From: Sclerodactyla briareus
Taxonomy: Eukaryota > Echinodermata > Holothuroidea > Dendrochirotida > Sclerodactylidae
NCBI GenBank assembly: GCA_026419785.1
Contig: JAODTK010005574.1
Span: forward strand, 97,251-161,250
Reading direction: 5' to 3'
Length of the DNA stretch: 64,000 nt
The position numbers were made by a program, and so were the translations under genes. Below are positions 1 to 64,000 of the stretch, one piece after another (position 1 is the stretch's first letter; each line of letters begins with the position of its first letter). Under the pieces are notes generated by a model, which saw nothing but the letters and a program-made list of their open reading frames with translations, was not told where the DNA came from and searched no databases.

Positions 1-2030
1 CCAGGGTGTTCCTCGTCCCGCATCTGACTTGCGGTTTTCAGAGAATTTGCCACAGCGCATGGGGCAAGCATGACACAACACTGAACACACAACCATAAAA
101 GTGATCAATATATACATTATGTATCTTTCTTCACCATCGCCAATTCACTTGATTGGCCACTACAGGTTCCATAGACCTAACGGCAGCATGGAGAAGGAAT
201 CTATAGCATGATGAATGTACACACTGTGGCTCATTGAGTTTGGTAAATAAGACAAAATTAACATGACAAAAAATCTGGGGGGCGTTCACATCTCTCCACA
301 TTTTGAGGGATGTCAACTTCATAAATCAGTGGAAAATATTTTTTTGATTACTTATAATGAAGAGCCCCCTGCCATGGGGGGTGGTCTACCCTTGTTGAGA
401 CTTGTTTGCAATTTGTTAAAACTCCAAGCAAGTTTAATCCCTCCCCCCAGTACTTTCCACACATTACCACTAACAGCCCAAATTGTTGTTATAAATTATA
501 TTAAAAAGGTAAAATCAAACCACAAGATGCTTCAGCAAAATTTGATCCCCCAACAAGGAGCAGAACCATTACAAAACCCTTGCAATCACTTCCAGTAGCC
601 AATGTAACCCAATCCGGTACTTATTGGCCCCCGGCCCCCCCCCCCTTTCCACTGTAACTGTTGTTTATGAACTTTATGGAAACACTGGTTCAAGCCTCAG
701 GGGGGAAACACCTAAATAACACCTAAACCAGACAATAACATAGCATCCCATCTCGGGTCGGGTTACATTCAGACCCCCTCCCCCCCCCCCCCCCCACTGG
801 TAGCCAAAAAGCCTGTAAGCTAATGCCTCCGACTGGAATACTAGACTACAGTATAGGTTTTTACCTGAAGGTCATACATGAGTAACTGAGGAAATCCATT
901 TTCCTGGTGTAGACTACAACTCTCAAACAAACTACCAACAGTGCCAGTCAACCCAACTCTTGGCACAGCCCAGGTGGCCAACTGCAAATTGCAACTGCCT
1001 ACTGTGTATCCGTTCAGCAATACCTCTCCCTCCCACGTGAATCTAATTCTTTTCCATGAATCTCCCCAGAACTGACACATAGGCTACATTCGAGTCACTT
1101 TGCCATCATGTGCAGATTGTTGAGGGTGCAACAGTCGGACACGCGGTGGAGGAAAATTTGTCCGTTCGGATGCATTCAGGACTAAACTGCAACAGCGCAA
1201 CTGGCTGTGAATTTGGGGGGCCACAAAGCATATTTTTGGAGGGGGAGGGGGAGGGGAGATGTTAGGGGTTAACACTGACATCAGCAAACAGCATTTCATG
1301 TGTGTAAGACATGATATGTATGGAGGCCATCATGGGGAGGGGGGGAGGGGGGGGGGGAGAATCGTGCCCGTCCACACAGCCCTGTTGTGCACTTGGCTGG
1401 AACGTACTAGTAGACATGTAGAGTTGTAGACCCGAGTAATCCCCTGTCTTTGTGTTTGAAGTACATTGGGGCAGTGCGATAGGCCTAGACGCATCTTTAA
1501 ACTTGGGCAGATGAAGTGGGGTCATGTCCAAATCCTTCAACAACCAAAATTTGCCCAGTTATTTATTTTATTGAATGAATTTCACACTAACTGATTGAGA
1601 TGTCGGGAGAGTAACGATGCGAAGGTCGCCCATTGACTTCACACAGGAAATGCTAATATCCTGCACAATTATAGAAATCAGGTAAATGGAATGGATAAAA
1701 TGTTTCTTTTATATCTTATGAACAAATGTGTAAGTTTTCAAACAGATTCCATTGTTAACTCTTTTGTCACTAGGTTGGTGCATGGGTGGGGAAAAATACA
1801 TGTTTTGGATGATTTTGCAATACACAGGGTCCCCTGTCACTCTCGTGACTCACGGGGGCCATTTGCACAATAGCAGTATTGTCTCCTTTTCACACTCGAA
1901 GCGGCTGGAATTCTTCTGAGCTTCAAGGGTTCCTAAATCACTAGATATAAGACACAAAAATAGAAGGAGTTGTGTTTACATGACCATTGTACTTTGAGGT
2001 TCGCCCATGACTAAAAGGGAGTAGGGTTCA
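1..2030. other. non-coding stretch, no gene seen
   Basis: I see no exon with convincing splice borders or a recognisable protein here. The stretch has several homopolymer-rich patches: a C run near 638-650, a long C run near 776-796, and G-rich tracts at about 1236-1258 and 1334-1360. Open frames across these patches give proline or glycine strings, which are typical of low-complexity DNA. Confidence 0.6.
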
Positions 2031-2498
2031 TCAAAACGATAATCGTGTGTGGAATCGGGCAGATTCAGATTATTGCACAAACGGTAGGTAATAATCGGAA
2101 TCGGCAAAGTTTGAAAAAAATGACCAGGTTTATGCTAACCGTGATTCTACTATTTGAAAATTGCAACAATAACTAAAAATGGACCCTTTTTAATATCACC
2201 TACATTATCTTAAAACAATACACCAATTTCAAACATGATGATTGGGGAGTACAAAACACAACAATGATGCGAAAGTAGGTTTTCAATCAGTGTTTGATAT
2301 ACGTACAACATATTCAGAAATAAAGGTTGAGTTATGAAGTCGAATGTGAGGAAATATGTAAGGCAACCAGATAATCAGAACCTTGCGTTATCGGAAGAGG
2401 AAAGAAGACAAAGAAAGAAGGAAAGCAGATTATGCGAATTTAGAACGGGAATCGGTTATGATCGGAAAATACCACCATAATCGTTTTTGACACTATAA
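2031..2498. repeat. possible inverted-end repeat with AATCG motifs
   Basis: The left edge near 2031 reads TCAAAACGATAATCG. The right edge near 2479-2493 reads on the opposite strand TCAAAAACGATTATGG, so the ends are imperfect inverted repeats. Between them GGAATCGG-like words recur on both sides. No target-site duplication was found. It may be a decayed non-autonomous DNA transposon, but a chance resemblance is possible. Confidence 0.3.
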
Positions 2499-4141
2499 GG
2501 GAGGATATTGTTTCACGCAGTCACCTAGAAACCAGTGCATCCAAGATTCCGTGTAGGACCACTTTTTGACCACTGCTGTGGCCCTTGTAGGCCTACAACA
2601 CAACCACAGTACTACTCCATGCCATTCTAATCAAGACTGAACACAACAATCCCCTGACCAGACTGAAGTCATCGTCCGGTTGTATTATGTAATTGCAGTC
2701 TCAAAATGAGATGATTCAAGCTTAAAAGTGGATGCAGGAAGATGAAGGTGACTTGAGTATCATCCATTCACAAACAGCTTTCTAGTCACTAGCTACAGTA
2801 TATATTGGCCTAATGCTGGGACTGACTCAGACTGTCAGTGCATGGAACCACCTATGCCTCAATGACCAAGCCACAAACTCAGTGGGCACACTGGCCATGT
2901 GGGTCATTACTAGGGCGCGCACCCCAGGGGCCTCGGTTACCTGCATGTAACCGATAACAATAGATGGGCATTGTGAGTAACACAAACCACCAAAATGGGC
3001 ACTTACTCTTTCTGGAATTATTAATCCAGGTTCTTCAAGTGTTCATCAGAAATGGCTGTGCACAGGTTTATTCACCTGAAATGAGAAACAACCACAAGCT
3101 CAGGATTATTTATAGGCAATGTGTTTCCACTTATTGCATTCCTGTGGGACTTGTGAAACGGTACTTTTTCAACCTGGGGCTACATTCATTTACGTTCAAT
3201 GATCCTGCCATAAACTGCAACAACCCATAAGTGGCTTCATACAAACTATGCTGATTGCATGGATAGGCCTCACTTTGATTTGTTCTTTTCTCTGCCAAAA
3301 TTACTTTCACTGCAAACTGGAAGACACCGTCGTCCAATAGTCCCACTTTCCGGGTTCTCGCCATGTTTGCCGAATGGAAGCCAGAAACATGCCCAAAGTG
3401 GTATTTATTCCCTTATTGTCCTTCCACCCATTTTCTCACTCAAATGATATTATGATTGCAAGTATGCGGCGATCCGCAACTAAACCGAAGGAGTCCCGTT
3501 GAGCGGAGCATCTTCCGTGCACATACCCTGCTTAGTCCCGACCATACCTCGGTGAATGTCCTCCTACACGAGATACCCAGAGGAAAAACAATGTTTCAAC
3601 ATTAATAGGAAGTAGAAATCCATGTATAGCCTCTGTAGATCGAGTCCCCGGCTGAATGAGCGAATATCCCGGCTAGCAGTCCCGGCACATTCGGATGCTG
3701 TGCAACCCCCCCGCATAGCGGGGACATGTTTCTATGCACATGCAATGGCTAAATCCTACCAAACTCCTCCCCCCCCAGGGTTCACGATTGCCAAGAGCAT
3801 TACAATTATTTTCACTGAGTAACTACTACTAAACTAGTAATTACCACATCCCACAGTTCCCAATGGTAGACTCAGAGGTTGGCAACCCAACCCAGTCAGG
3901 ACTGGAAGCCTCCCACTCAAATACCTGAACATACTCAACAATGGTATACTTTAGGAGAGCCAAACTATGATTGAACATGTAGTGGTCAAATTATAGCAAG
4001 GGCACAACATCCCGCAGGGATGGGGAGGATACCCCCCACTTCATGGCGATGCTCCAATTGACTTAACATTTTCTCACATTAATTTGTGGTTCATAGGCCC
4101 ATCATCCTCCCCACTTCTTCGCATAAATGTGCTCCACTGTA
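2499..4141. other. non-coding stretch, no gene seen
   Basis: No recognisable protein, RNA or repeat structure was found. Open frames are under 90 residues and overlap each other on both strands, as expected by chance. Confidence 0.55.
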
Positions 4142-4144
4142 TTA

Positions 4145-4526
4145 GGCCAAGTAAAAAAAAAAATAGTTTCTCGTCCTAACTTCGCCGAAAGTTGTGGCGG
4201 AGGGCTTTTTTTTTTTTTTTTTTTGCTCTCAGACAGTCAGAAATACCCATGATTTAGTACTGTCTCGCGGTACATCGTTCTGTAAATGCGCATGAGCTTC
4301 TTTTTTTTCTTTTTTTCCCTGAGGTATACCCCGCTAGTGGCCACAATGCCATCCCAAAATGTTCCGTACATAGTTTGCATGCATCAGTAGTAAGCTTTTT
4401 CCTTTCTTTAAACCCATATTTGAAGAAGTTATCAAGTGAAGTTGTCAAAAAAAAAAGAAATTTGACAATTATCTAAAAAAGCGTGCGGGCGGGGACGAGA
4501 AACTGCTTTTTTTTTTTCACTTGGCC
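4145..4526. mobile_element. PIF/Harbinger-like MITE with TTA duplication
   Basis: The element starts GGCCAAGT followed by an A run and AGTTTCTCGTCC. It ends with the inverted counterpart GGACGAGAAACT, a T run and ACTTGGCC. The terminal inverted repeats are about 34 bp with few mismatches. A TTA trinucleotide lies directly outside each end (4142-4144 and 4527-4529). A TWA duplication and inverted ends starting with GG are characteristic of PIF/Harbinger elements. The 382-bp interior has no transposase frame, so the copy is non-autonomous. Internal T and A tracts at 4206-4224 and about 4445-4456 are part of the element. Confidence 0.75.
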
Positions 4527-4529
4527 TTA

Positions 4530-6640
4530 TAGCAATTGAGACTTTGTATAGTCCAGAAACTGACTTGATCATGCAGGAGTACTGATATACTGTACCTCAA
4601 GGTGTGAAACTGGGGAATCATTTTTCTTCCAATTGCTCCATCAAAAAGTTGAGATTCTGAGTGTACTGTAAATATGACTGGACATTAGCACTGTGCAACA
4701 TATATACTGTATTCAATAACCTCTGTTCAGCACCAAATCTGTGACTGTTTTGGTAGCCCTGTCATACCTAGGTCAGGCTACATTATATGTACTGTATTCA
4801 GAGAACTAACTAAACTGTTGCATCTGACTATAATCTATAATGCTCTGTAACCCCATCAAGCATGAGTACACCTGGACCCATCAGTTTTCGCCTCGAAATA
4901 ACTGCTCTGCACTGTAACTTGGAACAATTCCAAGCCAGCCTGCGACTGAATCACGATTCTAGCCAAAGGAGTCACTCCCACACCGTTACTGTGCTAGATG
5001 TATCACACCTGAAATCATCATGCCCAGAATCACTCCAAGCCCAACAAAACATCCACAGTTTCACTTTTCATTGAAGGACTGGCTCCCCTTCAATGGGAAA
5101 CGAATACCGTCACAACACCAATTTTACTTCACAGTCTGTAGCGAGTACAGAATCCCACGGTTTGGGGAATACTTCAATGGGATAATAGTAAAATATCTAC
5201 CTACACAATAGGGGAGGAAACAATGGAGGGCGGGAGGAAATTGGTTTCCTGAAAACGTGCGGCTGCGGCAACAGTGGGAGCCTGCGATCAAAAGCGGCGA
5301 GAGTGGATCAATACAGATCAATGACACACGCCAGTTGTGGAAGTGACAGTGCCAAATATTTGAGTTGGCGTCGAGATTTACGAAAACAACCCTCAAGTTG
5401 ATTAATTCATTTTCATTTTGTACAATAACAAAAAGTACATACAACAACATACTCCAATGGAAACATTCAACTGGACTGGGCTGGCGCCGAGTGGCTGATA
5501 ACAGATGTCTGTACTTTGTGGGATAACCATCAATGGCCATAGGCAATTTTATGTGGCATATTCGTCCTGCTAATATCGAGAGGTGATGAACCCACCCCTG
5601 CCCCTCCATGTGTTTGCAAAGTTTGGTGGTTATACAGTCTGATGTAAAATTCTTCCTAAGATTATTCCTCCAATTAATAAACTTCCATTCATGTGCTTGT
5701 AGATAGCCTACCATATTCATTCTAATAGTTAGCTCATGCCCTAATAGAAGCACACATGGAACTTTGCAAGATTTATGATTTTTGTAACCTTAATAGAGGC
5801 ACACTTTCAGAACTGGTCAGCACTAATTGTACACTGACAAAATACTTTTTGTAGGAAATAAATGCGAGGTGTGATGTTGGAAAGAGGGGGGGCAAGTTTG
5901 TCAGTCAGCCTCCGGGGGATGCCGAAGCATCAGCACCCAGTAGTTCTTCCAGCCTTGCAATGTCAGAACCTGCTCTGTGGAACGTATACCTAGCCTAGTT
6001 ATCTCCAGTCCGTGGCCGTTGTTCTCTCATTTCACACATACAACAACATTTGCAGAAGCCCACCCCCCTCTCCCCCCTCTTCACAAAACAAAAATGCAAA
6101 ACGGCACTCAATCATTACGATTTATATATAGGCTAGTTTCAGAATCTCTCACAAAATTGTGTTAGTATTTGTACTACAGTTCATCACTTTTTTGACTAAT
6201 TTCACTACACATGGTTGTCTGTAGATGATTGAAAGGTAAATTCCATGCTAGACTCTTGTGTTATTTATAGTAATGTAGTATCACTTAACACTTGTACCAG
6301 TTCCGCGAGACGACCATCCTAATAAATGCGCATGTTTCAGAGAATAGCTTTGCGCAGTACACGTCTGTTAGAATTAATACGGTATTTGCACTCAATAGTT
6401 TCCCTGACTATCGGAAATATAATCATTGAACAGCTCTCCTCATTTATTCAAACTCCCCATGACCTTTAAAGGCAAAGTGAGCCATTCCATTCTCATGGGC
6501 GATTGCATAACTGACTATTTCATTCCACCACCAAGCTTATTCAATCTCCAATTCTTGTTCTTACTCATGAATGACACTTGTTAAGCCTTGTTCCCAGCTC
6601 AGCAAGTGACCCCTTCTCGAGTCTTCATCTTCATTTCAAT
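4530..6640. other. non-coding stretch with one unrecognised long frame
   Basis: No known element or exon was identified. A 209-residue open frame lies on the - strand at 5124-5753. Its composition (rich in H, W, C, I and L with no visible motif or repeat) does not suggest a known family, and no splice or promoter context supports it. It is not annotated as a gene. Confidence 0.45.
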
Positions 6641-6995
6641 ACTCCAATGTGCCATTGTGTGGCATTTGATGGAGGATAATTGGTGCGCAGATTATCGTTG
6701 TAGCCAGGTGCCAACTACCCTCTTGAAGGCACTCTTATTGCCAAGTCCAGCTATATTTGGGGGGGGGGCGGGAGCTTGTTCCATTTCGCAATGGTCCTTG
6801 GAAAGTAGGCGCCCTTGACGGCAACAACATGGCAAGCATTATTTTGGAAGGGCTGAGTGTTGGACCCAGTAGGTACCACTATTGTGTGGAATGAAAATGT
6901 CTTGTGTAGGGATTTCAAGTTTGTTGTGCAAAATTTTTTGGCAGGCGAGCAAGTCAACAATGTTTCTTCTACATATGCTCCAGCAAGTCCCAATT
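6640..6995 (-). pseudogene. LINE reverse-transcriptase C-terminal remnant
   Basis: The - strand frame from about 6993 to 6751 carries AYFPRTIAKWNKLPP, which matches the FFPRTIRxWNxLP signature near the C-terminus of many non-LTR (CR1/Jockey-type) reverse transcriptases. A stop or frame shift in a G/C run near 6760-6770 follows. The adjacent frame then continues NKSAFKRVVGTWLQ, which resembles the SLxAFKxxL segment that normally comes next. Only the extreme 3' part of the ORF remains. The class assignment within the non-LTR elements is uncertain. Confidence 0.6.
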
Positions 6996-8100
6996 TAATG
7001 AGGACGTACTATTTGAGTGACAAACCTGCCAGCTCTAGATTGAACACTTTCTTGTTCCCTTTTGCCCGTACTGTTTAGGGTGACCATACCTGGGTTCTCC
7101 CAAACCTTCCATTGTACTTGCCTTTTCGGCACCAAAATTCAACTCTTCAGGGATTGTTGAGCTGAAGTCAATCCCTAACAGCACTGTACAGCAGCCCAGG
7201 TCAGAAGGTCTCCACACACACTGGGGAGCAAATTTCGGCTTTGGCTACACTCAACGCTTTCGAAAGGAGGTCACACACCAACCAACAGCTTGTATTTGTG
7301 GCGCATTCTTCACCTGATGGTGGTTACATTCTCATAACAAGCCTCAGTCCAGTCCCTCTTTCTCATTAGCATGGAGTCTATTTGGTTGAAGTATGGCCCC
7401 AATTGATTGACCCTTTCCTCGAAGTACATACATGTATATACCCGGTCAGTTGCCCATGACAGAGTCTGACAGTCTGGTGCATTGATCAGCAATCGCCAGA
7501 AGTCTTTACCCTCCAGCATCCCACTCCCCATATTCAAAACCACTGCGAAGGCCTTCATACTCAATAGCACTTCTGCCATTGTGCCTATTTCCAGTCACCG
7601 CAAGTCACCTCCCTATATACCAACATCTTCAACAACATGATCCACAACTCGGTCCATAACTTCATCTATAACTCTAACCACCTCAGCCCATCTCTCATGT
7701 GCTGTCACCCATATACCATCCGTACCCCTGTTGACAATGTTGACATACACCGTTTGTCAGCATCACTGCTTATCCAGCTCCCAGCTGCTACTGTGGGCCT
7801 TTATTATCGCTACAGTATAGTGTGACTGTGACCACCCCAATTTGTTATTGTTGCAGTGTGACCAGGTCCGTACGGTCAGCATATCTAGGCTACATGACTA
7901 AAATCACTGAAATCCAATGGGGGCCGCTAATGCTCCTCCCCCCTTTAATACTACGACGCCACTGCCGCAATGTAGCATGTGTAGTACAGTAGCCCAAAAC
8001 CTCCATGAATTGAACCTTGAACGGATACTAGCCAACACTCCAGTGGGGAGCAAAACAACCAGGAATGAGGCAGTCGGCCATATTATAATTTTGGCAGTAA
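6996..8100. other. non-coding stretch, possible further LINE decay
   Basis: An 89-residue - strand frame at 7310-7579 is open but carries no motif I recognise. It could be an upstream relic of the LINE tail at 6.7-7.0 kb or a chance frame. No splice-supported exon is visible. Confidence 0.4.
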
Positions 8101-8102
8101 GA

Positions 8103-8245
8103 ACCTTGGTACAAATTTAGAATCAGTGCCCGTAAGTACCAAGGTGTCCACTGACCATAACCTTGTGATAATAACATGTCACTGTGTAGAATGTAAACAA
8201 TGAGGGAGAACAGTACGTCACTTCCGGGCACTGATTCTAAATTAG
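8103..8245. repeat. nested inverted repeat, hairpin-forming
   Basis: Two inverted pairs interleave. ACCTTGGTAC (8103-8112) pairs with GTACCAAGGT (about 8135-8144). TTAGAATCAGTGCCCG (8117-8132) pairs with CGGGCACTGATTCTAA (8225-8240). The overall shape is a ~140-bp foldback just upstream of the hAT-type element. No coding content. Confidence 0.6.
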
Positions 8246-8408
8246 AGCCAAAACGTTCATTGTGCATGTGAAATTGGTTTTATTATACCGTCCTTGTGAT
8301 AGGTGCAAACCATGGAGCTATTATATTAACTGGAGAGGACATGAGGCTGCGTCTTGTGTGCCCATTTGGAGGTGGTTATGCCCCCCCCACCAGGCTGACA
8401 CATACCAC

Positions 8409-9440
8409 CATGGGCGTCAACAGGTGGGGACGGGGGGGACATGTCCCCCCCACTTTTCAAAGTGGGGGGGGATATCATATCGTTTGTCCCCCCCACTTTT
8501 CCGGACCGTAATAAAAAATTATAGGCACATGCCCGATTTTGTATCACTCTAAACTGATTCAATTTTTGTCTAACCAAACAATAATCGCGTTGGAAATTGT
8601 CTTAAGTCCACTCGTCCAGGTCGGAACCCCAGGTGAAGATCTGGACCCGACTAGGGCCGAAGTGGAAGGATTACCCCATGTTCCATACCGAGTTCTCGAT
8701 TTTTAATCGAATAGCCAAAAGTGCAAAATTTTTCAAGTGTTTCGCGCACACTGGCGTTTTTCTTCCAGGCGTTGTAGGCTAAACATGCGATTAATACTTC
8801 CAATCATTTTCGTTCACTGCGATTGAATTTTCAAGCCTTAGGGCGACTGCCCCCCCTCCCCAATTTTTCTGAGATGAAAATTCGGGCGGAAATTTCGTTG
8901 AAAATTTGGGAAGGAAAAAAGCAAAGTGAAAAGAATGCATGAATTTTTGCACACTTTTTCGATAAAATGCCCGGAAAACATGCAATTGTTTTTTTCGCGG
9001 GCTTCGCGCGCGCCATTAGTTTCCCATGACTAACTTGTCAAATTTCGGGTACAAATTTTCTGCTCCCAAATTGGAGTGGTCCCGTACGCCTATGGCTTTT
9101 CCCTCCGATCCCACCATAGAAAACCGTTCGGTAAGACCCCTGGATCCCACGCATACAAAGCCAGAATAGAAAAGGTAATAAAAAAAATACCATGTGTATA
9201 CTCGGTAAATTTTTTTGTCTGTCTTTTACTCAAATCACACATGTAGATGGGTGCTATTGAGGGTGCTATTGAGCCTGGCAAGTGCCGTTTCCATCGTCTG
9301 GAGTGATGAAAATCTGAAATTTTCGTTTCTTGGACGCCCCTCCTCCCCCCCGCCCCGACAACGATGGTGAGACCGCCTCCGCCTAGATGGTCATTTCATT
9401 TCTTGATGTGTCCCCCACTTTTCAAAACTCGACGCCCCTG
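8409..9440. mobile_element. hAT-type non-autonomous element, 1,032 bp, 8-bp TSD
   Basis: The left end begins CATGGGCGTC and the right end, read on the other strand, begins CAGGGGCGTC. Each end is directly flanked by CATACCAC (8401-8408 and 9441-9448), a perfect 8-bp target duplication. A CA(G)GGGCG-type end plus an 8-bp duplication is characteristic of hAT transposons. The left subterminal region holds two perfect-looking palindromes: a G7 ACATGT C7 hairpin near 8431-8450 and CCACTTTTCAAAGTGG near 8449-8465. The right end repeats the CCCCCACTTTTCAAAA motif. No transposase frame is present, so it would need a transposase supplied in trans. Confidence 0.85.
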
Positions 9441-9622
9441 CATACCACTGTTGTCTAATGACCCACAGACAGCATTACAATAGAAGTAACTGGGAACATC
9501 TTCAGTAGGTATTGCCCCTGCTATTGTTAGAATACGCCAATAACAACCAGGGCCCTACTGTACATTTCACTCAGCTCACGCGCAAAACAATACGAACGCG
9601 CAATGTACCCATTACATGGGGG

Positions 9623-9720
9623 CAGTGTTTCCTCTAAGCCCATATGACGCGATTTTGACGCACTGGGCCTGCCAATTTGACCCAATGACATTCTGGGAAA
9701 ATATATAAAAAAGAGGGGGG
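9623..9720 (+). mobile_element. possible hAT left end (solo)
   Basis: CAGTGTTTCCTCTAAGC at 9623 resembles a common hAT terminal repeat. The 8 bases to its left are CATGGGGG, but no matching right end with the same 8 bases was found. It may be a truncated copy or a chance match. Confidence 0.3.
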
Positions 9721-12100
9721 TTCAATGAAATGACCAAAATTAACCTCACTGAACATTGGCAGATTTTGCAAGGAGTTGTGAAATGACTGAAACTAATTAC
9801 ACTGCAGGTGATGCCTATTGCCTATGGTGTTGTGCCTTAAATACTTCACTGGGATTCCTCCACGAGCTGTGCAGTTCAGACAATGAGTCAAAGCTCCAAA
9901 ATTTCTGTATTTTGACTCGGTGAGAAAATTCTTAGAGGACACACTGCATGGGTGAGAGGATCGGTGCGTACACATGTGCGTCCTGAAGAGTAGTGTTCTG
10001 CTCGGGCCAAGCATAGGGATTCTGTGAATGATATAGTGCATTGAACAACGCCCTCCCACGCATACGTAATGAACTCCGGACTTTGATCGGGTGTTATGAT
10101 GGCGGCAATGTAAATTTGTACACAACTTAGGCCTGCATGCCCCCGCGCGTATGAACTAAAGTCCGCGCTAGTACCTATGATGCGCTGACTCATACAAATA
10201 TATATCATAACCACTGTTCACGCATTGCTGTATAAACCGAATTGCGTAGGGGCATAAAGTTGCCCCATGTCGACGTCACACTTGCATAGGCGCTTCAGTA
10301 CAGCATGTCCGGGGCTTGGGCAAACAGACAAAAGAATATATCAGCCTAATGATGGAAACGGAACAACCAACCCTAAAAATGACTCCAAGCACGCACAAAT
10401 TATAACAAAATAAAAACACAGCACACACGCACTAGAGAAAATAGAAACTGATAACGAAAATGGAAGAGAAAAATACTAATTGATAAAATTGAGAGTGGAA
10501 TTCGAAGACGTCCTTGACAATGGTGTCGCCAGATTCGACGTAGGTGTTGCCAGAGGATGAAATCAACAATGAACATTGCATTGTGTACTGTGTGATCGCA
10601 GACTACATGTATTCTGTTCCCTTACCGAGTTTCCAATCCCTTGGAGGCAACATCCAGAAATGAACCAAACTGCCAGAACTGCATGCACAACACTCACAGT
10701 TGGTTCACACCATCAATAGTAATAATACTACTTGACAGAATAGGCTAGGCCTAGGCCCAAACTATTCAGTAAAGATGACACTTGACAGTAACGTGAAGTA
10801 CAACCGCCTGGCTAGCCTATGCCTAAATTTACAACAACTTAGGCCATGGCCAGACTCAGTTTGAGTTTACCTTACCTTGCAGTAGCATTCCAATTGAGCT
10901 AAGCTTTGGATTCAACCAAGATGTTTTGGTACCTTTGTGAATGGTCTCCTTTTGGGGAAATTCCAAGTCATAAAAATATAACTAGTATGATCACACTTCA
11001 AACTGATTCACTGTGCAATGCAGAAAAATAAAAGTTTTCAAATTGAATCCAACTCCTATTCCATTCAACTCAATTACCTCATCCAATTATCAATCAGGAT
11101 AACTACCTGAAGTCACATTTCAAACAGAATTACGAACGTATGTGCTATGCCACTCAATTTTCATAATGCTGCGAAATTGTTTTTAACAACTCAACTGGAA
11201 CTGTTGAAAATCAAATGACTTCTCATAACCACAACTACACAAGTGTAGCATGCCGGCACACACTGACACAGTGCAAGACCGACCATAGCCTAACTTCACG
11301 TAAATTACAATGAATGACTCACAGACTTGGCGCGGCATTACACTCGGATAGCTGGCACAGTGGCATCCATTAGGTAATGGTCGAGTGACGCACAACAGAG
11401 CCACAAAACTGATTAGATGGAGTTTGATGCAGAGGCAGTAGATCCTTTCCTTTGATAAAATCTTTATGCCACACTGATTAGAAATGCAAATCCAAAACTT
11501 CCTAGATGGAAGCTTTATCGGAAATCTCCCAGTTTCCGCTTTCCACAGTGCAACCGTGTAAGTTGTAACCTACTTCGCGTTGCGTGAAAAGCGCTCGGTT
11601 ACTTCATAATTGTCATGCATGACGTACTGCCGTAACTAACGTTCGCTAAATAAATATACTACTGCTGCCGCTGTACCCACTAAGATAGTATTTTCCAAAT
11701 TTTACAAATTCACAGATGAAAGTCACTAAACGCAAAGTTCCTAGTCATCAAGAGTGTAGGACAAAATTTAGTACAACGATTACTCGTATGCGTAGGTCTG
11801 GTCTCTCTAAAAGAAAAATTTACTGAGGTTAGCCATGGGCTCAGTTTTGTATCAGTAACACAATAATGAATATTCATAGGGTTAAAAACGTTTTATACGT
11901 CATCCATTGTAAAGGTGCTCCCAGGGTCGCCTTTTACCAGGTAAAACACTGACCAAGTGGTATGGCAGGAATTCCGTCCCACCGCAATTCAGACGACAAT
12001 AAAGAATGTCTTTGTTATTGCAGGTCTCGCCGTCGCAGGTAGAAATGTTACCGTTAATTAATTCAGTGATCCTGGGCTATTTTTAACTTCGGTATAATAA
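9721..12100. other. non-coding stretch, nothing identified
   Basis: No repeat, RNA gene or exon was recognised. Overlapping frames of about 110 residues on the - strand at 9793-10214 have no motif and run in two frames over the same DNA, which points to chance. Confidence 0.55.
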
Positions 12101-12105
12101 CCCTG

Positions 12106-12206
12106 AACACCGTCTCTTGCGTAGCCTGTTGAAACAGGCGTTTGACTTTGTTCACCTCGTCAGCCTCATTCACTCATATGTGCGGAGTGAGTGGCCCTGT
12201 AACCAA
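12106..12206 (+). repeat. dispersed repeat with GCCTGTTGAAACAGGC hairpin, copy 1
   Basis: This segment contains the perfect short palindrome GCCTGTT-GA-AACAGGC, then GTTTGACTTTGTTCACCTCG and a GTGGCCCTGTAACCAATCGG-type tail. The same order of motifs occurs inverted at 20640-20745, and a diverged third copy lies at about 25855-25925. It is a dispersed repeat of unknown class; SINE or MITE are both possible. Confidence 0.65.
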
Positions 12207-12629
12207 TCGGTGATTTGCCTTCGGACCGTCCGGTAAATATACTAAAGAGCGGAGCCCCTTATTTAGGAACGGCTCTCCCATGTTGTCTGCTTTAGCAGGC
12301 ATCTCTGCGATGTGTACACGACAGGGAGGGGGACGGGTTCGGCCCACCATATAAAGCCCACACCAGTAGACCTAAACCCAAACGGGTCCACTCAGTGCAG
12401 TCAGACGTAGCTAGGCGGGAAAAGGAGGCCCCCCCCCCTTCGTGCGAGCTCTACCCTCCCCTTCAGCAACCTACCAAAGTTATCGTGTTTTTTTTGAATT
12501 AGCGATGTGTGATATTATATAATAAGGATCGATTGACAAATAAGAATAATGTAATTGGTTTGATAAGGGCAATGCGCATGGTTGGCGTTCCATATTCGGT
12601 CCAGCGTATGAGAGACATGATATGAATCG

Positions 12630-12671
12630 TATGATAGATAGATAGATAGATAGATACATAGATAGATAGAG
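12630..12671 (+). repeat. GATA microsatellite
   Basis: GATA tetranucleotides are repeated about nine times with one ACAT interruption. Confidence 0.9.
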
Positions 12672-13127
12672 GGATGCAAACATTTTCCCAAGAAACTAAG
12701 ACCAAGGTGAAAACGCTAAATTCTTTCCAAAGAAGATGTGGGAGTTATGCATAGGGGTCTGTCGGCTGGAGAAACAGGTTCGCAGTGCGGACATTCATCA
12801 ATGACGTAGCTGTAGAAAGCTCGTAAGGTCAACTTCAACTGTTTAAGGGCACCACTGAGGAGACCCCGTTGAGGAAGACACTTGGACCCATACCTCACCA
12901 AAACGACAATATTTTTTTTTCACTCGTGCGGTTGTGCCCCTATCCTCCAGGAAGGCCGGCCTCTACTGTACCGTCTCGGTAGGCTACGGGCCGTAGGATT
13001 ATAGAAAACCACAGAGAACGTGATACTGCGTAGCGATTCCGTCCTCTTCTGCGTAAAGTACTGTCACCGGCTAGAGCCAAGGGACAGAGTCTGCAAATAT
13101 ATGAAGTTCCCCTGTACTTCGTGCAGG

Positions 13128-13309
13128 ACCGTGACCGGACAATTCCCACCCGTCAGCCCGTACAATTCCCATCCGGACAATTCCCACCCGGACAATTCCC
13201 CCTCAACGGAATGTTTTATGTGGTCAATTAGGGTTAGGGACTAAGTTAGGGTCACGTTTGGGTGGGAATTGTCCGGGTGGGAATTGTCGGTGGGAGATGT
13301 CCGGGAAAC
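13128..13309. mobile_element. 182-bp element of facing 15-bp minisatellite units
   Basis: The left half carries four units related to GGACAATTCCCACCC. The right half carries three units in the opposite orientation (GGGTGGGAATTGTCC and variants). The two arms flank a ~55-bp spacer. CGTGCAGG lies directly outside both ends (13120-13127 and 13310-13317), a perfect 8-bp direct repeat. The inverted ends share CCGGACA..CCCACC. The layout is the same as the larger element at 28264-29014, although the unit sequence differs. An 8-9 bp duplication is compatible with Mutator-like or hAT transposition; the superfamily is not proven. Confidence 0.65.
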
Positions 13310-13317
13310 CGTGCAGG

Positions 13318-15845
13318 GCTCATAGACATGATATAATATTTTGCTCTCAGTCATATATAACTGAGATATTGATAATGTTATATAACTCGAGGACACTGTG
13401 AAGCAGAGGTACCGTATGTTATAAAGCTTAATTCGGGTCCCTGTGACATGGCCCTCAAAAAGTAGGAATCACGTTCTCCTTATGGTCTGCTAATGTTAGT
13501 GCAAAAGATAGCAATGTAGCATCACATCATATCTGGGACCCTCAATTATTCATCAATTTGGGCCTCTCCCTGAGGCAGCCGATCACAAAATTCTCCAGCG
13601 TGCCCATATCCATGTGATATTCCCCCGTACCCCCGACCCCAACGAGTAACCTAACGGGGTCGTGACGCACTGCGGAAGGGGTTGCATGCATGATTAGCAA
13701 TATACCCCTATCACACGCGTAGTTTCGGTACATTCCATTCAGGCCCATACTTTTACATTTCAGTTGATTCCCAGACCACGAGACAAAAGCGCGCCAACAG
13801 ATAAATACGCTATGTATTCTTTCCGCCCCAAAACATTTTGGTCGAGGACATGATATCGTATTTGGTCAAAATGTTCGTTGATAAGGTTTATGCACATGCA
13901 GAGAATGTAATTTTCGTTGATCTGTAGGTATGACAAAGCCTAGGTTCATGACACGCACAACCAATGGCGGCGCCCTGCTCACTTGAAATTGTCATTTCCG
14001 TGATTTGAGGGTACCAGAAGCCAACATTTCCTTCGGCGCCCCACGCCACCCCTATTGGCTCCCTGTTCACCGTACCTGGTTCTGTCCCCGGGGGTTCTAA
14101 TACGCTCGGTACCAACTATAGCTAACCTGAAATACTCGACACATATGCAGCTTGGAATTTAAGATGTTGTTTCTTTCTATAACTTTGACCAGTTATGCTG
14201 CGCCGCAGCGCGCTTTTATCATTTGTGTGTAAAGGAAACATCATTTTTGGTGGTCATGCACCCATGTGGGGCAACCACAAACCAATATTTTTTTCTTGGT
14301 CGCTCCTCTCCACCTGCAGCCTATTCTCGTTCCCGGACAAAACCCCCAGACCACATGCATACCTGCCGCCTGATACTTCTCCTACCAGCTGCGCCACCAT
14401 AAAGATGACCCTTCGATCTGTGAACAGCGTGGTCGTTGGTCTTTTTATGCCCCAAAAATGGCATTTCAGTAGCGTAGCTGAAGGGGGGGGGGGCGGTCGC
14501 CCCCACACCTTTCGCCTCGAACGGTCTGTCGGTATACATTTGCTGATATTGTCGGAACATCCTGCGGAAGTGGGAGATGCCCCCGACAGGGTATCCACCC
14601 CCCCCCCCCCCCCCGTCGGTTGGTTGTTTTCCCCGATTGGGTATAACGCTAACATTACACACCCCGACGGGACGGGCCTGCTTTCCCGACCGTATAACTA
14701 TTTCCAACCTTCTTTTATAATAGGCCTAAAAACTATACAATGGTGGCATGAAATATTGAAGTTGAGCTATACGAGTATTATTATGGATGTCTTCGAAATG
14801 TCGCTGAAAGAGAAAGATCTATGTTACAATTCCGTTGGGGCAAGTGGGTTTTGTGAAAATCGTCCTGCCACATGAGCATATTTATTCAGAATGCTTAATA
14901 TTGTGAGTGGAAGTCTTGATTTCATTTTTTAGAGTTTTCTTCCTCGAGAAAAATTATAAGAGATGGAAACATAATGAATGCAGATTTTGACATGGGTAGG
15001 GTGCATGAGTGAGGCTCGGGCATTTTTGAACGATTCTGGACCACCCGTTGGAACTTATTTGGACCTCCTCCCCGTCGGAGAAATCATGGTGCCACCACTG
15101 CGCAGGATACCGGCACTTTTTCATTATTGATGATGCTCAAATTCAGGATCACTGTTACTGTTATTTTACTGAAGGACGTAATTTGGATGTGTATTTGGAT
15201 GTAGTATGAGTATCGTTCCAGTCGGCAATCATCAGGTGAAGTTATTGACAAAATCAGTGTCAATTTCATACATGGTATGACTGTTTAAATGGAATACACG
15301 CGTGTATATGAACTGCTTTTATTATAGGATACTTTTAATCTCAGAATGATACTATTTGATGACTTAACTGGCGTTATTTTTACCTGTAATTGTGTTGTTT
15401 AATTACTACGGCGGTATTAAGGAATACACCCCATTTTGGTAGAATTTGGAGGGGGAAGGGTAGGTGTGATTCACAGCTGTGTGCATGGATCTCTTCGTTA
15501 GTGACCATGACCCTGTAAGAAAGTGCCCAGGCGCGGCTTCACGGGGAGCTATGGGCCCCAGCCTACAAATTCTATGAGACCCCCTCCGAGCCCCCTCCAT
15601 ATGCATGGTAATGGTGAGTGTGAACTGTGAATGCCCAAACAGGAAAATACTTCAATGCCCTAATTTTTTTTCTTGTACGCATACGCACCACCGATAGCGG
15701 CGCTCCGCTCAGATAGTCACAAAGTAAGTAGCCCCCGAAATATTGACTCAAAAACCACGCCTGACAGTGTCGGTATATTGACTATATGCATGCTATCGGT
15801 ACATTTAGTTTATTTTCATCTCTGCCCCTTCCTTTTCATCACTCC
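13318..15845. other. non-coding stretch with one hAT-like end
   Basis: No exon was identified. CAGTAGCGTAGCTGAAGG at 14467, followed by a long G run and GGTCGCCCCC, resembles a hAT left end, but no partner end or target duplication was found. The 226-residue + frame at 14195-14875 crosses this G run and a C run at 14589-14604. It has no recognisable domain and is treated as spurious. Confidence 0.45.
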
Positions 15846-15848
15846 AGT

Positions 15849-16247
15849 TAGGCTGGGATTCCATAATAACGTATGGCGTGTCCGGCCTGGATGTGGAAAT
15901 CACATATTTCCGAGAACGAACGTTTCTTTCAGAAAATAAGACACTGTAAGTTTATGCGAAAAGACCATTAAAATGCCCGCAGGCCCATGCACTATTTTCG
16001 TTGCTGGCTTTTAAAGAAGAATGCCATAAAAATTCATTCGCGGTGATATACGCATTGGTACATGTGCTTTTTTCGCATATTCAGTGTTGGTTTTTCTTTC
16101 ATTATACTTTTTTTGCCTCTATGGAACCGATATCAATCTTTGCAAGCTAAATAGGAATATTCAGACACGGGCCCCGCTCAGTTCACGTTAATGGGATTTC
16201 ACATGGGTATACTGGACCCGCATACGCATCTAAGGAACCAGCCTTGG
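15849..16247. mobile_element. ~400-bp MITE-like dispersed repeat, copy 1
   Basis: It starts AGGCTGGGATTCCATAA and contains CGAACGTTT.TTTCAG, GAAAAGACCAT, TCGCGGTGATA.ACGCA and CCCCGCTCAGTTCACGT in order. It ends with GCATACGCATCT.AGGAACCAGCCT, an imperfect inverted match to the start. The whole string is repeated at 54302-54690. The inverted ends suggest a non-autonomous DNA transposon. No clear target duplication was seen. Confidence 0.7.
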
Positions 16248-16249
16248 GC

Positions 16250-19200
16250 TACTGATGCTTCTTGGTCGGTCCGCGCCACCTATAGTGGGGCTCCGCTCAG
16301 ACAGCCTCGTTCCTGGACAAGATTTGGCGCAAGTGGGTCCCCCAATATTCATCACAAATCGTCGCCCCCTGCACCCTGACGCGCTATGCAGCTCCGATCA
16401 GAAAAGGTAAATTCGCGAATATTTCTTGTCGACGCTTCACGCCTACTTAAGGTGTGCTCTTCTTAGACGTTCTAACAGAGTTGAATCCCGACTCTCGACG
16501 AAAATATGGCACCTCTTGTCTGGGGCGCACTGATGTGGGTTTTCTAGTGCAGATTGAGAGGGGGTTTTCAGAACATGCATTTTATATAACATTTGGGGTT
16601 CAAGCGGGACCAAGAATTGGTTCGAAGGTGTACTATTAATATCCGCATTTGTACGGTAATAATTTTAAAACACAGGTTGATTTGGAAATTTTACAGGTTC
16701 GGTCAATTAACATTTGACCCAGGAATTGGTTTGGTTTCATCATCCAGGGCCAACCCTGAGTCAATTTAACCCAGATGTTTCGAAAGAGTGAAGAAAACTA
16801 TTTTGTGGAGGGGGTGTATTGGTCATAGGGGGTTGACCCACAACCCCTCCGCCTCCACCCTCTTAGCGTCTTGCCGTACGCCACTCAGTGACGATAATGG
16901 TGATCCGCCGGTTCTGACCAATGGTTAAACAGTAGGCCGACGGTTAAGTGCTTCCTCATCTAGTGCACCTCTCACTACGGGAGTACGGGGCGATGACCTT
17001 TTCTCCTCTCTCCGCAGCGTATAAAGCCTATCCGCGAGTGCCGAGACGTGAGCGTGCCGTAGAATCCATATATACAGCCTTCTCACCAGACAGAACCGCA
17101 GTCCTGAATACAACTGCTACGAAGGCCAAAATAATAAATCCTAGGTCTAACCTGAATTGGCCCTTCCATATTCCATTTTGATATGAACATAAAAAACTAC
17201 GCCATGATTCCGGGTATATTAAGATATAATAAGACACAGGGTCGTCTTTACCGGACGCCCCTCGCCATCCAGGGACCGCGACATCCGTCAATTTGTCTGG
17301 CTAGAGCCGTTTAACTATCATACCCGCCCGCAAGCTCCGAGACACACAATCCCTATGAGTCAAAATCTTTCTTTAGACTGTAAAAACCATGTTTTGATTG
17401 GCACGGCTACATCGCTGCAGGTATGGCATTATTTCTTGAATGTCCACAGTATTTTTCCCTCCGTTTCCTTATTTTGCCTCTTTATTTCGCATAATGCTGT
17501 ACGACAGGTACAGTCCGCTCCATCCACTATGTTTTGACGAACTGTTTGTAGGGCGGTTCATTGGCATTTCCCGACGCCAGGAACGAGGCACACTCGACTC
17601 CTTTATAACGTGACACAGACGGCCCTCTAGTCCACATTGGCGACATGAAGTAACCACGCATGACCACTTAGGCCAAAGCGTTACGCTAAACCGAGTCTTC
17701 GCGTGCGCGGCGTCATCGGCGTCAAGATGATAACACGCTAGTGGAAACATTTTGATTTGCTGACGTGAGACCGTATTAACTCTGCCACTGGCGTCAGAAA
17801 TGGGTCCCTAGTCCCCAATAATGGTCAGTAACATATTACGAACATGCTACTGTCCTGAGAAATATGTCTTCATACGTAGCCAGTCTTGTCGATAGCCCTA
17901 TTGTCTGATTCTGTAGCAGTGCTTTCCACCCTCCCCTGATACTGCAGGATTTCCCGACGGGGGTCCAAGTCTCCGGCGCATTTTGCAAGCGCACGAGATT
18001 CATTCTCCACTTTAGGTTGGAACCCCCTACGCATCCCTGTCGGACCACGCCTGGTTCCGATGTACACTTCGCCTATATCTTCCGACATACCAAGGGAACA
18101 GCACCAATAGGCCTATGCTCTGGTTCAGGCATTCCTTTGATTTCGGATCATGGGGGAGGATGGGGGGAGGGGTTGTGTCAGAATATATAAAAGAGCGTAA
18201 CATATGTAGCAGTTATGCGTTAGAACGTACAGGCTGAATGATGATATGACATCGGTTCGAATGGTGTTGTGGTTTCGCAACATAGATAGTTTCGCCCTAT
18301 GTCGGAACACACAGGTGTCAACCAATAGGATGTTAGCATTGGCGGACGCAGAGAGGTTGTGGGGGTCAGAACCCCACTGACCCTTGTGTCATTTTAATAC
18401 GAAATCCACTTTCTTTACTGGGCGGTAGACATTTTACAACTGCTGTTTATCAATTTTTTGCAGGCAGCTGTGTCCCATGTCAGCATACATTCATTTGCCA
18501 ATAGGGAGGGTGGGGGTATATATGAGGGCGCACTTCCAATGGGTCCCGACCTCAACCAACCCCCCCCCCTTCCCTTGAGCAAATCTCTCGGTACGCTACT
18601 GGGTGTATAGGCTCAATAGAAACTAGAAAAGATGGGGGGTGCAATAACATGAAATGAAGCAGGTGTGTTGGAACGTTCCGACCGGGTTTATAACGTTATC
18701 GGTGTGTCGTGTCGAAACATTGGTAGAGGGTCGAATATGGGGTTGTAACGGAGTAACAGATGTCCGGAAAAAAGGGGTTTTCGGAAAACATTGGTGTGTC
18801 AGGTAGGAAAATAGAGGTTTCGGGAATTGTGACGGCAAAAACGGGAACCATCTCCGGTCACGTTTGTACCGTATTATTTCGTGCCCTAATGCGGCGCACC
18901 TGTGGGTTTTTTTTTTTCCCGGTTTCCTTCCCCCTTTTTCTTGACCCAACCTTTTGTTTAACCTTTTGTTAATACTGATCGTCGCCGAGTATCATACGAC
19001 CAAAAACGTGAGCCCTGAAGTCGGTGGTGTTCTTTTCATATGTTTTGTGGGTTTTTTCTCCGCCAATGCAGGCGCTTTGACCATGGGTGTATTTTTCCAG
19101 TACGTAATGCATGTGCTATAAGTTTTCCATAGGTTTCGCATTCAATGTTCTAACTGCGCGAGAGATCGAAGTACGTCAAGGACTTGACCAATCTTTCGTT

Positions 19201-20635
19201 GTTTCAAACCAGAGTTCGATTCAGGGAAAGTTTCTATCTTTCTTTCTATTCGGCATTCTGAGGCGTCTCCTGATTGGCCTGTTTTTCAATACGGGAGCGT
19301 AAGGTCATATTTCGAGAGAACCAGGCAGTGCCATGGCATTAAACTGAAGTTTCGAAGAGAAGCCAGGTTACAACATTCGTTTCGTAATTCTAGCCGTCTG
19401 AAACGCTACCGGTATTCACACAACATGCTTTCTTATAAGTCGATTTTTGACTTGAATGTACGAACCATTATTTTCTATAGTAAGACTCCCGTTTTCTCGT
19501 TTCTCTTTCGCAAATAGAACATCTTCAAGTAACTTACGACCAGCCTGTGGAAATAACAACATCCATAAAAAAAAAAAAAACTTCGTTCTTTGCAAGACAT
19601 TCATTTTGTGAGTCTGGAACGGCCGCCACGTCGGACATTACCTACTGCGATCCGCCCGGCAAGATGATTGACACCGATCAATTCATGGGTCCCGCATAAC
19701 CGCCTTCCTGGATTGTTTGTCTTCTTTAAAATTCCAATATATTTGCAAGATTTTCCCCTGGACGCATTGTTTGTAAACATATGTGTTGCGCCAATAAAAT
19801 GTCAATTCACTTCCAAGGAATTCCTATCAAAGTCGGGCAATGTCCAATTCTAACGTTTGAAATGTAACCCCCCCCCCCCCAAAAAAAAAAAAAAAAAAAA
19901 ATATTTGACAAACGTTGGCATAGTTTGAAATTTCACCGACCAGTCTGATTTTTCTTTTCTAGGTAGCCCGGCTAATTACTTCATAATAGCGTGCCTCTAA
20001 AACAGACGATACGGACTGACGGAGAAGCCGTTCCTAAAAGGGGAATATCGCTATTTAGTATATACCACGGTCGAATATTACCAACATTCGTCTGCAGGAC
20101 TTCGTTTTTTTATACGATTCAGGTGACGTAGATGTCAGTTATCCGTAGCACACGGCGTTGTATGGATGGAGCCACCCTGGCATGATTCCTCCGCGAAAAT
20201 CTCCCCAAATTTTGGTCATGCATATTTACAGAAGACTTTCAATAACCTTTTACAACACCGAAAACGATAATTTATCGAAGAATTAGGCTTTGAAGCCTAA
20301 ATTGGACCGAAGCTCATGTTTCGGCTATGCGCTGGCGTATTTGCGGCTTTGTTTTGTATCGCCGCGGAAGTTCGGAATAATATGAATCCTTCAAATGGGG
20401 AAATAAAAAACAGAATGTCCATCTAATGTATGCCGAACTAGGTTGGAGGTTGTCTAAAGAATTCCAGAGTAATTTTCCAGCAAGGCATGTCCGTTTTCCT
20501 CCGTTTCCCTAAATTAGTAAAAGAGAGAATCTTCCCTCCGATTTCGCATCAACGTTGACCGTTGCACCGCCCAATAGTCCCGCCCATAATTCGGTTCGAC
20601 AGGGAGCGGAACGTAGTCGCAGAGGCGTTTGTTTA
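16250..20635. other. non-coding stretch, low-complexity tract near 19.9 kb
   Basis: No exon or RNA gene was recognised. GTACGCTACTG near 18591-18601 and CATTGGCGGACGC near 18335 look like opposite hAT-type ends about 265 bp apart, but their 8-bp flanks do not match. A C run followed by an A run at 19867-19901 is a simple tract. Confidence 0.5.
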
Positions 20636-20639
20636 GGCA

Positions 20640-20745
20640 AATTACCAATTGGTTAAAGGGCCACCTGCACATTAGAGTGAAATGGCTGATACGAGGTGAA
20701 CAGAGTCAAACGCCTGTTTTCAACAGGCTACTCTTCACGCACTGT
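20640..20745 (-). repeat. dispersed repeat with GCCTGTT hairpin, copy 2 (inverted)
   Basis: Read on the - strand this matches 12106-12206: AGCCTGTTGAAAACAGGCG, then TTTGACTCTGTTCACCTCG, then GTGGCCCTTTAACCAATTGG. The two copies are in opposite orientation 8.5 kb apart. Confidence 0.65.
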
Positions 20746-20749
20746 CATT

Positions 20750-22635
20750 AACGTTTTTGCATAGGCATCTAATTTCTACGAAAAATTGCGCCTCCGCGCC
20801 GGCGCTGTCGGCACATATAATTTATATTGTTTTCCATTTGAATTTTTTGGCAGGCAGATCAGAATATTTACCCGAATCTATGATGGAAAATGTCAACTCC
20901 TTAAAAAATTGCATTGCGCTCGCTCGGCGACGGCGCTGTTGAAAAATACCTGGCGATCTAGATAGCTATCACCAATACATAATTTCTTCATATGTAAGAC
21001 CCAAGGTTCTATTTTGTCAAATGAACTTTTTTTTTGCGAAATGCAACTGAATTGCCGCAACTTTAACCTGAAAATAGTGACTCTTCTTATTTGGGGTTAC
21101 TTTGTATGGTGTCATATATCTGCATAATTTATACTTTTCGTTGGGGGATAGGATTTCAAATCCCCCCCCCCCCTCCCAATATTTGGAGGATTGTCGAGAA
21201 AAAAGAAAAAGAAAAAAGAAGTTCCTGACAAATAATTCCTAACTGGATGCCCGAATCTTGTGCTGAGTTATTCCTTTCCTCCCACCTAGTATCCGGCACG
21301 GCCATGATCCTCTATATAGTTATTTTACCAGTTTACAAGACGAGCCATATATAGCAAACACTGAAATAATGGATCCGAATTGATTAGTTTTACGCCATGC
21401 ACTTCCTCCAAAGTTTCTGGGTTGAGCGCCACGCAGTAGCAGTTTTTTTTTTTACATTTACATCTGTCTCTGGATCATATTTGGAAAAACGAGACACAAT
21501 GAAATATAAAATGTGATAAAAAATGTAATAATCATATCATAAAACCCTGATCTCAAACATTCGGATGTCATTCCAGTTGTGCTATGTATAAAGTGTCGAC
21601 AACTATTTAGATGCGAGTTACGGAATTCTCTGGTTGATTAGTCTTGTGAATAAGTGTTCGTGCCATTTTACTTTGTGTTTTAGCTCTAACTCAAGTATTT
21701 GGAAATAAGTTTAAGAAGAAACGGGGCAATTGACAAGCAGCGGAATAGTCCACATGTGTCCTGCACCAGATATGCTCGGCTTTCAAGGGCTTCGCCTCTG
21801 GGCCCAAACAGGGGGCCTTCGGCGATCGTCTGTCCCCTGGCAAGAGTCGCATAGCGTCAGAGCGTGTAAATTGTCCGTCAAAAAGTTCTACAAATTTAGC
21901 CCCATCCCAGCTCCATCAGTAAAACATAAAATCTTTGAGTTCACAACCATTCATATGAATAGTTGGATATAGTTTGTGTGCAAGCTTTGTAATTTACTCG
22001 ATTTGTGAGAAAATGGGTTTGAAGTCAACGTTTGTTGGCAAAACTTTTTCCTCCAAATACCTGAGACCAGGAGTAATGAACAAGGTCCTTCGTAGAGCCG
22101 TATATGTGACTTCCTCCGCAGTAATCTAGAGGAGCGCTATTTTCCGTTTCTTCCTGTGTGCTATTCGTCATCAGATGGTGGCGCTCCGCCGATATTCTAT
22201 TATCACTAGCTCATGAATTGACTGCAATCGTGTCGATCCACACCTCGATATTATGCCCTCCTTACACCAATGTAGGCCTTTCCGGAAACTACTACAGTTT
22301 GTCGGAATCTTTCTATCCAGTTGGAATTTAGAGGTGTTTCCACCCCCTAATCTAATCTGCTTTTCGAAAGAGATTATGGACAAATACATCTTAAATCCCC
22401 CCCACCCCTCCTCTCAATTCCTTTGGACCCCGACTTCTCAACGAGTGGTTGCGCACTTGCATGACTCTGGGAACAACTTGATACTGTTGAGAATAATTTC
22501 AGTTTATGATATTTCTGGCGAAAATCAGTGGAAGAGTTTGCAAACCGAAGTAGCTGCCAGTAGAGGGCGCTAACTCTGAACAAACAAAACTATTTTTTGC
22601 AATGAACTGATGAGGGAGTTGGAGGTGAAGCTAGT
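20750..22635. other. non-coding stretch, nothing identified
   Basis: Only simple features are visible: a C run near 21163-21177 and AG-rich DNA near 21200-21220. No exon or repeat family was recognised. Confidence 0.55.
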
Positions 22636-22639
22636 CACT

Positions 22640-23260
22640 CACCAGTTCACAGCGCAGGCGCGGCGCGGGAACTGCGCAGTCCGCCGGCAGGAATCGAAAA
22701 CATAAGAAAACAATAGGTGTCATCCACGGGTCCGTAGGCGCAGCGCATCCGCAGATCGTTGCGCAATCGATCAGTGAGAGAGTTTTGCGGACTTGACACA
22801 GGTCCTGCGATGCTGCGGAATGGTTCCATGGAGCGTCAAATGAGCAATTCCCACCAGTTGGGCCGCGTTGCTAAGTTACTAGCAGGGACGGCACCATGAT
22901 TCTCTTCTCCACTGGAGGGGGGGGGGGGCAAGTTCTGAGAGGGTGAACACGACAACAAGTGCACCCGCCCAGTGGATAGCAAGTAGGAGATTCACTTCAC
23001 CATGAAAAAAAAAACTGGGAAAGCTGGCTACGAGCCTGCCTCGCGCTATACCCTATACATCACAATCTACGTTTTCACATTTTCATGGCTGTCTTCTTTT
23101 ACTTTCCCTTTCGTTTTCTTCCTTCTTTCTTTCTCCGTGCTTCGCCCCCCGACGATTTGCTCTCCGACGGGGGTCCGCTATTTTCTAATTAGGGCTGCCC
23201 AATGGAGGGGGGGGGGGGGGGAGTGCCATTTGGACCCGCGCTTGCGTCCACCCCGGTAGC
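22640..23260 (+). repeat. dispersed repeat, copy 1 (inverse of 38860-39345)
   Basis: Shared words in the same order with the reverse complement of 38860-39345 include AATCGATCAGTGAG, ATGGTTCCAT, CCA.TTGGGCCG, CAGGGACGGCACC, GGGGCAAGTT, CTAATTAGGGCTGCCCAATGG and TTTGGACCCGCGCTTG. The far end in the second copy is CAGGGACGGTGCTAGAG, which resembles a hAT terminus. A long G run interrupts this copy near 22918-22929, and another lies near 23206-23222. Class is unresolved. Confidence 0.6.
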
Positions 23261-23519
23261 GATGTATGGGCAGACTATTTTGCGGCAATTGAGCTGCAGT
23301 ATATGCTAAGTACGGTAAAGGTAAACATTACATGTGTCACTATGCCAACTATGCCCTCAGGATATAGCTAATCGTGTTGTCTCTCTCGCCTGGTTCGAAG
23401 TGAAGTACTCGCTCAAATTGGTCCCTAGTCAAGCCGCAGCATCGTTGGACTTTGGTCGTCACGTATTACCAATTCCTTCATCCGCTGGTGGAGCACGCCA
23501 TGCTGATGGCACCTCTGTT

Positions 23520-23946
23520 CCCTACAAACACGAAAACGTTTTTAAAAAATTTTTAACCGGTTCAGCTGGTTTCGAAAACGTTTTTTGTTGAGTAACACGA
23601 AGGTTAGGAGAATGCTTCCAGAACGTTTCACAAAACGTTTTGAAGAAAAATTTTTGAAAACATTTCAAAAATTTTGAGAGTGTTCTTAAAGGGTTACGGT
23701 GGCAAAAGATTTGCGCCAAAACGGATTTAAGTTGGTTAGTGTTGTCGAAGTATATTATATTATCGTTTTGTTTCCTAGGTTTGCTGTAACTCCTGAATTT
23801 GAAGTAAAATTGAAATGTTTCTAGAATATTTTCCCAAAACATTTTTAGATGTTATGGAACTTTCCGTAACATTCGTGTTAATCAACATAAAAAACGTTTT
23901 CATAAAACATATAAGAACATGTTCGAAAAGTTTAGTGTTTGCTGGG
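23520..23946. mobile_element. AAAACGTTTT-rich MITE with CCC..CAAACAC ends
   Basis: The left end reads CCCTACAAACACGAAAACG. The right end on the other strand reads CCCAGCAAACACTAAA, giving ~12-bp imperfect inverted ends. The interior is full of AACGTTT palindromes (for example at 23534, 23577, 23633 and 23892). No transposase is encoded. A clear target duplication was not found, so the exact borders are approximate. Confidence 0.55.
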
Positions 23947-24100
23947 TTAATGGCGTGGACCCACCACATATGTCCCGTTTGGCACGTCTGCATTAGACGC
24001 TCCGCCAAGCGGAGAAATGCTCATTCTCCAGTTCTGGCACGAAAAGTTCGAGCGTGTCATAGGTTTACCATACTGACCAAAGAGAATGGACGATAACCAA
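23947..24100 (+). repeat. dispersed repeat shared with 36595-36725
   Basis: This segment and the reverse complement of 36595-36725 share GTGGACCCACCAC / CTGGACCCACCAC, CACGTCT.CATTAGA, and GAAATGCTCATTCTCCA followed by TTCTGG. Both copies also stay open in the same relative frame (AWTHH....RRxNAHSP), but the match ends after about 150 bp and no domain is recognised. Confidence 0.55.
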
Positions 24101-24729
24101 GGTATTGTAAAGAAATAGTTCCCGTGGATATGGGCTGATTGGCGAATCGGATGAGTGAAGGGCGACATTCTGAGGACGTCCTGCGCGCGTGCACTGCGCC
24201 TGCGCTACGGATTAGTGGATGGCTAGCCTAAACAGTAAGTCCGCCAAGAATGTCAATTCGCCGTGAGTACGAGTCGGATCGACGCAGTTAGTCGTCCTTT
24301 GCATGCGTAGAGACTTTTCATCATACGAATGACCAACGAAAAAACGTCTTCAGAAGGAGCCCGCATTTGCAACCACGTCTTTGAAAGTTAAGAGATTTGT
24401 CCTCACCTGGAGGGATCAAGCTCATACATACTGGATAGTATATGATTCTCGTTATGATTACCATCATCCCGAGCTTTGGGTCACGTCAGAAGGGTCAGCA
24501 GTGGTCAAAGTTTAAAAAATATTGTGAACACACGAATTTAAAATGCTTGGTAAGATAAAGAGTAGTTATATGTATTTTTCGAAGATACAAGATCTCCATT
24601 GTTTCGATTTTTATGTGAAATTGCCATTGTCGGTGAAGAACAAAAGAAAAAAAAAACCAGAAGGACTTTTTAAGGGTTTCCTCGACTGATCCTGATCTAA
24701 TCAAGTTGTTACTTAAACTGTTCACTAGG

Positions 24730-25850
24730 TTTCAGCTGACCCTTATGGGGCCGACAATATCAATTCTTAACATTTCCCTCCCAGATTACATAGGAAAAAA
24801 AACAAACAATGGGGACTGATCCTCATTTTGACCGAGCTAAGAATTGTGACTCCATGTAATCATTATGAGGACACCCATGTCCAGATAATAGGTAGAAGTA
24901 TACGTGTGTTACAAAGCTGAAATTTGCCCAAACAGTAATTTCCCATAATTTTATATTTTTCTAAAACCCCAACTGACCCCAATCACTTACATAACAATAG
25001 GGTGCTTGTCCCCCATAAAAAAGCTGCATACGAAGATTCAGCTTGATTGGACCGAGCATTCTGGACTCATCATGACAAGGTTTACACACTTTGACCTTTA
25101 TTGACCTCAGATAACTTTCAAGGTGACCCAAAACAACAGGGATCATGTACGGTACCTATTATATTATTATTTTCCGATTTTTCCGGAAAATGACCCTCGT
25201 CTCCAACGAAACTAATAGAGGTATACACTCACCATTGCATATTCAAATTTGAACGGACTCGTATCCATTTGGCAATTTTTGCTAAATTGCATCATTTGAT
25301 TCGATGGTCATATATACCAATTCGAAGGAAAATGTTGAGAAATATGTCTTAACTTTTTCCTCATAATTGGTAGATATGACGTCATGAAAAGGTTTGCCAG
25401 TTTGCCGAAATCACCAAATTATAGGAAATTTGAGGAAGCCATACTTTCCCAACCGAACATGCTATAAACTGGAAACAAAGTGATATTTGAATGATGTTTT
25501 ATTCTCTTTAACAATTATAGCACCAAAAAGAGTCTTAATTCAGCTGGACTTTGCCTTATTAACAAGCAGAAATTGACCGAAAACATCAACATTTTTATCA
25601 AAATGTTTCTCAGTGTAAACCAAGAACGGCAGGGTTCTGGTACACATCATGAAGATGGGTTTGATGGCGTACTATATTTTAGCATGATTGGACTAAGCAT
25701 TCTAGACTTATTGTAGGCTATTCACACGGTTTTCAGACTTTGAACTGTGGTGACCTCAGATTACATTTTTCCTGACCCGAAACCAACAGGGGTCCCTTAT
25801 TCCTTAATTGGGGCACCCATATGCCAGGTATGAGCATGACCATCTTGGTG
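24730..25850. repeat. CAACAGGGGTC-type dispersed repeat, two partial copies
   Basis: Two blocks (about 25035-25150 and 25676-25800) share AGCATGATTGGACTAAGCATTC / AGCTTGATTGGACCGAGCATTC, then GACTCAT or GACTTATT, ACTTTGA, TTGACCTCAGAT, and a final CCCAAAACAACAGGG / CCGAAACCAACAGGGG. The intervening DNA is AT-rich. This is a high-copy invertebrate repeat style rather than a gene. Confidence 0.6.
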
Positions 25851-25854
25851 GGGG

Positions 25855-25925
25855 AATGGAGCTGATACGAGGCGAACAAAGTCCACGCCTGCTACACGTT
25901 TTCAACTATCCTTGAAAATGCCAAC
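25855..25925 (-). repeat. diverged third copy of the GCCTGTT repeat
   Basis: AGCTGATACGAGGCGAACAA followed by AGTCCACGCCTG matches the GCTGATACGAGGTGAACAGA motif in copy 2 with several substitutions. The hairpin itself is broken. Confidence 0.45.
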
Positions 25926-25929
25926 TGTC

Positions 25930-27710
25930 TGTTACGCAATGTTACACATACCTTCCAAATGGGGTCTTTCTTTAGGCGACCCTCTAGGGCTCTACACCAC
26001 ACCACCAACGGAGCTCGCAGTCAGCTAGGAGACTGCGAGTCTCACGATCCAATTATGGCCCTTTTTTCTTCTTCTACAAAACAGCGTCAGAACTAGCTGC
26101 AGAGTTAGAGGGGGGCTTTTTTGCTGGCTGGACCTCACGATATGTAACCCCTATATGTCTGATGTGTATTTTTGTAATCTGAACAATGGTACACGGTATT
26201 GTTTGTGTGTGGTCTATAGAAAACTGATTCAGGGTTTCCAGTTTGGTGTGCAAAAAATGTCCAATAGGGTTGTCCATTGTCCAAGGACAATGCGGAGGTA
26301 TTCCGTAGCTCACTACCATCCTGCATGTCAGGGACTAGTTTCAACCAGGCCCCCACTGTGCTGCACTAAATCGCCTGTTCGTGTTGACTGCCAATTGAAA
26401 ACTATGACCGTCTCCAAATTGACCCATGAAACATTGGTTAACAACTTCTCCAACGATCACAACATCAACAAGAGTGAGGGCGATCCTTGGGGTTGCAGGA
26501 TCTCGTCGGTAACGCTGAAAATGTGAAACTATCATTTTTACATTATCTCCACATATCTGGCAAGTTGCAAATAGTGAACATTTAGCAAAACATTTAAAAA
26601 CAGCTTCCCCATCAATAATAATATTGAAAGAAATTTTAGGAAATTTCAAAATAATAATTAATATCTAGAAATTCTAGGAAATTTCCAGCATAAATGCAAA
26701 TCCTCTGATTTAATTCTTCATAAGCCTACCAGTTTTGAAATTTGGAAACATTAAATCCTTCCGACTGTCCGAAGTATGTTATGGAAAAATCCATAATTGG
26801 GCCCAAAATCAAGTTACCACCTAAATTCCACATTTTAGTACCGGTGATTTTCGGCTGATTGCATGGAACATTGGAATATTCAGCCCTTGAACGGTGGACA
26901 AGTGAACTGGTCGATCGGTCGATTCACAGAAAAAAAATCAGGATGCTTTTCCCAAGTGGATATCTCCTCGGACCATCTGGTATTTGACATTGAAGTGGTT
27001 TCAATTGTATGGGAACGGATTTTTGAACGTGAAAACTCGAAACAGCGATGTTGAGTGGCTAAATAACTGACAAAAATGAAATGTCCTGGAGGAAATAGTA
27101 TGGGAGACATATATTTTTCTCAGAAAAATTCCACAGGAAACGTAAAAGGAGCATCGGCCGACAAACGAAATATTCCAACGATCCACTTTTCAAACTTCGA
27201 ACGGTTATCATATAAACTTTGAGTCTGTCGTATTCAGTCGAAAATGAACCGATTTTGAATCATTGAAACGTCTATTTCAGTCTACTGATTGCTAGCCGTC
27301 GATCCGAATGCGAATAATTTAACCATTTCATTTTGATAAAATAATTTCAAATTTCACGCAGTCCATGTAGAAACCCACAAGAAATGTGGCAACCGGTCAA
27401 TTAGCTAATGGGTCATTAACTATGGGTCATTAGCTATGGCTCCCGGTTCAACGGGCTAGTTCTGTTGTAATTTGTAAGTTGTAATTTGTGCCCCTTTTCC
27501 TCGTAGCAAAAGTTGGAGTCAGCCGGCCATTGGTATATCAGCGAATATCCTAAAAAAAATATTGAAAAGTTGATATTAAAATGAAAAATCGCCCCATCGC
27601 ATAAGTATGGGAGGAAATGTGTATTTTGTGACTATTTAGTATAAAATGTTACAATGTCCGGCCACCTCAATCTTATCTGTGAAAAACTGTTTCATCGAAA
27701 GTCTGACAGA
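25930..27710. other. non-coding stretch, nothing identified
   Basis: A 123-residue + frame at 26155-26526 and overlapping - frames have no visible motif, conserved splice border or repeat relation, so none is annotated. The region near 26620-26700 is rich in AAATTTC and TAGAAATTCTAGG palindromic words. Confidence 0.45.
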
Positions 27711-27714
27711 AACG

Positions 27715-27840
27715 CAAAAACACACACCACATACTCACTCCACCAACACACACACCGCAACGCCCCACACACACACATACACTCGCCACCACCCGCGCAA
27801 CGCACACACACATATACATACATACACACGCGCTCGTGCA
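27715..27840 (+). repeat. imperfect (CA)n microsatellite
   Basis: CA dinucleotides dominate, interrupted by CCGCAACGCC, TCGCCACC and ATACATACATA segments. Confidence 0.9.
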
Positions 27841-27951
27841 CAATATTAACAGACGTCTTTCGAGTGCACCCCATTGCTGGACCACCCAGCTCCCACGGGT
27901 ACCCCACCGTAGGTTGCCCCCCCCCCCAGTAGTCAGTTCTAACCAGCACAG

Positions 27952-28004
27952 CATGGGCGTCAATCCTGGGGGGGGACGGGTCATGTCCCCCCCCCCCAAT
28001 TCTG
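27952..28004. mobile_element. 53-bp hAT-type insertion with perfect 8-bp TSD
   Basis: It starts CATGGGCGTCAATCC, the same end as the 1,032-bp element at 8409, then carries a G run, ACGGGTCATGT and a C run, and stops at AATTCTG. CAGCACAG flanks it directly on both sides (27944-27951 and 28005-28012). The 8-bp duplication and shared terminus mark it as a hAT-type insertion that has lost nearly all of its interior. The core can fold, because the G run faces the C run. Confidence 0.75.
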
Positions 28005-28263
28005 CAGCACAGTGTTATAGCAACATTGAGATGTAAACAATGACATACTGGCTACAATATCTCATCCGGCCCTTCTTGTCCATGGAGCTATTATATGCCT
28101 CAGGTCCAAACCCCGGGCATGCTAAGTGCCATGCAGACGTGAAGTGCAGCCGTTTGCTTTGCCCCTGCCAACGCCCTCATTAAACGTAGTGTTGAGGTGA
28201 CACGTGAAGTGGGCAACATTAATCCCATTTCGAAGAGACATTATTTAGAACATGTTCCGTTTG

Positions 28264-29014
28264 GGGGTAATGTCTATAGACCCCCGTCTCATTGGTCCCC
28301 CGTCTCATTAGACCCCCGTCTCATTGGTCCCCCCGTTCATTATTCGTCTCATTGGTCCCCCGTCTCATTGGTCCCCCGTCTCATTGGTCCCGTCTCATTG
28401 GTCCCCCGTCTCATTGGTCCCCCGTCTCATTGGTCCCCCGTCTCATTGGTCCCCCGTCTCATTGGTCCCCCGTCTCATTAGACCCCCGTCTCATTGGTCC
28501 CTCGTCTCAATAGTCCGAAACAGGTGTTTTGTCAGATAAACTTTAACTTTTATTTTACCCCTTCCCTTGGTCTGATTTGGATGATTCTTACATCGTTAAA
28601 TTCGTCTCGTCGATCTCTATACCACATATTGGGGAACTGGAAAACAACGCGCGGAACCAAAACCCCCAGTTCGGGCAAATCAGTTGATCTATTTCCCGAT
28701 TTGTCTCGGGGACCAATGAGACGAATAATGAACGGGGGGCCAATGAGACGCGGGACCAATGAGACGGAATAATGAACGGGGGGACCAATGAGACGGGGGA
28801 CCAATGAGACGGAATAATGGAAGGGGGGGGACCAATGAGACGGGGGACCAATGAGACGGAATATTGAACGGGGGGACCAATGAGACGGGGGACCAATGAG
28901 ACGGAATAGTGAACGGGGGGCCAATGAGACGGGGGACCAATGAGATGTTTTGTGTCAATTAGGGGACCAATGAGACGGGGGACCAATGAGACGGGGGACT
29001 ATAGGGCGAACCCC
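28264..29014. mobile_element. 751-bp element of facing 16-bp minisatellite arrays, 9-bp TSD
   Basis: The left arm (28288-28505) has about 14 units of GTCTCATTGGTCCCCC. The right arm (28708-28998) has about 14 units in the opposite orientation, GGGGACCAATGAGACG, interrupted at intervals by GAATAATGAACGG-like inserts. A ~200-bp unique spacer lies between them. The outermost ends are also inverted: GGGGTaatgtCTATAG on the left and GGGGTtcgccCTATAG on the other strand at the right, each followed by .CCCCCGTCTCATTGG. TTCCGTTTG lies outside both ends (28255-28263 and 29015-29023), a perfect 9-bp duplication, which points to a Mutator-like or related mechanism. No transposase is encoded. Confidence 0.75.
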
Positions 29015-29029
29015 TTCCGTTTGACAGTT

Positions 29030-32000
29030 CCCCCTCTATAGTTCGAGTTCTCATCAATAGGCTTTCTACGCTCCGTGATGTTGTATTTCAAGTCGTAGCT
29101 AGATTAATAGATTATGTTTCTGTCAAACGAAATCGAATTGTATTTCCGAATGATTTAGGTTGTTCTGGTTGGGGTTTTTCCAATTAGTATCCGGGGAATG
29201 ATACAGGGTATGTGGTTTCAAGTATGCAATGAATTATGGTAACGCCCACTGAAATGTTCCCGAGAAATCTAAGCAAATCTTGCACTGTGACGTTACTGAA
29301 TACTATGTGAATGCAATAAAAAATTATGTGCCAGAGCTGTATCGCTGACGATATTAACAGATATAGAGAGTAAACGAACTGAACATGTTTAAGAATGTGA
29401 CACATAATAATTAATAACATCGCTTATTGTCTCTGACAGCACTCTCAACCAGGCACACGCAGTCTATTGTAATAGAGGGATATAGGCACACGGTAAGCGG
29501 TGTGCCCTCTCCAGTTGTTATGAGAGCTCCATGGTTGGAAACAGATGAGTAAACAACAACAATCACAACGCCACCAGAAACACTGCTCGACGGCCACTGT
29601 ACCGGAAACGGCCACTGTACCGGAAACGTTGCCAATTCTATAACTTATGATGTAAATATAGGTGTATGAATGGACTGTGCCTGAACACGAACCATGAAAA
29701 TGAAGAAACCCAATGATTTTAGTTCAGACTATTTTTGTTATTCCTAATAATATTCAAACCAGGCAGTGGGAAGATCGTCGATCATGATTCGTAATCATAT
29801 TAATGTTATTGTTACGTTACAGTCACCTTACCACCAGGCAACTCCAACGTTCCTAATCATAATAAATAATCTTTAGCCTAAGCTCTTAGAGGTAGAATCG
29901 TCCGGTATTAGCTTTCTATTCACAGTTAGCTGGATAAATGCCTTTCCGTGGACGACCCTTGTGGATATTTGATTATCATAAGTTATGCCACTATTTGTTA
30001 TGCAGACTAAGTTGTAATCGAATGGGAGATTTACCGTCCATGAGTACGAGGTAGCCTACAATTTACGCTAAATAATATAGAATGCATTTGAATAACACTA
30101 GGCCAGCCTGTCTTCTAATTAAATCGAAGTTGTCAGCAAGCACGAGTCAGTACCATGTTCTGTCATTGCCGTACGGTAGGAAATTATAGGTATTTCTACT
30201 GATTTGTCACGATTGAAATTGTAAAGAAAAGAAGAAAAAGAAATTGGGGCATGAGGAGTGAAAAAGTTGCAGTACCTTCCGGACATTTGTGAAGAAAATG
30301 GGGCTGACAGCATTCCTTATTTTGTTCATTATGGATTATGTAGGCCTAGGCAGCCAAAGGTCTGCAAAATACATTGAGCAGGAAAGTGTGAACCAGTGTA
30401 GAATAGGATCAACACTGAAATAAATGGCCCACCAAAAACAGCTGTTAAAAATGTTCCCTTGTAGTGATGTCATCGTGCAAGTTTCCATGATCCATTTTGG
30501 GTATGTTTACATAATTTATACCATGTGTACCAGGACATTAGATTAGTGTTGGGGTTTAGGTGGGATTATGGTTGGTGGTGAGGGGTTACTGAAGTTTAGG
30601 TGTTGTTAATAATACGGCATCAGGTACACATATCATTATAATCCTGACGACCCACTTTTTATTCGAATGTACATTGGCTACCCAGGGTGCGAGAAGTCAC
30701 TTCTGTGTAGAGAAAATACATTTTCAATTTCAGCAATTAGGCAAAGATGGCCAACAGAGTCGTGTTTTGTATAAATAGATGAGAATTTTCAGAAAGAATG
30801 AAATTTGTGCGGTAGGCTCAAGCTGATACGGGTGGTGGACTTTCATCATCTTCAAGTAGGTCAATATTTTTGCCTTTGGAAAATCTAAATGCAGCACTAA
30901 CTAATTTATATATTTGTTGTGTGTGGCCACGGTCTGTGTTTCGAGAATACTTTTAGGCTAATGGAGTCTGTTCAGGTGATGGGGAGTACCCCGGGTGATA
31001 ATTGTGCCATGACTTTCTGATTGCAAGTAGGCCTATCTACATTCCAAATTCTCAATGTTAATGTGTTTTCTTTGTTTTTTGTTTTTAAACAGTCCTGGGG
31101 ATGTTCCATGCCACCACTTTAACCTGATCGTAGTTCTGCGTTACTACTCACACAAAAGGGAGGTTATGTCTGATCCAGGTAATGGCACCAATGAACGTAA
31201 AACACCATTAATCAGTATTACCACTTTTCTTCATCCTACAGCAATGTTCCCTCGAGAAATGTTGGCAGTGAGGTCAAAATTGCTATTTACCTCCATTTTG
31301 GAATCGTGGTGAGGAAAATTGTTAGTGTGCATCCGATTTGCCAGCACAAAACCCTCTTTGTTAACTTCTTGCTCTGGTGAGTCGTGCGGCAAGTTATTAG
31401 GCACGGTGTCAATACGGGCGTAGACGAAACCTGAATACCAGTAAGCCTGGCTGGTAATTTGTTGTGTCCTGTTGGGAAATTGTGCCATCTTCTGAGAAAG
31501 ACGCAGTGTAAAAATGCAAATTTGCATTCTCAAAGGTATATAATTTTGCTACTTCATTGTTCATCTTTTTGGGAGATTTTTATGCCTCCCGGGGAATTCA
31601 CATTTTTCCAGTGAAGAAACAGCTTCCTGGATAGAACAGGTCCATAGAAAGGCTGTGACTAGTGTCATTGTCATCAGTGTTGAAAGGTTAAACTCATGGC
31701 ACAAGCAGTTAACGCAGGGATTTCATTCCTCAAAACTGCCGAAACTGACCTTTCCTCATGTATGTAACCAACTTGGTCACTAACAGGGTAGAGTATGAGT
31801 AGACGCCCAGGAACACCGATAGTGAGGGGGCTTAGGGACTCCCTGGCAGACTCAACCCTGCAGTGGGCAATTACAGTGACCCCTGTCACACTCACCAGAA
31901 GCAGTGGCGATTTTATTTTACTTGGGGAGGGGGGGGTTGGTGAAGGTGAATGGTGCGAGCCGACTGCCGCTGAATGGGTACACGCATGCGGATTCCTTTT

Positions 32001-32465
32001 GTCCTTAATGCAAACCCTTAGCACTCAAGCCTGGCAAGTTACTTGAAACAATTGGGTAACCAAATTGATGATCTAGCGCCGTCTGAATAATTAGCTTGGT
32101 CTTCCATCGATTGTGCATCATGCACGAGCGGCTCTCTAACTGATATTTTCCTTCCCTCCTCAATTGAACAAAGGTCCTTCTTTGAAAACGACATATGGCT
32201 AGTTATATTGCGTGAAAATAGCAAATTGTGGAGAGGTTGAGAGATTCTCCATCATGGGTAAATATGTATTTTGACACCCCTCATTAATTTGCACACTTTT
32301 AGTAGTTTTGGATCTGTCACTGGATTTTGTTGATCTTCACAAAGATTGGTATCTCTTTTAACAAGTATGATTTTTAATCTGAGTAACCGTTGCAGATCTT
32401 ATTGTTGTTCTCACGAACAGGGTGAAACAATCAGGGTCATACCCTGGACCATGCCCTCATGTCCT
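29030..32465. other. non-coding stretch, probable upstream flank of the + strand gene
   Basis: No exon with convincing borders was identified. A 19-bp direct duplication (CGGCCACTGTACCGGAAA) occurs at 29590-29628. A TTTTAAACAG acceptor-like site at 31094 precedes an open frame to 31312, but no partner exon or donor was recognised. CAGTGGCGATTTTATTT at 31909 resembles a hAT terminus without a partner. Confidence 0.4.
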
Positions 32466-32471
32466 TTCACA

Positions 32472-32723
32472 GTCCTGAGCCTACAGTTTATGTCCAGATG
32501 AGTGGATCAGAACAGCTAGACAGCCCAGTCTCCTCCAGTCCGGACACCAGGTCCTTGTCAGCAGTGAGGATGCCACATTAGCAGAATTGATGCTAGATGA
32601 TAAGCAGGAGAGTGGATCCAGTCCAAATTCTCCTAGATCGGCTACTCGGTAGCCAATTCTTCTCTTGCAGGAGCAAAAACCAACATGCTTGCGGATCTAA
32701 CCACAGACTTGGATTCAAGCATG
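32472..32723 (+). CDS. putative 5' coding exon, membrane-protein gene (frame broken)
   Basis: After an acceptor-like TTTCACAG, a frame reads PEPTVYVQ then MSGSEQLDSPVSSSPDTRSL. The protein style then continues one frame over as EDATLAELMLDDKQESGSS, and in the third frame as GAKTNMLADLTTDLDSSM, ending at a GTACGT donor. Two one-base frame breaks (near 32563-32567 and 32648-32652) interrupt it. The composition is Ser/Asp/Glu-rich, as in a disordered cytosolic N-terminus. The ATG at 32498 is a candidate start. The last frame ends in phase 0 and the next exon (34655) opens in phase 0. The breaks may be sequence errors, a polymorphism or decay. The family is unknown. Confidence 0.45.
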
Positions 32724-33179
32724 GTACGTTTTAGACAAAGCGTTAACATCGCTTAAAGTTATTTATATATTTATTATCAGTATTATTATTATTTTGTTAG
32801 AAAACTCCTTTATTAGATCAATATTCACCTATCAATACTCTCGCAGTGAACAACTTTGTAACCAATTCTCTACTGTAGGCTATGTACCTAAATTGTCATG
32901 TTGTTTCTTTTATACAAATTGGTCTTCTTAGCTTCTCCCCTCAGTTCATACAATTCCTATCCAGGTATAGTGCATACGTTCGTAGCTGGATTTTCTCAGA
33001 TGTGCAATGCGGCCAAAAGAGGATGGTGGCAGGGTAGGTACTAGTCTTTAAATCTTCCAGTGGGTCATCCAACCTTTACATATCAGACAACCGGAAGGTT
33101 GACAGGATATGGGCACTCTCTTGCCTCAGCGCATACAGTTTTTTTTCCTTTTATGGTTATCCGTGCCGAGCGAGGATTG

Positions 33180-33480
33180 GAATGAAACCTTTTCGAGGCC
33201 CAGTAAGGATGCACCTATTGTCAGCGCCGAATCCCTCACCAGGTACCCAGAATTATGCAATGCCGCTTTGGCACAATCTAATGAGGGGTGGTGGGGGTAA
33301 TCACACCAGACAGCAATTGGCAAAGTGCCTCACATCGTTAGCCCGCTCCAATCTCTTGTGCTGATGTCCAGACGAGAAGGCAACAGGTACATTTTGAAGC
33401 TTTGGTATGACCTGACCTGGGAATCAAACCGGAGTGGAAGGCCGATGCTTACAACTGGGCTAACACTCGGTCTGGTCAAA
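33180..33480 (-). repeat. tRNA-derived SINE
   Basis: On the - strand, from about 33476, TTAGCCCAGTTGTAAGC resembles an RNA polymerase III A box and CCGGTTTGATTCCCAGG a B box, spaced as in a tRNA. The downstream part is unrelated to tRNA and runs past GCCTTCTCGTCTGGACATC, as expected for a SINE body. It lies in the intron between 32723 and 34655, antisense to the gene. The 3' border is approximate. Confidence 0.55.
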
Positions 33481-34184
33481 TACCTAGAAAAAATGTTCTC
33501 TGGTCTTTTTTGATTCAGTGTAGAATAGTGCCCTTGCTGGTTTCGGTTTGTGGACTCCGTCAGGCCTATAATGACATCATAAAATAGTCATAGTAACAGC
33601 ACTGCACAACTCATTGTATCACCCATGTTCATATTCAATTGAGTCAATGACAAAGTACCCACTGGTTGTCTTGTGTCTTGATATATATTGAAGCAGTCGA
33701 TTAGTGCAACTATATCATGCAGATATTCATGAGCTACTGTACTAGCATCAAAATTGCAGCACGGTGCAGATGAGTTACAATGCTTTGATCTAGTTGCATA
33801 CGGATTGGTCTATAAGGGTGATTCACTGGACATACTAAATAGTGAAAGTGAGGACAATTGTCATTCATTAATCAAGTGCTGCTATTATACCAGAAGGGCT
33901 TCTACTGAGGGTTGTAATTGTGTGAAGTTTGTTTTACCGCTCTGTGCAGCCTGTAGATTCTGTGGGAATGTATATGAGCTCCAAAAGCATTATACCTAGG
34001 GCCAGGAGAGAATGACATGTTACACACGAATTTGGGCCTCAGCGGTATAATTTATACATGTCTGTAATACCAAGCAAAGACTTACATGCACACAGTATTG
34101 AACAATGTGACCTCTGAGGAAATCATTGACAACTTGAGCCGGCAGTGGCCTCTTATCATATATTTATTATATATGACAATTATG

Positions 34185-34505
34185 CCTTTACCATTTCCAT
34201 GACAAAGAATATCTGCATGCTGTAGTGCCTTTTCTACATCGTAGACGTTCCAAAAGTGCTTTACAGATATTACCCGATTGCTCTCCGACAATCCTGGAGA
34301 GTTAAGTGCTGCTATTGTAGGCGCAGGTTGTTACTCCATTCATCACAGGTCCCCCAATTATCGCCTGGTGGCGTAAGGCGATCGACACAAAGTACCTTAC
34401 CCAAGAGTACACCGGAAGAAAAGATGATCTGTCATGGATTCGAAACTGGCAACCTTCCGATAACCAGTCATATAGAGCGCTTACCAACTGAGCTAATCCA
34501 ATCTC
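34185..34505 (-). repeat. tRNA-derived SINE with LINE-like tail
   Basis: On the - strand, from 34502, GGATTAGCTCAGTTGGTAAG is a clear tRNA-like A-box arm. GCCAGTTTCGAATCC follows as the B box. The body ends with TCTGTAAAGCACTTTTGGAA and then GATGTAGAAAAGGCACTA. That tail resembles the GTAAAGCGCTTTG...AAGGCGCTATATAAA ending found in L2-type LINEs and SINEs that use them. The tRNA-like part lacks a foldable acceptor stem, so it is not a functional tRNA gene. Confidence 0.7.
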
Positions 34506-34654
34506 CATTTAGGAAAAAGATGAATCCTATGGGTACATGCTTGAATTCCATAAAATGTGCAAATCCACCTGATGGTGTGTAATCTGTACATTTGTAAATT
34601 TGAGTACAATTTCCCAGCATTTATCTACACTTGCACTCCATTTGTATTTTACAG

Positions 34655-34763
34655 GAAGGGGGCGCTGGTCTGTTGTTCAGCGATGGTGAGCCTACAGGCC
34701 ACCTAGAGCACACCACTGTAGAGTCTGCAGGAGGTGATCCGGAAGGGGCCATCACTGTCCATG
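34655..34763 (+). CDS. putative coding exon, acidic/Gly-rich segment
   Basis: A TATTTTACAG acceptor and a GTGAGG donor bound a 109-nt open segment encoding EGGAGLLFSDGEPTGHLEHT and ESAGGDPEGAITVHG. It opens in phase 0, which fits the end of the putative exon at 32723. It closes in phase 1, which does not fit the next recognised exon (35345 opens in phase 0). A small exon may therefore be missing between them, or one base may be wrong. The segment is hydrophilic and probably cytosolic. I do not recognise a domain. Confidence 0.5.
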
Positions 34764-35344
34764 GTGAGGCATATACTGTAGTAGTCTATATCCACCCACT
34801 TCTGTCAAAATAAGATCCCCATGCATGTTTTGGATGTATGGTACTATTGTGCTAGTAGGCGTGGTTCCACATGGTATGTGGTGGTTTGTAGATGTTGGGT
34901 ACAAACTGTTCACACCTATCATAGTGTGAATGAAAGTGAAGATATAAAGATAAAACTCTAGGACAGCTGAGTACACGAATGTCACAAATGCAGATTGCAT
35001 ACTCATACATTATATACCGAGGTGAGTTTGGGCAGGGGAGGGAAATAAGGGGGCTTGTTACAATGTGACAAGCTGTTCCTAGATGAAACCCCACCATGGC
35101 TGGAAAGATTTAGGGCCCTCGGGATTCCCAGATTTCCCAGAATTTGTCAGCTGCGAAATGAGATTGGAAGGTCCTATTTGGATAACTAACCATTTCATGC
35201 AGTTATATTATTCATCAAGGATTTAGATTCGGAGAGTTAGGAACATATCAACCTGAAAGGCATTTGTAGTGGTACTGTTATATGATAACCACTGGTTGTT
35301 ATGGATTCAGCAGTTATTGTCCTGGTTGTCTTTCTCTTTCCCAG

Positions 35345-35408
35345 GATAAAACAAATGCGCTTGGAGAATTCAAAACCGAAGTATTTCATCAGTTTCTTGT
35401 TTTAGGCG
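35345..35408 (+). CDS. coding exon, membrane-protein gene
   Basis: A strong pyrimidine-rich acceptor (TCTTTCTCTTTCCCAG) and a consensus GTGAGT donor flank 64 nt. Only one frame is open, giving KTNALGEFKTEVFHQFLVLG, and it leaves one base (G) for the next exon. Its phase fits the 35997 exon exactly. The segment precedes the first predicted membrane helix. Confidence 0.65.
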
Positions 35409-35519
35409 GTGAGTATGAGACAGTCTGGGAAAATAGGCAATGAGAGGTCAGAAAGAGGGTGAGTAGCAATTGAACATGGCTTAGATGTTGTCTTCTCTAA
35501 AATTGAATCGTACCCCTGT

Positions 35520-35960
35520 AATGCATCTGCACCTGCAGGTAATGGTTCCAGGGATACGGATATGGGCCGAGTTGGGCAGATGGTAGGCAAGGATTACTGA
35601 CTGTATGCCAGGAAAGATGATGAGAGTAGCACAAATATGACTATGCCACAAAGGGCATTGGGTGTCCGGGTGACTGACTGTATGGCCAATGAGGGCATCT
35701 GACCTGCAGAATAGGAAACCTAGGAGTAATGATAAGGGCCACGTAAGACAAATAGTCTTAGGGTTACTGACGTATGGACTAATCCGGGCATCTGAACCGG
35801 CAGAAAGAGAGGCCCACAAATACGACCATGGCACAAAGGGCAGATGGGTGTCTCAGGGTACTGACTGTATGGCCAATTAGGGCATCTGACCTGCAGATAG
35901 GAGGCCCAGGATTACTGACCAGGGCCTCGTAAGGCAGATAATCTCAGGGTCCCTCCGTGG
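35520..35960 (+). repeat. intronic tandem repeat, GGGCATCTGACCTGCAGA units
   Basis: Units containing TACTGAC.GTATGGCCAAT.AG, GGGCATCTGACCTGCAGA, GGCCCA and CACAAAGGGCA..GGGTGTC recur about four times with large indels. The array fills most of the intron between the exons at 35408 and 35997. Confidence 0.65.
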
Positions 35961-35996
35961 ACTACAAAACCGGCTATCTCTTCGTTTTGTTCGCAG

Positions 35997-36090
35997 GTTG
36001 CCGCAGCGTCTATGCCGTAGCCCTGGCGATCGTTGGCTGGCTCGAGGAGTGCCCTATGTGCCAGGACATGAAACAGAAGAACACAAGAGT
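35997..36090 (+). CDS. coding exon, first predicted membrane segment
   Basis: The exon follows TTTGTTCGCAG and ends at a consensus GTGAGT donor. With the G carried from 35408 it reads GCRSVYAVALAIVGWLEECP followed by MCQDMKQKNTR. SVYAVALAIVGWL is hydrophobic enough for a short membrane helix, and the two following cysteines form a CxxC motif (CPMC). The exon is 94 nt and leaves two bases (GT), exactly what the exon at 42132 needs (it supplies A, giving Val). An alternative downstream acceptor at 36164 also opens a frame but lacks support. Confidence 0.65.
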
Positions 36091-36594
36091 GTGAGTATAA
36101 TTTCAGTCAAGCTGATTATAATGCACGAACTTTATCTACCATCCAGGAGGATGCGCAAGACACAGGAAGAAGGGGCAAAAGCCAGAAGAACAACAAGGGG
36201 CGTATGCACGATTCAACACTTACAATGCCTCCTATTCTCCACATTTGGTGCTACCTAGTCCCCCCATTTCTAGATACCAGCCTTTTTTGGAGTCTCAGTT
36301 TCTGTAACGATTTTGCCAGAGAATATGCAGTTCATTTTCATATGTAATCCCTGTCATACTGTATGCATTGTTGAAAATATTTTTCTCCGTGATCTTTTCA
36401 ACTGTATGCTATAGCCACCACTTAGTCCCAGTCTCATGCCGCACAGGAGGCAGCACACCTGCAGCGCAGGACCATCCGCAGAATGTCGCCATCCACTCAT
36501 CCTTCGCATCCATCGGCAGCAAGCTCATAAATGCTGAAAACTAGTTCTTCACAATATTCCTGTGTCTCGGGTCAGACTCTTTGTCTGTTGTTAA

Positions 36595-36725
36595 ACATGT
36601 AACGTTCAAAACTTTCCAACCAGAATTTGGAGAATGAGCATTTCCTCTTCTTGGTGGGATTTCTAATGAGACGTGAACAATCCAAACGAGAGCATCTAGG
36701 TGGTGGGTCCAGGCCACTCTACAAA
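36595..36725 (-). repeat. dispersed repeat, inverse copy of 23947-24100
   Basis: On the - strand CTGGACCCACCACCTAG, CACGTCTCATTAGAAAT and GAAATGCTCATTCTCCA occur in the same order as at 23947. The - strand stays open through the match (AWTHH...RRGNAHSP), as does the other copy. Confidence 0.55.
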
Positions 36726-36729
36726 GGCA

Positions 36730-38855
36730 TTTGTAAAGTTTGACAGTGCTGCCATGTCCTGTACATATTTTGTAGTCGATACTATTATTCTTTCTCTCAC
36801 ATTTGGATTGGACATAACTCACAGCACAGCAGAACCATGTATCGCAGGGGATTTTAAAGGACAACTGCAGAATGAATATAAATCAGGCTAATGAATTAGC
36901 GTGAGAGGAGAAAACGATGTGTCATTCCAAACCCAGTTCTTACAACTTCCGTATGGAGTTTTGCTAACACTGCAAACATTCTTTGTTTCATTTCGGAATT
37001 AATACATTAATTTCACTCTTCGAAAAGCATTAAGGATTGCTTGTAGTGGGTTGGTAGGTGTTGAATGGTTACTTTGGTGGCGAAAGACACCAGAACTTCT
37101 GCTAAATGTTGACTTATTCCCAAATGAACAATGACCACAAAAATAATTTCTGAGTTGGTGCTAAGTGTGACATCATGCTTGATTAGCAATTGTGATTCTC
37201 CTCAATTTCTCTTCATTGAAACGCAAACAGTGTTGGCGGGCTAGATTTATATTTGTGGGTTGAATTCCCCCCTTCAAAGAAAAATCTGGGGATCTGACAA
37301 AAGTGGGGGGATGTTTCTAAATTTTTTGAATTTGACTTCAGCCTGCCCATAATGCATTGCCATCGCATTTTTGCGATTGAGATTTTTCAGCAGGGTTATC
37401 AGCAGCCAACCAAGCCCGGTTTTGATGATCAACTGTATGCATGTTTTTTCTCTGCGAATATTGGAAAACAGCACTACAGCAGAAATTCATTGTATGTTTG
37501 CTAAAAAAAAAGTAAATAGGCCTATGACCTTCATCCTACCCACTCCCTTTAAAAAAAATCAGCAACTTCTATGCCCCCCCCCCACCCCATCCCACTCGAT
37601 ACACCCGCTGTGACGTGATTCATGTTTGCAACTGACCCAACAAGTTAGCCTGTTGGTCAGCGCTGGATCATACTTTGGCCCCTCACTCCAAATAGTTCAA
37701 TGTGCCCGGCATATACTGTATCATCACTCATCTCGAGCAAAAAGCCAATCTCCAAAAGTAACCAAACTCTGTGTCCCCACCAAGCAATCTAGCGTGAATC
37801 CCATCATATGTTAAAAATTAGTTTGAATACTTCCAGATTTAGAGGGGCCTGGGCAAATCGTAACCATTCACCAACGCCAGAGTGGCGGCCAGACCCACAC
37901 TGTGGCATAGCTTTGACTAGCCTACAGTGTAATAACACAATATAGTAATAGTATAACCTAGCCACAGATTGTATTGGAAGGCTGAGATGTGAATGACACT
38001 GGGTAAATACTCTGGAATCTTACACCTAGCTGGAAGTAGAGCTAGCAAATTAAAGATATTTGAAGTATTTCTTTTGGACTCGATCAATTATGTCTGCGAT
38101 TCGCAGAACTTTGCAGGAAGTATCGTTAGCCTAATCTAATACAACCGTGATTATTAGGGCCTAATCTATGTGAATATGATATAACACTGTTACATAATCT
38201 GCCAAAAGCAATCTACACTTAGAACTGAAGAAGTTTGAGTGTTACTTGCAGCAAATGGGTTGCTTGGGTAACGGAGTATTGAGCATGGATCTGTTGTAAG
38301 TGCGCGCAGGAACTGAGTCGTCATCAGGTATACCAAGCATCTTTACGGTAGGCATATGACTTCTGTGGTCTTGCTCGTGCAGTTTCCCCAGTAGAATGAA
38401 TGATATAATGTTTTGTGCCATTAATAAGTACTGGGCGTATGTGTGTGGTTTTGTTTGGGTGTATGTAGTGGCCAATCTCCATCACAAAAAAAGACGTGCG
38501 GGAATTTCCCGCCTAAGATCAATTCTCTGTGGGAATCAGGAGAGGAGGACCAGTGCGCGAATCCCGCAATCGAGCACCTTGCGCAAACGAGACTGAAACC
38601 AAACTTTGAAGGCTAATAAAACCCTTCCACATAGGAACATTGCATTAAAATGGGGTTTAGACCTATAGATGTTTTTCATTCTCCACAATATATACTCATG
38701 TGGTATTCAAGTTTGTTAGTTGACCCCTCCCTCCTTCTCGTTTTAGTTAACAGTGATAATGGAATGGCATAGTGACACATAAGTGCTATACTTCAAAGCA
38801 TTACTGGCATGTACTGCCACTCAATTCCCGCCAAATATTCTTGCCATCCTTAGTG
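36730..38855. other. intronic stretch, nothing identified
   Basis: This lies in the 6-kb intron between 36090 and 42132. No exon, RNA gene or repeat family was recognised. A C-rich tract occurs near 37575-37586. Confidence 0.5.
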
Positions 38856-38859
38856 ACCA

Positions 38860-39345
38860 GGGACGGTGCTAGAGTGAGGGTCCAGATCGCAACAACCCCG
38901 CCCTTCCCCTCCCATTTGACAACCCGAATTAGGGAACAGCAGACCCTGTCAGGGAGCAAATGAAGAATCGTCCGCGGGGAGCACAGCACAAAGAAATAAA
39001 GAAGAAGAAAAACAAAGAAAAGTAAGAGACAAACTGAAAAATGTTGTGGCAAGTGTTCCACTGACTATTGGCTACGCCACTAGGGTGAGGGACACTTGCT
39101 GCATGTCACCCATCTGGAAACTTGCCCCTCCCCCCCAGGGAAGAACATGCGCCGTCCTGCAAGTAAATAGCCGGCCAGTTGGTACAATTGCTAATTCGGC
39201 GCTGATGGAACCATCGAAGGGGCTGCGTAGTACACAGAAATCGCTCACTGATCGATTCCCTGTGGTGGCACTTGTGTTTTCCTATGTTTTCAGTTCTGGG
39301 TACTGCGCAGAGGGGCCTGTGCTGTGGAATAGTGGATGGCTGGTT
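38860..39345 (-). repeat. dispersed repeat, copy 2, with hAT-like terminus
   Basis: This is the inverse counterpart of 22640-23260 (shared words listed there). CAGGGACGGTGCTAGAG near 38868 looks like a hAT-type end. GGCTACGCCACTAG near 39069-39082 looks like a second terminus inside the copy, so one element may be nested in another. No target duplication was confirmed. Confidence 0.55.
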
Positions 39346-39596
39346 TGAGTGGGGCAGTAATAGGGGGGGGGGCACTACCAAGTATGTCCATTTTCAGCCC
39401 AAATAGCAGTGCTGGGTCGAATCATCTCAATCCGAGTCCGAGTGGTCACCAGCCGTTCGAGTCCGAGTCACTGGCTTCCGAGTCGAGGTCCGAGTCACAG
39501 TGTCCGAGTCCTCAAGTCCTTATGCAAATGTGACCTGTAGAGTTTTTATGATCAAACCAAGTATGCTGGTGTGAGCTATAGTTAATCGCATGGTTC

Positions 39597-39598
39597 AC

Positions 39599-39633
<35 letters not shown>

Positions 39634-39666
39634 GTCGTCTGTCTGTCTGTCTGTCGTCTGTCTGTC
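39597..39666 (+). repeat. (TCTA)n(TGTC)n compound microsatellite
   Basis: About nine TCTA/ATCT units pass directly into TGTC units with two GTCGTCTG interruptions. Confidence 0.9.
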
Positions 39667-39689
39667 AACAATGACTATTTGGCCCCAAC

Positions 39690-40535
39690 CGGTCATAGTG
39701 ATGGATTGTCGACCCAAACTTGGACACAATGTTTAGTGACCCATGGACCTAACAAAATTGTTAGTGCACAGTGCTGGATGTTCGTATAATGATGGTCTAA
39801 CAGCCGTACCTTCGGGGTGTTCAGGAAATTTTGGTCCAAGGTACCCACTTGGGCCCGAGGGCCCATTTTATGGAATTTCACACAATAGTAATTTAAATGC
39901 ATCTCCTCCAAAAGATCAATTATGCTTCAAGTTACAATGTGATGACCTTGAGTGAGGGCATATGGGGGGTTCAGGGAATTTGGGTTCAAGGCCCAGTTTG
40001 GGCCCAGAGCCCATGTATGGAAATATTGCAAAATTGTATCTCTTACCAAATTTTGTCTGCACAGTGCTGATGTTCAGTCATTAATGATGGTTAATAGCAG
40101 CCCTTCAGGGTGCCCAGGGATTTAGGTCCCAGGCAGTGGGGGCCCTGGGGACAGTTCATGTGGAATTATGCAAATGCTTCTCCTCTTACGAATATCAGTG
40201 CACAGTGCGAACATTCGGTTATAGTGATGGTCTAACAGCCGTTAACCTTTGGGGGTTCAGGATTTTATCATACTTGGGCACTTGGGGCCAATTTCATGAA
40301 ATTTCAAACAAGGGTATTGAAAAATGCATCTTCTCCCACAAGCTTCAATTGATTTTCTCAGTTACATGTACCGGTCATTGTGTAGAGAGGCCATTGCAGG
40401 TCTTGGGGAATTTTGAAGCCCTAGGGCCCCAAATATGAATACTGCAAAAATCTTGTATCTCCACAAATCCTGTTGCACAGTGCTGATGTGCAGTCCATAA
40501 TGATGGGCTAATAGCTGCACCTTTGGTGGTCAGGG
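39690..40535 (+). repeat. ~142-bp tandem array A
   Basis: The motif ATAATGATGGTCTAA.AGC followed by a GGGTGTTCAGG-like word recurs near 39779, 40071, 40212 and 40487, with weaker copies near 39930 and 40365, giving a period of about 142 bp and roughly six units. Each unit also has a TTGGGCCC.AGGGCCCAT block and an AAATGCATCTCCTC block. It is non-coding and intronic. Confidence 0.7.
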
Positions 40536-42131
40536 ATATAGGATCCAAGGCCAGGATCACTGTGGGCCCTATGCCCATGTGGAATATTTATTGACTGTTT
40601 TGGGCCATGCATGGTCAAAAGCTGTAAAGGGGCACACAGGCCATGTGTTTGAAACTGCCTACTTGGCCTCATGATCTTGAAATTGGTTCACATAATTGGA
40701 CATTTGTCTTGGTACATTCGTGTGTTTGAGCTACAGCATCATTGGTGCTCTAGTTTCACACATTCAAGGCATAACCTAACAAACGCTATATTGTTCTATA
40801 TACCAGGCAGTGGTTTAAATGCAGTGGCTACTGATAACAATGTACTGAAATAACAAAAACTTCACATAGAGACTGGGGCTAGTCTTTTTATCAAGTGGAC
40901 CCATCCCTCAGCTCCCTGTGCATCATTCTTAGAATTCACATAATTATCTATGCATTATCTCACTATTCAATATCTAAGCCACAATGAGCTTGAGGCTATC
41001 GATCAAAAGATATCGAATGTGTTACTGCAAATGTTCGTGGGGGCAGAAGCAATTGCCCCCCCCTTACCCCCCCGAACAATCACAAAGAATTACCCGCCTG
41101 CGGGATACTTCCGCCCTGATCTATCCTAATACAATGGCCACAGTGAAATGAGAACTAGGCTATAAATCTTCCCCAAAACAGATTTGAGTATTTCCAGGGT
41201 GATGTTGATGTTCGTGTTAGGTTTCCTTATAACAGGTTAATGTTTGTAACGTTCGTTAGTAGTATCACATTTATTTGATTTGTTCCACAACCTTTCTGGT
41301 TATATTTCATCCATGCTGATTTATAATGCGAACAATTTCTTTGTGTATACTAGTAAACTTTTCGGCACAATGTATAGTTTTTTTTTGTCGCATGTACCTG
41401 TTATATCATGATTGATTATGATGACCAGTAAAACTTGCGAGCGTGTGAGAATGATGTAATTTCCTCCCGATTTAGACATCGGGCAGTTGGAAGTACGTGG
41501 GAAAAGTTTACGCTACTTTCTGTCATGGAGTTGTGCGTGTTATTTTGGTTGTCTGGACGATCGTAAAATCAAGGTCTGTAATTGGAAAAATAGAGGACTC
41601 GGACATAGTCCCCTGAGTCTTTTGGTCCGAGTCATTGAACCTCGAGTCTGAGTCCTTGAAAATAGGGACTCGGACTCGAGTCCGAGTCACAACTGGAGTC
41701 CTCCTGCACTGCAATACAGCTATGTTGACTGCTTTGGCATCTTGCGGAGATATATGCGATTCAGTCATCCTTGTTGGTTGGGCTTTTCAATGCCAAGGGG
41801 GCTGCCACTTCAAATGATCCACCACGCCAACAGCTCTCAACTGGAAAAGGTAAAATGCAATGGAATGAAACGTTATTGATTAGTTTTACTAAACAAGAAT
41901 ATGTATGAAATGATACGCATGCTCAAGACGCGCCCCACTGCATCAGCAAAATGGATACAAACTTAAATATGAATGACCCATTCAATGTGATCAGGGTACA
42001 AAGTTTTGATTGCTTGTTAAGTCAAAGAAGACCATAACTTTGACCTCTGATGTTGTCCCATTAGTTTTTGTACTCTTAGGCAAGTTACCCTGTGTATTAT
42101 TACATAGATATGCTTGTTTACTTTCTTTCAG

Positions 42132-42205
42132 AATCCACACCATCATCTTGATTGTGCTTTCCACTGCTCTTTGGTCTTTTCGTCTGTGCAATAGGCTGCG
42201 ATCAG
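42132..42205 (+). CDS. coding exon, second membrane segment
   Basis: A classic acceptor (TTTACTTTCTTTCAG) and a GTAGGA donor bound 74 nt. In the phase set by the exon at 36090 it reads IHTIILIVLSTALWSFRLCN followed by RLRS. IIILIVLSTALWSF-like hydrophobicity followed by an Arg-rich edge is a good transmembrane helix with a positive cytosolic side. One base (G) is left over; the next exon begins AA, completing a Glu codon. Confidence 0.7.
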
Positions 42206-42869
42206 GTAGGAGCTTACTGGTATTTTTTGGGGTGGGGGTGGGAGGGGGTGGTCCTCTACTGTATATGAAACATCTCAAGTTGGTTATCTAAGGCCAAATT
42301 GCATACTTTGATGTATGTGCCTTATGGAGTCATCAAGGGTTGGCAGTGTATAGTCCACTTCCCCATAATGATTTTCAGAAGACAATGATTGTGTACAAAT
42401 GCCTGTATGTGTGAGTGTGCATTTGTGTGTGTTTGTCATACTTTCTGTAAGCAGAGTTGTGTGAGACAGTAAGACCAATTTTGATGGATTTTGGTAGTCG
42501 TATCGGTTGTTAGGCAAACACGGTATGATAGGTCTGAGAGACACTATTACCCCTATTTATGTATTTCTGATTTGAGCTCGTCAGCAGGTTTTACGGGACA
42601 AACTGTATGAGCTATGGTGGTGGCGTATGGTGCATAACCTGTAACTGTAACCAGTACCCAATTAGATACCCAAATTGTAAGATTTGCTTGAAAATTGGTG
42701 AATATGTCCACTTTATATTTTAAAGTGTGTTAGGGTTACCAGAGTGATGGGAGTGGATTTTCTTCTGAGGCAGGAAAAAAAAATGAGCTGAGACTTTTGG
42801 TCAATCGAGAGGGTCATTATTTTCTTTGTATTTCCTCCGAGTTGTACGGTTTTTTTTTTGTCTGGGGGC

Positions 42870-43135
42870 TTCCCTTTGATTCCTTGGAGGGATCTATGCA
42901 GTCATGAAAATGTGTATGGTGTGTGTAGTAGCGCCTAGCATGTTAACTTGACCCCACTTGGTATATGGGTTTCCATGAGAGTACATGATCCCTATTGGGT
43001 TGTGGGTAAGGTCAAAGGTCATCTGAGGTAAGAGAGGCAAAGTTTGAAAATTCTTGTTAACACGATGAGTCCAGATGCCTGGTCCGATCAGGTTTAAATT
43101 TGGATGCATCGTTAGGGGGGTACAGGAACCCTATT
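42870..43135 (+). repeat. TTGACCCCAC...GTTGTGGGT dispersed repeat, copy 1
   Basis: The order GCAGTCATGA, GTGTGTG, ACTTGACCCCACTTGGTAT, CCCTATTGGGTTGTGGGTAA, GGTCAAAGGTCAT, TTGTTAACACGATGAGTCC and GGGGGGTACAGGAACCCTAT is seen. The same order recurs at 44060, 52300 and 60030. It is a dispersed repeat, probably with very high genomic copy number, and is intronic here. Confidence 0.65.
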
Positions 43136-44059
43136 GTTTCTAGCGCAGATCAGCGGTAAATGTGGAAAAAAAAGGGGAAAACGTGTGAAATTGCTAATTT
43201 GGCAAATTGCAACTGCGGTTGACATGATAGTTGATAATGTCGGGATCAGTCAAGGAATTACTAGCCTTTTGGCTTTATGTTCTCCATTGTCAAAACAGCC
43301 ACAGTAGTGAGAAGCAGTACATGTACCACAATAAGAAGCGGCTTATCGAAGGACTGACTCACAATAAATCAAGAGCCAATATTTTAAGAATGATGTTGGC
43401 GGGTCTCGGACCATCTCACTCGTTCTCTTTGCCGTCCAGATGTCATCCATCTTTGACGATGGAGAAGAGCGGTCGAGCAGATTAGATCGAGCAGTTCCAC
43501 GGAGAAGCCCCTGAATTCATCATGCAATTGCTGAGAGAAGGTCCTTTGGTGGAGGGTGGTATTCAGCTGAATGGGTTCCTGCCAACCGATGAGACCTTCT
43601 GGATGCCAGTGCGGTGGCAGATGTTTTTCTATTCCAACATTGCAGACAATTGGTCCGATCCGATGTTTTGTGATTTGATTTGAGTGCCATTGATTACTGT
43701 TGCAATTGTGAACTCCAACTTCTAATACTTCTTCCATACAGTTGTTTTACAGTATATAGTGCTCTGTTGGGGGTCTGTGGACCCTGGCTGTTCCATCCTT
43801 CCCCCCGTTACTTGTGAATATGTGTCACGTTGTAATCCCCTTCTCTCCCCAATATTCCACTTTCCCTACATCAGACTAAATACTCTTGTATATAGCTAGG
43901 GTTAAAATAGCAGTACTCTGGTATGTGAGCTTGTAGCGCTGCCACCCCCCCTCTTCAGGCTGCTTATAGTGTGATGTACAATTACCCAAAAATGGAGATG
44001 CATAGATTGATCTTACATATGGGCATTTGATGCACTGACGTTAGCTGCCAGGAATTTTT

Positions 44060-44345
44060 TTAGATTCCTTGACCAAGTCGAGGGAATATAGGAAGTCTTG
44101 TCAGTATTTGTGTGTATGCATGCATGTGTGTGGGTGTACACTTGGCTTGTACACATGATAGCTTGACCCCACCTAGGTATGTGTGTTTCCCATAATAAGG
44201 TTGGTCCAGACCCTAATGGTGTGTGTATTGGGTTAGGTGAAGGTCATCGGGTCACTCGGACAACGACTTGGTATCCTTATAAACCACAGATGATCAATCT
44301 CTGAAATTTGATGTGCAACTTTATGGGGAGTACAAAAACCCTCTT
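44060..44345 (+). repeat. TTGACCCCAC dispersed repeat, copy 2
   Basis: Matches include TTGACCAAGTCGAGGGAATA, a GTGTGTATGCATG run, AGCTTGACCCCACCTAGGTA, TGTATTGGGTTAGGTGAAGG, and TATGGGGAGTACAAAAACCC. A further partial unit (GTCAGGTCAGCGGTTTCAAG, TATGGGTAGTACAAGGCAG) follows to 44592, where the 2.29-kb element begins. Confidence 0.6.
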
Positions 44346-44592
44346 TTTTTCAAGTAAATCAATGCGTTAGACAATTTCAGCTTGTAAAACATAACTAAAT
44401 TACACCTGAATGAATGGAGCCAGATTAGTTATATCCCTTGATGAGCACATTAAATCTATTGTTTGAGGGTCAGGTCAGCGGTTTCAAGTCACTAGATGTC
44501 AGGTTGAAATCCCTTGTAACATTGGTAAAGTCAAGACTCCTTGGTCCGCAGCCTGAAATTTGGTGTGTAACCTTAGTATGGGTAGTACAAGG

Positions 44593-46883
44593 CAGTGCTC
44601 GAAAAATCCTATGCGCCGGTAGCCCGGGGCCCTGGGCTACTGGATTTCAGTTGCGGAATGCCCATCAGGCTACTGCAATCTGTAGTATGTAAATTAAAAG
44701 TACAGTATTACGGAGCCCATATTATATAGCCAACAGCCCTACACATAATCAAACAGCACAATCAAATCAACAATACAATTTCGGTCACCCATATGCGTAC
44801 AAGTGTCAGATATATTACACTTTTCTCCAAATATCGGATTGACCGTCGAAAAGTTTAAAATGAAATTACAATGAATCATCTCAACAATAATAGCGCGATT
44901 CGTCTTACACACTAATTTGCCGCGGTAATATAAGGCCATTCAACGGCCGCCTCCATCCGTGGCAGCACGAAATTCAATAATTTAACTAACAGTAAAAAAA
45001 TCACTCCAGAAGGTGAATGCACATAAAATTAAGATATTTTGAGAGAAAACATTCTGGCTCCCCAAACATATAGTTTGTGTGGTTGTTCTATCACCAAATT
45101 GCCTCCTATCGTAGTTTGAACAAAATTTCAATAAAAATTAAACCAAAATTCTGAGCCTCGGTTCCGGCTACGTACAGAATGAAACCTGTTAGCTAGTCAG
45201 AGAGTCGACGGTCAGGCCAAGCCTTGTGTGTATGTCTGTACGCAGAATCATAATTTAACTAACACTGTTCACTCTGCACGTGTGTGGGCCGCGCGAGGGG
45301 CTATCGTTGTGTAATTGAGTGTGTGTATTTTGTCTTACTGGAGAAATGGCACAAATATTAACTGCCACTTTTAATACGCCGATATTTCTGAAGATGAGTC
45401 TGCCAAAGTTGGGGTTGCGCGGTATACGGGTATTGTTATTAGTACCGGTACTCGCAGCACCGGTACTGGCTAAAATTACTGGTACTGGCTACCAAACACC
45501 AGTACTAAATAAAATTATGTATTTTTCGCCGATCCAAGCCGCCGCCCCGCGTACTCGCAAGCTCAATCCAGCCACCGTTTGAAAATTGGATAAACTGCCC
45601 CAACGTGTGTGGCGAGCTGTGTACTTGCATTGTTTGCCGAATATCCCAGCCGCCGCGACATCACAGCTTTATGGTAATTACGCCAATAATAAAAACTGCA
45701 TGCAAAGCTATATGTTGCTTGCCTTACTCGCCCAATGCTGTTGCACTACACAGCCCTGTTTGGAACACATGGTTATTACCTACTTAATGTTCACTAGCAT
45801 TCTGACAAGGCATTCACACTGATAATGTACAGTGTGTTACACAACTACCAAGTCGGCCACTCCTATTGACTTGTACAGGCCGCCGACAGCAAACCTTTTT
45901 ATCGCACACAATTGACATCTATGGGAGTTTCTAACTGACTCTATGATTAAGGACTGGAATTATTAGCGATCGTTTCACCTCACTCTCTCCACCATCGATC
46001 CGCGATACTGCAATGCAATTCGCGTGGGCCTACAACTCTATGAATGAATCAGTGTGATTAATTGGGCAATTGATGGCCAAAAATAATTATACCTCAAGGT
46101 TCAGCGCAATTTGTTGGCTCTTTAGGCTAAACTATCACTGTGCCTTCTCTCATTTTCTAGCTGGAAATAATCAGTTACGTTTGGCGCTACGGCAATTGAC
46201 TAGCGACCTGTTTTGTGCAGGGCCGGCCGCTGGGCGTACATATTTACGTATGGAAGAATGTAGCACATGTAATTCTGCCTCGTAACAGCATGACATGTGG
46301 TCACATGCATGTGCGGTTTGCCATACCTACGTTGTCATAAATTCTTTTCAACTATCGATACAAAACGAGAAATACAACCATTTATATACAAAATATATTT
46401 AAAAAATCTTAAAAACAGGATGTATAAAAGAAGGGCATTGGGAAAATAGAAGTCCCATACAGTGAGCTGCAAGTACGCTAGCATTATTTTAGGCAAGCGC
46501 GAATACCGTAGTACCACGTCACCGTACCTGTGGCCAGGGGCAATCGGTATCCCGTTCCAAAAAATATATTAGGTTACCGTGCAACCCTAGCCAAAGTTAT
46601 TCTCATGAGGCAGGAAACGTGGCAGAGATGATGGGGAGGGATATGAGGAGATAGCATTGGTGGAATTAGCAACAGCAGAGGCAGATCCCAGCAAATCGCA
46701 AGTGCAATATGAGGTGGGTAAGGGAATGATCGAGAGTTCAGTTCAGGTTTTTTTTTTTTTGCATGAGAGTAACATTTCAAACACCGGTGAATCATGGACA
46801 CCCAGACGGCCCTTTCGGGCTACCAGATTCAGCCACTTGGGAGCCCGAAGGCCACTGAATTTCAAAATATTTTTCGAGCACTG
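44593..46883. mobile_element. 2.29-kb hAT-type element, CAGTGCTCGAAAAAT ends
   Basis: Both ends begin with the identical 15-mer CAGTGCTCGAAAAAT in inverted orientation. Subterminal blocks GGTAGCCCGGGGCCCTGGGC (left) and GGTAGCCCGAAAGGGCC (right, other strand) are also related. The left flank is GTACAAGG (44585-44592). The right flank is GACAAGG, the same 8-mer with one base missing. An 8-bp duplication and a CAGTG end indicate hAT. A patch of ACCGGTACT-like repeats lies at 45440-45515. No transposase frame was recognised, so the copy looks non-autonomous. It sits in the 10-kb intron before the exon at 52234. Confidence 0.75.
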
Positions 46884-46969
46884 GACAAGGACCCTCTGGT
46901 CCAACAGCTCAAACCAGCTATGCTGGTCGAAGATATTGTGACCCGCCATTGTCAGGCCTGTCCGTTCGT

Positions 46970-47600
46970 CAGCCTGTCTGTCTGTCTCCTACAGATTAGT
47001 TTGGGGTACAATCAGACTCGGTGCAGTGTACACCGAGTATTGTACGTCGCCTCCAGGGTGTTTAGGAATTTGAAAATATCACTTAAGGGCATTTGAGCTA
47101 TTATGTACAAAAACTGCATAAAAATAGGCAAAAATGCCTTCTCCTACAGAATAGGCTGGATAACCATCATACTTGGTCACTGTTAACATGGACTAGTGGT
47201 ACCTGCAGGGTGTTCAGGGATTCAAAGTTAGTGGTCATTAAAGGGGCCATTATGCATTTGGTGCCAAAAAAAAGTACAAAAAATTGCAAAATGCTTCTCC
47301 TCCTATAGATTAGGCCGGAATACCATCATACCCAGTCAGTGTGATCATGGACTAGAGGAAGCATAATTTGTAAGTTATGTTCCCACACTTTGAAATTGAT
47401 TACCATAAATACTCGGTCAGTGTCATCATGGACAAGTGCCACCTACAGAGTATTCAGGATTTAGGAATCAATGGACATTAAGGGGCTATGAGTCAGGCAT
47501 GTAGAAATTCGGGAAATCCTCCCCACAAAGGAGGTTGGATTACATAACTTGGTCAGTGTAATTATGGCGGAAAAGTGGTACGTTTCGTCCTACTAAAGGT
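46970..47600 (+). repeat. ~130-160-bp tandem array B
   Basis: Units carry ACCATCATAC.TGGTCA.TGT.A.CATGGACTAGTGG, CAGGGTGTTCAGGGATT, GGTCATTAAAGGGGCCAT and AAAATGC.TTCTCCT blocks. They recur near 47008, 47165, 47324, 47403 and 47536. The unit style resembles array A at 39690 and the array at 61590. Confidence 0.65.
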
Positions 47601-47954
47601 TGACTTGAACGGGGCGTTTATTGACAGATGAGTCATCTTCGTTCCCTAGAAAAGTCATGGAAGGGACATAACAAGCTATTTTGTGATGGACATAGTGAGC
47701 TATTATGAGAAAAAAATGCAAAAGGCATCCGTACAATAAAAAAAAAATTCAACAAATATTACATAGGTATGTTCCGAAAATTGGGGTCAGCAATCATCAA
47801 GGATTTTCTTACCCAAATGGTATTTTGAGGAGTCATAATGCTTCTCTGGAGAATATTAAACTTGGATGATCATAACATGTGCTGATTGTCATCGGTGACC
47901 AATAGTACATTAACTGGGGTGGATGGGTGTGAAAGAAAGTTTGGGGTGTCATTT

Positions 47955-48096
47955 CAGTCACAAAAGGTTATTTTATTTCCAGTGAAATAATTACCTTTGT
48001 GTGATTTGAGCTACAGCACCATTGCAGTCACAAAAGGTTATTTTATTTCCAGTGAAATAATTACCTTTGTGTGATTTGAGTACCGCACCATTGGTG
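47955..48096 (+). repeat. 70-bp tandem duplication containing a palindrome
   Basis: CAGTCACAAAAGGTTATTTT opens the unit at 47955 and again at 48025. The two copies are nearly identical over 70 bp. Each contains AAAGGT.ATT..ATTTC facing GAAATAATTACCTTT, a hairpin. The unit ends in TTTGAGCTACAGCACCATTG, which is also found at 40717-40748, where GGTGCTCTAG follows directly. Confidence 0.75.
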
Positions 48097-48329
48097 CTCT
48101 CGTGTCTGTAGATCTGGGGAATTTTGGTGGAAGATGGATTTGATTCCTTTGTTAAAATAAACATTGATAGGAGTTTTTGGGTTATGCCTTCTTGTCTGGA
48201 CTGGTAAACTTGCTTGAGCCAGACCTTAGGTGGCCTTCGACCTGCTCCCAACCCATAAGATGATTAATCCAGTTGGTTAAGTAACAAACTCTCTACATCA
48301 TTTCAGTACAAGTTATCATGCTCCCAAAC

Positions 48330-48700
48330 TTTCCACAAACCTGACCTCTGTGACCTTTAGTGACTTGGGATCTCACTTCAAAAACCATTGGATCATCTAC
48401 ATAAGTCAACCTCATGCCCATATATGAGCTCTTCACTCATCGTTGCTGTTCTATACTCACATGGTTTCTTAGACTCTGACCTCTGTGACCTCGAGTGCCC
48501 TAAGACCGACCCCAAACCTGTAGGAATCCTCTACTCCAAATGGCGATCCCCTCATGCCAAGTAAAGAACACTCTACAATGTTTCCATGCACAGTTATCAT
48601 GCTTGTATGGGTTTCCTGACATTGACCTTCTTTGACCTTGGGTAACCTCAAAACATGACAAAACAACAGGCTTCTTCCTCTTTATGAACTGTAACCTACA
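48330..48700 (+). repeat. TGACCTCTGTGACCT-type dispersed repeat
   Basis: CTGACCTCTGTGACCTTTAG (48342) recurs as CTGACCTCTGTGACCTCGAG (48477) and as TTGACCTTCTTTGACCTTGG (48623). Intervening shared words are CAGTTATCATGCT and ACAACAGGCTTCTTC-like endings. It is related in style to the repeat at 25.0-25.8 kb. Confidence 0.55.
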
Positions 48701-49739
48701 GGTCTGATTTGAACTCAATGGATCTTGCATTCCTCTTTCCAGATGTCGTTCTCACAAGAATAAGAATTGTCACAATGAAACACACACACACGATGAATGA
48801 GGCATGAATCATTCTGCCTCAAACAAGGAATAATATAGCATAGTTGGTCAATTTCTCCTTAGTAAACATGACAAGTCCTCTGGTCAAGCTGAACTTGAAC
48901 CATCAAATGGTCATGAAATGGATTTTTTTAGAATTCACAGATGTTCTATATGACCCAATATCCCTCCACCAAAAAATTAGTTTGATTTTGTTTGTACTGC
49001 ATGTTATGTCCAAAGTAGTTTACAAGTAATACACTGCCCAGGATACCACCACTGTTGATATCCTAGTAAAGCATCGAAGGGCAGCTAGCGACGTTTCCTA
49101 CATTCCACGCACGAACAAAAACGAGTGCCAAAATCTGACTTAGGAGACACAGATGCGCAAGTGTGCCTAATTTTTGTATGGATTCTCTGCAGTCACGTTA
49201 ACGCGCTTGTGAAAATTGAAACATTTGCACTTTTCCCGTCAGTGCATGTTTCGGGCATGCCCTGTTTTGTAATCTTCTGAATGCACTCGTTGTTTGAGGT
49301 TCATAGCACAATCTAGCAGAACAATCCCTGGATGTCATGAGAGTCCCTCTGTGCAGGTACAAAATCTAATTTCCACTGTCATTGAAGTCAGCTCCTGGCA
49401 ATTTCAAGGACCATTTGCATCTTTGGATAACATTCTCGAGTGAACTATGAAAAGTTGTTTTTTCAAGACCATTGTACTTCACATGTGTAACCTCGTTGGG
49501 AGTAACCTTAAATTTGTACTCTTGGTTTGGTTGTACAGGATTGCATTGTTTTGGAAAGAGGTCAGAGGGTCATTTGTTGTCAACAGCGGTCAGAGTCTGA
49601 AAATCCTTGTTACAAAATAACTAGTCTGGCATCAGTTGAAATCCCATGTAACTTTCATCAAGAGAAAAGATCCAGAATCCATTTTGGTGAGAGGTGTGAT
49701 TTTCTGTTGAAAATTGGGAAATCGAGAGTCTCCCGACCA

Positions 49740-49890
49740 CGGAAACCAGCGATCTCTGAATATTGCACTTTCTAACCCAGTTATCCTCCTTCATTCTCTC
49801 TATGTGACCAAACCATCTCAATCTTCCCCTCTGCACACAATCACCAACCCACCGAGCCAACCCTTTCCGCAAGCCTTCTGAACTATGACC
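49740..49890 (-). pseudogene. LINE reverse-transcriptase C-terminal fragment
   Basis: The - strand reads RKGLARWVGDCVQRGRLRWF then GHIERMKEDNWVRKC. The GRLRWFGHxERM.xDxWVxKC string is a hallmark near the C-terminus of many invertebrate non-LTR retrotransposon polyproteins. After about 49740 the frame remains open but no longer resembles the expected continuation, so the fragment is only ~40 codons of recognisable sequence. It lies antisense in the 10-kb intron. Confidence 0.7.
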
Positions 49891-49894
49891 ATCT

Positions 49895-52225
49895 GCTAGA
49901 ATTCACACCGCAGATCCACAACGGCTTATATCCTTCATTCCTCCTCCAGTTTTCCCCGGGGTTCATCAACCCCTGACTGCCCAGGGTTCACTACTGCTGG
50001 AGCACAGTCTAACACAGGCCTCTAACAACCTCTCTAGTGTCAAAGGGAGGAGTCTACTTGATACTAGTAAGGCCAAAGCCCTCCAAATTTCTCCCAAGCA
50101 TTCCTAACTCTGGCTAAACACTAGTACTATCGCCCCAGCCACTACCTTACTAATGTAATAAGGTTTTCTCCCAATGTTCGCCAAAATTAGGCAAAATGTC
50201 TAAAAAAAAACTACATGAATTTTCATTCTTCCTACTGAAAGGTCCCCCTCTGTGCTGGCTGGTCCCCTGTCGGTCTACAAGGCACCCCCTCCTCACCCCT
50301 CCTGCCTGGATGTGTTAAGCGACTACAGCAATCACCATGACCCAGACCGGGTCTCTTTGCAGTCTTGAGTATGGATGGAAGGCCCAGCACAAAATGGATG
50401 TGATTCACCATAACGGATCATGGTAATGAGGAATGGTGCCAGGGTAACACATTCTTGACCCTGATAAGGGTCAAGGGTATGGGACACTGTGACTGGGAGA
50501 AACCCCACACGCCATTGGAGAAACCCCACAACACCAATGGGGGACCTGTGAGAAACTTGGCATTGGTTAATGCTATCTGCTGCCACATACTAGTTTCTAT
50601 GACCATGGTCACAAGCTGGGCCAAACTTGGCGATCTGCCTTCTCTTGTGTCTACATAAATGGATTGCATTGGAAGCCTAGGTCATTATATGATATTATTA
50701 ATATATATATAACAGGTTCAAGGAGTTCAGGGCTGCAAAAGCCTCTTCTCCTACTTTATTGAGTTGCTTTTGAATATGTAGAATAGTTTATAACTAGTTC
50801 AAATCAAGATCTAACAAAGAGGGAAGAGTATTCTGATTGACTGAATCGGGGAATAAAATCAGGCAACTGTCTTAAAAATTAAAATTACATGTAGTGTGGA
50901 TTTTGAATGTCGATAGAGATTGGAACCCAAGAAACAAGTTGTACGTACATCATAAGAAACGTAATTGTCACAGTGCAGGGTTTAAGGGTGGTAGGAGTTA
51001 AGTTCGACAGAGTACACGCAGCCGGCACTAGGTTACACAATGCAAAGCTAGGAATTGTTTCTGTGACAGTCCCGCTTGTCAGATGGTAGCCTTCATGAAC
51101 CTTTATCCATAGGCAAAAGTGTTCTTCCTTGTATGCCTCTGTTTTTGTACTTCCATTTTTCGTTGGCAGTTTTTTTCTCTTCGTTGTGTTGGCTCCTACA
51201 GCTTGGAAATGCTTCTCCTTCCAGTGCATTCCATGTTCAGTGTCTTACTTGCTGTTAGAACTTGAGTTACACAACGGAGAATCCCGTCAAACTTTGCCGG
51301 CTTGTCAAAAACTGAAGTCGGTGTTTAGGTTATGGGAATAAGGCCCCTGACAGTTAGGACGAGTATATACAGTGATTTGAGGCACAGTAGCATCGGTCCC
51401 TACGCTCCCCAGCTGGGATATAATAAAAGTATTGATATCTCTTTTTCCAAAGTACATTTCAAGCAGCAAACAGACGTACGGTAGCCGTTCAGAACTGTGA
51501 TACTTATATAACCGATAATCGAACGTTGTGAATGTGAAAACAAATACTGTAGCTTTCGAACCAGCCTTGAATATGCTGATTTTAGTGTCATTCGTATGGG
51601 GGGCTATTCCAGAGTGCAGCAGATGACGTAGCGAAATTAATGTTACCGTAATACGTGGTCCCTCCCCCACCCCCCCCATCTTGCCGGCAGTTCGGTAGAA
51701 ATGATTCTCAACTGATCACTTCCGTGAAAGGATCTGATGGGCGTGTACAAAGGTATCAGGTCTGATGTGTGCCAGTACATTGAATTCAGTTCTGTTCTCG
51801 ATAGGAAGCCATTAGACACGGCCAGACTGGCGTCTAATAATAGCATAACGACTGCCACTCCTAGTGACCATTCCTGCTGCAATGTTTCCAAGTCATTTGA
51901 GCTTACAATAGGCTGATCGGGAATACATGGTAAGAAATACTATTATCAGTAGATGAGAGGACGATAAAATCTGTGGACCAACCTCTGGATGGCCCTAGGT
52001 ACGAAGGGGTGGGCAATTGGCAATATGTCTGCCAATGAACACACAGAAATTGCTGTTTGAGTTTAAGCTGGGAATTTAATCTAGATCATTTGTAGGGCCC
52101 AGAATGGTAGTTGTGTTATTTTTCCACAGAGAGCACCACACACAACTAAAGTCTGACAAGTATAATTTATGATACATTTCTTTCCCTTATGAGAAAAATA
52201 TTTGCATACAATTTCTTCATTCTTC
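49895..52225. other. intronic stretch, nothing identified
   Basis: No exon or repeat family was recognised. Frames of 110-125 residues on the - strand (50885-51229 and 51305-51679) lack motifs and splice context. Confidence 0.5.
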
Positions 52226-52233
52226 TCTTTCAG

Positions 52234-52316
52234 AAAAAGACCTTGCAATTTATGACCAGCGCTTCTGCTTATTTATAATAGCTCATGTGGTAGACCTCAT
52301 GAAACACTTTGACAAG
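52234..52316 (+). CDS. coding exon, third hydrophobic segment
   Basis: An excellent acceptor (TTCATTCTTCTCTTTCAG) opens 83 nt. With the G carried from 42205 it reads EKDLAIYDQRFCLFIIAHVV followed by DLMKHFDK, ending in phase 0 before GTCAGA. FCLFIIAHVVDLM is a probable third membrane or re-entrant segment. Phase agreement across four exons and 17 kb is strong evidence of a real gene. The donor is weaker than the others, and the flanking sequence TTTGACAAGGTCAGAGGAAT resembles the start of a dispersed repeat seen at 44068, so the 3' edge is less certain. No later exon was found within the window. Confidence 0.65.
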
Positions 52317-52660
52317 GTCAGAGGAATCTTGCAGTCGTGACGGTGTGTGTGTGTGATGCTTGTCTTGTGTGGAACAGTTGGTGAATAGGACCCCACCCCA
52401 CTCCACTCCTCGTAAATGGATGAAGCTTTTATTTCCTTAATAATGACTATGCCTCATTTTTGTGAAAATGGTGGAAAAATTCGGCTGATTTTGGCTTGTG
52501 AACATGAACTCGATCCCCACCATGTATGGACAAAGCTCAACTATGTATATATGTTTCTCTAAAAAGAAATTGGTCAAAGTTCCCTGAAGTCAGGAGAGGT
52601 CCAATCAGGGAACCTTGTGAACATGAGTCCAGATTCTAGTTCTATCAATCTGAATGGGGT
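52317..52660 (+). repeat. TTGACCCCAC dispersed repeat, degraded copy 3
   Basis: GGAATCTTGCAGTCGTGACGG, a GTGTGTGTG run, GACCCCACCCC, and GGTCAAAGTTCCCTGAAGTC with AACATGAGTCCAGAT follow the order of copies 1 and 2 with large divergence. Confidence 0.45.
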
Positions 52661-52664
52661 TTCT

Positions 52665-54295
52665 GCTATCGGGGGGGCGGGGGGAGGGCTGGTCGGGAAC
52701 CCATTATTTTCTGTTTAGACTGGGGGCAGGGTTCGATTTAACCTTGTAGCGCCTTGCAGTTTGCTTCCAAATTGGCATGATTGCTAATCATATCCACAAT
52801 TAATTAGCATTTCTGTGAATGGGCAACACCCACAAGGCTTGGGAAGTCTGCCATTTCCATTGAAGAGTGCTAATCAGAACGAATCACTAAATTGAACCCT
52901 GACTGTGGACATTCTCAGAAAGTGGAAAATTTTGTTTATGAACACGATAACTCAGCTCAAGTTAAAAAAGCAGTGAATAGCTTTCTGGGGGGAGAATCTA
53001 TCATTTTTGGTGGAGACAACAAATGTGAAAGACAGTTTGCCTAACAATAAAATTCATCTGATAAGGCTTTAACTCTCGGTTCATTTTCTCGGCTTCCAGA
53101 TAACCTCTGTGGAACTTCTTTGGGTATAGTGAAGGGGTCAACAGTATTGATTGTTTAGGTTGGGTAATCACACTATGTCCCTAATTGATTTTCCCAAATC
53201 ATTTTCCGGTTGAGGAGAGGGGGGTGGTGGTGGCAGAGTCACTTTACCAAAAATGTAAGAAAACTAGAGTCTGAATTTTTTTTTCCCCAGTATTGAAAGT
53301 AGGTTGTGGGCTTCTATTTCATAATTGGTACCAATGTGATCTTTTGCATCTCTGGAACAAATATTTCATTTTCAGCAGGTGAGAAAATGAATGGCAGCAG
53401 GGTTGGATTTTTTTTATACTTTTCATTTATACCATAATCTGTGTAGATAAAAAATTCACGAGTTCAACTCTATTGTTACTCTGTTCTAATAACGTATATA
53501 GGGCCGCCATTTTCTGCTCCAAAGAAAAAAGGCAAATTCGGCTTCCAACTTTGGCATATTTCTCAATTTTCATTTTCAAGTTTAGCTTTCTTTTCTGTGG
53601 ATTTTTGTTTTTGGTTAAACAAACCCTAGTTTGTAATAATCAATAACAGCCGAGTTGATACATGTATTGCTACTATCGCACATGACTCCTCCCCTCAAAC
53701 CTTCCACAACACTCACAATACACCATTCATTCAGCCAGAAGTCGCTATTGCAATGCATTTACTTGGCTTTTGGCTTTAAACGGTACCTGTGGCCAACAGT
53801 CATCCCCAACATGACTACCAGTAGTTCTAGACTCATTGCTGTGCCGCCCAAATGAAATTCCTCAAATTTGCCAAAGCTTTTCGAAAAGAAAGGGACATAA
53901 GGCCTGAACTTGTTTGTATGTGAAGAATCATATTGACAATATGCTGTCAATTGGAATTGTCGTAGGACTGTCCAGGATCGAGTATGATCAAATTTAATCA
54001 TGGGAATATACGTAGGCCCATACGTGGGTCTACGTGATTCATAGCATCATTTATTGCTAATCTACTCTAGCTGGAACAATTCTGCGTTAATCATAGCGTC
54101 AGTGCAAAAACCCCATTGAGATTGTGTAGGAGATGATAGGTCGTCCCTAGCTGTTTGCAATGCGAGTGTACCAAATAAAGTGCACCCCGCTACGGTACCC
54201 TCATTGCAAACATCTGCTGTGCACATGTGTTAACATTGTAGCCAGTGATGGCATTCCTAGACTGTTGAGTCGTGTGAATGCTGTGAGCAAGCTTG
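52665..54295. other. non-coding stretch, nothing identified
   Basis: No exon with supported borders was recognised, although the gene is expected to continue. G-rich patches occur near 52670-52690 and 53215-53230. Confidence 0.45.
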
Positions 54296-54301
54296 CCGGA
54301 C

Positions 54302-54690
54302 TTAGGCTGGGATTCCATAACTGCGTATGCGTATCCGGGCTGGAAGTGAACATACATATTTATGAAACGAACGTTTGTTTCAGATAGAAAACACTATATC
54401 TATGTGAAAAGACCATAAAAAGGCAGCAGCCCATGCATATTGTCGTTGGTTGGCCTTTATTAGGGGAGATGTTCCATATATTCAGTTCGCGGTGATACGC
54501 ATCCGCGTTTGCATTGGTACATTTGCTTATTTTGCCATTCAGCCTTGGTTTGCCTTCATTTATGAACTTTGGCTTCTGTGGAACCAATATCTGTCTTTGC
54601 AAACCCAATAGAGCTATTCAAACACTATCCCCGCTCAGTTCACGTAAGTTGACGATTTTTCACATACGCATACGCATCTATTGAACCTGC
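54302..54690. mobile_element. ~390-bp MITE-like dispersed repeat, copy 2
   Basis: This copy is in the same orientation as 15849-16247. Shared words are AGGCTGGGATTCCATAA, CGAACGTTTGTTTCAGA, GAAAAGACCATAA, TCGCGGTGATACGCA, GCATTGGTACAT, CTGTGGAACCAATATC, and CCCCGCTCAGTTCACGTAA. It ends CATACGCATCTATTGAACC, inverted relative to its start. Confidence 0.7.
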
Positions 54691-54694
54691 CTCG

Positions 54695-55350
54695 TCTGTT
54701 TTATAACTGTTTTACACACTCTGTAGTTGTGGCGGTGGTAAGAAAAAAGCAATTTCCATAATTTAGTAGGAATTGGGAAAAATCGGGGTTTTCTGTTTTC
54801 GTAATCGCGGAAAATCGGTGGACTCTATTCCCATAATGATACTAGTAATGTTCAGATGTTTTCTCCATCTCAATACGCCCGTGCAATTTTTTATTTCGTC
54901 TAGTGTATATTAATATCATGACCCACGGTATGCAATAGTACTATAGAAGCCATTGTTATGATTGTTGCGAGTTTCGGGGAAGGCTTACCAGCCGAGGTGT
55001 ATGCAATTATGTATGTTACTGCATCTTGTATTTGAAGTATTAATATAATATACGATGATAACATATGCAATACTCTCTCATCTTGTCAAATCTAATTAAG
55101 ACAAGGGCGATAGCAAACGGTTTATGAAGTGAATATTTGTGTCATGTCTGTTAAACACCCAAAAGCAAATCCGACATGCTAACACGGTAGTGGTTGCTAT
55201 CTGAATTAAGCCATACAGTTTGAGTTGCCCCAGTGTTCAAGACACATGGTGTGAGTACCTCTCCCTCACACTAATGGAAGTGGAACAGGTAAGCTACAAG
55301 TGCTTTGGCCCTCCTTTTTCCAACCAAAAAATGGGTTTTACTTTACAATA
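54695..55350. other. non-coding stretch, nothing identified
   Basis: AT-rich DNA with no recognised structure. Confidence 0.5.
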
Positions 55351-55355
55351 AGACA

Positions 55356-55872
55356 GTGTTCCTGAAATAAATGTAAAGTAATGACGTATCAAACTATGCT
55401 GCAACTTTCGAAGAAGTTGGGATGCGCCATTTTTGCTTGATGTCCATAGTGAGGACATTGTGAAACTCTCATTTACTGGTCGCACTTTTATCCATTCCGT
55501 GATATATATAACTATGGCGGACAGCCGCGAAAGTTGTAGTAGCAAATATCACTCCCTGAAGAAGCCTTAATACGGCGAATTATTGGAATAAGGTACATTC
55601 TTTATGCTTGTGGAGTCTCTCATTTTCGCATTCATTTCATTATCCAAGCATGTCTTCGAACATTCCTTTCATGTTCTATATATATATTTATATATATATA
55701 TATATATATATTATCGGCGTTTTACTCACATTTTTTCTAGCCTCAAATCGCCAATCGCCATTAATTACGAGAGCCAGCCTCTTTTGCCTCTCGTCTCTCT
55801 CCCACCCCATCCACCCATCTATCTCTCTCTCTCTCTCACTATAAATATATTATATATATATATCTATAGATA

Positions 55873-55903
<31 letters not shown>

Positions 55904-57189
55904 TATTATATATTATATCTATATATATATTAATGTATTATATTCCCGCTTGGGCTACCCTTTTCACGTTTATTTCCGTTGGGCTGGCAAGTCCTTAATT
56001 GTGTTATCCAGTATTGCTCCCCTTTGTTCCCGTCGTGTGTTGTCACAGAGGCAGGCTTACGTAACCCAATAAGTTCAAATTAGTACAAGAGCCCCCAAAA
56101 TGCTTTGCCTAGTGTAGGTGTTTGCGTTTCTTGAATTCTTTGTCTATGTCCTCTGTGTCCTGTCTTAGTTCACCCCCAGTTTCACCTACATATGTTTTGA
56201 CAGTCCAGACAGTTATTAGATAGAGACGATTTTAGTGGTGCACGTGACTGAATCCCAAATCTGATACGTTTGCCAGAAGAGTTTACACTTGAAAGTGGTC
56301 GTTTCACTGAGAGCGCTACACGTAAACGCAGTTACGTTGGGGTACGGTCGCGCAACCCTCCTGGCATTAGGGAACACATTTGTGGAGATTTTTGCCCCTC
56401 ACGAGAAGCTTCCGCAGATTGGGGGGTTGGCGGAAAATTACTTTGGGAGGGGAAGGAAATCATGCTTTAATAGGATCCGACAGTTGCAACATGTTGAAAT
56501 GCATGTTAATAATTCATTGAGAGGCGGTGAGGCGGGATTTCTAGTTAGACTAGTGGCGCTTTCCCATGTGATTTATTATTGAACCTTTTGTTTGCGTTTT
56601 TCAAAAGGTCCTCCCTGGATTGACTTAATCAGCCTTCGTGATTTTGCATCTTACACGATCACGTGGGTTACCCCCTCTGGGGGTGAGATTTCCTTTCGAG
56701 GGTTTCAAAACTTTTGTCTTGTTCAGTAGCTTCACCCTAAACAAATACATTTGTACCGAAGAGCCTGACTGTTAGGCTACTATGTTATACTAATACTCTT
56801 TTTCATGGTTAAGAGGAGTATCGAATCATGGGGTCTGTTACACTGGGGTTTATTACAAAACTCGTCTTGATATACCCTCCTCCAGTGTAAGAGAACAGGT
56901 CTAGGGAAGGCCAAAAGGAGGATTCCCAAATTCTGATTGTGAATTATATTGCCCCGGACCGTATATCATTGATTGTGCATTAAATGACTTAAAATGTCAT
57001 TGCTTCCCTTCACAAACACCATATGTCACTCAATATAACGTGCCCATCTGACAGGTGTCACATTTATGGTTCTTTCCATTAATTCCTCAAAAACACCCAT
57101 TCCCAAGCGGAGACCAGGAGCCATTTTAGGACTATTGAAGTCCCATTTTCCTATGATATATATATATATATTTTTTTGGGTGTGTTTTC

Positions 57190-57221
<32 letters not shown>

Positions 57222-57300
57222 CTATATAGTACATGGGCGTCCAATCCATTTCGAAACGTGGGTGGGGGGGGGGACGAGGCGGACTTGCGATACACCCATC
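55356..57300 (-). pseudogene. Penelope-like retroelement, decayed copy A
   Basis: Penelope-like elements encode a reverse transcriptase followed by a GIY-YIG endonuclease. On the - strand, GMGVFEELMERTIN and then WARYIE with a stop (about 57100-57026) resemble the RT region before and at the catalytic YxDD box; the acidic pair is lost. Further along, NRPHDSILLLT-like sequence matches the region after the palm. Near 56420-56300 FSANPPICGSF and a PNVTAFTCSALSETTTF stretch match the linker. TCTTKIV...LDCQ and YVGETGGELRQ (about 56230-56150) are the GIY-YIG start, and GEQYWITQLRTCQPNG (56022-55970) its conserved end. Many frameshifts and TA-rich tracts (55676-55712, 55845-55930, 57155-57225) interrupt it. 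The N-terminal RT half is missing. Confidence 0.75.
57232..57300 (+). repeat. GGGCGTCCAATCCATTTCG block between PLE copies
   Basis: CATGGGCGTCCAATCCATTT followed by a G run and GGCGGACTTGCGATACACC occurs here and, diverged, at 59165-59228. In both places it follows a TA-rich tract at the 5' side of a PLE copy. Its first bases equal the GGGCGTC hAT-type end, but it moves with the PLE unit and shows no target duplication. Confidence 0.55.
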
Positions 57301-59230
57301 TGTTCTTGAAATCAATGTTTTTTACAGTAATGACGTATCAAATATGCGGCACTTCGAAGAAGTTGGATTGCGCATTTTTGCATTGATGCGCACACCACAC
57401 ATACGCGCGCAGCGAAGTTTTTGCAAAAACTCTACATTTACGGCGTCTTCCAATGTCCAGGATATATATAACTTAGCGGACAAGCCGCGAAAGTTTGGAG
57501 GTAGAAAGTATCACTCCCTGAAGAAGACTAATACGTGCGAATTATTGGAGAAGGTAAATTCTTTAGCTTGTTGGAGTCTATCCTTTTCGCATTCCTTAAA
57601 TCCAAGATGTCCTTGACACTTTCCCCCCCCCCTATATACCCATATATCATATATATTTTTTTTATTATTTTTCTAATAGATCGGATGGTTTACTCACATT
57701 TTTCAGCTCAATCGCCAATTCGCATCTCATTCGAGATACAGCCTCTTGTGCATCTTGTCTCGCTCCCCCCCCCCTATCTCTCTCTCTCTTTTCTAGAAAG
57801 ATATATATCTATATTATAATATATATATATATATAATAATATATAGATATTAATATAATAGATATAAGAGACGACTGTATGTGTATTCTAATGATTAATA
57901 GTTCCATGTGTGGCTGGTGTCACGATTCCGTGGGCAGCAAGTCCTTAGGGTTTATCCAGTATGCTCCCTTTTTTCCGTCGTGTTTGTCACAGTTAGGCAG
58001 GCTAGGTAACCAATAAGTTAAAATTTCCGCCAAAGAGCCCCAAAATGCTTGCCTAGGGAGTGTTGCGTTTCTGGAATCTTGTAGATGTCCTCTGTGGTCT
58101 TGTTTGTTCACCCCCTCTTTCAACCCTAACATATTGTTTTTGACAGTCCAGACAGTTTATTAGCATAGATGATGGTAAGGGTGCACGTGAACTGAATTCC
58201 CCAAAGCGATAAGTTGACCAGAAGAGTTACACTGAAAGTGGTCGTTTCACTGAGAGCGCTACACGTAACGCAGGTACGTTGGGGGTACGGTAGAAACCAC
58301 TATGGCATTAGGACAGGCAATTTGTGAGAATTTGTGCACTCACGACGGGAAGCTCCTGCAGATTGGGGGTTGGCGGAATATATACTGGGGAGGCCGAAGA
58401 AAATTCATTCTCATAATCAGACAGTGCAAAATGGTGAAATGCCGTGAATCATCTCCTTGAGAGGAGGGAGGCGCGGGATTCGAGTTAGGACTAGTGGCGC
58501 TTTCCCATGTGAGTATTATGGAACTTTGTTGCGTTTTCAAAAGGTCCTCCGGGCTGACGATCAGACTTCGGATTTGACTCTTACACGTCACGTGGGTACC
58601 ACACCTCTGAGGTGAGACTTCTTTCGGGGTTTCAAAAATGTGTCTTTGCAGGTAGCTTCAGAACAAATACATTGGTACCGAAGGCCTGATGAGGCTTTAT
58701 GTTATCTAATACTCTTTATCCTGGTAGAGGAGTATCGACATACAGGGGTCTGTACACTGGGGTTTAGTATCACACTCGTCTTGATTTATACCCTCTCCAG
58801 TGAAGAGAACAGGTTAGGAAGGAAATGCGTATTCCAAATTCATGTGAATTCTAATTGCCCGGACTAGCCCACCCTCCCCCCCCTTTGATTGCTAGCACTC
58901 CAAATCGACTTAAAACATGCATGCTTCCCTTCCACAAACCCATATGCGCACACAGCAATCACTAACTGCCCATCGACAAGGTGTCCACATTTATGGCTTC
59001 TTTCCATAATTTCCTCAAAAACACCATTCAACAGCACGCCCCGCGCAGCGCACACGGAGCCACTTTTAGGACCTATGACAGTCCCATTTTTCCTATAATA
59101 TATATATACACACAAAAAACTAAATAAATATTATTATATCTATATTATATATAATTATATTATACATGGGCGAATCCATTTCGAAAATCGTGGGGGGGCG
59201 GGGAAGAGGGCGGACTGCGATACACCAAAT
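57300..59230 (-). pseudogene. Penelope-like retroelement, decayed copy B (tandem)
   Basis: This is a second direct copy of the same ~1.95-kb unit, head-to-tail with copy A. Matching landmarks are TGACGTATCAAA (57332), CACTCCCTGAAGAAG (57510), GTTTCACTGAGAGCGCTACA (58243), CTAGTGGCGCTTTCCCATGT (58491) and CATGGGCG..AATCCATTTCG (59166). On the - strand GVFEEIMERSHK (RT), DCQ followed by ...GLKEGVNKQDH, and GAYWINPKDLLP (GIY-YIG end) align to copy A. The two copies differ by many one-base indels as well as substitutions. It too lacks the N-terminal RT half and an intact catalytic box. A tandem arrangement is common for Penelope insertions. Confidence 0.75.
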
Positions 59231-59234
59231 CCTA

Positions 59235-60025
59235 CTAAGCCGGAGCGCACCATGGTGGCGGCGTCTAGTAACCGAGGAAAAATTATATATCATATATAGA
59301 ATTTTTCGGGGTAAAATGGCAATTATGCTCCTCGGTCGACCGTAAGTTTAGGGCCAGGAAGGAAAAAAATCTTAGAGATAGAGAAGAATAAACCAGATGC
59401 CATTAAGAATGTGTCCAAATTCTCCAAACATAATCAAGACTGTTTGACGCATCACACTCTTAGACAGCACGAAATCCTTCCGGGAGGGTATTCATCGTTA
59501 ATAAAGACAGCTCCTCGCACAGACACCCCACGCACCCCCCTCCCCCCCACCCTCTCCCCCCCGCACACACTTCCAATGTCCGGGTTGCCACGAGCTTGGA
59601 TGGCAATGACCCCTATTGGTAGTAGAACTGGAAAACTCAAAGAAATCTGTAAAGGAAAGGCCCTCTAATCCATGAAACAATTAAAAAAAAAAAACCGGGA
59701 ACAAACACCTTGAATCCTCCTCAGCTCATCGAAGTTAGACCGAGACCCATTAATCTCTCCTCGTAAGGGAAATCTCTAAGACAGTGAATAATTGGTTAAT
59801 AGCTCCGCCGTGGAAATTTTCAAGACCCGCTATGTCCCGGAGAAGGAAGGATGCATACTTGGACAGACTTAATCCATTGAAGTCTCACAGTTGCTCAAAC
59901 AGCCCTGACAATATCTTTGAGAGGAAAACTGAAGTGACGGCTACTATCAAAGTCAAGAATCAATTACCTTCCTTCAGCACACCTTAGATGGTTCAAAGAA
60001 GAATAAAAATGGAATACGAGGTTTT
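59235..60025. other. non-coding stretch, nothing identified
   Basis: The stretch has C-rich patches at 59530-59560 and short A runs at 59682-59694. No exon or known element was recognised. Confidence 0.5.
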
Positions 60026-60029
60026 TTTT

Positions 60030-60310
60030 TATTTCTTGACGGAAAGGAATACTATGCAGTCATTGACAGTGCGTATGTTGTGTGTGTGGTTGTGTGTGGT
60101 CTGTATGTGACGCCCAGCTTGTAAGCACGATAACTCGAACCTATGGTTTTGGGTAGGTCAGAGGTCAACAGAGGTCGAAGTCGAAAACCTTGTAAAACGA
60201 TTAAGTCCAGAAATGGTTGGTCTGACGGGTTGAAATTTGGGGTGTAGCCCTTTCTTATGGGGAGTACAGGAAACCCTATAGTTTTTGGTTAGGTATTGGG
60301 TTAAAGTTGG
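60030..60310 (+). repeat. TTGACCCCAC dispersed repeat, copy 4
   Basis: TTTCTTGACGGAAAGGAATA, TATGCAGTCATTGACAGTG, a GTGTGTGGT run, GGTAGGTCAGAGGTCAACAG, CCTTGTAAAACGATTAAGTCC, GTTGAAATTTGGGGTGTAGC and TATGGGGAGTACAGGAAACCC occur in the family order. Confidence 0.65.
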
Positions 60311-60314
60311 CGCA

Positions 60315-61585
60315 GAAATTAAACTTGTGAAAGTCGATATCTTGGCATTTGGTCTTAATGCAGGCCGAAATTCTGTCGCGCGGAACAAAGTCAGAAAACG
60401 GTAAGAACGATTTGATGAAATTTTGTTAGGTAGTATCGGGGTTGGTTAAACACAGATTGATTAGATTTGGACACGAACAGTCACTAACGTAGATTGAATT
60501 CTTGGATTTTTAAGCGCAAATTATGCCAAATTTGCGTCGAATTTTCCCCGAAACGAATGTGTTCTTCCTTCAGCCTTCATTTCTAGGGATCATTGGAGGT
60601 CATACAAATGTGTATAATTCGCAAATACTTAATGCGAAACTTGACGTTGATTGGAACTCGTGGGGGATGGTGTACATGCAGTTCCCGCTTTTAGCTCTGT
60701 CCGCCATCTGTCAACTGTTGCCTTCTTCGGCCCGTGTTCGCTCACCTTCGGAAGGAGTTGCCCAAGCTTGGACTGCGCCCTTCATTTTTGTCACGCACCC
60801 CGCCTGGTATTTCCATTCATATGCAATGTACTTGAAAATGAATGGGGCGCAAAGCACCACAAATGCGAGTGGCGACAATGTGTCAGGCTGAACGAGGAGA
60901 GTTGCATATTCCATCCTGGTGTGTAGGTGTTGATTGATGATGTTTTACTGGATCCATGTGGTGGCTGTTGGCCACAAACTTCTCAACCATGATGTGATTG
61001 ATTAGTTTACTGGGTGTAAAGCGTCGCTGTGTTAATCCATGAAGATAATTGTGTGTTGTACAATTCAAAAGGTAAGCTTGTCTGATTGTTCTGAGGGAAA
61101 AACTTCCTATGAGAACATGGTGTTCCTGAAATTGTGCCATGATAGTCCTTGGTTGGTGAGTCTTCCGCTTGTTTGCAGGGACTGGTACAATCAGTATAAG
61201 TAAATTAGAGTTAGAAACATTAAACAGAACATCTGGTGAAAAGAGTAGTAGGGCAATAAACAGTCCTTTGGTGGCGTTAACTAAATTGAACACAGTGTCC
61301 AAACTGTCCATGTACCTGGGACGTGTTGACATGGGAAGGGTTAGGTTACGCAGTCATTAAGGGGCACATACAGGCAATAAGGTACAACTATTTCACAACT
61401 TATGTATATTCTTCCTATAAAAACATTGGTCACGCTTGAAACTATCAGCGCATGTTCTTGAGTCGGCTCTTCAGCTTGTCGCAGGTTGAGTTGCGACGTC
61501 GTATAAGGCCCATAGAGTCAACAGTAACATTATAGTGGACCCAAAAGAGTATTATGGGCCCAAAAACAGACGTTCTTGCGACGGG
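60315..61585. other. non-coding stretch with overlapping unrecognised frames
   Basis: Frames of 122 residues (+, 60523-60891) and 149 residues (-, 60883-61332) are open, with no domain, repeat or splice context. Frames of this length are expected by chance in 64 kb of this composition. Confidence 0.45.
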
Positions 61586-61589
61586 ATGC

Positions 61590-62800
61590 CAGTGTTGGGT
61601 TCCGATTGGTCATGCCGTTGAGGATGTTAAACACGAGTACAATGTCCATTGACTGTGAGACATCTTGACTTGTGAAGGTCAATGTCACAGTTCATAATGG
61701 GGGCTCAATAGCCATCGTGTGAAAATTGCCTCCCCCTCCCCTTCCACATCCCCCCCCCCCCAATGATCATTCTTTGTGGATGTTAAGTTAAATGTTCATT
61801 GACTCCAGGACATCCTTGATCATGCTGAGGTCAAGCAGGTCATAGGTCGTTAAAGGCAAACCAGCACCATTGTTGTGCAACTTGCCGTTTTGGCCCCCGA
61901 TTGGTCATTTGTTGGTGGATGTTGTCCAAACGTAGGTACAATGTTAATTGATTGCTGAGGCATCTTTTACTTTGTGAAGGCCAATGTCACCGGTCATTGA
62001 CGGGGCACACTTGCCATTGTGTTAATTGCCATTTCCACCCCAATTGGTCATTCTTTGATGTGTTTGACCAATGAAGGGTCAATGTTCATTCCTTGACTGT
62101 TAGGGGAATTTTTTTGACCATGCGAAGGTCAAGTTCGAAGGTCTTTCAAGGGGCTCCATAAGCCTTTTGTGGTGAAATTTCCCTGATTGGTTATTCTTTG
62201 ATGATGTTGACCAGCATATGGTACAATGTCCTAGTGATTTTGGCCGAGCAATTGTCAAGGTCAACTGTCATAAAGGGGGACAACATATCCGTAGCAGGGC
62301 ATTTTTTCGTTTTTGAAAATTGTCTTCTTTGCCCCATTCGATAATTATTCGATGGATGTTATCAGTTCCTAACTTACTGCGCCCATTTTGTCGGATTGCC
62401 TACGAAACTTGGCTAGCCAAACGTTGCACAAAATGTTATTGATCGTTGGGGACATCTTCGGTATGTGAAGGTAAGGCCCAAAAGTCATTAAAGGGTCCCA
62501 ATAAGTGTTGTGTAGAAATGTCAGTATGCCCTCATTGGTCTTCTTTGATGGATGTAGTGGTTGGACACTACGTTTTATTGGCGGTTAGGGTTCGATAACC
62601 CATGTGAACGCACACAATAGCACAATCGGCCACCCAATTGGTCAATTCTTTGAGAAATTAAAATTGCTCACCAAACTTGCATAGATACGTTCCGGGACTG
62701 CTAGGAAAACTGTGCCTTGAAAGTGGGGGTCAATGGTCATTAAAGGGGCGCTTTTAGCCTTTGTGTGAAAAGGTCGCGAATGGAAAATGAAAAATCGTAT
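61590..62800 (+). repeat. ~142-bp tandem array C
   Basis: The motif CCGATTGGTCATTCTTTGAT.GATGTTG recurs near 61605, 61760, 61897, 62040, 62182, 62335, 62530 and 62632. The first intervals are 137-155 bp, and later units are longer. Each unit also carries TGTGAAGGTCAATGTCAC, GGTCATTAAAGGGGC and a CATTGTGTGAAAATTGCC-like block. Roughly eight diverged units are present. Confidence 0.75.
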
Positions 62801-62975
62801 CATCATGTCTTGAGTGGTGCATATATTCAATGCTAAGGTCAATAAATCAGCCAATGTGTGAAATATTCCGAAGAAATGTATCTTCTTTAAAAGCAGCATT
62901 GATCAACACAAACACAACACAACTGCACGATGGTCTTTTCGTATAATGAATATTTGGTCATTTATTCCAAGTGAG

Positions 62976-63090
62976 CATGGTCGTCGATCCTGAGGGGGGG
63001 GGGGGGAGGGGAACACGCCCCCCCCCCCACTTTTCGAAGTGGGGGGGGGGACATCATATCAAATGCCCCCCCACTTCTGTCCTCGATGAA
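62976..63090 (+). mobile_element. GGGCGTC-type hAT left end, right end not seen
   Basis: CATGGTCGTCGATCCTGAGG is followed by a long G run, ACACGCCCCCC, and the palindrome CCACTTTTCGAAGTGG, then ACATCATATCAAATGCCCCC. The same string order occurs at the left end of the element at 8409. The flanking 8 bases are CAAGTGAG. No right partner was found. If it is as long as the 8409 copy, its right end would fall just past the window. Confidence 0.6.
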
Positions 63091-63094
63091 GACG

Positions 63095-64000
63095 AAAGTA
63101 CATGTCCGTTTACACACGTATCCGTTAAGGGGCTGTGTGGGCTGAAAAATATTGAGGAGAAAGCCGCCTCACAAAGACAAGACCACAGTGGCATTATTCC
63201 GAACCGATTGTCCAAAATTTCCCCCGCGCGCCACGCGCTCAGACGACCGTAACTGTTGCTTTATAGGTCGTGAGCGATGCATTTTGAAAGGCATTATTCT
63301 GGCGAAATGAAGCTTTGATGCAAAAGTATCTCACTCAGAAACATAGTGAGACTATTCCATTGTTGTTTTTAAATATGAAGGTAGATTCACAATTGAATGC
63401 CATGTTAATAACACGAGCAGCGATGGCTACAGGCGGATATTGAGGAGTCAGATGCCTCAACATTATGAAGTAAAAGCACGTTTGCAGATCGAGGAACAAC
63501 TTGGGCAAAGAATTAGGCACAATTCAGGCATACAAACCGTAAAAGTGGATAAATGGATCAACAATGTCAGCAGATTGCCGATTTTCTTGTCGAAAGCCCG
63601 AGATGAGCAAAAATTTGTCAATTTGTCAAGTTTGGACGTCGTGATTTTATCGATGTTCAAGAAATTTGCAAAATTCGCCGTTCGATACTGATGGTGGTTT
63701 CGCTGTCAGTAACTGTAGACCACGTGCACGATAGCACGAGATTCCGGCGTGTGAAAAATATTTCAGTGCAATTTTGTAATTCTGCGGACTCTATTTTACA
63801 AAATGCTTCCTAACATCGCATTTCTAGCAAGCTGAAGGCATAGGATAGACGTGCAACTCCAATTTTGAACACTATATATCTTGCACTCAATCAACAAAAC
63901 AGTCCGTGGGCCCTTGATCCGAAACGAGACAGGAAACAAGTTGCGGAGCGCGTCGAGATATTCACTACAATGTAATGCGCTATAATAGAATGAATAGTGA
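63095..64000. other. non-coding stretch, possibly interior of the 62.98-kb element
   Basis: No exon or RNA gene was recognised. An 83-residue + frame at 63440-63691 and its - strand shadow have no motif. Confidence 0.4.

Follow-up and report, generated by a model that had tools for sequence, protein, structure and literature searches.

Between positions 28264 and 29014 of the window (the whole 64-kb stretch of DNA analysed here) lies a foldback element of 751 bp without a recognisable gene, in which two arrays of a 16-bp unit, GTCTCATTGGTCCCCC, face each other across a spacer (Table 1). At up to three mismatches, this unit has 27 matches in the window, 26 of which fall within 28286-28992, 13 on each strand; shuffling gives an expectation of 0.39, and none of 100 shuffles reached 27. 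A looser test over 13 bases assigns 14 units to the left arm and 13 to the right, which, together with a spacer of 187 bp, bears out the initial annotation's description of about 14 units facing about 14 others across a short gap. A plain 16-bp array makes up most of the left arm, and most of the right arm is a higher-order repeat of 45 bp (16 + 16 + 13; TRF periods 16, 45 and 92). Two minus-strand frames (134 and 136 aa) pass through the right array and the spacer, and neither has a Pfam match over the cut-off.

An exact 9-bp flanking duplication had also been described, and the copies of TTCCGTTTG that border the element are perfect on both sides. The description of the outer ends as inverted stands in part: GGGGT.....CTATAG.CCCCC is common to both, the bases between differ, and the ends are therefore only partial inverted copies of one another. 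Single-stranded DNA folding of 28264-29005, a segment that stops nine bases short of the right end, gave -276.6 kcal/mol, against -123.7 +/- 6.2 in 20 shuffles, so that the large hairpin proposed for these arms is supported in silico. Elsewhere in the window, tandem arrays of other kinds occupy 35630-35939 (a 93-bp unit repeated about three times) and 47950-48093 (a 70-bp unit present twice).

Table 1. The foldback element, its parts and its target in the window
Feature	Positions	Strand	Evidence
Older interspersed repeat, left part (edge approximate)	28144-28263	.	Joined-flank matches
Left target-site duplication, TTCCGTTTG	28255-28263	.	Sequence; flank comparison; single copy in empty paralogues
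L terminus, GGGGTAATGTCTATAGACCCCC	28264-28285	+	Sequence; genome-wide end-pattern matches
Left array: 14 GTCTCATTGGTCCCCC units, of which two are the AGA variant	28286-28519	+	Unit counts; TRF
Spacer, 187 bp, common to other copies	28520-28706	.	Genome matches
Right array: 13 units, with 13-bp GTTCATTATTCC sub-units and one CTAATTGACACAAAACA inclusion	28707-28992	-	Unit counts; TRF
R terminus, GGGGTTCGCCCTATAGTCCCCC	28993-29014	-	Sequence; genome-wide end-pattern matches
Right target-site duplication, TTCCGTTTG	29015-29023	.	Sequence; flank comparison; empty paralogues
Older interspersed repeat, right part (edge approximate)	29024-29165	.	Joined-flank matches

Target sites and dispersed copies

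The flanks belong to a repeat of about 260 bp, present in at least 38 other places at 67-84% identity (40 of 55 candidates scored). When the two flanks are joined, 37 of 38 alignments to these places cross the junction, and the element has therefore inserted into an older interspersed repeat. Of these 37 sites, 16 were retrieved, and each of them runs through a single copy of the target without an insert; the exact 9-mer TTCCGTTTG is found in eight and is diverged in the other eight. Neither element ends nor partial arrays are present in any of the 16. An empty allele lacking only part of the structure had been named among the observations that would speak against movement as a unit; the sites examined here, which are paralogous and not alleles from other individuals, are free of every piece of the element.

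The genome searched comprises 319,486,128 bases in 3171 contigs. Within these 319 Mb the exact 16-bp unit occurs 306 times, against once for the reversed pattern, and at up to three mismatches the L-end pattern has 44 matches (seven for the reversed-pattern control) and the R-end pattern 40 (five for its control); six of the 44 L-end matches fall in one satellite array on C2786. The spacer, queried as 28504-28710, has 25 matches counting itself, of which 13 others are at least 100 bp long at 77-94% identity, and because spacer divergence among copies reaches about 23%, they do not demonstrate current activity. The fetched loci merged without conflict into 43 regions. Simple copies join two distinct ends, L (GGGGTAATGTCTATAG) and R (GGGGTCCGCCCTATAG): when the 40 R and 44 L matches are searched for facing ends at most 20 kb apart, 17 rows result, 15 of which are L-R pairs of 173-1669 bp (14 copies, with C2848 entered twice), and the other two, which are longer, stem from two adjacent copies on C1647. 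Three divergent relatives, on C213, C551 and C1801, have similar facing units and decayed ends. The copies on C285 and C2143 share their flanks as well as a long inside, for which reason we take them to be a segmental duplication.

For 22 two-ended copies, target-site duplications (TSDs) were scored by comparing the sequence beside each predicted end, slack of one base being allowed; these are 22 of the 23 typed end pairs, all from fetched regions, the pair of adjacent copies on C1647 having been dropped (its inner pair has a TSD score of 0). A perfect 8- or 9-bp TSD borders nine of the 22, against none of 462 mis-paired flank controls, and a score of at least 4 is reached by 13 of the 22, against one of the 462. 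Other genomic copies with flanking duplications, as the initial annotation had proposed to look for, are thus present. In the remaining nine, which score below 4, no TSD is convincing, and the copies on C2420 and C2719, tested later, have none, which brings the totals to 9/24 perfect and 13/24 at a score of at least 4; age, wrongly called ends or rearrangement would fit the copies that lack one. Five of the nine perfect TSDs are 8 bp long (C1989, C3034 and C3114 at zero slack, C2544 and C2097 at one base of slack), two, those of the window copy and of C3004 (CATACGAAA), are clearly 9 bp, and two can be read as either (C2509 and C2144). The TSD in the window is better taken as 9 bp, since an 8-bp reading needs five Gs at the left end and the family has four.

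Insertion as a unit with duplication of the target is thus seen repeatedly across the genome, and the earlier claim that the whole structure moved as one is upheld by the exact-end TSDs of other copies and the clean empty paralogous sites. The rival account, in which an inverted minisatellite expanded in place and no transposon was involved, can appeal to the local variation in array length; exact TSDs, empty sites and dispersed copies sharing the same ends all stand against it, the 16 of 16 empty paralogues rule it out, and we give it next to no credence. A Helitron-type origin was also considered and is rejected because of the TSDs. We read 28264-29014, with a probability of about 0.88, as a copy of a non-autonomous, foldback-type family of class II (terminal-inverted-repeat, cut-and-paste) transposons, the DDE transposase of which would be encoded elsewhere or have been lost. 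The features of the foldback (FB-like) class are present: inverted arms of short units, exact-end TSDs in several copies, a variable number of units and a hairpin in silico. The family offers a well-bounded transposon, made largely of minisatellite, that has clean empty sites and exists as a few dozen diverged copies.

Unit arrays of the two arms

The arms were compared over 21 copies (C11 and C1647 were dropped), in which L arms contain 2-79 units and R arms 2-16. Each arm of every copy has at least two units, that of 173 bp included. The arms keep separate unit types, and L and R have not exchanged them: the CTAATTGACACAAAACA inclusion occurs in 11 of 21 R arms and in no L arm, and the AGA variant of the unit, GTCTCATTAGACCCCC, in 15 of 21 L arms and two of 21 R arms. 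The largest array belongs to the copy at C1989:52244-53912, where the L arm is a run of 79 identical 16-bp units (1264 bp) behind an intact L end, with a perfect TSD and about a dozen units in the R arm; such an arm might be a nascent satellite inside a transposon. The satellite array at C2786:208600-210000 has units of roughly 36-44 bp, many of which hold sequence close to the L terminus (AGGGTAATGTCTATAGAACCT), and it either grew from an element end or matches by chance.

Removing two bases from the AGA unit yields the L terminal box, GTCTATAGACCCCC, an alignment that none of 20000 letter shuffles equals; the R terminal box resembles the unit weakly, with 205 of 20000 shuffles as good, both alignments having been picked after inspection. 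Over 672 units drawn from 40 of the 43 regions (C1989, C1215 and C1338 were dropped because their long arrays would dominate), the best-kept positions are TCATT and CCC, which do not form one clean block. The unit contains GACCAATGAGAC, which fits RRCCAATSRG, the NF-Y/CCAAT-box motif. A role of this kind for the unit was set aside on the conservation profile, the Gs of ATTGG being among the weaker positions (0.82 and 0.84, against 0.95-0.96 for the strongest three).

A mechanism can be proposed on these grounds. A DDE transposase whose gene lies elsewhere or has since been lost would recognise the distinct L and R ends, and we infer that it acted in trans; the element would then be inserted with duplication of 8-9 bp of target. 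The 16-bp units would be putative subterminal transposase-binding motifs in repeated form, perhaps descended from the terminal box through tandem duplication, with array length afterwards drifting in each arm separately via slippage or unequal exchange. The likeliest role of the units, by analogy with Galileo, may be to keep numerous transposase molecules close to both ends: the THAP domain of the Galileo transposase binds near the end of the element, and further sites lie in the tandem repeats of its long terminal inverted repeats (TIRs) (PMC3688188).

Alternatively, the arrays may be passive, that is, slippage-prone DNA that grows and shrinks beside the ends and plays no part in movement. 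The spread from 2 to 79 units per arm speaks for this account, and the C1989 copy, with its 79 identical units on one side and about a dozen opposite, looks like simple local expansion; against it count the presence of at least two units per arm in all 21 copies, even the 173-bp one, and the resemblance between the L terminal box and the units. We regard passivity as a real possibility, yet not the probable one. A joint reading, in which the L terminal box was tandemly copied into dozens of subterminal docking sites separately in each arm, one arm has already run away into the 79 identical units of C1989, a second family with 15-bp units did likewise independently, and both are possibly of Merlin type, is, taken with all its parts, unlikely.

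The second family is represented in the window by a foldback-like element of 182 bp at 13128-13309, made of facing 15-bp units (GGACAATTCCCACCC) and bordered on both sides by the 8-bp direct repeat CGTGCAGG (13120-13317 overall). A dimer of the GGACAATTCCCACCC-family unit gives 743 genome-wide matches when up to three mismatches are allowed, with none for the control; the figure counts overlapping units in arrays and not copies. A long candidate of the same family lies at C1937:43564-52462 (about 8.9 kb), with arrays that face each other and the 8-mer CTTCATTG present at each of its outer ends. In 3.5 kb of its inside, 15 of the 16 frames of at least 70 aa were scanned with no Pfam match over the cut-off, and no hAT match was found there; the candidate is a possible lead for an autonomous foldback element. 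The 16-bp-unit family itself suits questions of how foldback ends grow, whether repeats serve as docking sites and how arms become satellite DNA.

Superfamily and relation to known foldback systems

An autonomous relative with a transposase between the same arrays had been suggested as the next thing to seek, and none emerged from the end pairs and frames scanned: no transposase-bearing copy is present among the end matches at up to three mismatches, and no facing pair lies 2.2-20 kb apart. Six single-ended copies were followed inwards for about 1.5-1.6 kb, where ten of the longer frames (of 45 of at least 60 aa) were scanned and have no Pfam match over the cut-off, as is also the case for three of 26 frames scanned over about 4.2 kb inwards on C2147. 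In the genome at large, a hAT profile found 38 matches (fragments), which indicates that such searches can detect transposases here; none lies within an element, and the three matches on contigs that bear a copy are separated from it by about 58 kb (C3034), 62 kb (C2786) and 65 kb (C3024). A search for KDZ (Zisupton), for which 8-bp TSDs would be expected, gave one partial match, on C2314, a contig without a copy among the first 100 of 257 places listed or among the R-end and L-end matches. The MULE profile PF10551 found nothing in the assembly at E<=0.001 (four candidates scored), a threshold at which diverged Phantom or NOF types could escape. The lone IS1595-type (Merlin-like) DDE remnant of the genome, interrupted by one stop codon, is at C2120:481981-482274; its 4-kb locus contains neither an L or R end nor units, and a relaxed IS1595-type search recovered no further remnants.

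Mutator elements duplicate 9 bp of target, with a range of about 8-11 bp, and the initial annotation had seen a fit to them in the 9-bp duplication. As a diagnosis for the family this is unsupported: PF10551 finds nothing in the assembly, and 8 bp is the commoner TSD length, which makes the TSD length of one copy (9 bp) an unfit basis for naming a superfamily. A Mutator origin of the Phantom/Tm1 kind would nevertheless accommodate the clear 9-bp TSDs of two copies and an anatomy very similar to that of Tm1, described with a Phantom MULE transposase (PMC3169594), and we consider it unlikely but worth retaining. The other candidate is Merlin, with an IS1016/IS1595-like transposase as the enzyme that moved the element. 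Merlin TIRs start with GG and TSDs are 8 or 9 bp, one family has very unequal 5′ and 3′ TIRs and two hold internal tandem repeats of 52 or 163 bp (PMC8101967). The GG ends and the 8/9-bp TSDs of the present family fit this pattern, the ends and TSDs together fitting Merlin at least as well as Mutator, and the C2120 remnant places an IS1595-type DDE domain in the genome. However, that remnant is without the family's ends or units and stands alone after the relaxed search, no IS1595-type transposase was found here with the family ends, and short-unit foldback arms are not met in the available portion of the Merlin account (PMC8101967). We hold a Merlin origin to be possible, and short of probable. 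Foldback structure occurs in several superfamilies (PMC3169594), and structure alone therefore cannot decide between them.

The TU elements of sea urchins have tandem units of about 15 bp in their inverted repeats and 8-bp TSDs, a likeness drawn by description. Sea urchin foldbacks are named alongside Tetris in one account (PMC4079207), and Tetris/DAIBAM of Drosophila virilis is itself an apparently non-autonomous foldback whose TIRs contain tandem repeats; it has TSDs of 8-10 bp and no known transposase, and it seeds satellite arrays (PMC4079207). It differs in its TIRs of up to 1,735 bp with 'TIR-220' repeats, and is likened by description (PMC4079207). Galileo, a Drosophila element of the P superfamily, has foldback-like TIRs in which tandem-repeat number is unequal between the arms of one copy (PMC3573991), and its repeats contain transposase-binding sites (PMC3688188), a role that would extend to the 16-bp units by analogy; its 7-bp TSD, P-type THAP transposase and F-subfamily units of about 210 bp set it apart (PMC3573991, PMC3688188).

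The closest anatomy is that of Tm1, a Mutator/Foldback element of the Phantom-MULE family in root-knot nematodes (Meloidogyne), which has composite foldback TIRs with a variable number of units of about 14 bp, two distinct 7-bp motifs at its ends, as a rule one at each, copies that are mostly MITE-like and non-autonomous, TSDs mostly of 9 bp and a Phantom MULE transposase (PMC3169594). In contrast, the units here are 16 and 45 bp, compared with those of Tm1 by description and not by sequence; 8 bp is the commoner TSD length here, against 9 bp in Tm1, and no MULE copy was found. In the partial open-access literature, searched by topic and not by sequence, no publication is tied to the 16-bp-unit family. 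Assuming that it is undescribed, we class the family as new but the kind of transposon as known, Tm1 and Tetris coming closest to it.
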